Of a stretch of DNA of 41,758 nt, positions 1 through 41,758 are shown one piece after another (the stretch's first letter is position 1; every line of letters starts with the position of its first letter). The notes under the pieces were generated by a model. That model was not told the origin of the DNA. It saw only the letters and a list, made by a program, of their open reading frames with translations, and did not search any database. The position numbers and the translations under genes are program-made. Origin of the DNA: Salsipaludibacter albus (lineage in GTDB: Bacteria; Actinomycetota; Nitriliruptoria; Nitriliruptorales; Nitriliruptoraceae); contig NZ_JAHOPH010000033.1 in NCBI RefSeq assembly GCF_019798055.1, positions 1 through 41,758 of the forward strand, written 5' to 3'.

Positions 1-1
1 G

Positions 2-76
2 CCCAGCCCGACCCCGTCGCCCACGCCGACGGCCGCCGGCACCACCGGCACCACCGAGCCCGCCAGGACCGGCTGA
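2..76 (+). CDS. C-terminal tail of an unidentified protein (partial)
   Basis: An open frame enters from the left edge and ends at a TGA at 74-76. The 24 visible residues are rich in Pro, Thr, Ala and Gly, as in a disordered tail or linker. The stop is immediately followed by the convergent stop of the SDR gene at 78, which fits two genes ending tail to tail. Nothing of a domain is visible, so no function is given. It could also be non-coding sequence that happens to be open. Confidence 0.35.
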   Translation, partial: PSPTPSPTPTAAGTTGTTEPARTG

Positions 77-77
77 C

Positions 78-809
78 TCAGCGGTCCCGCAGGTCGACGG
101 CCTCGCCCGACCTCGCCGGCCCGTCGAGCAGGCCCCACAGCTGCGCCGCGACGTCGTCGGGATCACGCAGGTCGCCGGCCTCGTGGAGGTCGCGGAACTT
201 GTCGACCCGGGGGAAGTCGCGGGCGTCGGTGGCGCGGATCACCTCCTGCATCGACGTGGCCACGACCCCCGGTGCCACCGCGAGGACCTCGAGCCCACCC
301 CGCAGGCGCTGCTCCTCGGCCACCGTCGCCACCCAGTGCTCGACGGCTGCCTTGGCGGGCCCGTAGGCCGACCACCCGGCATAGACCGACGAGGCGGCAC
401 CGGAGGTCACCTGGACCAGTTGCCGGCGCCCGGGTCGTGACCCCAGCGCGGCGAGCGCCGCCGCCCCCACCACCACCGCGGCGCGCACGTCCAGGTCGAA
501 CGCGCGGGCATAGTCACCGGGGTCCACCTCGGCGGCGAACCCGATGGGCTCGACGGTCGCGGCAGCGTGCAGGACGACGACACGGTCGACCGGCCGGTCC
601 GGTGGCGCGACGACGTCGAGTGCGTCGTGGACGGCGGTCCGGGCTCGGTCCACGTCGAGCAGGTCGGCCCGCACGTGGGTCGTCCCGGCCGGACCTGGCC
701 CACGCTGCACGGTGGCGACCGGCCCACGTTCGAGCCCGGCGCGCGCCACCGCCGCACCGATGCCGCTCGAGCCGCCCGTGACGACGGTCGCGGTGGTGGG
801 TTCGGCCAT
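78..809 (-). CDS. SDR family NAD(P)-dependent oxidoreductase
   Basis: Classical short-chain dehydrogenase/reductase of 243 residues with a Rossmann fold. The nucleotide-binding motif TGGSSGIG lies at residues 11-18. The catalytic Tyr-x3-Lys appears as YGPAK (Tyr149, Lys153), with a Ser at about 136 completing the triad. The usual NNAG motif is replaced by HAAA. The ATG at 809 is preferred because GGGAGG sits about 4 bases upstream; an in-frame GTG-type extension to 845 has no such site. Substrate cannot be told from sequence; sepiapterin reductase-like or 3-oxoacyl reductase-like activity are both possible. It is divergent from the protease gene at 921. Confidence 0.85.
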   Translation of the reverse strand: MAEPTTATVVTGGSSGIGAAVARAGLERGPVATVQRGPGPAGTTHVRADLLDVDRARTAVHDALDVVAPPDRPVDRVVVLHAAATVEPIGFAAEVDPGDYARAFDLDVRAAVVVGAAALAALGSRPGRRQLVQVTSGAASSVYAGWSAYGPAKAAVEHWVATVAEEQRLRGGLEVLAVAPGVVATSMQEVIRATDARDFPRVDKFRDLHEAGDLRDPDDVAAQLWGLLDGPARSGEAVDLRDR

Positions 810-920
810 GGATCCTCCCGGTGACGAGGTGTCGGTGGCCACCATGATGCCACCCCGCCGCCCCGACCCCCGCAGTGCCCGGGGGACCTACGATGGACGA
901 CCCCGGGCTGTGAGGATCCC

Positions 921-1691
921 TTGGGAACCGTCCTGCGACTGCTGGCCGCCGCGATCGCGATCGTGGCACTGGTCGTGGGCGCCGTCGCCGTCGCGGGCTG
1001 GGGCATGCAGACGGCGGACCGTGCCCGTGCGGCAGCCACGGCACCTGCCCTCGCGGCCGGGTCGTCCAAGGTCCCCGCGGGGGATGGCTGGACCGCCTGG
1101 GGTGCCCGGTCCGACGGCTCGCCGCTGCGGTGGGACCCGTGCCGGACGATCGCCTGGGTGGTCCGTCCGGATGACCCGGACTGGCTGGTCGAGCTCGCCG
1201 ATCGCGCCCTGGCACAGGTCGGGGCGGCCGCCGGCGTCGACTTCACCTACGTCGGCCGGCGCGACGTCGGCGTCGGGCCGGCCCAGCGGACCGCGGACGG
1301 CCCGGACTGGACCCCCGTCGTGGTGACCATGACCTCGCCCGACGAGGTCGACTGGCTGACCGACGACGATCGCGCGTTGGCGGTGCCGGTCGTCGTCAAC
1401 GGCGTGTTCGTCACCGGGCAGATCCTGCTCGACCGCGATGCCGACCTCGCGACCGACTTCGCCACGCGGGACGGCTCGTGGGGCGCGACGCTGCTGCACG
1501 AGGCCAGCCACCTGGTCGGGCTCGACCACGTCGAGGATCCTGCCCAGCTGCTGTACCCGTATCCCCAGCCGGGGCCGGCGGCACTCGGCGACGGGGACCT
1601 GCGGGGCCTGCGGGCGCTGGCGAGCGACGGCTCGTGCCTGGATCCCGGACCGGTGGCCGACCTGGGGGTCGAGACCCCGAGCCGCCGATGA
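921..1691 (+). CDS. Membrane-anchored or secreted metzincin-like zinc protease
   Basis: 256-residue protein with a hydrophobic N-terminal segment (about residues 4-27) that is a signal or anchor, so the rest should lie outside the cytoplasm. Residues 193-203 match HExxHxxGxxH, the zinc site of M10/matrixin-like metzincins, with His193, His197 and His203 as ligands and Glu194 as base. The Met-turn that normally follows is not evident: the corresponding stretch at 209-214 reads QLLYPY, with no Met. The TTG start has GAGG five bases upstream. Its stop overlaps the ATG of the LON-domain gene in an ATGA junction, so the two are probably co-translated. Known relatives are predicted secreted actinobacterial proteases with unknown targets. 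Confidence 0.75.
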   Translation: MGTVLRLLAAAIAIVALVVGAVAVAGWGMQTADRARAAATAPALAAGSSKVPAGDGWTAWGARSDGSPLRWDPCRTIAWVVRPDDPDWLVELADRALAQVGAAAGVDFTYVGRRDVGVGPAQRTADGPDWTPVVVTMTSPDEVDWLTDDDRALAVPVVVNGVFVTGQILLDRDADLATDFATRDGSWGATLLHEASHLVGLDHVEDPAQLLYPYPQPGPAALGDGDLRGLRALASDGSCLDPGPVADLGVETPSRR

Positions 1692-2350
1692 CCCGCCGCC
1701 TGCCCATGTTCCCGCTCGGGCGCCCGCTCCTGCCCGGGGTGGGGCTCCCCCTGCAGGTCTTCGAACCGCGCTACCTCGCGATGATGGACGACGTGCTGGA
1801 CGAGGAGTCCGACGAGTCCGGACACTTCGGGGTGGTGCTGATCACCCGGGGGCACGAGGTCGGGGGTGGGGACCTCCGGTCCGACGTGGGCACCGACGCC
1901 CGCGTGGTCAGCCACGAGGTGCGCGAGGACGGCCGCCACCTCGTGCTGGCGGTGGGGGGTGGGAGACTGCGCGTCCGGCGCTGGCTGCGTGACGACCCGT
2001 ACCCCGTCGCGGAGGTGGACGCGTGGCCGGACGATCCCGATCCACCGTCCGGCACGGCCGGTGAACCGGGACCGGCGCCGGACCTGCAGTCGCGGATGGA
2101 TGCCCTGGTCGCCCTGGTCGGTGAGCACGTCCCCGTCGACGAACGCGCACGGCTGGTCGACGCCGCCCGCCTGCCCGACGATCCCGACGCGGCCGCCTGG
2201 CAGGCAGCGGTCGTCGCCGACCTCGGCCCGCTGGACGCCCAACGCCTGCTGGAGGCCCCGGGCCGGATCGAGCGGCTCGCGCTGCTGGACCGGCTGCTCG
2301 ACGAGCGCCTGGAGGTCCTGGCCTTCACCCTCGGACGGTCCGGGACCTGA
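1688..2350 (+). CDS. LON peptidase substrate-binding domain protein
   Basis: 220 residues forming a stand-alone LON N-terminal (substrate-binding) domain. The start carries the family signature: LPMFPLGRPLLPG followed by LQVFEPRYLAMM, matching the usual LPLFPLG and LHIFEPRYR blocks. There is no AAA+ or Ser-Lys protease domain, so it is not an active Lon protease. Such short proteins are common in actinobacteria and their role is unsettled. The ATG at 1688 overlaps the stop of the upstream protease in an ATGA junction, so translational coupling is likely. Confidence 0.85.
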   Translation: MTRRLPMFPLGRPLLPGVGLPLQVFEPRYLAMMDDVLDEESDESGHFGVVLITRGHEVGGGDLRSDVGTDARVVSHEVREDGRHLVLAVGGGRLRVRRWLRDDPYPVAEVDAWPDDPDPPSGTAGEPGPAPDLQSRMDALVALVGEHVPVDERARLVDAARLPDDPDAAAWQAAVVADLGPLDAQRLLEAPGRIERLALLDRLLDERLEVLAFTLGRSGT

Positions 2351-2372
2351 CGTCGGGACGTACCCTGCCGCC

Positions 2373-2981
2373 ATGGGCACCACTCCCGCCACGACGACGA
2401 TCCGGTCGGCCACCGCGGCCGACCACGACGCGATCGCCGACCTGCTGGCCCGTGGCTACGACGGGTTCGACCCGACCACCCCGTACTTCTCCTACGTGAC
2501 CTCGCCGAGCCAGTGGGTCCCCGACGCCACCCGCGTGTTCGTGGCGGCCGACGTCGACGACGTGCCGCGTGGGGTCGTCGCCTTCGCCCTGGCGGGCACG
2601 CCGCTGCACGAGCCGCTCGTGCCACCGATGGGGGACGCGAGCTTCCGGTTCCTGGCAGTCGACCCGAACGCCCGCGGACGTGGGATCGGGCGTGACCTGG
2701 TCGGCGCCTGCCTCGAGGAGGCGCGCGCCAACGGGTGCCGTCGCGTCGGCATCTTCACCATGGAGTTCATGACGGCCGCACAGCAGCTGTACCCACGACT
2801 GGGCTTTCGTCGTCGTCCCGACCTCGACGTGCGCTTCCCGGGCGGGTACGGACGTGCCCTGGTGCGCGACCTGGCCGCCGACGCCGACGACCACTTCGCG
2901 CCGCCCGGGCCCGTGCCGGCCGAGCCCCAGTGGTACGAAGACGTGTTCGACCTCGACGCACGTCGGGACTCCCCGGCCTGA
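2373..2981 (+). CDS. GNAT family N-acetyltransferase
   Basis: 202-residue GNAT-fold acetyltransferase. The acetyl-CoA pyrophosphate loop is VDPNARGRGIG, with the R/Q-x-x-G-x-G/A core at residues 101-106. The C-terminal block with LYPRLGFRRR is the usual beta5-alpha4 region ending in GF. The substrate is unknown. No Shine-Dalgarno sequence precedes the ATG; instead TACCCT (2361-2366) lies six bases upstream, which suggests a leaderless transcript. It starts 22 bases after the LON-domain gene but may have its own promoter. Confidence 0.85.
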   Translation: MGTTPATTTIRSATAADHDAIADLLARGYDGFDPTTPYFSYVTSPSQWVPDATRVFVAADVDDVPRGVVAFALAGTPLHEPLVPPMGDASFRFLAVDPNARGRGIGRDLVGACLEEARANGCRRVGIFTMEFMTAAQQLYPRLGFRRRPDLDVRFPGGYGRALVRDLAADADDHFAPPGPVPAEPQWYEDVFDLDARRDSPA

Positions 2982-3020
2982 GCCGGCCCCCGACCACCGA
3001 CCCCGACCCGAGGCCATGCC

Positions 3021-3713
3021 ATGTGTGGACGCTACGTCGCCGTGTCGACGCCCGAACAGTTCGCCGAGGCCTTCGCCGTGGACGAGGTGCGCACGACCGA
3101 CCAGGGCCGCCGCTACAACGTCGCCCCGACCCTGGACGTCTACGCCGTCGTGGACAAGGAGGGCGAACGCCGCCTGGGAACCATGCGCTGGCAGTTCGTG
3201 CCGCACTGGTCGAAGTCGCTGAAGGGACCGATCAACGCCCGGGTCGAGACCATCGACTCCAACGGGATGTTCGCCGCGTCGTTCCGTGTGCGGCGCTGCA
3301 TCATCCCGGCGGACGGCTTCTACGAGTGGCAGGTGCGCGAGGGGTCGGACCGCAAGCAGCCGTGGTTCATCCACGACCCGGAGGATCGACCACTGGGCTT
3401 CGCCGGCATCTGGTCGGTGTGGCGTGACCGCGACGACCCGGACGCCGACTGGATCGCCAACTGCGCGATCGTGACGACGGCCGCGCGGGGACGCATGGAG
3501 GAGCTGCACGACCGGATGCCCGTGGTGCTGCCGAGCACGTTGCAGGCGGACTGGCTGTCGGCGTCGGCCGACGACGCCCCCCACCTGCTGCGTGCGGTCG
3601 AGTCGATGGACCCACCCGCCCTGCGGGCGCACACGGTCACCGACCGGGTCAACAACGTGCGCAACGACGCCCCCGACCTGGTCGACGAGGCCGCACCCCT
3701 CGACGCCGGCTGA
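3021..3713 (+). CDS. SRAP domain abasic-site processing protein (HMCES/YedK family)
   Basis: 230-residue SOS-response-associated peptidase family protein. Mature SRAP proteins expose Cys2 after removal of Met1 and crosslink it to abasic sites in single-stranded DNA. Here the protein begins MCGRY, exactly the required N-terminus, so the start is certain. Other family blocks are INARVET, the GFYEW motif carrying the active-site Glu, and HDRMPVVL near the end. The role is protection of abasic sites at replication forks. It stands alone, 39 bases after the GNAT gene. Confidence 0.93.
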   Translation: MCGRYVAVSTPEQFAEAFAVDEVRTTDQGRRYNVAPTLDVYAVVDKEGERRLGTMRWQFVPHWSKSLKGPINARVETIDSNGMFAASFRVRRCIIPADGFYEWQVREGSDRKQPWFIHDPEDRPLGFAGIWSVWRDRDDPDADWIANCAIVTTAARGRMEELHDRMPVVLPSTLQADWLSASADDAPHLLRAVESMDPPALRAHTVTDRVNNVRNDAPDLVDEAAPLDAG

Positions 3714-3745
3714 GCGGCCCGGGGCGCAGGGATGCAGATCGCCGG

Positions 3746-4024
3746 CTACGTGCCGCGGACGTACACGTGGACTGGCCGCACCGGATGGGGGTCGCCATGG
3801 CGCTCGTCCAGCACCCCGGACTCGAACAGGGGCATCATGCGTTCCATCGCAGCCTGGCCACGGGCCCCCGGCGACTCCCACAGCGACACCATCGTGGCCC
3901 GACCGTCCCCGTCGTCCCATGACAGTGCGGCAAGAAGACCGTCGGGCGGATCGTCCAGCAGCCGGCTGGCGTCCATCACCTCGTCGAGCGCGTCGCGATC
4001 GGTCGTGACCTTGTCCATGAACAT
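3746..4024 (-). CDS. Small hypothetical protein, possible ABM-like dimeric alpha/beta barrel
   Basis: A 92-residue protein beginning MFMDKV. Its composition (balanced charge, a conserved-looking SLWESPGARGQAAM stretch, a C-terminal HVYVRG strand) resembles small dimeric alpha/beta-barrel proteins of the antibiotic-biosynthesis-monooxygenase or DUF type, but no diagnostic motif is present. The ATG at 4024 has an AGGGGAT site about 6 bases upstream. The same frame stays open back to 4357 through a decayed HIT gene, and an automatic caller may extend it. The shorter form is preferred because the upstream part does not read as protein past the HIT remnant. Confidence 0.55.
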   Translation of the reverse strand: MFMDKVTTDRDALDEVMDASRLLDDPPDGLLAALSWDDGDGRATMVSLWESPGARGQAAMERMMPLFESGVLDERHGDPHPVRPVHVYVRGT

Positions 4025-4049
4025 GGCGCCATCCCCTGTGTCGGCTCGT

Positions 4050-4237
4050 TCAACAATAATGATCCATCTCTGCTCGGGTGGCGGAGAACGACTCGGCCAC
4101 CTGCCGCCCCGGACGAGCGCCGAACCGAGCCGACGGAGTGTCGGCTGCCAGCAGGCCGAGCGTGAGGTCTCGTCGGCGATCCAGGCTGGGCTGCTCCCCT
4201 CGACGATCGAACAGAAGACGCAGTCACGCCGCCCCAC
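4050..4237 (-). pseudogene. Decayed, truncated HIT-family (histidine triad) gene
   Basis: A GTG at 4237 with a strong GGAGG site five bases upstream opens a frame reading MGRRDCVFCSIVEG, the typical N-terminus of HIT nucleotide hydrolases. After residues ADE the match jumps to another frame, which reads TLGLLAADTPS and later RQVAESFSATRAEMD before a TGA at 4050-4052. That resembles the middle of HIT proteins, normally ending in a VVPRRH-type stretch. The C-terminal half with the HxHxH active site is absent. At least one frameshift plus truncation makes this a remnant. Family assignment is by eye. Confidence 0.5.
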
Positions 4238-4649
4238 ACGTTCCTCCGACGCGGTGGTGGAGATCCGGCCTGGCTGCCGTGGCCAGGGTTCGGGCATGCG
4301 CGATCGAACACGCGGGGCCCTGGGACGAACATGCTCCCCAGAAGTCCCGGCTGCCATCGAGGTCGGGGCGTAGGGTCGACGTCAGCAGACACTTGGGACC
4401 ACCTGGGTGGCACGAGCCGACACGAGCCGTCTCGGCGGGTTCTCGTCGGAGCGGTCAGGTCCGCCTCGTGGCCCGTGGCGGCGCGGCCGACCACACGAAC
4501 GGCAACGAGGCCGCCTCTTCACCTGGACGTTTCGCCGGCGGCCCATGGCCGGCTCACGGCGCTGACATCCCTGACAGTTCGCCGTCCGGGACGCCGCCTC
4601 GTCCGGCCCGGCCACCAAGACCAGGCGCTCGGCACGACGGAGGCGGGAC
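4238..4649. other. 412-base intergenic stretch, no convincing gene
   Basis: No open frame here reads as a plausible protein in either direction. It should contain the promoter of the former HIT gene (minus strand) and that of the membrane protein at 4650 (plus strand). A TAGGGT hexamer at 4371-4376 resembles a -10 element but has no recognisable -35. A short tandem duplication, CACGAGCCGA then CACGAGCCGT, occupies 4411-4430. Nothing else stands out. Confidence 0.5.
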
Positions 4650-5438
4650 ATGGAATGTCGGCTGGACCTCCTCGAGTTCGACGTCGCGGGCACTGCTGGC
4701 TGGTACTCGTCGATCGTGGGAGTGCTCGCGGGGTTCGCCCTGTTGGCCATCCTCATCCCCCTGGACCACGAGGCCGCACGCGACGACGAACGCAGTGCGG
4801 ACACCGTGGTCATCATGACCTGCGCCTTCTTCTCGTTGCTGCTCCTCAGCTTCAGCTACGCCATCCTCGCGGGCCGGGTCGGCGACACCGAGCGAGGCCA
4901 GGCCGTGCACGAGCAACTCCTCCTCGGGGTCGCCGTCGGGCTGTCGAGCCTGCTGCTGATGTTCGCACTGAACACCCTGCTTGCCACCTACGGCGCCAAC
5001 CGACGCGCATTCCTCCCGGCACGACGCATCATCGTCGTCGCCACGTCGCTGATCGGCCCCGCGGTCGTGATTGCCGTCCAGTTCAGCAACGCCCTCGACA
5101 TCGAGCGCGTCCGGATCGGCTCGGATCCAACCGTGGCCTGCGGCCTGGGAGGGCTACCCAACGGCGTCTGGATCAACCTGGCGATCACCACCGCGGGGCT
5201 GATCGCCGTGGTCGTCACGGCACTCCTGCGTCGGCGCATCCCGCGCAACTCCCGTGCGGCATCCCGGATCGCCGTGGCGGTCCTCCTCTACACCACCCTG
5301 GTCGTCGTCTGGACGTCCATCGGCGCCCCCCTGCTCCCGCCCGAGGTCTTGACCAACGCGGTCTTCGAGCACGTCGCCCTGGCCATCACCGCACTCGCGG
5401 CCGTCGGCGTCGCGATCACCTCGTGGTCCGGGCGATGA
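4650..5438 (+). CDS. Hypothetical polytopic membrane protein (about 7 TM)
   Basis: 262 residues with about seven hydrophobic segments, near 20-38, 52-73, 90-114, 125-143, 172-192, 208-230 and 242-259. No catalytic or transport motif is recognised. The loop between segments 1 and 2 is acidic (DHEAARDDERSAD). The ATG at 4650 has GGAGG (4639-4643) six bases upstream. It is the first of three same-strand genes (this, a 4-TM protein, UspA) that may form an operon. Function unknown; the UspA neighbour only hints at a stress role. Confidence 0.75.
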   Translation: MECRLDLLEFDVAGTAGWYSSIVGVLAGFALLAILIPLDHEAARDDERSADTVVIMTCAFFSLLLLSFSYAILAGRVGDTERGQAVHEQLLLGVAVGLSSLLLMFALNTLLATYGANRRAFLPARRIIVVATSLIGPAVVIAVQFSNALDIERVRIGSDPTVACGLGGLPNGVWINLAITTAGLIAVVVTALLRRRIPRNSRAASRIAVAVLLYTTLVVVWTSIGAPLLPPEVLTNAVFEHVALAITALAAVGVAITSWSGR

Positions 5439-5554
5439 CCCCCCACCTGGCCGAGCGATCGCCGGGGCGAAGGGCCCGACATCCGGGGACCAACGGACCT
5501 CGCAGCGACCTGCACCAGGGGGGACGGTGGCAGGACACACCCGGAGGCACCATC

Positions 5555-6070
5555 ATGGCCACCCACCTCCCGAGTCCTCGTTCCGCCCCCGCGCTCCCCT
5601 CGTCCACACGCCCCACGGCTGGCTCGGTCCTGGTCGCCGCCATGCTCTTCCAGGGTGTGACCGCAACGGCAGGCGGCACGATGTTGGCCGCAGGCTCGCT
5701 GCCTGCCATCAGTGTCCCGGGGACGATCACCCCGCCCGACGCATTCCTGGACGGCCTGCCGTTCGACACCTGGCTCATCCCGGGCCTGGTCCTGGGCATC
5801 GGCCTCGGTGTCTCGGCCCTGGTGATCAGCTGGGGCCTGGTCCGTCGACCAGCCTGGCAGTGGCTGTCGCCTCTCGAGCGCCGCACCGGCCAGCATTGGT
5901 CGTGGGCCGCCTCGATCGTCCTCGGCGCCGGTCTCCTGCTGTGGATCATGGTCCAGGTCACCCTGATCCCGCTGTCCTGGCTCCAACTCGCATACGGCGG
6001 CCTTGGGGCCTCGATCCTGGTGCTCGCCACCCGCCCGAGCGTTCGCACCTGGTTGGCACCGCGCGACTGA
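5555..6070 (+). CDS. Hypothetical membrane protein (about 4 TM)
   Basis: 171-residue protein with a Pro/Ser-rich N-terminus followed by four hydrophobic segments near 24-47, 72-96, 113-138 and 140-160. The segment order and short loops resemble small uncharacterised actinobacterial membrane proteins; no family motif is visible. The ATG has GGAGG eight bases upstream, and the frame upstream of it does not read as protein. It lies 116 bases after the 7-TM gene and 39 bases before uspA on the same strand, so co-transcription is plausible. Confidence 0.75.
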   Translation: MATHLPSPRSAPALPSSTRPTAGSVLVAAMLFQGVTATAGGTMLAAGSLPAISVPGTITPPDAFLDGLPFDTWLIPGLVLGIGLGVSALVISWGLVRRPAWQWLSPLERRTGQHWSWAASIVLGAGLLLWIMVQVTLIPLSWLQLAYGGLGASILVLATRPSVRTWLAPRD

Positions 6071-6109
6071 GCAGGCCGTGGAACGGGACCGGGCGACCGG
6101 GGGTGCGAC

Positions 6110-6574
6110 ATGGGCGGACGGATCGTGGTCGGGATCGACGGGTCGGGCACCTCCGTCGACGCCCTGCGCCGGGCCCTGGACGCGGCCCGGTGCGCCGATG
6201 CGTTGCTCCAGATCGTGCATGCCTACCCCTGGCCACCAACAGGCGTCGCGTCCCTCCACGAGACGTGGCGACGGCATCGAACGCGTGAACAGGCGCACCA
6301 CGAGGCACTGGACGTCATCGAGGAAGCCCTCGGCGACATGGTGGTCGACGTGGACGTCGACCGCATCGCATGCGCGGGCGACGCGGACGCGCAGCTTCTC
6401 CGCGTCGCCCGGGGAGCGGACCTGCTGGTGGTCGGCTCACATGGCCGTGGCGAGGTCGCCGGACTGCTCCTCGGGTCGACCAGTCTGCACGTGGTCAGCC
6501 ATGCTCCCTGCCCGGTCCTGGTCGTCCCACCCGGATCCACCAGGGGGGCGGACCGGTCGGACACTGCGCCGTAG
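6110..6574 (+). CDS. Universal stress protein, UspA family
   Basis: Single-domain Usp fold of 154 residues, normal length for the family. It opens with the strand RIVVGIDGS and carries the ATP-binding signature G-x2-G-x9-G-S/T as GSHGRGEVAGLLLGST (about residues 109-124), followed by the C-terminal strand CPVLVVPPG. It is therefore expected to bind ATP, unlike the UspA subgroup lacking this motif. It follows two membrane-protein genes on the same strand and ends 31 bases before the convergent hemG stop. Confidence 0.9.
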   Translation: MGGRIVVGIDGSGTSVDALRRALDAARCADALLQIVHAYPWPPTGVASLHETWRRHRTREQAHHEALDVIEEALGDMVVDVDVDRIACAGDADAQLLRVARGADLLVVGSHGRGEVAGLLLGSTSLHVVSHAPCPVLVVPPGSTRGADRSDTAP

Positions 6575-6605
6575 GACCCCGGTGGGACTGTCTCGCCAGC
6601 TCGCG

Positions 6606-8018
6606 CTACCCCGCGGCGACGTGCCTCGTGACATCAGCAGCGGCAGCACGGCCCGACGCCACGCACGGGCTGACCCCGATGCCGTCGTAGGCCGCTCCCG
6701 CCAGCAACAGGCCGGCCGGGAGGTTGTGGCGGACCCGGTCGATGCGGGCGAGGTGGCCGACCTCGTACTGCGGCAGGGCGTGGGGCCAACGTTGCACGAC
6801 CGCGTCGGTGGCCGACGACGACAGCCCGGTCAGGTCGCGCACCTCGGCATCGACCGCGTCGGCCAACTCGTCGTCGTCGAGCTCGGCGAAGCGCTGGTCG
6901 TCGATCCGTCCGACGCTGGCCCGCAGGACCGCGCCCCGGTCGGCCAGGTGGGGCCACTTGCGGGCCAGCCACGTGGCTGCCTTGACCAGCCGACCTTCCC
7001 GGCGCGGCACGAGGATCCCGGACGCCGCCGGCAGGTCGTCGACGTCGGCGTCGCCGTAGTGCAGGGCGACCACGGCCACCGACGCATGCTCGACCAGTCC
7101 CAGCTCCGCCGCGCTGCCAGGTGCGACCCCGGCCAGCAGTCGGGCCGTGACGTGGGCGGGGGTCGCGAACACGACCGCGGCGGCCCGCAGGGACTGCTCT
7201 CCCCCGACGCCGTCGACCGCGACCTCCCAGCCGCCCGGGTCCCCGGTCACGCCGGTGACGGCACTGTGGGTGCGCACGACGTCGCCGAGCCGACCCGCCA
7301 GCGTCGACGGCAGGGACGCCATCAGTCCACGCGGCGTGGCGAACACGGGCCCGGCGTCACCCCGTCGCGACAGCGCGTGCTGCAGGGCGTGGGCCAGCGA
7401 CCGGCCACGGCGGTCGGCGGCGGCGACCAGCGGCGTCGTCGCCTCGACCGACAGGCGGTCCGGACGGCCGGCGTAGATCCCACCCAGCATCGGCTCGACC
7501 AGCCGATCCACCACCTCCTGGCCGTACCGGGCCGCCACGACGTCGGCGACCGACCGGTCGTCGGGGTCGTGGGGGGCACGTGGCCAGACGGCCTCCAGGG
7601 CCGCCCGGGCGAGGCCCGCGGGCGACAGCACCCCGGCCCGCGCGAGTCCGACCAGGTCGGTCGGGACGCCGAACGGCGCGGCCGGCGGCAGGGCACGCAG
7701 GCGACCGTCGACCAGCAGCTGGACGGTGCCCGTGGTCGGGTGGACGACGTCGAGGCCGAGCCGGCGGGCGAGGTCGACCCCCGCACCGTGTCGGGCCACC
7801 AGCGAGTCCGCGCCCACGTCGAGGGGGCGACCACCCAGCTCGCGCGCGTGGACCTTCCCCCCGACGTGGTCGGCCGACTCGAGCAGGACCACGTCGACCC
7901 CGGCTCCCACCAGGTCGTGGGCCGCGGCCAGCCCGGCGATGCCTCCGCCGACGACGACCACGTCGACCGACTCGGCCCGGCGACCGGGGTCCGGACCGGC
8001 ATCGGCGGGGGCGGTCAT
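6606..8018 (-). CDS. hemG: Protoporphyrinogen/coproporphyrinogen III oxidase, HemY type
   Basis: 470-residue FAD enzyme of the HemY/HemG (flavin-containing amine oxidoreductase) family. The dinucleotide motif GGGIAGL begins at residue 24, and a VGGKVHA stretch follows as the second FAD contact. The C-terminal segment [21 protein letters not shown] matches the family's FAD-binding end block. In actinobacteria this enzyme normally oxidises coproporphyrinogen III to coproporphyrin III in the coproporphyrin-dependent haem route; that substrate is family knowledge, not seen here. Its ATG overlaps the hemE stop (ATGA), so the two are co-translated. Confidence 0.92.
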
Positions 8019-9040
8019 CGGCCCGTGGCGGCGTGGACGTGGTCGACGAGGTCGGCGAGGACACCGGGGTCGCTGGACGGCAGGACGCCGTGGCCGAGGT
8101 TGAACACGTGGTCGGTCCGCGTCCCGACCCGACCCAACACGTCGTCCGCGGCGGCCAGTGCCGGGCCACGCCCAGCCACGACCGCGGTCGGGTCGACGTT
8201 GCCCTGCGTCGCGACGTCGGCCGGGATGCGCTCCCGGGCGACGTCCATCGGGACCCGCCAGTCCACGCCGACCACGTCGGCACCCGCCGCGGCCATCAGG
8301 CCGAGCAGTTCGCCCGTGCCCACGCCGAAGTGGATGCGGGGGACGTCGAGGTCGGCCAGGCCGGACAGGATGCGACGGCTGTGCGGCAGGACGTGGCGCC
8401 GGTAGTCGTCCGGGGACAGGCTGCCGGCCCACGAGTCGAACAGCTGCACGGCGCGGGCACCCGCCCCGACCTGGGCCCGCAGGTGGACCAGCACGAGGTC
8501 GGCCAGCCGGGTCATCAGGCCGTCCCACAGCACGGGGTCGGTGCGCATCAGGGACTTGGCGACCGCGTGGTTGCGGGTCGGACGCCCCTCCACCAGGTAC
8601 GACGCCAGCGTGAACGGCGCACCGGCGAAGCCGATCAGCGGCACGTCGTCGTCCAGCTCGTCGACCAGCATCCGGATCGCGTCGAGCACGTAGGGGACGT
8701 CCTCGTCCGGCTCGAGCGGTCGCAGGCGGGCGAGGTCGTCGGCGCTGCGGATCGGGTCGTCCAGCACCGGACCGACCCCGGGACGGATCATGATCGGCAC
8801 GCCGACTGCCTGGACGGGCGTGACGATGTCGGAGAACAGGATCGCGGCGTCGACGCCGTAGCGCCGGATGGGCTGGAGCGTGACCTCGACGGTCAGCTCG
8901 GGATCGTGCACGACCTCCTCGAAGTCGTGGCGCTCCCGCAGGGCGCGGTACTCGGCCAGGGCACGTCCGGCCTGGCGCATGAACCACACGGGCATGTGCG
9001 CGGGTTCGCCACCCCGGAGGGCGTCGAGGAACACGGACAC
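8015..9040 (-). CDS. hemE: Uroporphyrinogen decarboxylase HemE
   Basis: 341-residue cytosolic enzyme that decarboxylates uroporphyrinogen III to coproporphyrinogen III. The N-terminal signature [15 protein letters not shown] corresponds to the conserved PVWxMRQAGRYLPEYR, with Leu-Ala in place of Leu-Pro. Further hallmarks are [22 protein letters not shown], the LFDSWAG active-site segment, VDWRVP and FNLGHGVLP. The GTG at 9040 has GGGAGG seven bases upstream and gives a standard N-terminus; an ATG at 9091 would add 17 residues. It lies downstream of rnpB on the same strand with no clear terminator between. Confidence 0.93.
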
Positions 9041-9140
9041 GTTCTGGCCTCCCGGACGAAACGGCGCCACGGGGCGGGCGCCGGCGAGCATTGCATCGTA
9101 CGGGGTGGGCCGGTCCGTCAGGACGGCCTGGAGGGTGTCG

Positions 9141-9514
9141 AAGGGAGTCGGACGTACGCCGGATTCTGTTGCCCGTGTCCGTGAGGACCCGGGTGGCGAC
9201 CATCTGTCTGGGACGACGGTTGCCCGTCGCCTCGTGCGGCCCACCCGCAGGACCGGCGGGCCACCGTCACCTGCTGCTTGGCCTTGCTCCGGATGGGGCA
9301 TGCCCAGCCGCGACGGTCACCCGCCGCGCTGGTGGTCTCTTGCACCACCGTTTCACCCTTGCCGCGGTGGACGTGCCACCGTGGCGGTCTGCTCTCTGTT
9401 GCGCTGTTCCGCGCATCGCTGCGCCTGGGAGTTACCCAGCATCCTGCCCAGTGGAGTCCGGACGTTCCTCGACCCGGGCGAACCCGGACCGCGGCCGCCT
9501 CACCGGCTCCCTTC
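9141..9514 (-). ncRNA. rnpB: RNase P RNA, bacterial class A
   Basis: The minus strand carries the universal P RNA elements in order. GAGGAACGTCCGGACTCC (complement of 9453-9470) is the 5' core, AGGGTGAAACGGTG lies at 9359-9346, GGTGCAAGAGACCACC follows, then CCCAGACAGATGG near 9212-9200, and the ACAGAATCCGGCGTACG 3' block. The outer P1 helix pairs GAAGGGAG at the 5' end with CTCCCTTC at the 3' end, which fixes the limits to within a few bases. About 374 nt is normal for this RNA. It is the catalytic subunit that matures tRNA 5' ends. A TAGACT hexamer at 9529-9524 fits its -10 box. Confidence 0.95.
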
Positions 9515-9523
9515 GACCCGTCG

Positions 9524-9529
9524 AGTCTA
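9524..9529 (-). promoter_or_regulatory. Putative -10 element of rnpB
   Basis: TAGACT on the minus strand matches TAnnnT and ends about 8 bases before the structural start of rnpB, as expected for a transcript whose +1 opens helix P1. No good -35 was found 16-18 bases upstream. Confidence 0.45.
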
Positions 9530-9655
9530 CGTCACGGGTGGACGGTGCGATCGTGGCGGTGCGGCGCAGGGGCCCGCCCGGTCGATCGGTGGGACCGGGC
9601 CCCCGTCCCGATCGGTAGCGTTCATGGCACCGACCCACCCACAACGGGAGCACAC

Positions 9656-11089
9656 ATGAGCCTTGACGGACGCCCACTCGTCGTGGTCGCCAACCGCCTC
9701 CCGGTCTCGAAGTCCGGCGACGCGTGGCGGCCCTCGGCCGGCGGCCTCGTGACGGCCCTGCGTCCCGTGGTGGAGCAGGTCGACGGTCACTGGGTCGGCT
9801 GGGACGGCGGTGACCCCAACGTGCCCAAGCGCGTCGACGGGTTCGCCGCCGACCTGCACCCGGTCGCCATGACCGCCGAGGAGGTCGACGACCACTACTA
9901 CGGGTTCTCGAACCGGACCCTGTGGCCGCTGTTCCACGACCTGCTGGCCGAGCCGGTGTTCGACCGCGAGTGGTGGCGGACCTACGAACGCATGAACATC
10001 CGCTTCGCCGACGCGGCGGCCGCCGTCGAGGTCGACGACCCCGTCTACTGGGTCCACGACTACCACCTGCTGCTGGCCCCGGCGCTGCTGCGCGACCGCA
10101 AGCCCGACGCCACCATCGGCTTCTTCCTCCACATCCCGTTCCCACCCCCGGAACTGATGGGCCGGCTGCCCTGGAACGACGAGCTGCTGGACGGGCTGCT
10201 GGGTGCGGACGCGATCGGGTTCCACACCGAGTGGTACCGCGAGAACTTCGTCCGCTCGGTGCGGCGCAGTCGTCGCGACGTCACGGTCTCCGGCGACATG
10301 GTCCACCTGCCCGACGGACGCTCCGTGCGCACGGCCGCCCACCCGATCTCGATCGACGTCGACGAGTTCTCGGCGCTGGCCGTCGCCGACGAGACCGAGC
10401 AGGAACTGGCCGAGCTGCGTGAACAGTTCGCCAACCGCAAGGTGATGCTGGGCGTGGACCGGCTGGACTACACCAAGGGCATCCGCCACCGCCTGCAGGC
10501 CATCGAGCGCCTGTTGACCGACCGGCCGGAGCTGCGCACCAGCTTCGCGTTCATCCAGATCGCCGTGCCGTCCCGCGACGACGTCGAGGAGTACCGCGAC
10601 CTGCGCGAGCAGGTCGAGTACATGGTCGGACACATCCACGGCCGCTTCACCGAGCCGGGCCACGACGTCCCGGTCCACTACCTGTACCGCAGCGTGCCCA
10701 AGACCCGGCTGGCCGCGTACTACCGGCTGGCCGACGTCATGGCGATCACCCCGCTCAAGGACGGGATGAACCTGGTCGCCAAGGAGTTCGTGACGGTGCA
10801 GGACGCCGCCCGGGACCGGCCCGACCAGGACGCCGGTGTGCTGCTGCTCAGCGAGTTCACCGGGGCCGCGCTGGAGTTCGTGGACGACGCCGTGATGTGC
10901 AACCCCTTCGACGTCCAGTCGCTGGCCGCCCGGATGGCCCAGAGCCTGACCTTCGACGCCGACGACCGCCGCTCGCGCATCGCCCGCATGGCCGCATCGG
11001 TCCGCGAGGGCGACGTCTTCGCCTGGGTCAACGAGGAGCTGGAGTCGGTCACGATGGCCGAGCGTGCCCGGGCCGAGGTGGGCCCGTGA
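9656..11089 (+). CDS. otsA: Trehalose-6-phosphate synthase OtsA
   Basis: 477-residue GT20 retaining glycosyltransferase joining a nucleotide-sugar glucose to glucose-6-phosphate to give trehalose-6-phosphate. It shows the family blocks NRLPVS near the N-terminus, VHDYHLLLAP, FFLHIPFPPPE, GVDRLDYTKGI and ITPLKDGMNLVAKEF, which hold the donor and acceptor contacts. Full length compared with about 470-480 for bacterial OtsA. The ATG at 9656 has GGGAG six bases upstream. Its stop overlaps the otsB GTG (GTGA), so both trehalose genes are co-translated. It is divergent from rnpB. Confidence 0.95.
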   Translation: MSLDGRPLVVVANRLPVSKSGDAWRPSAGGLVTALRPVVEQVDGHWVGWDGGDPNVPKRVDGFAADLHPVAMTAEEVDDHYYGFSNRTLWPLFHDLLAEPVFDREWWRTYERMNIRFADAAAAVEVDDPVYWVHDYHLLLAPALLRDRKPDATIGFFLHIPFPPPELMGRLPWNDELLDGLLGADAIGFHTEWYRENFVRSVRRSRRDVTVSGDMVHLPDGRSVRTAAHPISIDVDEFSALAVADETEQELAELREQFANRKVMLGVDRLDYTKGIRHRLQAIERLLTDRPELRTSFAFIQIAVPSRDDVEEYRDLREQVEYMVGHIHGRFTEPGHDVPVHYLYRSVPKTRLAAYYRLADVMAITPLKDGMNLVAKEFVTVQDAARDRPDQDAGVLLLSEFTGAALEFVDDAVMCNPFDVQSLAARMAQSLTFDADDRRSRIARMAASVREGDVFAWVNEELESVTMAERARAEVGP

Positions 11090-11871
11090 CCGAACACGAC
11101 GACGTCGCACCGGCGGTCGCGCCCGAGGAGGTGGCAGCGGGGCTGCCGGCCGTGGAGGACGCCGCGGTCCTGCTGGACTTCGACGGGACCCTGTCGCACC
11201 TGGTCGACGACCCGGCATCGGCCGGTCCGGCGGACGGCGCGGCCGACGTCGTCGGGCGGCTGGCCGAGCGCACGCGGGTGGTCGTCGTGTCGGGTCGCCC
11301 GGTCGACGTGTTGCGTGGATTCCTGCCCGCCGACCTGCCCGTGACCTGGGCGGGCGGCCACGGGGCCGAGGTCGCCGAGGCGGACGGACCGATCGAGCCG
11401 GCGGCCGACCTCCAGGTGGTCCACGCCCGGCGCGACGCGGCGCAGGAGGCGCTGGAGGCCCTGCTGGCGGACGCCCCCGCGGGCTGGCACGTCGAGCTGA
11501 AGCCGACCGGGCTGGCGGTGCACAGCCGGCTGGTCGAGGATCCCTCGGCCCACGCCGACCGGGTCCGGGCGCTGCTGGACCACCACGCCGGCGACGACAT
11601 GGAGGTGTCGACCGGCCACGACGTCGTCGAGCTGCGCCCGGCCGGGGTCGACAAGGGGGTCGCGGTGTCGCGACTGCTGGCCGACGACCACCGCGTCCCG
11701 GTCGCGATCGGCGACGACGTCACCGACGAGGACACCTTCGCCGTCGCGGTGGCCGGTGGCGGGACGGCGATCCTGGTCGCCACCACGCCACGTCGGTCCC
11801 ACGCCACGATGCGGGTGGCCGATCCCGACGAGGTGGTCGCCCTGCTCGCGGCCTGGCTCGACCGGGACTGA
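11086..11871 (+). CDS. otsB: Trehalose-6-phosphate phosphatase OtsB
   Basis: 261-residue HAD-superfamily phosphatase removing the phosphate from trehalose-6-phosphate. HAD motif I is LLDFDGTL with nucleophile Asp31 and Asp33; motif II lies in VVVVSGRP; motif IV is IGDDVTDEDTF near the C-terminus. KPTGLAVHSR and GVDKGVAV match other OtsB blocks. It starts at a GTG overlapping the otsA stop. The pair is a complete two-step OtsAB route for this compatible solute. Confidence 0.94.
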   Translation: MTEHDDVAPAVAPEEVAAGLPAVEDAAVLLDFDGTLSHLVDDPASAGPADGAADVVGRLAERTRVVVVSGRPVDVLRGFLPADLPVTWAGGHGAEVAEADGPIEPAADLQVVHARRDAAQEALEALLADAPAGWHVELKPTGLAVHSRLVEDPSAHADRVRALLDHHAGDDMEVSTGHDVVELRPAGVDKGVAVSRLLADDHRVPVAIGDDVTDEDTFAVAVAGGGTAILVATTPRRSHATMRVADPDEVVALLAAWLDRD

Positions 11872-11888
11872 GGCTGTCGCGCGGCTGC

Positions 11889-12743
11889 TCAGGCGTCGGC
11901 AGCCTCCGGGACGCGGCCACCGAGCTCGGCGGCCAGCGGCATCAGGATCACCGCCATCAGCACCGCGCCGACCATGACCAGGATCAGCACCTCGGGCTGG
12001 TCGGCGAAGCTGGTCGTCGCGATCAGCAGGGCGGCCGACACGTTGCGCTGGGCCGTGCCGAAGCCGGTCACCAGTCGCTGGCCCCGGGTCGACCCGCCCA
12101 GCAGGTACCCGGCGCCCAGGCACACCGCGATGAACAGCAGCACGGCCACGAAGGAGCCCGTGCCGAAGGCGTCGATCAACTGGGGCAGTCCGATGACCAG
12201 GCCCAGGACCAGCGCCAGGGCCACGGTCACCGTGGAGACCTGGTTGAGGTGGGGGGCGAGTTTCTTCGCATCGTCGTAGCGGGCTCGCACGACCAGGGCG
12301 ATCGCCAGCGGCAGCAGCATCCCCAGGATCAGTGGCCGGGCGATGTCCCAGGCCGACACCTCCACGCCCTCGACGAGCGGGACCAGCACCAGTGGGACGT
12401 AGGCGACCGTGACCACCATCAGGAGCACCATCAGGCCGACCGAGTAGGGGACGTCGGCCTTGGCGAACTGGGCCAGCTTGGGCAGGAACGGCGCGCCGGC
12501 AGCACACCCCAGCAGGAGCAGGCCCAGCTTGAGCGGATCGTCCAGTCCCAGCAGCTCGGCGATCCCCCACGCGGCCAGCGGGGCGACCACGAAGTTGGCG
12601 ACCAGCGCGAGCCCCACCAGGCGCAGGTCGGTGAGTGGCTGGACGACCTGCTGGACCGTCAGCGAGAGCCCCAGCGCCAGCATCGACGACAGCACGAACG
12701 TCAGCAGGGCGACGTTCGCGATCTCGGTCAGGACCTCGGACAT
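11889..12743 (-). CDS. Bile acid:sodium symporter (BASS) family permease
   Basis: 284-residue integral membrane protein with about nine hydrophobic segments and few charges. It fits the BASS/SBF fold in length. FVVAPLAAWGIAELL and the LLLLGCAAGAPFLPKLA segment, with Gly and Pro in a discontinuous helix, fit the family, as does GFGTAQRNVSAALLIA later on, corresponding to the conserved GxxxRN segment of the second repeat. Substrate unknown: bacterial members carry organic anions such as pantoate or other carboxylates. It is divergent from the SulP island and convergent with otsB. A minus-strand TAGCGT at 12784-12779 may be its -10. Confidence 0.82.
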   Translation of the reverse strand: MSEVLTEIANVALLTFVLSSMLALGLSLTVQQVVQPLTDLRLVGLALVANFVVAPLAAWGIAELLGLDDPLKLGLLLLGCAAGAPFLPKLAQFAKADVPYSVGLMVLLMVVTVAYVPLVLVPLVEGVEVSAWDIARPLILGMLLPLAIALVVRARYDDAKKLAPHLNQVSTVTVALALVLGLVIGLPQLIDAFGTGSFVAVLLFIAVCLGAGYLLGGSTRGQRLVTGFGTAQRNVSAALLIATTSFADQPEVLILVMVGAVLMAVILMPLAAELGGRVPEAADA

Positions 12744-12846
12744 GTGGCGCCCTGTCGCTCGATGGGTCGACGGCCGGGACGCTAGCACCCGCTCGCCACG
12801 TGACGGACCGGGTGCGCGAGGTGGCGCGTGACTAGCGTCACGTGAC
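12744..12846. promoter_or_regulatory. Divergent promoter region between the BASS permease and SulP genes
   Basis: The 103-base gap contains two TAGCGT hexamers, one on each strand: minus at 12784-12779, 35 bases before the permease ATG, and plus at 12833-12838, eight bases before the SulP ATG. The second spacing would give a leaderless or nearly leaderless mRNA. Neither has a clear -35. A CACGTGAC palindrome core (12839-12846) abuts the SulP start. Confidence 0.4.
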
Positions 12847-14655
12847 ATGTCCTGGTCTTCCGGCCAACCCGTCCCCGAACCCCAAGGACCAGTGTTGAGC
12901 GTGGACACCCACCACGAAGCGCGGGGACTGGCGCGGGTCGTCCCGATGGTGGGATGGCTTCGGACCTACGACCGTTCGTGGCTGACCGGCGACCTGGTGG
13001 CCGGGCTGACCGTCTGGGCCCTCGTCGTCCCCGAGTCCATGGCCTACGCCGGCGTGGCCGGGGTCCCGGTCCAGTATGGGCTCTACGCCGTGATCCTGGC
13101 CGTGGTCGGCTACGCCGTCTTCGGGTCGTCCCCGCGGCTGTTCGTGGGTCCGTCGTCGACGGTCGCCGCGCTCTCGGCCGTGGTCGTCGGCTCGGTGGTC
13201 AGCGGGGGTGGGGACGACTTCGTCGCCCTGAGTGCGGCACTGGCCGTCCTGGTCGGGGTCCTGTACGTCCTGGCCGGGCTGCTGCGCCTCGGCTTCGTGG
13301 CCAACTTCTTCGCCAAGCCCGTGCTCGACGGGTTCATCGCGGGACTGGGCCTGTACATCGCCGTCGGACAGTTGCCCAAGCTGGTGGGCATCGAGTCACC
13401 GGACGGCAACACGGTGCTGAAGGCGGTCCGGACAGTCGCGGAGATCGGGGACTGGTCGGTCCTGGCCGCGGTCGTCGGGGTGGCCGCGCTCGTGCTGTTG
13501 TTCGGCCTGGAGCGGTTCGCGCCGCGGCTTCCGGGGGCGCTGCTGGTCGCCGCGGCCGGGATCGCCGTCACCGCCGTGTTCGGGCTGGCCGACGTGGATG
13601 GTGGTGGGGGCCTGGCCATCGTGGGCGAGGTCCCGACGGGCTTCTCACCGGTGTCGTGGGACGGCGTCACCCTGGACGCGGTGGTCGCGATGGTGCCCGG
13701 GGCCCTGGGCATCCTGGTCGTCGGCTTCGCGCAGTCGGTGGCGATCGCCAAGGCGTATGCCACCAAGTACCACGACCCGACCGACCCGAGCCAGGAGATG
13801 ATTGGCTACGGCGCGGCCAACGTCGGCGCGGGCCTCCTCGGGGGGTTCACGGTCACCGGCAGCCTCTCCAAGAGCGCGGCCGCGGAGTCGGCGGGGGGGC
13901 GGACGCCGGTCGTGTCGTTGACCGTGGGCATCGCCACCCTGGCGACGGTGCTGTTCCTGGCCGGGGTGTTCGAACAGCTGCCCGAGCCGGTGCTGGCCGC
14001 GATCGTCATCGTGGCGGTGTGGGGGATGATCGACTTCGCGCCGGTGGTGCGGCTGAGACGAGCCGGGACGGTGGACTTCTGGCTGGCGCTCGCGGCCTTC
14101 GCCGGCGTGGTGCTGGTCGGGATCCTGCCCGGCATCGTGGTCGGCGTCGTGCTGTCGCTGATGCTGTTCCAGCACCGGGTCGATCGTCCCCACGCGGCGG
14201 TCCTGGGACGGCGTCCCGACGGGCAGACCTGGGGTGACCTCGCCGAGCACGACGACTACCGACCCGAGGCGGGCGTGTTCGTCTACCGGTGGGACGCCCC
14301 GCTGATCTTCGCCAACGCCGACCACTTCGGCCACGACCTCGCGATGCGCCTGCACGACCGGGACGAGTCGACCCGCGCGGTCGTCGTCGACTGCGAGACC
14401 TGCTTCGACATCGACACCACGGGATCGGCCACCCTGGAGGAACTGCAGGCGACCCTGGCCGACGACGGCATCGCCCTCCACCTCGCACACCTGCACGGGG
14501 AGGTCCGGGACGCCCTGGTCCGCGACGGCACGCTGGCGATGATCGGTCCCGACCACGTCCACGACACGGTCCGTGGCGCGGTCGACGCTGCGCTGGCCGG
14601 CCAGGCCACGGACCGACACGGCGACCAACGATCCACCACGGGAGATCCGGAGTGA
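12847..14655 (+). CDS. SulP/SLC26 family anion permease with STAS domain (first copy)
   Basis: 602-residue SulP transporter. The membrane domain spans about residues 45-440, beginning with LVAGLTVWALVVPESMAYAGVAG, the SulP entry signature, and containing the conserved GLLGGFTVTGSLSKSA. A C-terminal cytosolic STAS domain (about 465-585) keeps the FDIDTTGSATLEELQ loop. Characterised relatives move sulfate, bicarbonate or dicarboxylates; this one's substrate is unproven. The ATG lacks a ribosome site but has a TAGCGT eight bases upstream. A TTG about 48 bases downstream preceded by AAGGA is an alternative start. Its stop overlaps the next SulP gene. Confidence 0.9.
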   Translation: MSWSSGQPVPEPQGPVLSVDTHHEARGLARVVPMVGWLRTYDRSWLTGDLVAGLTVWALVVPESMAYAGVAGVPVQYGLYAVILAVVGYAVFGSSPRLFVGPSSTVAALSAVVVGSVVSGGGDDFVALSAALAVLVGVLYVLAGLLRLGFVANFFAKPVLDGFIAGLGLYIAVGQLPKLVGIESPDGNTVLKAVRTVAEIGDWSVLAAVVGVAALVLLFGLERFAPRLPGALLVAAAGIAVTAVFGLADVDGGGGLAIVGEVPTGFSPVSWDGVTLDAVVAMVPGALGILVVGFAQSVAIAKAYATKYHDPTDPSQEMIGYGAANVGAGLLGGFTVTGSLSKSAAAESAGGRTPVVSLTVGIATLATVLFLAGVFEQLPEPVLAAIVIVAVWGMIDFAPVVRLRRAGTVDFWLALAAFAGVVLVGILPGIVVGVVLSLMLFQHRVDRPHAAVLGRRPDGQTWGDLAEHDDYRPEAGVFVYRWDAPLIFANADHFGHDLAMRLHDRDESTRAVVVDCETCFDIDTTGSATLEELQATLADDGIALHLAHLHGEVRDALVRDGTLAMIGPDHVHDTVRGAVDAALAGQATDRHGDQRSTTGDPE

Positions 14656-16370
14656 AGCGCCTGTCCCGACCACCCCGCCCCACCGGGCTGGCCCGCCACC
14701 TCCCGGCCATCGACGCCACGCGCACCTACCGCCGCGCGTTCCTGCGGCCCGACGTCCTGGCCGGGCTGACGGCATGGGCCATGGTCGTGCCGGAGGGGAT
14801 CGGCTACGCGTCGATCGCCGGGATGCCGGCCGAGGCCGCGCTGTACGCGGCCGTGCTGGGCACCGCGGCCTACTTCCTGTTCGGCACGTCGCACGAGGTG
14901 ACGGTGGGGCCCAGCTCAGCCCTGGCGATCATGTCGGCCGCCACGGTCGGCAGCCTCGGGCTGGGCGCGAACTCGGCGGACTGGATCGCTGCCACGAGCG
15001 CCCTGGCGATCATCGTCGGGATCATGGCCCTCGTGGCGGGCGTGCTCAAGCTCGGCACGATCAACAACTTCATCTCCAAGCCGGTCCTGGACGGCTTCGT
15101 CGCCGGACTGGCCCTCAACATCATCATCGGCCAGGTACCGAAGTTCCTCGGCTTCGGCATCGACGGCGACCTCAACTTCTTCCAGTCCGTGGCCGAGGTC
15201 GTCGCCAACATCGACCAGACCAGCATGATCACGTTCGCGATGGGCGCCGGTTCGTACCTGCTGCTGATGGTCCTGCACCGGATCTCCAAGAGGATCCCCG
15301 CCGCGCTGATCGCCGTGGCAGCCAGCGTGGTCGCGGTCGTGGTGTTCAACCTCGACGACCGTGGCATCGCGGTGATCGGCGAGATCCCGTCCGGGTTCCC
15401 CACCATCGACATCCCCAGCGTCGACCTGGGCATGGTCGGCCAACTGCTGCCGGGCGCGTTGGGGATGATGGTGGTGGCCTACGCCGAGACGCTGTCGGGC
15501 GGACGGACGTTCGCCGCTCGGCGCCAGTACCGCATCGACCCCGACCAGGAATTCATCGCGCTGGGCTGGTCCAACATCGCGGCGGGACTGTTCCAGGGAT
15601 TCGCGGTCAACGGCAGCCTGTCACGCACCAAGCTCAAGTACGACGTCGGGGTGAAGACCCAGTACTCGACGCTGTTCACCGGCGTCGCCGTCGCGATCAC
15701 CCTGGTCGCGCTCACCTGGTTCTTCGAACGCCTCGCCGAGGCGACCATCGCCGCGATCGTCATCCACGCCGTGTTCCCACTCGTCCGGCCCCGGCTGTGG
15801 CCGCAGCTGTGGCGCACCGCCCGGTTCGAGTTCTGGGCCGCCCTGTCGGCGGCGCTGGTGACGATGGTCCTGGGCGAGGTGCAGGGGCTGTTCTTCGGGG
15901 TGGTCGTCGCCGTGTTCATGGTCACGGCCCGCGCCGCCCAGGCACCCGTCGCCGAGCTGGGGCACTCGGCCGCCAGCGACGCCTGGGTCGAGCTCGGCAC
16001 GGTCGACGACGCCGAACGGGTGCCCGGCGTGCTCATCCTCGACGCGGGAGCACCACCGTCGTTCGCCAACGCGGCGGGCTTCCACGACGCGATCGTCGAG
16101 GCCGTGTACGACGCCGACCCGTCACCCGACGTCGTGGTCCTGGACTTCGACGTCGTCACCTCGATCGACGTGACGACGGCCGCCAGCCTGGGACAGCTCA
16201 TGGACGAGCTGTCAGCCCTCGACGTCGAACTGCACCTGGCCCGCGTCCGGCCCGAGGTGCTCGCAGAGCTGCGCGAACAGGAGCTCGCGACGGCGACCAG
16301 GGCCGGTCGCGTGCACGCGACCGTGCGTGACGCCGTCGACACCGCACGTGCACCGGCGGTGGGCGAGTAG
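14652..16370 (+). CDS. SulP/SLC26 family anion permease with STAS domain (second copy)
   Basis: 572-residue SulP transporter. VLAGLTAWAMVVPEGIGYASIAGMP marks the start of the transmembrane domain, GLFQGFAVNGSLSRT the conserved pore-side segment, and a STAS domain occupies about residues 430-560 with SIDVTTAASLGQL. It diverges clearly from the first copy, so this is not a recent duplication. The GTG overlaps the upstream stop (GTGA), implying translational coupling and perhaps a heteromeric or sequential role. The next gene is the alkylsulfatase, 98 bases downstream, which suggests sulfate ester or sulfate transport, by inference. Confidence 0.9.
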   Translation: MKRLSRPPRPTGLARHLPAIDATRTYRRAFLRPDVLAGLTAWAMVVPEGIGYASIAGMPAEAALYAAVLGTAAYFLFGTSHEVTVGPSSALAIMSAATVGSLGLGANSADWIAATSALAIIVGIMALVAGVLKLGTINNFISKPVLDGFVAGLALNIIIGQVPKFLGFGIDGDLNFFQSVAEVVANIDQTSMITFAMGAGSYLLLMVLHRISKRIPAALIAVAASVVAVVVFNLDDRGIAVIGEIPSGFPTIDIPSVDLGMVGQLLPGALGMMVVAYAETLSGGRTFAARRQYRIDPDQEFIALGWSNIAAGLFQGFAVNGSLSRTKLKYDVGVKTQYSTLFTGVAVAITLVALTWFFERLAEATIAAIVIHAVFPLVRPRLWPQLWRTARFEFWAALSAALVTMVLGEVQGLFFGVVVAVFMVTARAAQAPVAELGHSAASDAWVELGTVDDAERVPGVLILDAGAPPSFANAAGFHDAIVEAVYDADPSPDVVVLDFDVVTSIDVTTAASLGQLMDELSALDVELHLARVRPEVLAELREQELATATRAGRVHATVRDAVDTARAPAVGE

Positions 16371-16468
16371 GGTGCAGGATCGCCGACACCACATGACGCG
16401 TACCGCCCCTCCCCCGCCTCCTTCACTGTTCCCCGGGCGGACCGTCCCCATGACGACAGGATCCGTCG

Positions 16469-18370
16469 ATGACGACGCCCAAGGACGCCACCCCCACCAT
16501 CCGTGACCAGAACTCGGCCCTGCTCGAGCGCTGGCCGTTCGACGACCGCGACGACTTCGCCGCTGCCGACCGGGGATTCCTGGGCGCCCGGGAACCCGGC
16601 GTGGTCCACGACGCCGACGGCAACGTGGTGTGGGACAACGACACCTACGACTTCCTGGCCGACGACGACGCACCCGACACGGTCAACCCCAGCCTGTGGC
16701 GCCAGTCGGCGCTGGTCGCACGCCAGGGTCTCTACGAGGTGACCGAGGGCATCTACCAGGTCCGCGGCATGGACCTGTCCAACATCAGCTTCGTCGAGGG
16801 CGACACCGGCGTGATCGTCATCGACCCGCTGATCTCCAAGGAGACCGCCGCGGCCGCCCTGGAGCTGTACCGGGAGCACCGTGGGGACCGACCGGTGACC
16901 GGGGTCATCTACACGCACAGCCACATCGACCACTTCGGCGGGGTCCGCGGGGTCGTCGACCAGGCCGACGTGGACGCCGGCAGGGTCGCGATCCTGGCGC
17001 CGGAGGGGTTCGTCGAGGAGGCCGTCGCCGAGAACGTCTACGCCGGCACCGCCATGGCACGCCGGGCGGGCTACATGTACGGCGCAGTGCTGGACCGCGG
17101 CCCGGACGGCCAGGTCGGGGCCGGGCTGGGCCAGACCACCTCGCAGGGAGAGCCGACGCTGATCCCGCCGACCCTGGACATCACCCACACGGGCCAGGTC
17201 GAGACGGTCGACGGCGTCACGATGGAGTTCCAGATGGCCCCCGGCACCGAGGCGCCGGCGGAGATGCACTTCCTGTTCCCCGACCGCAACGCGTTGTGCA
17301 TGGCCGAGAACGCCACGCACAACCTCCACAACCTGCTCACACTCCGGGGCGCCCTGGTGCGCGACCCGCACGTGTGGTCGATCTACCTGACCGAGGCGAT
17401 CGACCTCTTCGCCGACCGGGCCGACGTGGTGTTCGCGTCGCACCACTGGCCGACCTGGGGTCGCGAGGAGCTGCGCGAGTTCCTGTCGATCCAGCGTGAC
17501 CTGTACGCGTACCTCCACGACCAGACCCTGCGGATGCTCAACCGGGGGATGACCGGCTCCGAGATCGCGGAGGCCATCCAGCTGCCCCCGGCACTGGAGG
17601 CAGCCTGGAGCACGCACGGCTACTACGGGTCGGTCAGCCACAACGTCAAGGCCATCTACCAGCGCTACATGGGCTGGTACGACGGCAACCCGGCCAACCT
17701 GTGGTCCCACACACCCGCCGAGGCCGGCCGTCGCTACCTCGACTTCATGGGCGGCGCCGATGCCGTCGTGGACAAGGCCCGTGCGTCGTTCGACGAGGGC
17801 GACTTCCGCTGGGTGGCCGAGGTGGTCAACCACGTGATCCAGGTCGACCCCGACCACGCCGATGCCAGGGAGCTGCTCGCCGACACCTACGAACAGCTGG
17901 GCTACGGGTCCGAGAACGGCACGTGGCGAAGCGTGTACCTGTCCGCCGTGCACGAGCTCCGCCGGGGCAACTTCGGGACACCGACCACCACCGCCGCCCC
18001 CGACCTGTACGCGCAACTGAGCCCCACGCAACTGTTCGACGCCCTGGCGATCCAGGTCGACGCGCCGGCGTGCTGGGACGACCACCTCACCCTGGACGTC
18101 GAGCTGACCGATGGGGACACCTACCGCCTGACGCTGCGCAACGGCGTGCTGTCGTACTCGTCGGCGGCCCAGTCCGGCGATGCCGACATGAGGCTGACCC
18201 TGTCGCGCGCGGCCCTGCTGGGCGTGGCCACCGGGCAGGTCGGCCCGGACGGCTTCGCCGAGGCCGGTGTCGAGGTGGCTGGTGACGAGGCGGTGCTGGC
18301 GCGACTGCTGGCCGTGCTCCAGCCCGGTGACCCCGACTTCCCCGTCCTGACCCCCGCCGACGCCGGCTGA
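16469..18370 (+). CDS. Alkyl/aryl sulfatase, SdsA1/BDS1-type metallo-beta-lactamase fold
   Basis: 633-residue type III sulfatase that hydrolyses primary alkyl sulfates such as dodecyl sulfate to alcohol and sulfate with a binuclear zinc site. Metal motif THSHIDHFGG has ligands His150, His152, Asp154 and His155; AENATHNLHNLLTLRG (Glu280, His284) and the SHHWPTW block (His325) complete the site. A dimerisation region and a C-terminal SCP2-like domain (about 510-630) follow, as in the family. No signal peptide is visible, unlike the secreted Pseudomonas enzyme, so it should be cytosolic. It sits between SulP genes, which fits uptake of the ester or handling of the released sulfate. Confidence 0.9.
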   Translation: MTTPKDATPTIRDQNSALLERWPFDDRDDFAAADRGFLGAREPGVVHDADGNVVWDNDTYDFLADDDAPDTVNPSLWRQSALVARQGLYEVTEGIYQVRGMDLSNISFVEGDTGVIVIDPLISKETAAAALELYREHRGDRPVTGVIYTHSHIDHFGGVRGVVDQADVDAGRVAILAPEGFVEEAVAENVYAGTAMARRAGYMYGAVLDRGPDGQVGAGLGQTTSQGEPTLIPPTLDITHTGQVETVDGVTMEFQMAPGTEAPAEMHFLFPDRNALCMAENATHNLHNLLTLRGALVRDPHVWSIYLTEAIDLFADRADVVFASHHWPTWGREELREFLSIQRDLYAYLHDQTLRMLNRGMTGSEIAEAIQLPPALEAAWSTHGYYGSVSHNVKAIYQRYMGWYDGNPANLWSHTPAEAGRRYLDFMGGADAVVDKARASFDEGDFRWVAEVVNHVIQVDPDHADARELLADTYEQLGYGSENGTWRSVYLSAVHELRRGNFGTPTTTAAPDLYAQLSPTQLFDALAIQVDAPACWDDHLTLDVELTDGDTYRLTLRNGVLSYSSAAQSGDADMRLTLSRAALLGVATGQVGPDGFAEAGVEVAGDEAVLARLLAVLQPGDPDFPVLTPADAG

Positions 18371-18401
18371 GCGGACCGATGACTCGCTCCGCTCCCGCGT
18401 C

Positions 18402-20201
18402 GTGACGGACGCCGCCGAGCCGGTCGCCGACAGCGGCCTGCGTGCCTGGTGGGGGCGCGTGAAGCCGCCACCGGGGGCGATGGGCCCGGCGGCCGGGGCC
18501 GGACTGCCCGGCGCCATCGGCGGCGTGCCCGACGGCATGGCCGCCGCGACGCTGGCCGGGGTGAACCCCATCCACGGGCTCTATGCCACCGCGGTCGGGC
18601 GGATCGCGGGTGGGCTGACCGCGAGCTCGCAGTTGATGGTGGTCACGACCACCAGTGCGGCGGCGCTGGCGGCCGGGTCGGCGCTGGCACCCGTGGCGTC
18701 CGAGGACCGCCTCGCGGCGCTGTTCCTGCTGACGATGCTCGCCGGTGCGGCGATGGTCGTCGCCGGCCTGGTCGGACTCGGGCGGTTCACCGGGTTCGTG
18801 TCACACTCGGTGATGATCGGCTTCCTGACCGGGGTCGCCGCCAACATCGTGCTCGGCCAGGTCCAGGTGGTCGCCGGCGTGGCCGACCCCGACGGCGGCT
18901 CGTCCCTGACACGGGCCTGGGACGTGGTGACCCATCCGGGCACCTGGGACCTGCCCACCATGCTGGTCGCCGGGCTGGCCTTCGCCCTGCTGCTGGGGCT
19001 TGCCCGGACCCGACTCGCACCGGCCGGCTCGGTCGTGGCACTCGTGGCCACCGCGGTGGCCGTGTGGCTGCTGGACGCCGGCGGCGTGGCCCTGGTTCGC
19101 GACGCGGGCGACATCCCGCAGGGCCTGCCACTGCCCGCCCTGCCGCAGTTGCGGCTGGTGTCGCTGGACCTGTTGGCCGGCGCGGCCGCCGTGGCCGTGA
19201 TCGTGCTGGTCCAGAGCGCCGGCGTGGCCGAGTCGGCCCCGAACCCGGACGGGCGCCGGGCCGACGCCGACCGGGACTTCGCCGCCCAGGGAATCGCCAA
19301 CCTCGTGGCCGGACTGTTCCGCGGGATGCCGGTCGGGGGCTCGGTTGGCCAGACCGCCATCAACGTGGCGTCGGGGGCCAGCAACCGATGGGCGGCGATC
19401 CTGTCCGGGGCATGGGTCCTGGTCGTGCTCGTGCTGCTGTCGGGCGTCGTCGGGGCGGTCCCGTCCGCGACCCTGGCGGCGGTACTGGTGGTGGCCTCCC
19501 TCGGTGGCATTCGGCCGACGACGATCGCCTCGGTGTGGCGGGCCGGGCCACAGTCACAGGTCGCGATGGTGACCACGTTCGTCGCCACCCTGTTCCTGCC
19601 GGTCGCCGCGGCGGTCGGGATCGGCGTGGCGCTGTCCCTGATCCTGCAGGTCAATCGCGAGTCGATGGACCTCCGGGTCGTCGAGCTGGTGGAGCTGGGC
19701 GACGGCCGCATCCGCGAGCAGGAACCGCCCGCGGTGCTTCCCGACGGATCGGTCACGACCCTGGACGTGCATGGCAGCCTGTTCTACGCCGGCGCCCGAT
19801 CGCTGGAGTCGGTCCTGCCGGACCCGACCGGGGTGCACGAACCGGTCGTGGTGCTGCGCCTGCGTGGCCGCGCCTCGCTGGGGGCCACGGCCTTCACGGT
19901 GCTGTCGCACTACGCCGAGCGGCTGGCCGAGGCGGGCGGCAAGCTCTACGTCAGCGGCCTCGACCCCGACCTGGCGGCAGCGTTCCACCACGTCGTCGAC
20001 CTCGACCTGGCCCAGCACATCGAGGTGTTCCCGGCCCGTCCCGTCCTGGGCGAGTCGACCCGGGCTGCGAAGGGCCATGCCCGGGCATGGCTGCTCGAAC
20101 GCAGCCCCGAGCTGGACGTCGACGAGCCGAGGAGCCGACCCAGCCCGCTCGTGCGCGGCTGGAACTGGCTGCGTGACCGGGTACGGCCTCCCTCGCCCTG
20201 A
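18402..20201 (+). CDS. SulP/SLC26 family permease, divergent third copy
   Basis: 599-residue membrane protein of the SulP superfamily. The entry segment is VPDGMAAATLAGVNPIHGLYA, equivalent to the VPQGMAYA motif, and GLFRGMPVGGSVGQTAIN corresponds to the conserved GSxSRT region. A C-terminal STAS-like domain (about 430-560) is present but lacks the acidic DxxG loop and instead has RASLGATAFTVL. It belongs to a different subgroup from the two copies upstream. The GTG start has no good ribosome site, so the first residues are uncertain. It begins 31 bases after the alkylsulfatase stop and is probably in the same transcript. Confidence 0.85.
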   Translation: MTDAAEPVADSGLRAWWGRVKPPPGAMGPAAGAGLPGAIGGVPDGMAAATLAGVNPIHGLYATAVGRIAGGLTASSQLMVVTTTSAAALAAGSALAPVASEDRLAALFLLTMLAGAAMVVAGLVGLGRFTGFVSHSVMIGFLTGVAANIVLGQVQVVAGVADPDGGSSLTRAWDVVTHPGTWDLPTMLVAGLAFALLLGLARTRLAPAGSVVALVATAVAVWLLDAGGVALVRDAGDIPQGLPLPALPQLRLVSLDLLAGAAAVAVIVLVQSAGVAESAPNPDGRRADADRDFAAQGIANLVAGLFRGMPVGGSVGQTAINVASGASNRWAAILSGAWVLVVLVLLSGVVGAVPSATLAAVLVVASLGGIRPTTIASVWRAGPQSQVAMVTTFVATLFLPVAAAVGIGVALSLILQVNRESMDLRVVELVELGDGRIREQEPPAVLPDGSVTTLDVHGSLFYAGARSLESVLPDPTGVHEPVVVLRLRGRASLGATAFTVLSHYAERLAEAGGKLYVSGLDPDLAAAFHHVVDLDLAQHIEVFPARPVLGESTRAAKGHARAWLLERSPELDVDEPRSRPSPLVRGWNWLRDRVRPPSP

Positions 20202-20215
20202 TCAGGCGGGCGTGC

Positions 20216-20701
20216 TCACTCGGCGAAGGCCTCGCGGAGGGCCTCTTCGTCCTCGACACTGAGGTTGGTGCGGATCAGTTCGGCGTGCGACAGGTCGACC
20301 TGCTCGTGGATGCGGTCCACGACCGCGTCCGACGACATCAGGAACAGGGCCGACGTGCCCTCGGTGACCGAGTCACGCACGCTGTCGATGAAGTCGTCAT
20401 CGATCCCGAAGTCGGTGAGCGAGCCACTGAGCGCGCCCATCGCAGCCCCGAAGGCCATGCCGAACAGCGGGACGAAGAAGATCAGCCCGAACAGCATTCC
20501 CCAGAACGCTCCGCTGGCCGCACCGGCGCCGGCGGTCGAGAACGCCTGCTTGGTCTTGGGCTTCTTGGCGCCGTCGGGCCAGGTCACCACGGCGGCGTCG
20601 TGGACGGTGATCAGCTCCTGCTTCTGCAGCGAGCCGAGCTGTTCACGGACCTGCTCGGCCGCGCCGGCGTCGTCGAACTTCCAGACGGTGAGGGTTGCCA
20701 T
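20216..20701 (-). CDS. DUF1269 domain protein
   Basis: 161-residue protein of the DUF1269 family, recognised by the N-terminal LTVWKFDD strand, the VHDAAVVTWPDG block and a Gly/Ala/Phe-rich hydrophobic hairpin at about 64-93 between charged ends. The hairpin could insert in or associate with the membrane. No enzymatic function is established for the family. ATG at 20701 with GAGG about nine bases upstream. It is convergent with the third SulP (14 bases between stops). A promoter at 20756-20785 serves it. Confidence 0.85.
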   Translation of the reverse strand: MATLTVWKFDDAGAAEQVREQLGSLQKQELITVHDAAVVTWPDGAKKPKTKQAFSTAGAGAASGAFWGMLFGLIFFVPLFGMAFGAAMGALSGSLTDFGIDDDFIDSVRDSVTEGTSALFLMSSDAVVDRIHEQVDLSHAELIRTNLSVEDEEALREAFAE

Positions 20702-20755
20702 GGGTGATGTCCTCGTCGACTCGGGAACGGCGCCCGGGGATGGACGCGACCGTCG

Positions 20756-20785
20756 ACGCTAGCGGGCCGGCGACATGCCCCTCAA
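20756..20785 (-). promoter_or_regulatory. Putative promoter of the DUF1269 gene
   Basis: Minus-strand TTGAGG (20785-20780) and TAGCGT (20761-20756) are separated by 18 bases, close to a housekeeping sigma factor promoter. The ATG lies 54 bases downstream of the -10. Confidence 0.5.
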
Positions 20786-20831
20786 CCGTCCACTGGACGT
20801 CGACTCGGCCCTCCGGAGGACCATGGCCCCC

Positions 20832-20837
20832 TAGGGT
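20832..20837 (+). promoter_or_regulatory. Putative -10 of a leaderless ACT-domain gene
   Basis: TAGGGT ends seven bases before the ATG at 20845, the spacing typical of leaderless transcripts in actinobacteria. No Shine-Dalgarno sequence is present between. No matching -35 was seen. Confidence 0.45.
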
Positions 20838-20844
20838 GGGCGAC

Positions 20845-21363
20845 ATGGCCTCCTACGTCCTGTCCCTGATCGGCACCGACCGCACCGGCCTGGTCGCGGC
20901 GGTGGCCGACGTGGTGACGGACCACGGTGGGAACTGGGAACAGAGCCACCTGGGCGAGCTGGCCGGCGTGTTCGCCGGCGTCGTGCTGGTGACCGTCCCG
21001 GACGGCAACGCCGCCGCGTTCCGCACGGCCCTGGGCCCGTTGCGGGAGCTCGGCCTGCTGGACACCAGCCTGCACGAGGGTGAGGAGTCCGTCACCACGA
21101 CCGGCCCGGAACTGGCCTTCGAACTGGTGGGCAACGACCGGCCCGGGATCGTGCACGACGTGTCGCGGCTGCTGAGCTCGCTGGACGTCAGCATCGCGGA
21201 GCTGCGGACCGAGACGTCGTCGGCCCCGATGGCCGGTGGGAACCTGTTCCACGCGGCCGCGGTCGTGCGCCTGCCCGACGGCCTGGAGGTCGACACGCTC
21301 GTCGAGCGGCTCGAGGGACTCGCCGACGAGATCATGGTCGACCTGACCCCGGCCGCGACCTGA
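20845..21363 (+). CDS. Tandem ACT-domain protein, GcvR-like
   Basis: 172 residues comprising two ACT domains, about 4-78 and 90-168, each starting with a strand and a G-x-DRxG-type loop (GTDRTGLV and GNDRPGIV). This is the arrangement of GcvR and related amino-acid-sensing regulators of one-carbon or glycine metabolism. Such proteins lack a DNA-binding domain and act by protein contact. Which amino acid is sensed is unknown. It appears leaderless. Its 3' end overlaps the convergent membrane-protein gene by 32 bases. Confidence 0.88.
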   Translation: MASYVLSLIGTDRTGLVAAVADVVTDHGGNWEQSHLGELAGVFAGVVLVTVPDGNAAAFRTALGPLRELGLLDTSLHEGEESVTTTGPELAFELVGNDRPGIVHDVSRLLSSLDVSIAELRTETSSAPMAGGNLFHAAAVVRLPDGLEVDTLVERLEGLADEIMVDLTPAAT

Positions 21364-22663
21364 GCGACGACCTGGCGACAACGGCCGTGGTGACCACGGG
21401 TTGCAGGACAGCCACGGCCACCAGGGCCCACCCCGAGCGCGCCAGGACCGCCCCGACGGGCCCTGCTGCGGTCCCAGCCAGGGCCATGGCGACCACGATG
21501 CCCGCACCGACGTTGAACACCACCGTCCGGACGCGTGACCAACGACCGAGTGCCGCGCGGACCGCCTCCCGGGCCGCGTCGCGACCCGCGACGAGCATCG
21601 GTGCCAAGTACACCAGTGTGGTGACGATCGCCTGGGCCAGCACCCCGACCAGCAGCCCGAGTCCGAGGGCTGGGAGGTTCGCCCAGGCCCCGACCAACAC
21701 CACGACGGCGTCGGCCCAGGCCAGCAGCGGCAGCCACCGGCACACCGCCGCGACGCCACCCCGGGCCGAGGACATCGGCGCGGTCGATGCCGGGGCGGCT
21801 GCGACTGCTCGCACCACGCCACGACACGTCGCGGTCGCGACCCACGCGAACACGCCCAGGGCGACGCCGGCGAGCATGCGCAGGACATCCCCCGCCGACC
21901 CGACAGCACCGCTGCCGAGCAGGGCCAGCGCCGCGACCGTCACGGCGTGGCCAGCCACCGGAACCTGTCGGGCGGCCCGGGCGTCGGCGCCCGACTCGAT
22001 GCGGGTCCGGGCCATGGTCGGCCCGAAGAACACGATCGTCGCGAGCAGGGTCAGGCCGGCCCAGCCCAGCAGGTTGACGTGGAGGTGGGCGATCCGGGCG
22101 GCGCCGTACCACCGACCGGCCAGCACCCCCGTGCCCATCAGCGCGCCCAGGATCGCGCCGTGCACGAACGCGCCGTGTGCACGCTCGTAGCAGCGCACGA
22201 TCCACGCGAATCGCGCCCCCAGGGCCTGCTGGCGGCTCCGTCGGATCCGCCGATGGCCCACCAGCACCGCCGACGTGGCGACCGTTGCGCCGATGCCGAC
22301 CACGACGGGCCGGGCGGCGACCATGCCGACCATGACGGTCGCCACACCGCTGTTGAACCCGACCAGCTGCGAGTACGGGGCCGCCCCGGCAGGCACGCGG
22401 GTCAGCGTCTCGGCGAAGTGCCGGCTGAAGCCCAGGACCAGGTTGCTGACCACCCCGAGCGTGAGCAGGTGCACGGCCAGCCAGCGCCCCCCGGGGAGTC
22501 GATCGCCACCGACGAGCCACACCAGCGCCAGGGCCGCAAAGACGAGCGCGGCCACCACCCACGGGACGACGTCGGCGAACGGCGACCGACGCGTTGGCAG
22601 GTGCGTGTCGTTGCCCGACCTCCGGGTCGAGCCCGCGACATCCCGATGGCCCGGAGCCGTCAC
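21332..22663 (-). CDS. Polytopic membrane protein, NnrS/haem-copper oxidase-like, in the nirK cluster
   Basis: About 443 residues with roughly 12 hydrophobic segments. Histidines sit inside membrane segments in the patterns HLLTLGVVSNLVLGFSRHF, HGAFVHG and HLHVNLLGWAGL, resembling those that bind haem or copper in NnrS and in subunit I-type proteins of the haem-copper oxidase superfamily. No full CuB site is evident, so an oxidase role is not claimed. The GTG at 22663 is chosen because the frame upstream is Arg-rich and unlike protein and runs into the divergent regulator gene. It is likely involved in NO or copper/haem handling, by context. Confidence 0.65.
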   Translation of the reverse strand: MTAPGHRDVAGSTRRSGNDTHLPTRRSPFADVVPWVVAALVFAALALVWLVGGDRLPGGRWLAVHLLTLGVVSNLVLGFSRHFAETLTRVPAGAAPYSQLVGFNSGVATVMVGMVAARPVVVGIGATVATSAVLVGHRRIRRSRQQALGARFAWIVRCYERAHGAFVHGAILGALMGTGVLAGRWYGAARIAHLHVNLLGWAGLTLLATIVFFGPTMARTRIESGADARAARQVPVAGHAVTVAALALLGSGAVGSAGDVLRMLAGVALGVFAWVATATCRGVVRAVAAAPASTAPMSSARGGVAAVCRWLPLLAWADAVVVLVGAWANLPALGLGLLVGVLAQAIVTTLVYLAPMLVAGRDAAREAVRAALGRWSRVRTVVFNVGAGIVVAMALAGTAAGPVGAVLARSGWALVAVAVLQPVVTTAVVARSSLRSRPGSGRP

Positions 22664-22722
22664 GACGGCCCGGCTCCCGGCACCCTGTGGGGGTACCCGC
22701 AGTGGGACCGGAGGACGCCACG
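22664..22722. promoter_or_regulatory. Short divergent promoter/operator region beside the Rrf2 gene
   Basis: Only 59 bases separate the divergent membrane-protein and Rrf2-type regulator starts, so both promoters must overlap here or extend into the coding regions. A perfect 8-bp palindrome GGGTACCC lies at 22691-22698. An autoregulatory operator would be expected in this gap, but nothing closely matching a known NsrR site was recognised. Confidence 0.35.
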
Positions 22723-23169
22723 ATGGACATCGGCCTCGGACGACGCGCCGACTACAGCCTGCGCGGCGTCTTCCACCTCGCACGCCACGACGACGGGGCG
22801 TTCCGATCGGCACGCGCCATCGCCGAGGCCACGGCCGTTCCCGCGACCTGGCTGCCGCAACTCCTGACGACCCTGGCCGCCGCCGGCGTGGTCGAGTCCG
22901 CGACCGGACGTCGTGGTGGATACCGGCTGGCTCGACCGCCCGCACGGGTGACGGTCCTGGAGGTGGTCCAGGCGGTCGAGCCCGATCCGGACCCGGTGTG
23001 CGTGCTGCGGGGCGGCCCCTGCAACTGGGACGGGCGCTGCGCCTTCCACGAGCCGTGGGTCGCGGCCAAGCAGGCCTTCACCGCCCGGCTCGCCGACACG
23101 ACCTTCGCCGACGTCGTCGCACTCGACGACCTGCTGGCCGACGCCGCGGGCGGGCGCGAGGTCAGTTGA
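22723..23169 (+). CDS. Rrf2 family iron-sulfur transcriptional regulator, NsrR-like
   Basis: 148 residues: an N-terminal winged helix (about 1-75, with LGRRADYSLR, then the wing TGRRGGYRLARPP) and a three-cysteine segment Cys93-x6-Cys100-x5-Cys106. Rrf2 proteins with three such cysteines (NsrR, IscR, RsrR) bind an Fe-S cluster; NsrR senses nitric oxide. Assignment as NsrR rests on the adjacent copper nitrite reductase and is inference. GGAGG about nine bases before the ATG supports the start. Its stop overlaps the convergent nirK stop by 8 bases. Confidence 0.85.
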   Translation: MDIGLGRRADYSLRGVFHLARHDDGAFRSARAIAEATAVPATWLPQLLTTLAAAGVVESATGRRGGYRLARPPARVTVLEVVQAVEPDPDPVCVLRGGPCNWDGRCAFHEPWVAAKQAFTARLADTTFADVVALDDLLADAAGGREVS

Positions 23170-24844
23170 CGTCGACACGGCCACGCATCCACGGGTGGGG
23201 GGTGCACAGGTACGGGAACTCGCCGGCCTCGGTGAAGGTGTGCGACCACGACTCGCCCGGCTGGACCATCCCGGAGTCGAACGCCCCGTCCGGCGACGTC
23301 ACGGTGTGGGCCATGGTGTCGTCGTTGGTCCAGGTCACGGTGTCGCCGACGGCCACCTCCAGGACCGACGGCCCGTAGCCGGCCAGCGCCGCGTCCGACC
23401 AGTCGTCCTGGTCGAACTCCCGGAACACCCCGGCGCCGGGTTCGATCGTGACCGCCGTGGTGGCAGTTGCCTCGGCCTCACCGGACGCGCCCGCGGTCGC
23501 ATCGGTGGTGGGCGTCGGGCCGGAGGTCGCCGTGCCGGTGTCCGCGGTGGCGCCCGACGCGTCGTCGGTGACGTCCGGCGCGTCGCCGGGAACCGCATCG
23601 AAGATCTCCGGGTCCGTCTCGCCCTCGACCACGACCTGGCCGATCGCCCCCTTGTCGAAGGCCCGGGCAAGGGCGTGGTCGACCAGCACGATCGTCTGGG
23701 GCACCTGGCCGACCAGCTCGACCACGGTCCCGCCACCTGCCGGCACCAGGGTCGTCTGCGAGCCCCGCAGGGGAACGTTCAGCAGTGCGGCCTCCTGGTA
23801 GACGACGTCCCAGTGCGACCCGATCGGGTGGAAGTTGCTGTCGAGGTTGAGCCCGGCGTTGACGAAGTGGATCCGGGCCCGTTCCCCGACGCCCATTCGC
23901 AGCGCCCCGTCGTCGACCAGCGAGCCGACCGCGCCGTTGAACACGACGTGGCTGGGCTCTTCCGCCGACAGGGCGGCACGGTCCTCGGCCAGCGTCGCGC
24001 CGTCAGCCACGGTCGTGTAGTACTCGGACTGGACCAGGTACCACTCGTGGTCGACCGTCGGCAGCGGGACGGCGGGCTCGACGAGGATCCCCCCGAACAT
24101 CCCGTGGGAGATGTGAGACGGCACGTCGCCATAGGCGCAGTGGTACATGAAGAAGCCGGGGTAGAGCATCCGCGCCTCGATCGTGGCGGTTTCGCCCGGC
24201 GCGACCGTCGTGTCGGCCGCACCGCCCCCCTGTCCGGTCACGGCGTGGAGGTCGACGTTGTGCGGATGGGTGTTGCCGGCCGGGTTGGTGAGGGCGAAGC
24301 GGAGCACGTCTCCCACCCGCGCCCGGATCACCGGTCCCGGCGTGCCGACCACGACGCCATCGGCACCGTCGGTGACCCGGTAGCCCCAGGTCTCGTACTG
24401 GGCCCCGGTCGCCGGGTCGATCGTCGACACCTGCTCGACGATCTCGAAGGCGACGTCGACCACCGCCGGCACGGTCCGGGTGATCGGCGGCGGCATCTCG
24501 GGCGCCGTCGCGACGTTGACCTCGTCGGCGGGGGCCGCGGCCAACTCGGACCGCGGCACGAACGACCCGACCACGTCGGTGCCGGCGTCGGCAGGGGTGG
24601 CCGCGCCGGCCGTCGCCGAGTCCTCCGCCGCCGACGCCGGGCTCGCGTCCTCGACCGGCTCCGCGGCGGGGTCGGGGCGGCCGACGACCAGGGAGGTGAG
24701 CACGGACAGCCCCACGACCGCGACCAGCAGGGCCAGCAACCGGCCACCGCTGACGGACTCGACCACCGGCGTCGGCGGGGGCGTGCGGTCCGGGGGCGCC
24801 ACGGTGTCATGGGAGCGGGGACGTTGCAGATCCTGGAGCGGCAT
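23162..24844 (-). CDS. nirK: Membrane-anchored copper nitrite reductase with an extra C-terminal cupredoxin
   Basis: 560-residue enzyme reducing nitrite to NO. An N-terminal anchor (about 35-55) is followed by a long disordered region and two cupredoxin domains (about 125-410). The type 1 copper ligands are His195, Cys236, His244 and Met249; type 2 ligands His200, His235 and His390; catalytic Asp198 and His339 with Ile341. All are conserved (HNVDLH, MYHCA, FHPIGSH, VDHALARAF). After a Ser/Thr/Ala-rich linker (415-465), a plastocyanin-like domain (470-560) keeps ligands His513, Cys547, His550 and Met553, probably an electron-entry module. ATG at 24844 has a perfect GGAGGTGAT ribosome site, excluding the upstream extension. 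Confidence 0.93.
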   Translation of the reverse strand: MPLQDLQRPRSHDTVAPPDRTPPPTPVVESVSGGRLLALLVAVVGLSVLTSLVVGRPDPAAEPVEDASPASAAEDSATAGAATPADAGTDVVGSFVPRSELAAAPADEVNVATAPEMPPPITRTVPAVVDVAFEIVEQVSTIDPATGAQYETWGYRVTDGADGVVVGTPGPVIRARVGDVLRFALTNPAGNTHPHNVDLHAVTGQGGGAADTTVAPGETATIEARMLYPGFFMYHCAYGDVPSHISHGMFGGILVEPAVPLPTVDHEWYLVQSEYYTTVADGATLAEDRAALSAEEPSHVVFNGAVGSLVDDGALRMGVGERARIHFVNAGLNLDSNFHPIGSHWDVVYQEAALLNVPLRGSQTTLVPAGGGTVVELVGQVPQTIVLVDHALARAFDKGAIGQVVVEGETDPEIFDAVPGDAPDVTDDASGATADTGTATSGPTPTTDATAGASGEAEATATTAVTIEPGAGVFREFDQDDWSDAALAGYGPSVLEVAVGDTVTWTNDDTMAHTVTSPDGAFDSGMVQPGESWSHTFTEAGEFPYLCTPHPWMRGRVDVN

Positions 24845-24874
24845 CGGGATCACCTCCAAGGTCACGCGTTCTTC

Positions 24875-24899
24875 AACACCAAGTTTCTTGCTTGGTGTT
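24875..24899. promoter_or_regulatory. Perfect inverted repeat upstream of nirK, candidate operator
   Basis: AACACCAAG (24875-24883) and CTTGGTGTT (24891-24899) are exact reverse complements separated by 7 bases. The element lies 31-55 bases before the nirK ATG and is distinctly AT-richer than its surroundings. A smaller nested repeat, CAAG-TTT-CTTG, sits at 24880-24890. Position and symmetry suggest a regulator-binding site, for example for the neighbouring Rrf2 protein, but it does not match a site I can name. Confidence 0.6.
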
Positions 24900-24970
24900 T
24901 CGGATGGTGTCACGGAAGGGTGGTGTCGGCATCCGCCGAAGGGCCCGGAACCGTCGGGACCATCGGGCGA

Positions 24971-24999
24971 ACCCCGGACGGGCCACGAGGAACCGGGGT
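24971..24999 (-). terminator. Possible hairpin downstream of the zinc-ribbon gene
   Basis: ACCCCGG (24971-24977) and CCGGGGT (24993-24999) can form a 7-bp stem with a 15-base loop, starting about 38 bases past the stop of the zinc-ribbon gene on the minus strand. There is no T-run, so terminator function is uncertain. Confidence 0.3.
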
Positions 25000-25036
25000 C
25001 GGACGCGCAGGCCCGGTCAGCCGGTGCCGCGCCGTG

Positions 25037-25762
25037 TCACAGGACGACGAGGAGTCGGCCGCAGTTCGGGCAGGTGGTCAGCGGCGGACCGTCAACCAGC
25101 GTGTTGACGTCGGCGTAGGACAGCCGGATGCCACACGCCGTGCAGTCCTCGCCGTCCAGGCGGCCGACCGCGTCCCCGACCGATCGCTGCGCCGAGCGGT
25201 CGTAGCGGGCCACGAGCTCGTCGTCGAGGTCGTCCCGCTGGCGCTCGCGGACCACCTCGTGCTCGGCGATCTCTGCGAGCAGGCCGGACGCGGCCACGTC
25301 CCGACGTTCCTCGGTCTCGCGGATGGTCTCCGACAGGGTCGCCAGCTCCTGTTCGAGGGCGTCGAGCGCCTCCTCGTGCTCCTCCAGCGTCTCCAGCGCC
25401 TCCAGCTCGGCCAGCTCGTGCTCGTCGATGCGCGACTGGACGGCCGAGATCTCGGCCTCCATCTTGCCCAGCTCCTTGGCGTTGGTGATGTCGCCGCCGT
25501 ACATGCGCTGCTGCTCGTGCGCCAGCCGTTCCCGGAGCTGGCCGACGTCGCGGTCGTGCTTGCGCGCGACCTGGGTGACCTGGTCGCGCTCGAGCCGGAT
25601 GTCGGCGTGCTGGTCTTCCAGCGCCCGTCGGCGCTCCCCCAGGTCGGCCAGCTGCTGCTGCTCGGGGAGGTTGTCCATCGTGTTCTGGAGACGACGGATC
25701 GCGGCGTCGGTGCCGGCGAGGTCGAGCAGGGCCTGGAGCTGCTCGGCGGAGGGGTCGGGCAT
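25037..25762 (-). CDS. C4-type zinc ribbon coiled-coil protein (CT398-like)
   Basis: 241 residues. Residues about 5-190 are a long charged coiled coil of Glu/Arg/Leu heptads including MYGGDITNAKELGKMEAE, a family hallmark. A C-terminal zinc ribbon has CTAC (Cys207, Cys210) and CPNC (Cys231, Cys234). The family is widespread in actinobacteria next to Nif3 genes; one chlamydial member, CT398, binds secretion and sigma-54 components, but no general role is settled. ATG at 25762 has GGGAG ten bases upstream. It follows the Nif3 gene by 26 bases on the same strand, so they form an operon. Confidence 0.9.
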   Translation of the reverse strand: MPDPSAEQLQALLDLAGTDAAIRRLQNTMDNLPEQQQLADLGERRRALEDQHADIRLERDQVTQVARKHDRDVGQLRERLAHEQQRMYGGDITNAKELGKMEAEISAVQSRIDEHELAELEALETLEEHEEALDALEQELATLSETIRETEERRDVAASGLLAEIAEHEVVRERQRDDLDDELVARYDRSAQRSVGDAVGRLDGEDCTACGIRLSYADVNTLVDGPPLTTCPNCGRLLVVL

Positions 25763-25788
25763 CGCGGAGGGACTCCCGGTCGTGGCGA

Positions 25789-26946
25789 TCACCCGTTCGC
25801 GGATCCCGCCGGTGGCAGGTCCGACCACGGGCGCGTGGACACGTTCGACGCTACCACCGGTGCCGACAGCCCCTCCCCCGTGGCGTCGGCACGCAACAGC
25901 TCGATCCACGGCACCATGGCGGCCACCTCGACGGCGTGGTGGCCGGCGTCCACCAGCGCCAGTCCCTGCTCCAGGGCATCCAGCACCACGTGGTGACGCA
26001 GGTCGCCGGTGACGTAGACGTCGACCCCTGCCGCAAGCGCCACGTCCACCATCGAGTCCCCGGCCCCGCCGACGACGGCGACCGTCTCGACCACCCGGTC
26101 CGGATCACCGGCGACCCGCAGGTCGGGGGCCGGAAGGCGATCCCGCAGTCGTTCGGCCACGGCCCCCAGGGTCGTCGGCTCGGGCAGGCGGCCGCGTCGA
26201 CCCAGGCCCGCGCGGGACGTGTCGGCCAGCGGGTACACGTCGACGGCCACCTCCTCGTAGGGGTGTGCAACGCGCAGCGCGTCCACGACCTCCTCGACCG
26301 CGTCGCGTGCCACGACCACCTCGACCCGGGCCTCGTCGACCACCGTGCGGCCGGACGGGCCCGCCGGGTCGGCCACGAACGGATCGGCGCCCTCGTCGGG
26401 ACGGAACCGACCCTGTCCCGGCGTGCTGAACGAGCAGTGCGTGTAGTCCCCGATCACCCCGGCACCGGCGGCGGCCAGGGCGTCGAGCACGTCCTCGAGG
26501 TGGTCGGTCGGCACGAACGTCACCAGCTTGCGCTCCCGCGCGGTCTCGGTGTCGGTCTGCAGCGGGGCCACGTCGACCAGCTCGAGTGCGGTGACCACCG
26601 GGTCGCTGGTCCCGGCACCATCGGTCGCCACGTCGAGGTTGGTGTGCGCCGCCGCGACCGCCACCCCGGCCCGTGCCGCAGCCAGGACGACCCGGCCCGT
26701 GGCCGTGTCGGGGGTCAGCGCCGGCAACGGGCGGAACAGCAGCGGGTGGTGGGCCAGCACGAGCGTCCCGGGCTGGGCGGCAGCCTCCTCGACGACCGCC
26801 GAGGTGACGTCCAGGGACACCAGCACCCGGGTGACCGGGTCGTCCGGCGCGCCGACCTGGAGGCCGACGTGGTCCCACGACTGTGCGTGGGCGAAGGGGT
26901 GGCGGGCGTCGACCAGTGCGAGCCAGTCCGCGACGGTGTCGGTCAT
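25789..26946 (-). CDS. Nif3-like dinuclear metal centre protein (DUF34)
   Basis: 385 residues, the long form with a PII-like insert (about 135-245) between the two halves of the Nif3 fold. Metal-binding histidines appear in VLAHHPLLF and AAHTNLD in the N-terminal half, and in GDLRHHVVLDAL and DAGHHAVE in the C-terminal half. SWDHVGLQVG is the usual N-terminal block. Assigned activities (GTP cyclohydrolase I-like or metal insertion) remain debated for the family. ATG at 26946 has GGAGGTG upstream. It lies 27 bases downstream of tRNA-Val. Confidence 0.92.
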   Translation of the reverse strand: MTDTVADWLALVDARHPFAHAQSWDHVGLQVGAPDDPVTRVLVSLDVTSAVVEEAAAQPGTLVLAHHPLLFRPLPALTPDTATGRVVLAAARAGVAVAAAHTNLDVATDGAGTSDPVVTALELVDVAPLQTDTETARERKLVTFVPTDHLEDVLDALAAAGAGVIGDYTHCSFSTPGQGRFRPDEGADPFVADPAGPSGRTVVDEARVEVVVARDAVEEVVDALRVAHPYEEVAVDVYPLADTSRAGLGRRGRLPEPTTLGAVAERLRDRLPAPDLRVAGDPDRVVETVAVVGGAGDSMVDVALAAGVDVYVTGDLRHHVVLDALEQGLALVDAGHHAVEVAAMVPWIELLRADATGEGLSAPVVASNVSTRPWSDLPPAGSANG

Positions 26947-26973
26947 GGCACCTCCGGAGCATCGGGATTCGGG

Positions 26974-27046
26974 TGCGCGGTGCAGGGCTCGAACCTGCGA
27001 CCCCCGCCGTGTAAAGGCGGTGCTCTCCCAGCTGAGCTAACCGCGC
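26974..27046 (-). tRNA. tRNA-Val (anticodon UAC)
   Basis: A 73-nt cloverleaf on the minus strand. The acceptor stem pairs GCGCGGT with ACCGCGC, followed by discriminator A. The D arm contains AGCTCAGCTGGGAGAGC. The anticodon stem CCGCC/GGCGG encloses loop TTTACAC with anticodon TAC. The T arm has GGTTCGAACC. The 3' CCA is not encoded (CCC follows). A TATCGT at 27062-27057 is a plausible -10. Confidence 0.96.
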
Positions 27047-27190
27047 TCGGGCGCCGACGATAGCCGCCGACCCGGCCACCCCCACCAGGCCGTGGGAATG
27101 TTCCCCCCGTGCGGCACGGTTGACCTCGATGGCACCCCACGTGTCCGTGGACGTGCCCGGACCCGCACCCCCGACCTGATCGAGGCCCCC

Positions 27191-28588
27191 ATGTCCCGCA
27201 CCGTCGACGTCGTCGCGATCGGCGCCGGAGCGGTCGGCGAGAACGTCGCCGACTATGCCCGCCAGCACGGGCTCGACGTCGTGATCGTCGAGGCCGACCT
27301 GGTGGGTGGCGAGTGCTCCTACTGGGCCTGCATGCCGTCCAAGGCCCTGCTCCGCCCGACCGAGGTCCTCGCCGCCGCACGCCGGGTTCCGGGAGCCGCG
27401 CCGGCGGTGACGGGCGAGGTGGACGTCGCCGCGACCCTGTCGTCGCGCACGGCGTTCACGTCGAACTGGGACGACTCCTCGCAGGTCGAATGGCTCGAGT
27501 CGGCGGGGGTCGAACTGCTGCGGGGCCACGGACGCCTGACCGGCGAGCGCGAGGTCACCGTCACCCACGACGACGACACCACGACCGTCCTGGAGGCCAC
27601 CGCGGGCGTGGTGCTGGCGACCGGCTCGGCACCCGTCGAGCCGCCGATCGACGGGCTGGCCGAGACCCGGACGTGGGACAACCGCGACGTCACGTCGGTG
27701 TCGGCGATCCCCGACCGCCTGGTCGTGCTGGGCGGTGGCGTGGTCGGCGTCGAGATGGGACAGGCGATGGCCCGGCTGGGCAGCGAGGTCACGATCGTGG
27801 AGGCACTCGACCGGCTGGTCGCCACCGAGGAGCCGGACGCGTCCGAGGCGGTCCGGGAGAGCCTCGAGGCCGACGGGATCACCGTGCGGCTGGGTGCGAA
27901 GGCCACCGCGGTCACCCGGGCGGACGACGACGCCGGCGAGGTGGTCGTGACCCTGGACGACGACACCGAGGTCCGGGGCGACGAACTGCTGGTCGCGGTG
28001 GGCCGACGAGGCCGCAGCGACGACGTCGGCCTCGACACCGTCGGGGTCGAGCCCGGCGACAGCGGGTTCGTCGAGGTCGACGGGCACCTGCGGGTCCCCG
28101 GACACGACTGGCTGTCGGCCGTCGGCGACGTGAACGGCCGGGTCCTGCTGACCCACCAGGGCAAGTACCAAGCACGGCTGGTCGGTGACCGGCTGGGCGG
28201 GGTCGACGTCGACGAGGCCTGGGCGGACGACCGGGCCGTCCCGCGCGTGGTGTTCACCGACCCCCAGATCGCCGCGGTCGGGCTGACCGAGCAGGGTGCT
28301 CGCGACGCCGGACTGTCGATCCGGGTCGTGGAGCACGACACCGGTGGCGTGGCCGGTGGTTCCCTGCTCGGCCGTGACGCGGGAGGACCTGCCCGACTGG
28401 TGGTCGACACCGACCGTGACGTCGTCGTTGGCGCGACCTTCGTCGGCCCGCAGGTGGCCGAGCTGCTGCACAGCGCGACCATCGCGATCGCCGGCGAGGT
28501 CCCCGTGTCGACCCTGTGGCACGCCGTACCGGCCTTCCCGACGGTCTCCGAGGTGTGGCTGCGCCTCCTCGAGGCCCTGCGCGACTGA
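27191..28588 (+). CDS. Class I pyridine nucleotide-disulfide oxidoreductase (Lpd/MerA-like)
   Basis: 465-residue FAD flavoprotein. The FAD motif GAGAVG is at 11-16. The redox-active disulfide is GGECSYWACMPSK with Cys42 and Cys47 in the C-x4-C spacing of the lipoamide dehydrogenase/glutathione reductase group. The NAD(P) motif is VLGGGVVGVEM, the second FAD block is LSAVGDVNG, and the C-terminal HAVPAFPTVSE keeps the His and Glu of the active-site dyad, with extra spacing versus HxxxxE. Whether it acts on lipoamide, quinones or metals cannot be told. The ATG at 27191 is used since residues before it read as non-coding. Confidence 0.88.
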   Translation: MSRTVDVVAIGAGAVGENVADYARQHGLDVVIVEADLVGGECSYWACMPSKALLRPTEVLAAARRVPGAAPAVTGEVDVAATLSSRTAFTSNWDDSSQVEWLESAGVELLRGHGRLTGEREVTVTHDDDTTTVLEATAGVVLATGSAPVEPPIDGLAETRTWDNRDVTSVSAIPDRLVVLGGGVVGVEMGQAMARLGSEVTIVEALDRLVATEEPDASEAVRESLEADGITVRLGAKATAVTRADDDAGEVVVTLDDDTEVRGDELLVAVGRRGRSDDVGLDTVGVEPGDSGFVEVDGHLRVPGHDWLSAVGDVNGRVLLTHQGKYQARLVGDRLGGVDVDEAWADDRAVPRVVFTDPQIAAVGLTEQGARDAGLSIRVVEHDTGGVAGGSLLGRDAGGPARLVVDTDRDVVVGATFVGPQVAELLHSATIAIAGEVPVSTLWHAVPAFPTVSEVWLRLLEALRD

Positions 28589-28617
28589 CGGAAACGCTCG
28601 CACCGCACGCGCGATCC

Positions 28618-30018
28618 TCATGCCGCCGCCCTGATCGGGTGGTTGGCACGGAGTCGCTCCGACGGATCCACGGCCGCCTTGACCGACCGGAGCCGGGCCA
28701 GCGCCCCCTCGTCGTGGAACGTCGACGCGTGGGCGGGTTCCTCGACGAAGTTGAGGTACTGGGTCTCGGTCCCCCACGGGGCCAGCGCTGCCTGCATCGC
28801 GGCCAGGGAGGCCTCGATCGGCGCCACGAGCTCCGGGACGACCGGCACCCCGACGCCGAAGGCCAGGTAGTCGCCGGCCAGTCGCTCCAGGGCGCCGTGC
28901 CGTGGCGCAGAGCGACCCAACGCTCCGCCCAGGTGACGGATCTCGACGCTGAGCAGCGGCGAGCCCGAGCCAGGCCCGACGGCGTCCACGAGGGCATCGA
29001 CCGCCGCCCCCGGCAGGGCACGCAGCATCCGTGTGCCCCCGATGCCGGGAGTCGGACCCTCAGGGTCCATGTGCAGTCTCGCCAGGCCGTCCGGCGGGAC
29101 CATGGCGATGGTGTCGATGGTCGGCCCCAGTGCCCGCAGGGGCGCGACGAGCTCGTCGCCGGAGCGCGCGTCACCGAGCCACGCCACCTCCACGACCGCG
29201 AACCGCCCACCGCGCAAGGGCTCCGGGACGTCCGGGATCGGCGGGAACTGCAGCATCCGACCGATCGAGGTCAGGGCATCGGGGACGTCGTGGGTCCAGG
29301 TGGCCCACGCCTGCAGGACCTCCCGGGCCCGCTCCCACGGGAAGAACAGGGCGCCGGCGAGGACCTCGGGCAGCGGGTACAGCGCCATCTCGATGGCGGT
29401 GACGACGCCGAAGCTGCCGCCACCCCCGCGCAGCGCCCAGAACAGGCCCGGTTCCGTGCTGTGGTCACAGCGCACGAGTGCCCCGTCGGCGGTCACGACC
29501 TCGATGGCGAGCACGGAGTTGGCGGCGAGGCCGTGCCGACGCCCCAGCCAGCTGATACCACCGCCCAGGGTGTAGCCCACGACGCCGACGTCCGGCGACG
29601 ACCCTGCCAGGGCGGCGAGTCCCAGCGGCGCGACCACCGCGGTGACGTCGCCCCACCACGCCCCGCCCTGGGCACGGAACCGGCGACCGACCGGATCCAC
29701 CGTCACGCCACGCATGCGGTCCATCCGCACCAGCAGGGTGTCGGCCAGGTCGTCGCCCAGTGCCATGGCGTTGTGTCCGGTGGACTGGGGCGCGACCCGC
29801 AGCTCGTGGGTGGCGGCGAAGGCCATCACCTGCTGGACGTCGCCCACGGTCTCGGGCTGCACCACCAGGGCAGGCCGCTGGTCGAACGCGACGTTCCACG
29901 CCTGGCGCACGTCGTCCCAGTCGTCGTCCCACGGCGCCACGACCGCGCCCAGCACGCGCTGGCGCAGCTGGTCGAGGTCCAGCGGGGTCGGAGTGCGGGT
30001 GGTCTGCAGGGTGCTCAT
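28618..30018 (-). CDS. BBE-like FAD-binding oxidoreductase
   Basis: 466-residue flavoenzyme of the berberine bridge enzyme/FAD_binding_4 group. The PP-loop region has VAPQSTGHNAM, whose His is the usual 8-alpha covalent FAD attachment; the site of the second (cysteinyl) bond is Ser in AGSSPDVGVVGYTLGGG, so only single covalent attachment is expected. The C-terminal BBE block has NFVEEP and ANHPI. No signal peptide, so cytosolic. ATG at 30018 has GAGGA about six bases upstream. It is divergent from the SARP regulator across 186 bases, a common arrangement for a regulator and its target. Confidence 0.87.
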   Translation of the reverse strand: MSTLQTTRTPTPLDLDQLRQRVLGAVVAPWDDDWDDVRQAWNVAFDQRPALVVQPETVGDVQQVMAFAATHELRVAPQSTGHNAMALGDDLADTLLVRMDRMRGVTVDPVGRRFRAQGGAWWGDVTAVVAPLGLAALAGSSPDVGVVGYTLGGGISWLGRRHGLAANSVLAIEVVTADGALVRCDHSTEPGLFWALRGGGGSFGVVTAIEMALYPLPEVLAGALFFPWERAREVLQAWATWTHDVPDALTSIGRMLQFPPIPDVPEPLRGGRFAVVEVAWLGDARSGDELVAPLRALGPTIDTIAMVPPDGLARLHMDPEGPTPGIGGTRMLRALPGAAVDALVDAVGPGSGSPLLSVEIRHLGGALGRSAPRHGALERLAGDYLAFGVGVPVVPELVAPIEASLAAMQAALAPWGTETQYLNFVEEPAHASTFHDEGALARLRSVKAAVDPSERLRANHPIRAAA

Positions 30019-30204
30019 GACGGTTCCTCGTGCGGGTCTGGCTCGCACCGCCCCTCCGGCGGCCGAGGTGCGAGCCGTGCTCGCGACACCGGTCACGATC
30101 CCCCAGCGCCCTTGCCGGACCCTTGGCGTCGACTTGCCACCCCGTGCCTGTAGGGTGCGCAGATCCGCGGTGTTCAACCGTGGCGCTTCCCGGGGGAGGT
30201 GGCC
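30019..30204. promoter_or_regulatory. Divergent control region between the BBE-like enzyme and SARP regulator genes
   Basis: This 186-base gap has no gene. A plus-strand TAGGGT at 30151-30156 could be the -10 of the regulator gene, with a weak TCGACT 16 bases upstream; a TTGCCA at 30134-30139 is too close to serve. The regulator's ribosome site GGAGG lies at 30195-30199. No clear direct heptamer repeats of the kind bound by SARPs were recognised. Confidence 0.35.
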
Positions 30205-33200
30205 ATGGACGTCCGGATCCTCGGGCCCCTGGAGGTCGTGCGCGACGGTGTCGCACTCGACCTCGGACGCAGGCAGCAACGCATCCTGTTGGCGCGACTC
30301 GTGGTGGCCGACGGACACGCGGTCTCGACGGATCGGCTGGCCGACGACTTGTGGGGCGACGATCCCCCGGGTCGGCCCGACGTCTCGCTGCAGGCCCTGG
30401 TGTCACGACTGCGCCGGGTGCTGGAGACCGACCGCGCGCCCCGTGACCCCGCCCGGCTGCTGGTCACCCGCGCCCCTGGCTACGCACTGTTGCTGCCCGA
30501 GGAGTCGCTCGACGCACGGCGATTCGCCACTCTGGCCGCGGAGGGCGTGCACGCCCTGGCGGCCGGTGACGCCCCGTCGGCGTTGCGATCGTTGGAGGCA
30601 GCGCTGGCGTCGTGGCGTGGCGAGGTGCTGGCCGACCTGGCCGACCTGGCGTTCGTGCAGGACGTCGCCGCCGCCCACGGCGAGTTGCGCGACGCCGTCC
30701 GCGAGGACCATGCCGCGGCACTCCTGGCCACGGGCGCCACCGCCCACGCCCTGTTCGAACTCGAGTCGCTGACGCGCGATCGGCCCCTGCGCGAACGACC
30801 GTGGGAGCTGCTGTTGACGGCGCTGCACCGCGCCGGCCGGACTGCCGAGGCCCTGGACCGCTACCGCGACGTCCGGGCGCGGTACGCCGACGAGTTGGGA
30901 CTCGACCCCGGGCCAGCGCTCCAGGCCATCGAGGTGGGACTGCTGCGCGGCGAGTTGCCGACCGGGCCAGTGCTGGCAGGTCCGGCGGCGGACACCGCCG
31001 TGGTCGTCGCGGCCCTGGACACCCCGGGCAGCGCGACGTCCGTCGACCGGGACTCCGAGGGCGTGGTGGGGCGCGCCCGCGAACTGGACGTGTTGGAGGC
31101 CGCCGTCACGCAGGCGGTGGGCGGTGCGACGCGTTGGGTGGTGCTGGTGGGGGAACCCGGCATCGGCAAGACCCGGCTGGCCGAGCAGGCGGCCGCGACC
31201 GCCGCCGGCGTCGGCGCACGTGTCGCCTGGGCCCGGACGCACGAGGACGGCGCGGCTCCCGCGCTGTGGCCATGGGTCCAGGTGCTGCGCGGCCTGGGGG
31301 CCGAGGACCCGCGGGACGTCCTCCAGGTCGCCACGGACGCGCTCGGCGACATCGCTGCCGGACGGTTCGAACGCGCCGACCGGGTCGCCGGAGCGCTGGC
31401 CACGGCCGCCGTCGAGCAGCCGCTCGTGGTCCTGCTGGACGACCTCCAATGGTTCGACCCGGAATCGCTGCGATTGGTGGCCCACGTCGGCCTGCAGGTG
31501 CGGGACGTCCCGCTGCTGGTCGTGGTGACCGTGCGAGCCGGCGTCACCACGCCGGGGATCGACCGGGTCCTGGCCGACATCACCCGCCGCCCCGGCGCGG
31601 TGCGCATGGACCTGCAGGGACTGGACCTGGCGGCCACCGCCGCACTCGCCGGCGCCGTCTGCGACCAGCCACTGGCACCCCACGAGGTCGCCGAGCTCCA
31701 TGCCCGCACCACCGGCAACCCGTACTTCGTCACCGAGTTCGCCCGACTGGGACGTTCCGCCATCGTCACGGAGGTCGTGCCCGACGGTGTGCGCGACGTG
31801 CTCCGCCGTCGCCTCGCGCCGCTGTCGGAGTCGGCCCGCTCCCTGCTCTCGTTGGCCGCACTCGCCGGCGGCGAGGTCGCGCTGGACCAACTCACGGCCG
31901 CCGGCGACCTCGACCGCGTCGAGGTCGTGGAGGGGCTGAGCGCAGCGGTGGACGCACACGTCCTGCGTCCTCTCGAGGTCCCCGGTCACTACCAGTTCGC
32001 CCACGCCCTGCTCCGGTCCACCCTGCGCGAGGACCTGCCGGACCTGCAACGTCGACGCCTGCACCTCCGGCTGGCCGAGGCCCTGGCGGGCCCCGCGGCG
32101 ACCGACCCGGAACGCTGGCTGGCCGAGCGAGCCGGGCACCTGGTCGCCGCAGCCCCACTGGCCGATCCCACCGCGACCGTCACGGCCTGCCTGGCAGCGG
32201 CCGACCTCGCCACGCACCGGCTGGCCCACGACGACGTGGTCCGGTGGCGGATGCAGGCGCTGCGGGTCGTCGACGGCGACCACGGGCTTGCCAGCGACCG
32301 GGCGGCCCGGCTGGCCGTCCTCACGGCCCTGGGCCACGCCCGCGGGATCGCTGGCGACCACGTCGGGGCACTGGCCACCCTCGCCGAGGCCATCGACGTC
32401 GCCGAGGAACTCGGTGACGCGCCCGCGATGGCCCGCGCCGTGCAGGGCTTCGACCTCTCCGGTGGCGTGTGGTTCTGGGTTCCCCAGGGGACCCGCCCCC
32501 GGGCCCAGATCGACCGGATCGATCGGACCCTGGCGGCGCTCGGCCGCGCCGACACCGCCGAGCGCGTCCGGGTCCTGGTGGTCCGTGCCGCCGGCGAGTA
32601 CTACGGCGACCAGGACCGGGGGATCGCGTTCGCGACCGAGGCGGTCGAGATGGCCGAGCGCATCGGGGACCCGCTGCTGGTGGTCGAGGCCAGGGCCGGT
32701 GCGCTGCAGGTCGCCTGGCGACCGCAGGGGATGACGGACCAGCAGGACCAGGCCACGCGGCTCCTCGCGTTGGCTGGCCACGTCGGGTCGGGCCACCACG
32801 AACTGCTGGCCCGGACGCGACTGTTCACCATCGCGCTCGACCTCGGTGACGTCCGCACAGCAGAACAGCACCACGCCGATGCCATCGCGCTCGCCCGAGA
32901 GCTGCGCGCCACCCTGGTCGAGGCACAGCTGGCCTGGAGCCGGTCGATGTTCGCCGGCATCCGTGGGGACCTCGCCGGTGCGCGTCGCCTGGCCGACACG
33001 GCCGAGGACCTGCACCGCCGGACCGGGCTGTACGCACTGGAGCGTGCCGTCGGGCAGATCGTCGGACTGCTCTGCTGGGACCTGGGGACCCTCCACGACC
33101 TGGACGGCGATCGCCGTGCGATGGTCTTCGCCGGCTTCCCCGAGGCCGCCGTGGCCGACCACCACCGTGCCGGCCGCACCGGGGATGCGCGCGACCTGCT

Positions 33201-33672
33201 GGCCGAGCTGACGGCCGTCCCGCTCCTGCCCTCGTACGAGTGGCTCGGGCTCACCGTGGTGCACGCCCGGTTGGCAGCGGACCTCGGCGAGGTCTTGCTG
33301 TCCGAGCGCCTGCGCGAGGCGCTGCTCCCCCACCGCGGCCACGTCGGACACTTCGGCACCGTCGCCTGTGCAGGGCCCGTGGACCTGCAGCTGGGGCGAC
33401 TGGCGTCGCTGCTGGGCCACCACGACGAGGCGATCGCCGGACTCCGGGCCGGCATCGACCACGCCGAGCGCGAGCGGCTTCCCGTCTGGGGCGTGCGCTC
33501 CCGCGAGGCCCTGGCCGTGGCCCTGCGGCGACGCGACCATCCCGGTGATCGCGAACGAGCAGACGTGTCGGTCCGGGAAGCGGCCGACGGGGCCACCGCA
33601 CTCGGGATCGCCCTCGAACCGCACGTGGCCAGCCGGGACGTGCCGATGTCGCCCGCCCCTCGTCCTCGCTGA
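30205..33672 (+). CDS. AfsR/SARP-like regulator with BTAD, ATPase and TPR-type regions
   Basis: 1155-residue multidomain transcriptional regulator. Residues about 1-95 form an OmpR-like winged helix (VRILGPLEVVRDG, LWGDDPPG, LRRVLE). Residues 96-250 form the bacterial transcriptional activation domain. An AAA/STAND ATPase follows, with Walker A GEPGIGKT near 316-323 and Walker B VVLLDDLQW near 409-417. The remaining 600 residues are helical repeats, probably TPR-like. Such proteins activate secondary metabolism or cluster genes in an ATP- and signal-dependent way. ATG at 30205 is chosen because GGAGG would overlap the GTG at 30199. Confidence 0.9.
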   Translation: MDVRILGPLEVVRDGVALDLGRRQQRILLARLVVADGHAVSTDRLADDLWGDDPPGRPDVSLQALVSRLRRVLETDRAPRDPARLLVTRAPGYALLLPEESLDARRFATLAAEGVHALAAGDAPSALRSLEAALASWRGEVLADLADLAFVQDVAAAHGELRDAVREDHAAALLATGATAHALFELESLTRDRPLRERPWELLLTALHRAGRTAEALDRYRDVRARYADELGLDPGPALQAIEVGLLRGELPTGPVLAGPAADTAVVVAALDTPGSATSVDRDSEGVVGRARELDVLEAAVTQAVGGATRWVVLVGEPGIGKTRLAEQAAATAAGVGARVAWARTHEDGAAPALWPWVQVLRGLGAEDPRDVLQVATDALGDIAAGRFERADRVAGALATAAVEQPLVVLLDDLQWFDPESLRLVAHVGLQVRDVPLLVVVTVRAGVTTPGIDRVLADITRRPGAVRMDLQGLDLAATAALAGAVCDQPLAPHEVAELHARTTGNPYFVTEFARLGRSAIVTEVVPDGVRDVLRRRLAPLSESARSLLSLAALAGGEVALDQLTAAGDLDRVEVVEGLSAAVDAHVLRPLEVPGHYQFAHALLRSTLREDLPDLQRRRLHLRLAEALAGPAATDPERWLAERAGHLVAAAPLADPTATVTACLAAADLATHRLAHDDVVRWRMQALRVVDGDHGLASDRAARLAVLTALGHARGIAGDHVGALATLAEAIDVAEELGDAPAMARAVQGFDLSGGVWFWVPQGTRPRAQIDRIDRTLAALGRADTAERVRVLVVRAAGEYYGDQDRGIAFATEAVEMAERIGDPLLVVEARAGALQVAWRPQGMTDQQDQATRLLALAGHVGSGHHELLARTRLFTIALDLGDVRTAEQHHADAIALARELRATLVEAQLAWSRSMFAGIRGDLAGARRLADTAEDLHRRTGLYALERAVGQIVGLLCWDLGTLHDLDGDRRAMVFAGFPEAAVADHHRAGRTGDARDLLAELTAVPLLPSYEWLGLTVVHARLAADLGEVLLSERLREALLPHRGHVGHFGTVACAGPVDLQLGRLASLLGHHDEAIAGLRAGIDHAERERLPVWGVRSREALAVALRRRDHPGDRERADVSVREAADGATALGIALEPHVASRDVPMSPAPRPR

Positions 33673-33803
33673 TCCAGACTTGCCGAGGCCGTCGCGCGCT
33701 CCCGACCCGGCTGCGCGGAGCGTGGGTCGCCTCCCGGCCGCCTACGGTGGCCGACGACCATGACCATGACGACATGCCCGGGGCGGGCGGAGGGAGATCT
33801 GTC

Positions 33804-34766
33804 GTGGCGGCATGCTGTGGACCGACTCGACCCGGTGGGTCCGACGTGCGGGCGACCTCGCTCGACCCCGCCGACGGGGACGCCCCGGCGACGAGATCCA
33901 CCGGGGACGGCCGCCCCGGACTGGACGTCGTCGCGGTGCCGGGAGGGGTGTTCCGCATGGGCACCGACGACCCGCGGGGCTATCCGGACGACGGCGAGGG
34001 CCCGGTCCACGAGGTCGAGCTGTCCGCCTTCTCGATCGGTGCCCACACCGTGACCAACGACCAGTTCGCGTCGTTCGTCGACGCGACCGGCCACGTCACG
34101 ACGGCCGAGGAGTTCGGCAACTCGTTCGTGTTCGCCGGCCTGCTGCCCGACGACTTTCCGCCGACCCGCGCGGTGGCGGCGGCGCCGTGGTGGCGCGAGG
34201 TGCTGGGCGCGGACTGGCGCCACCCCGAGGGCCCGCACAGCGACCAGGCCGACCGGGGCGACCACCCGGTCGTGCACGTCAGCTGGCTGGACGCCGTCGC
34301 GTTCACCGCCTGGAGCGGCACGCGGCTGCCGACCGAGGCCGAGTGGGAGCACGCCGCCCGGGGTGGGCTCGACGGGCACCACTTCCCGTGGGGGGACGAG
34401 CGCGAGCCCGACGGCGAGCACCGCATGAACGTCTTCCAGGGCAGCTTCCCCGGCGACGACACCGGCGACGACGGGTGGGTCGGCACCTGCCCCGTCGGGA
34501 CGTTCCGGCCCAACGGCTACGGGCTGCACGAGGTGACCGGCAACGTGTGGGAGTGGTGTGCGGACTGGTTCTCGCCCGACGCCTACCGGCACGCGCGACG
34601 CCGGTCGCCGACCGGACCGTCGAGCGGGCAGGCGCGGGTGATGCGCGGTGGCTCCTACCTGTGCCACGACAGCTACTGCTGGCGCTACCGGGTGGACTCC
34701 CGCAGCGCGAACACGCCCGACAGCACCGCAGGCAACATCGGCTTCCGCGTGGTTGCCGCGGACTGA
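33804..34766 (+). CDS. Formylglycine-generating enzyme (sulfatase-modifying factor)
   Basis: 320-residue SUMF1-family copper-dependent oxidase that converts a Cys in type I sulfatases to formylglycine. The active-site block GGSYLCHDSYCWRYR holds both copper-binding cysteines, Cys287 and Cys292, so this is a true FGE and not merely an FGE-fold lectin or kinase domain. Other landmarks are FRMGTDD, HPVVHVSWLDA, RLPTEAEWEHAARGG, GNVWEWCADWFSP and NTPDSTAGNIGFR. The GTG at 33804 has a GGAG site seven bases upstream and gives an N-terminal MAACCGP. A GTG at 33747 lies inside a TACGGT -10-like hexamer and is disfavoured. No Cys-type sulfatase client lies in the window. Confidence 0.92.
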   Translation: MAACCGPTRPGGSDVRATSLDPADGDAPATRSTGDGRPGLDVVAVPGGVFRMGTDDPRGYPDDGEGPVHEVELSAFSIGAHTVTNDQFASFVDATGHVTTAEEFGNSFVFAGLLPDDFPPTRAVAAAPWWREVLGADWRHPEGPHSDQADRGDHPVVHVSWLDAVAFTAWSGTRLPTEAEWEHAARGGLDGHHFPWGDEREPDGEHRMNVFQGSFPGDDTGDDGWVGTCPVGTFRPNGYGLHEVTGNVWEWCADWFSPDAYRHARRRSPTGPSSGQARVMRGGSYLCHDSYCWRYRVDSRSANTPDSTAGNIGFRVVAAD

Positions 34767-34784
34767 ACGACGACGCGGGCCGAA

Positions 34785-34818
34785 GGACGGGGCGGTCGGG
34801 GCTCAGGGGGCCCCGTCC
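34785..34818. terminator. Possible bidirectional hairpin between convergent genes
   Basis: GGACGGGG (34785-34792) and CCCCGTCC (34811-34818) can pair across an 18-base loop. It lies 18 bases past the FGE stop and covers the end of the convergent gene. No T-run follows, so the call is weak. Confidence 0.3.
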
Positions 34819-36587
34819 AGGTCCTCCACCTTCTCCTGCAGCTCGTCGGCCAGGGCACGCATGCCGGCGGGATCGCCGCTGGTGGGCCGTGGCGTGCGCT
34901 CCGCGACGTCGGCCTGCTGGCGCAGTTGGCGGATCGCCCGCTCGAGGTGGACCTGTGCCTGGTCGGCCGTCGTGGTCGACGCCTCGGCCAGGTCCAGGGC
35001 TCGGCGGACCTGGCTCGCGAAGGGATTCGCGAGCCCGCCGGCGTCCACGAGGTCGTCGACCGAGTCGTCCAGCATGGCGAAGGTGGGCAGGCGCGGGTCG
35101 ACCAGGAACAGCCCCTGGTACCCGTGGACCGCCATCACGCCACTGTCGAAGGCGGTGTAGTTGCTCCAGCTGCCGATGCCGAAGCCCGGGTCGTCGTGCG
35201 GCGGGTACACGTCGAGGTAGGCGACCTCCTCGAGCGTCCCGTCACCGACCTCGGCAGGGTCGTACACGCGCAGGCCCGAGCTGTAGTTGCTCTGGTAGAC
35301 GAACCGGTCACGTTGGTACATGTTGTGCTGGGTCGACTGGGCCGGGTTCTCGAAGAAGCCGATGTGGACCGGGTTCTCCAGGTCGGCGACGTCGAAGATG
35401 TCCACGCCCTGCGGGACCCGGTTGGTCGTCTCACTGTTGTGGAGGTAGTAGCGGTGCCCGTCGAGCAGGTAGCCCTGGTGGCTGTAGGCCGGGTTGGGGT
35501 AGCCGGTCCGGGACAACGTCTCGAGGTTCGACTTGTCGGTCATGTCCGAGATCACCAGGGCGCGCCCGATCCCCGGCGTGGACGGGTTGGAGTTGAAGCA
35601 GATCTCCTGGCCGGTGTAGCGCCCGTCGGGACCCTCGTAGATGACGCACTGGGTGTCGTGCACGTACCCGTTCTCGTCGTAGCAGCCCGCGAAGGTCGGG
35701 TTCAGCGGATCGCGGATGTCGATGAGGTGGGACGTGGACGCGCAGCCGTGGGCGTCGTTGCGCTGGCCGACCGCGTAGGCGAACCCGGTGTCGGTGTCGA
35801 TCGCGATGTTGTGCGCCCGCTGGAACCCGGTGTAAAGGGCGTCCTCGGTGACGGTGTGGGGGGCGGCCGACGGGTCGAGGTCACGCAGCTTCGTGAGGTC
35901 GAACACCTGCATGCCGTGGTTGCTGGACTCGGCGACGATGAAGGCGTGGTCCTGGTAGGTCTTGATGTCGCGCCAGATCAGGTCGTTGGTGGCCGAGGTC
36001 GGCAGGAACGCCAGGTAGACCGGATCGCGCGGTTCGGAGATGTCGACGAACGCCGTCCCCACCTCGAGGCCGGCCAGGACGTACTCGCGCCCGGTCTCGG
36101 GGTCGGTCCAGCCCCACACGTCGCTGCCGCGTCCGTCGCCGACCGCCAGGCCGCCGCCGATCTCGTCGTTGGTCAGCACCGACACCAGGTCGGCCGCCTC
36201 GCACGGGAAGGCGCCGCTGCCGAGGTACGGATGGCCGTCGAACTCGGGCACGTAGGCCACCCCGTCGACGCACGGCGCGGCGCGGTCGTCACCGGTGTTG
36301 ACCGCGGCGTAGGCCGCCATGTCCGGCGCCTGGAAGTCCGCCGGGAGGGTCCCCTCGGTCGCGTGCTTGACGTTGTCCGCGTCGTCACCGCAGTCGACCT
36401 CGGTCGACAGCACCGCGGAGAAGACGTTCACGAACGTCAGGAGGGTTCCCAGGAGGCCCGTGGCCGCCGGTTGGGCCGCACACTCCTCGTGTGCCGAGGC
36501 GGCCGGTGGGTTCGACGCCACCAGTGCGGTGGCGAGCACCACGACCATGAGCAGCTTGGGCAGGGTCTTGTCGGCGATGACGGCCAC
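34803..36587 (-). CDS. Secreted choice-of-anchor-B-type (LVIVD repeat) protein
   Basis: 594-residue exported protein. A signal peptide covers about 1-33 (hydrophobic LLMVVVLATALVAS, then ASA-HEEC). The main body resembles beta-propeller LVIVD-type repeats: VFDLTKLRDLD, HLIDIRDPLNP, LVISDMTDKSN, VDIFDVADLENPVHIGFF and RVYDPAEVGDG recur at regular spacing. Histidine-rich positions such as HNIAIDTDTG fit choice-of-anchor-B proteins. A C-terminal helical segment (about 510-590) resembles the FIMAH-type region. Function unknown; probably cell-surface. GTG at 36587 has GGAGG six bases upstream, and a good promoter precedes it. Confidence 0.82.
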   Translation of the reverse strand: MAVIADKTLPKLLMVVVLATALVASNPPAASAHEECAAQPAATGLLGTLLTFVNVFSAVLSTEVDCGDDADNVKHATEGTLPADFQAPDMAAYAAVNTGDDRAAPCVDGVAYVPEFDGHPYLGSGAFPCEAADLVSVLTNDEIGGGLAVGDGRGSDVWGWTDPETGREYVLAGLEVGTAFVDISEPRDPVYLAFLPTSATNDLIWRDIKTYQDHAFIVAESSNHGMQVFDLTKLRDLDPSAAPHTVTEDALYTGFQRAHNIAIDTDTGFAYAVGQRNDAHGCASTSHLIDIRDPLNPTFAGCYDENGYVHDTQCVIYEGPDGRYTGQEICFNSNPSTPGIGRALVISDMTDKSNLETLSRTGYPNPAYSHQGYLLDGHRYYLHNSETTNRVPQGVDIFDVADLENPVHIGFFENPAQSTQHNMYQRDRFVYQSNYSSGLRVYDPAEVGDGTLEEVAYLDVYPPHDDPGFGIGSWSNYTAFDSGVMAVHGYQGLFLVDPRLPTFAMLDDSVDDLVDAGGLANPFASQVRRALDLAEASTTTADQAQVHLERAIRQLRQQADVAERTPRPTSGDPAGMRALADELQEKVEDLDGAP

Positions 36588-36675
36588 GACGCGCCTCCTG
36601 GGGGGCAGGGAGATGCCTGGTCCCCGACCCGCATGGGTCACGTCGTTGCAGCAGCCGGGGGGATTGGTCCGAATG

Positions 36676-36704
36676 ACCCTAGTGAGGGGCCTCGTCCGTG
36701 GCAA
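36676..36704 (-). promoter_or_regulatory. Putative promoter of the choice-of-anchor-B gene
   Basis: Minus-strand TTGCCA (36704-36699) and TAGGGT (36681-36676) are separated by exactly 17 bases, the best housekeeping-type promoter noticed in the window. It gives a leader of about 80 bases before the GTG. Confidence 0.6.
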
Positions 36705-36759
36705 CAGGTCGTGTCCGATCCGTCGTCACATGCCGGCGGCTGGGCCGGGATCCCGGCGG

Positions 36760-38286
36760 TCAGGCGGCGAGGAGGTCGTCGAGGTCGACGACCGCGACCG
36801 GGCGACCGAAGTCGCGCAGGTCGGCGGCCTCGGCAGCGACCTGGGCCGACAGGAGGCGACCGAAGTCGTGGTCGGTGCCCGGGACCTCGACGATCGTCGC
36901 GCTGGGCTCGACCACGAAGGCGTGCACGCCACCGGGTGGCCCGTCCTTGTGGTGCTGGCCGGTCAGGTGCAACGACCGCGGGCAGGGCTCGACGGTGACC
37001 GGGATGCCGAAGCGACGGCGCAGGGTCGCGGCGGCCGCGTCCAGCCTGGCCGGCATCGGACCGCCCGGGTCCACCCACGCCCACAGCGACAGCCGCCGGC
37101 CGGTCTCCAGTGCGTCGACCAGCTGCTGGGCTGGGACCGTGGCGACGGCCACGTCACCGGTGGCGAGGATCCGTCGCGCACGGTCCTCCCCCGCCGCCGC
37201 GGCCGGTGCGTGGAACGGGTCCACACCCAGCAGGCCCGCGGCCACGGCGGCGGCGAACTGCCAGTCGAACACCGCGGCGGCCAGGTCGTCCAACCGCACC
37301 GGGTCGAGCACGACCGTGGGGATGCCGGCGTCGGCGACGGCGTGCAGTCCGGGGCGGTCGCCCAGGGACACCACCACCACGTCGGGGCCGTAGGCGGCAG
37401 GCTCCTCGACGTGGTGGTCGACCTGGGGCACCACGCCGTTGCCACCCTTGCCGAGCGACTCCCCCACCACGTGGGCGATCCACTGGCCCAGGTCGACGTG
37501 GTCCTCGTCGACCACCAGGACCAGCTGGTGGCGGCCACGTCGCGAGGCGGCGGCCAGCACGGCCCCCAGGCGGGCAGCGGTGTTGTCGGCCAGGTCGACC
37601 TGCTGGCTGCGGGCGATCGCCGGATCGGCAGCGGCGAGGTGGGCCCGGACGTCCAGCCCGAGCAGTGCCGCGGGCAGCATCGCGAACACGCCCAGCGCCG
37701 CATGGCTGCCGACCGCGTCGGGATCGCCCAGCACGACGGCGCGTGCACCGGCGTCGCGGCCCACCCGTGCCAACGGCGAGTCCGGGTCGGTCAGCACGAC
37801 CAGGTGGCGGCCGGCCTCGTCGTGGCCCAGGGCATCGACGAGGTCGGCGTGGAACCGGGCCAGCAGGGACCGGGTCTCCAGGGTCGTTCCCGACTTCGAC
37901 GCCGCGACGACCAGCCACGTCCGGGGGTCGAAGGCCGCCCGCAGGCGTGCCACGGCGTCGGGATGGGTGCTGTCGAGGAGGTGGAGGTGCGGGACGGTCG
38001 TGTCGAGCAGTGACGCGAGCGTGCGGGCGTGCAGGGACGCGGCACCCATCCCGAGCAGGAGCACGTCCGTGATGCCCTCGACGCGGACCTCGTCGGCGAG
38101 CCGACGCAACGACGGCGCCCGGGCCGCGGTGGTGGTGGGCAGGTCGAGCCACCCGAACAGCTCGGAGGTCTCGCCCGCCGGCGCCAGCACGGTCGGGTCC
38201 CGGTCCCACATCCGCCCCACGAGTCCCGCAGCGGCGAGCACCTGGTCACGGGCCTCGTCGTGGAGCGATCCGAGCTGCTGGCGCAA
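36760..38286 (-). CDS. Glucose-6-phosphate isomerase-like SIS protein
   Basis: 508-residue protein with two sugar-isomerase (SIS) domains. Matches to the isomerase are LLLGMGAASLHARTL (phosphate loop region), AASKSGTTLETRSL, and GESLGKGGNGVVP, and the N-terminal MWDRDPTVL segment resembles the isomerase half of fused transaldolase-Pgi proteins. However the classical GGR(F/Y)S signature is replaced by VGSHAALGV at about 192-200, so activity is uncertain. The TTG at 38286 has AGGAG seven bases upstream and gives a good N-terminus; the longer frame upstream is not protein-like. It would interconvert glucose- and fructose-6-phosphate in the cytosol if active. Confidence 0.78.
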   Translation of the reverse strand: MRQQLGSLHDEARDQVLAAAGLVGRMWDRDPTVLAPAGETSELFGWLDLPTTTAARAPSLRRLADEVRVEGITDVLLLGMGAASLHARTLASLLDTTVPHLHLLDSTHPDAVARLRAAFDPRTWLVVAASKSGTTLETRSLLARFHADLVDALGHDEAGRHLVVLTDPDSPLARVGRDAGARAVVLGDPDAVGSHAALGVFAMLPAALLGLDVRAHLAAADPAIARSQQVDLADNTAARLGAVLAAASRRGRHQLVLVVDEDHVDLGQWIAHVVGESLGKGGNGVVPQVDHHVEEPAAYGPDVVVVSLGDRPGLHAVADAGIPTVVLDPVRLDDLAAAVFDWQFAAAVAAGLLGVDPFHAPAAAAGEDRARRILATGDVAVATVPAQQLVDALETGRRLSLWAWVDPGGPMPARLDAAAATLRRRFGIPVTVEPCPRSLHLTGQHHKDGPPGGVHAFVVEPSATIVEVPGTDHDFGRLLSAQVAAEAADLRDFGRPVAVVDLDDLLAA

Positions 38287-38412
38287 CGGGAACTCCTGGG
38301 CGACCGGAGGCGATCGGCGGCGACGGCACGTGGTCCGCCGACTGTACGGTCTTCCCACCGATCCATCCGCCCGCAACACGCCATCCGACGCCGCCGACGA
38401 GGACGAATCCCC

Positions 38413-38742
38413 ATGGCCGACCAGCCCGACCAGCCCGAGCAGCCCGACGAACCCGAGCAGCCGCGCGGGGCACCAGCGGGCGGTGCCAAGATCCGTGTCG
38501 TCGTCGACGACGACCTCAAGCACGGCAAGTACGCGAACTTCTCCGTCATCCAGCACACGGCCCACGAGTTCACCCTGGACTTCTGCCAGATGATGCCCAG
38601 TGGCGAGCCCGGGCAGGTCAACGCCGAGGTGGTCGCACGGATCAAGCTCGCGCCCACGATGGTGGCACAGGTGATGCGTTCGCTGGCCAACGCGCAGTCG
38701 AAGTACGAGGACAAGTTCGGCTCGATCCGGGCGGTCGGCTGA
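38413..38742 (+). CDS. DUF3467 domain protein
   Basis: 109 residues. The first 25 are a disordered Gln/Pro/Glu-rich stretch (repeated QPDQPEQP), followed by the DUF3467 core: KYANFSVIQHTAHEFTLDFCQMMPSG, then VVARIKLAPTMVAQVMRSLANAQSKYEDKFG. The family has no assigned function. The ATG at 38413 is the only sensible start. It is divergent from the Pgi-like gene and runs into the HAD gene with two bases between stop and start codons. Confidence 0.87.
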   Translation: MADQPDQPEQPDEPEQPRGAPAGGAKIRVVVDDDLKHGKYANFSVIQHTAHEFTLDFCQMMPSGEPGQVNAEVVARIKLAPTMVAQVMRSLANAQSKYEDKFGSIRAVG

Positions 38743-38744
38743 CC

Positions 38745-39623
38745 GTGGCCGACGCGACCCCCACCCTGCCAGCCGGCCTCCAGCCCGGTGGCCGGTTCGA
38801 CCAGTGGCGTGCCCCGTCGGTGTCGTGGCTGGCCAGTGACGCCGACGGCACCCTGCTGGGCACCGACGACCAGGTGACCGACGCGGTCGCCGAGGCCATG
38901 GTGGCGGTGGCCGACCGCGGCGTGGCGGTGGGCATCGTCACCGGTCGGATGCGCCAGGGCGCCGAGCGGATCCACGCCCGGCTGCCGGTGCCCGGCCCGC
39001 ACGTGCTCCACAACGGCGCGGAGGTCCGCCTGGACGGCACCACACTGGTGAGCTGGCCGCTGGAGACCCAGGCCGTCCACACGCTGCTCGAGATCGCCCG
39101 GGAGCACCGTGCCTACGGCGAGATGTACACCTCCTCCGGCTTCACGATCACCCGCCAGGACGAGCGCGCCCGCGACCACTGGGTCAGCCTCGAGCAGTAC
39201 CCCACGGGGATCTCCACGGTCGACGACCCGCCCCGTGAGCCGATCCTCAAGGCCACCTTCATCGGCTTCGGACCCGAGGAGTCCGACCGGCTCGAGGCCG
39301 CGTTCGACGCGGCCGGGCTGACCGTCGGATCGGCGAACTCCCTGGCCCAGCCCGACCGCACCTACATCAACGTCACCTCGCCGGGGGTCACCAAGGCCCG
39401 CGCGATCACGGCCGCGGCCGACGCCATCGGCATCAGCCCCGAGGCGGTCGCGATGATCGGGGACGGTCGCAACGACCTGCCCGCCTTCGCGCTGGTCGGC
39501 ACGGCCATCGCGATGGGCCAGGCCGCCGACGAGATCAAGGACGCGGCCCACCTGGTGACCGAGTCGGTCACCGCCGACGGCGTGCTGGTGGCGCTGCACG
39601 CGCTGGGCCTGCTGGGAGGCTGA
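38745..39623 (+). CDS. Cof-type HAD family hydrolase
   Basis: 292-residue HAD phosphatase with a C2B cap. Motif I is SDADGTLLG with nucleophile Asp32 and Asp34. Motif II is IVTGR. Motif III is probably Lys in GVTKARAI. Motif IV is IGDGRNDLPAF. This is the Cof/YbiV arrangement of sugar-phosphate or flavin phosphatases; the substrate cannot be told. The GTG at 38745 follows the DUF3467 stop by two bases, so translational coupling is likely. Confidence 0.9.
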   Translation: MADATPTLPAGLQPGGRFDQWRAPSVSWLASDADGTLLGTDDQVTDAVAEAMVAVADRGVAVGIVTGRMRQGAERIHARLPVPGPHVLHNGAEVRLDGTTLVSWPLETQAVHTLLEIAREHRAYGEMYTSSGFTITRQDERARDHWVSLEQYPTGISTVDDPPREPILKATFIGFGPEESDRLEAAFDAAGLTVGSANSLAQPDRTYINVTSPGVTKARAITAAADAIGISPEAVAMIGDGRNDLPAFALVGTAIAMGQAADEIKDAAHLVTESVTADGVLVALHALGLLGG

Positions 39624-39752
39624 GCCCACCGGGAATCACGGGTCCCGGGCCACGACGGGCGGGACGGTCGGACTACAGTCGTGGGTCCCAGCGTGACGTC
39701 CCGCGGCATGCCCGTGCCCGTCACGTGATCCGACGTCGTTCGAGGTGGTCCG

Positions 39753-41318
39753 ATGGACACGTTCCTGACCGTCGTGGGCTGGCTGGTGCTGATCCCGGTC
39801 ATCCTGCTGGTGCTGTGGTTGATCTACCGTCGCCGGTACCGGCGCATCGGCCCCGACGAGGCCCTGGTCGTCTACGGACGTCGCCAGCGCAAGGGCCGTG
39901 ACGGCTTCCGGATCATCGTCGGTGGCGGAACCTTCGTGACGCCGTTCATCGAGGAGGCCGAGAAGTTCCCGCTGCACGCCATGCAGCTGGACGTCAAGCT
40001 CCGCGGGGTCCTGGCCGGTGGCCAGCGCACGCCGATCAACGTGGACGGCACGGCGACGGTGAAGGTGCCGGTCGACCCGACCGAGCGGACCGAGGGCTTC
40101 CCCACCGTCGGCCTGGCGGTCGGCAACTTCCTGGGCATGGGCGTGGAGGACATCCGCAACGCGCTCACCAAGGTCGTGGCCGGTCACCTCCGCACGATCG
40201 TCGCGGGGTTGAGCGTCGCCGAGCTCTACGGCGACCAGGCGAAGTTCACCGAGGACCTCAAGGCCAAGGCCGCCGACGAGCTGGCCTCCCTGGGCTACGC
40301 CTTCCTGTCGTTCGTGTTCGAATCCATCACCGACGACAACGGCTACCTCGACGCGCTGGGCGTGCCCGAGATCGAGCGCGCCAGGCGGGACGCCCGCATC
40401 GCCCAGGCCGAGTCCGACAAGGACGCCTCGCTGCGCGAGGAGTCGGCCCGCCTGACCAAGGAGCAGCGTCGCATCCAGGTCGAGCAGGACATCGCCGAGT
40501 CCCAGAAGGACCTGGACCTCAAGAAGGCCGGCATCCGCGCCGAGGTGGAGGTCGAGCAGACCCGCGCCACCAAGGCGGGCGAGATGGAGACCAAGGAACA
40601 GGACATCCGGATCGCCGAGAAGGAGGCCGAACGCCAGAAGCGCGAGCTGGACGCCACGATCCGTGAGAAGGCCGAGGCCGAGAAGTTCGCCGCACAGCGT
40701 CGCGCCGAGGCCGAGCGCTTCACCCGCGAGCAGGAGGCAGAGGCCCGCAAGTTCGCCGAGGAGATGGACGCCGAGGCGGACCGAATCCGCCGCGAGAAGG
40801 CCGCCCAGGCCCTGCGCTCCGAGGCCGAGGCCGAGGCGATCCGGGCACGCGACGTCGGCCTGGCCGAGGCCGATGCCATCCGGGCACGGGGCGAGGCCGA
40901 GGCCGACTCCCGACGCCAGCTCGCCGAGGCCCTGCGCGAGTACACCGAGGCCGGCATCTCGCTCGAGGCGTTGAAGGTCCTGCCCGACGTCGTCGCGGCG
41001 GCGTCCGAGCCGTTGTCGCGCGCCGGGTCCACGACGATCATCTCCAACGGCAGTGACGGTGGGACCGGCGTGTCCAAGCTGACCGCGGACGTCACCGAGG
41101 TGCTCAGCTCCACGCTGCCGATGGTCAAGGGCCTGTCGGGCATCGACCTGCTCAGCGTCCTGCGCAACGCCCTCGGGGACCGCGCGATCCACGACATCGA
41201 GGTCGAGGAGGGGCCGGCTGGCACCGAGCGGCCCACCGAGCCGGACGCTGACCCGGGCACTGGCCCGGACGCTGACCCGGACGCTGGCGTGGGGTCGACC
41301 GGACCGTCGACCGCGTGA
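39753..41318 (+). CDS. Flotillin-like SPFH domain protein
   Basis: 521-residue membrane scaffold protein. A single N-terminal transmembrane helix (about 5-25) is followed by a basic RRRYRR cluster, an SPFH/PHB domain (about 30-225) and a long Ala/Glu/Arg/Lys coiled coil (about 230-425) with the EAEA-rich repeats of flotillins. A C-terminal globular segment (about 430-495) ends in an acidic Asp/Pro/Gly tail with short repeats. Flotillins oligomerise and organise membrane microdomains. The ATG has GAGGT about seven bases upstream. The next gene begins 34 bases later and is probably co-transcribed. Confidence 0.93.
   Translation: MDTFLTVVGWLVLIPVILLVLWLIYRRRYRRIGPDEALVVYGRRQRKGRDGFRIIVGGGTFVTPFIEEAEKFPLHAMQLDVKLRGVLAGGQRTPINVDGTATVKVPVDPTERTEGFPTVGLAVGNFLGMGVEDIRNALTKVVAGHLRTIVAGLSVAELYGDQAKFTEDLKAKAADELASLGYAFLSFVFESITDDNGYLDALGVPEIERARRDARIAQAESDKDASLREESARLTKEQRRIQVEQDIAESQKDLDLKKAGIRAEVEVEQTRATKAGEMETKEQDIRIAEKEAERQKRELDATIREKAEAEKFAAQRRAEAERFTREQEAEARKFAEEMDAEADRIRREKAAQALRSEAEAEAIRARDVGLAEADAIRARGEAEADSRRQLAEALREYTEAGISLEALKVLPDVVAAASEPLSRAGSTTIISNGSDGGTGVSKLTADVTEVLSSTLPMVKGLSGIDLLSVLRNALGDRAIHDIEVEEGPAGTERPTEPDADPGTGPDADPDAGVGSTGPSTA
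41237..41285 (+). repeat. Short tandem repeats in the flotillin tail
   Basis: The bases encoding the acidic tail repeat a CCGGACGCTGACCC-like unit about three times with variation, giving recurring Pro-Asp-Ala-Asp-Pro residues. Such repeats can change length by slippage. Confidence 0.5.
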
Positions 41319-41352
41319 CGCCCGGAGTCGACCCGGTGGCCCGGAGGCGCCC

Positions 41353-41758
41353 ATGACCACGCCCGCCGACGTCGTCGACGCCGCCATCCCCATGGCGTCG
41401 GGCAGCCGGATGGAGCGGGCCCGTGCGGGGTTGCGTGCCCTGGGCCTGTTCGGGCAGCTGTCGGCCGGGGACAAGCGGGACCTCGCCGTGCTCGTCGCCC
41501 AGCGGGTGGCGCCGGAGCTGGTCCCGAGGATCCGCTCCGAGGGCGGCGTCGACCTGACCGACGAGCAGTCCCGGGCCGTGCTCGACATGGTGCGGCGACT
41601 CGACGGCGACGACCTCCGCGAACTGTCCGAGGCCGTGGCCACGCCCGAGTCACGTCGGCGGGCGCTGGCAGCGGTCGGTGGCGCCGCGGCCGGGGCGACC
41701 GGCCTGGACGACGTCGTCGCCGAACCCCGCCCCGAGCCCACGAGACTCGACGTCAGCT
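41353..41758 (+). CDS. Hypothetical protein downstream of flotillin (partial, runs off the window)
   Basis: An ATG at 41353 with GGAGG five bases upstream opens a frame that stays open to the edge (135 codons seen). It begins MTTPADVVDAAIPMASGSRM and is helical and rich in Ala, Arg, Leu and Asp, with LRALGLFGQLSAGDKRDLAVLVAQRV and an Ala/Gly-rich stretch near 110-118. No family was recognised. The 34-base gap after flotillin suggests an operon. Coding character is supported by the ribosome site and by the long frame without stops. Confidence 0.7.
   Translation, partial: MTTPADVVDAAIPMASGSRMERARAGLRALGLFGQLSAGDKRDLAVLVAQRVAPELVPRIRSEGGVDLTDEQSRAVLDMVRRLDGDDLRELSEAVATPESRRRALAAVGGAAAGATGLDDVVAEPRPEPTRLDVS

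Follow-up and report, generated by a model that had tools for sequence, protein, structure and literature searches.

The window, that is, the whole stretch of 41,758 nucleotides analysed here, is an entire contig of a 4.25-Mb draft genome (G000). Four consecutive genes on its forward strand and their immediate flanks form the locus under study:

11889..12743, minus strand: SBF/BASS-family permease (Pfam SBF, 5e-14), divergent from SulP1, a probable partner gene.
12744..12846, no strand: divergent intergenic region with CACGTGAC-type sites at 12795-12804 and 12837-12846, a candidate operator only.
12847..14655, plus strand: SulP1, an SLC26/SulP permease with STAS domain (Pfam), with Gln296 at the proton-sensing position.
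14652..16370, plus strand: SulP2, an SLC26/SulP permease with STAS domain (Pfam), with Glu279 kept and a 4-bp overlap with SulP1.
16469..18370, plus strand: SdsA-type alkylsulfatase of the metallo-beta-lactamase fold (Pfam domains), signal peptide not evident.
18402..20201, plus strand: SulP3, of a divergent SulP subgroup (motif PNPDG), with D44, A48, Q271 and G316 and a predicted C-terminal alpha/beta domain.
20216..20701, minus strand: DUF1269 membrane protein (Pfam), convergent, a possible associated gene.

SulP2 starts with the GTG at 14652, within a GTGA that overlaps the SulP1 stop, and SulP3 starts with the GTG at 18402; the alkylsulfatase gene lies 98 bp behind SulP2 and 31 bp ahead of SulP3. 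For SulP1 an SD-like AAGGA would favour an alternative, internal GTG start near 12892, while the start of the SBF gene at 12743 was placed by comparison with a 66%-identical Isoptericola relative. Open reading frames and Pfam agree with the layout given by the sequence-only reading, namely two overlapping SulP genes, an SdsA-type alkylsulfatase and a third SulP on a single strand with small gaps. Based on the common strand, the 4-bp overlap and the short gaps, the four genes are probably co-transcribed. No convincing terminator was found between them, and the scan for promoters and terminators gave nothing informative. The CACGTGAC-type repeats before SulP1 match no more often than in shuffled sequences, which makes the operator candidate weak. 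Elsewhere in the window, otsA and otsB for trehalose synthesis lie upstream of the cluster (9278-11871), and a possible nitrite/NO module lies beside it at 21332-24913, comprising a large membrane protein with no Pfam match (21332-22945), an Rrf2-family regulator (about 22735-23169) and a multicopper oxidase with a C-terminal cupredoxin, NirK-like by eye (23162-24913).

All three permeases match Pfam Sulfate_transp (4e-87, 3e-89 and 8e-59 for SulP1, SulP2 and SulP3) and resemble the SLC26/SulP transporters AtSULTR4;1, SLC26Dg and BicA in Pfam domains, fold and length. Against the curated cut-off of 380.45 of NCBIfam TIGR00815 (sulP), SulP1 scores above (411), SulP2 just below (369) and SulP3 below (206). 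SulP1 and SulP2 contain both Sulfate_transp and STAS, whereas STAS finds no Pfam match in SulP3; in the model predicted for SulP3 (mean pLDDT 83) the fold is that of SLC26, Foldseek matches the full length to AtSULTR4;1, and the C-terminus forms an alpha/beta domain unrecognised by Pfam STAS. The permeases had been assigned to different subgroups, which holds for SulP3, 24% identical to each of the other two and placed in a separate clade with support of 100/100, but not for SulP1 and SulP2, which are 37% identical and fall on long branches within one clade together with Nocardia SulPs (95/87). The same identities bear out the accompanying claim that no recent tandem duplication took place.

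SdsA1-, PSdsA- and YjcS-type alkylsulfatases have the metallo-beta-lactamase fold and constitute the third class of sulfatases. The window enzyme is homologous to them over its full length and shares their domain order, Lactamase_B (5e-22), Alkyl_sulf_dimr (3e-63) and Alkyl_sulf_C (7e-33), as well as their metal-ligand residues. The nearest solved enzyme is PSdsA (4nur), with 694 bits over residues 3-629, followed by the further solved relatives 7tl5, YjcS and SdsA1. Among nine aligned sequences H150, H152, D154, H155, E261, E280 and H325 are invariant, which gives the HxHxDH motif with two Glu and a His expected of the two-metal site; at an offset of 19 these residues correspond to the SdsA1 metal ligands. 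The enzyme differs from SdsA1 in its genomic partners, which are SulPs, and in its N-terminus, where no hydrophobic signal stretch was evident and which is about 20 residues shorter. Based on these two features of the N-terminus, the window alkylsulfatase appears to be cytoplasmic, and its substrate would therefore have to enter the cell. The slf operon of the Psychrobacter plasmid pP62BP1 (PMC3346939) is likewise built for putative alkyl-sulfate metabolism around an SdsA1-type enzyme, SlfS, which unlike the window enzyme has a signal peptide; the partners described in the parts of that source consulted are dehydrogenases, an acyl-CoA ligase and an AraC regulator, with no SulP seen among them.

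Loci related to the window cluster are actinobacterial. With flanks of at most 10 kb taken on either side, a SulP gene was found at 16 of 80 named actinobacterial alkylsulfatase loci, where about one was expected from the genome-wide SulP density in 27 of the genomes holding these loci (P ~3e-14, ignoring relatedness). The pairing was seen in Actinotalea, Nocardia, Isoptericola, Agromyces, Herbiconiux, Streptomyces and an uncultured lineage, and SulP also occurs at 4 of 11 other alkylsulfatase loci within the window's own family. When all neighbouring open reading frames were clustered, SulP was the commonest neighbour (21 of ~91 loci), followed by LAL-LuxR regulators (15). In a tree built from 90 enzymes, the SulP-adjacent state changes at least 10 times on well-supported branches, hence the adjacency was gained or lost many times. 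Furthermore, the 4.25 Mb of the window's genome contain a single alkylsulfatase, against 8 strong SulPs and some weaker places, which together with the recurrence elsewhere argues for more than chance.

The exact order is another matter. The arrangement SulP-SulP-SdsA-SulP was absent from the 80 loci from GTDB, from those of 61 relatives and from the plasmids examined. Two Nocardia come nearest, with a SulP3-type gene after the SdsA gene and, in one of them, a second SulP 2.6 kb beyond. The SulP of Actinotalea, Isoptericola and Streptomyces lies upstream of the alkylsulfatase. The sequence-only reading had staked its sulfate-ester unit on conservation of the four-gene order across genomes; none was found outside the window's genome, so with regard to order it fails. 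What stands of it is the association itself, since co-location across about ten genera, in several arrangements and with several SulP lineages, supports a functional link between SulP and alkylsulfatase. About 80% of the alkylsulfatase loci have no SulP inside 10 kb, and on plasmids some copies also lack a nearby SulP and one has a SulP ~6 kb off; SulPs are therefore not required. A search of the open-access literature found no paper that connects SulP proteins with alkyl sulfatase, which is no proof of novelty.

Other arrangements came to light in these loci. A recurrent actinobacterial island carries paired SulPs with or without an alkylsulfatase (L141, L073, L083, L159, L172-L175). In Nocardia jejuensis (NZ_BDBU01000012.1; L066, L121, L174) three alkylsulfatase genes lie in ~35 kb around two SulPs, and in Nocardioides albus and Prescottella (L175, L173) arrays of three to four SulP genes lie within ~20 kb. 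In the window's family (L050-L059) alkylsulfatase genes almost always have a LAL-LuxR regulator gene next to them, and often one for a HerA/FtsK-like ATPase or an HdeD-like protein.

The two flanking genes recur as well. The divergent gene matches PF01758 of the BASS (SLC10) permeases, PanS/ASBT-like, with weak matches to solved members and scores below the NCBIfam cut-offs. Two Isoptericola have a 66%-identical relative flanked by the SulP and alkylsulfatase genes, and at locus L054 of the window's family ~4 kb separate a more distant relative from an alkylsulfatase, for which reason the gene is counted as a candidate partner. A DUF1269 relative, 61% identical, stands between SulP and alkylsulfatase in L050, and DUF1269 is found near SulPs in L159, L169, L172 and L175.

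The residues of the transport site differ among the three permeases. In AtSULTR4;1, alanine at Gln112, Tyr116, Ser392 or Arg393 nearly abolishes transport, while E347Q retains ~40% activity and is almost insensitive to the pH gradient (PMC8298490). At positions 112, 116, 347, 392 and 393, SulP1 has E, Y, Q, S and K, SulP2 has E, Y, E, S and R, and SulP3 has D, A, Q, G and Q, so that the full set occurs in none of them. SulP2 is close to AtSULTR4;1, with Glu, Tyr, Ser and Arg kept; Glu347 is replaced by Gln in SulP1 and SulP3, and SulP3 also departs at the other four positions and has none of the five canonical residues. From these residues, SulP2 may be proton-coupled, SulP1 is probably not, and ordinary proton/sulfate symport by SulP3 seems unlikely. 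The full canonical site is found in none of 33 linked versus 27 of 98 unlinked SulPs, proteins that are phylogenetically non-independent, and in only 8 of 57 unlinked SulPs of the same genomes. Loss of Gln112 was considered as a marker of alkylsulfatase-linked SulPs and discarded: it is striking in a small set, but many unlinked SulPs lose Gln112 too.

The SulP3 subgroup was present in 17 of 396 genomes drawn across the phylum, and the Gln at position 347 is invariant in 17 SulP3-type proteins. With the window's genome excluded, a full-length-type alkylsulfatase occurs in 8 of 16 SulP3-type genomes versus 50 of 395 overall (Fisher 2e-4), within ~10 kb of the SulP3-type gene in three of those eight. 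Among 72,556 plasmids a single one, from Rhodococcus qingshengii, gave a SulP3-type match; the top-ranked plasmid alkylsulfatase is 8 kb away from it, with SulP, GAP-family, DUF6069, TIGR00341, epimerase, hypothetical, glycosyltransferase and alkylsulfatase genes on one strand. It is conceivable, though rather improbable, that the SulP3 subgroup, its anion site rebuilt and its Glu replaced by an invariant Gln, takes up organic sulfate esters to feed a cytoplasmic alkylsulfatase, as a branch of SulPs dedicated to alkyl sulfates that spreads with the enzyme among actinobacteria.

Taken as a whole, the cluster is read, at about even chances, as a unit for sulfate-ester uptake and hydrolysis, possibly including the divergent BASS-type permease. 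In the model, the ester would be imported and split by a cytoplasmic zinc alkylsulfatase, a role suggested by its family and conserved ligands, into alcohol and sulfate inside the cell, and the released sulfate would be assimilated or disposed of. Fluxes of ester and sulfate would be supplied by the clustered SulPs and perhaps by the BASS permease. Proton-coupled uptake of anions would best suit SulP2, which keeps Glu; SulP1, where Gln replaces it, may act as an exchanger or a facilitated route, for instance to release sulfate; SulP3, with its rebuilt anion site, may carry another or a larger anion, possibly the ester itself. We infer the localisation, the substrate and every transport assignment of this unit.

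A serious, though less likely, alternative is a membrane- or detergent-stress island under LAL-LuxR control, rich in small membrane proteins, in which SulPs move bicarbonate, chloride or other anions and the alkylsulfatase detoxifies surfactants. Such islands with SulPs, sometimes without an alkylsulfatase, were seen around the Nocardia, Agromyces and Nocardioides relatives, with LAL-LuxR, SHOCT, DUF6325/DUF1269, DUF7144, AI-2E, SfLAP/GAP, DUF389 and LapA as recurrent neighbours, and they keep this alternative alive. The same SulP pairs occurring in islands that lack the alkylsulfatase (L172, L173, L175) speak against the uptake and hydrolysis unit, and DUF1269 stays next to SulP3 in the window. 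However, no LAL regulator, SHOCT, DUF389 or SfLAP gene lies beside the window cluster, and many SulP-SdsA pairs, in Actinotalea, Isoptericola and Streptomyces, lack most of the island genes; the window would be at most a reduced form of the island, with DUF1269 only.

Sulfur scavenging, in which the ester serves as a sulfur source only, SulP2 (with SulP1) imports inorganic sulfate under the same control and SulP3 is incidental, is judged unlikely. It is consistent with the AtSULTR4;1-like site of SulP2 and with two PAPS-reductase-family genes in the genome, a family that also matches in 14 of 14 control genomes. Against it, the subgroup found to co-occur with alkylsulfatase in an unselected sample is that of SulP3, whose site is the least sulfate-like.

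The window alkylsulfatase lies near that of Actinotalea (72% identical) in the enzyme tree, apart from 10 copies of its own family on a branch with support of 100 and length 0.58, which suggests that it was acquired horizontally or is an old paralogue. In a same-genus genome (G001), no alkylsulfatase was found, nor were the flanking ACT and BASS genes when sought for an empty site; the missing enzyme counts against the uptake and hydrolysis unit, though this genome is only 87% complete. That a horizontally acquired alkylsulfatase was inserted by chance among pre-existing SulP genes agrees with this grouping and with the SulP-rich genome, but is very improbable, since the pairing recurs across genera, SulP lineages and on a plasmid, and horizontal arrival fits transfer of a whole unit too.

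The proposed sulfate-ester uptake and hydrolysis unit bears on the route that takes alkyl sulfates to a cytoplasmic alkylsulfatase in bacteria. Sequence is a poor guide to the substrates of SulPs, and the subgroup link together with the site substitutions offers a directly testable transporter-substrate hypothesis. In conclusion, the SulP-alkylsulfatase link may serve as a marker for the turnover of surfactants or natural sulfolipids in actinobacteria.
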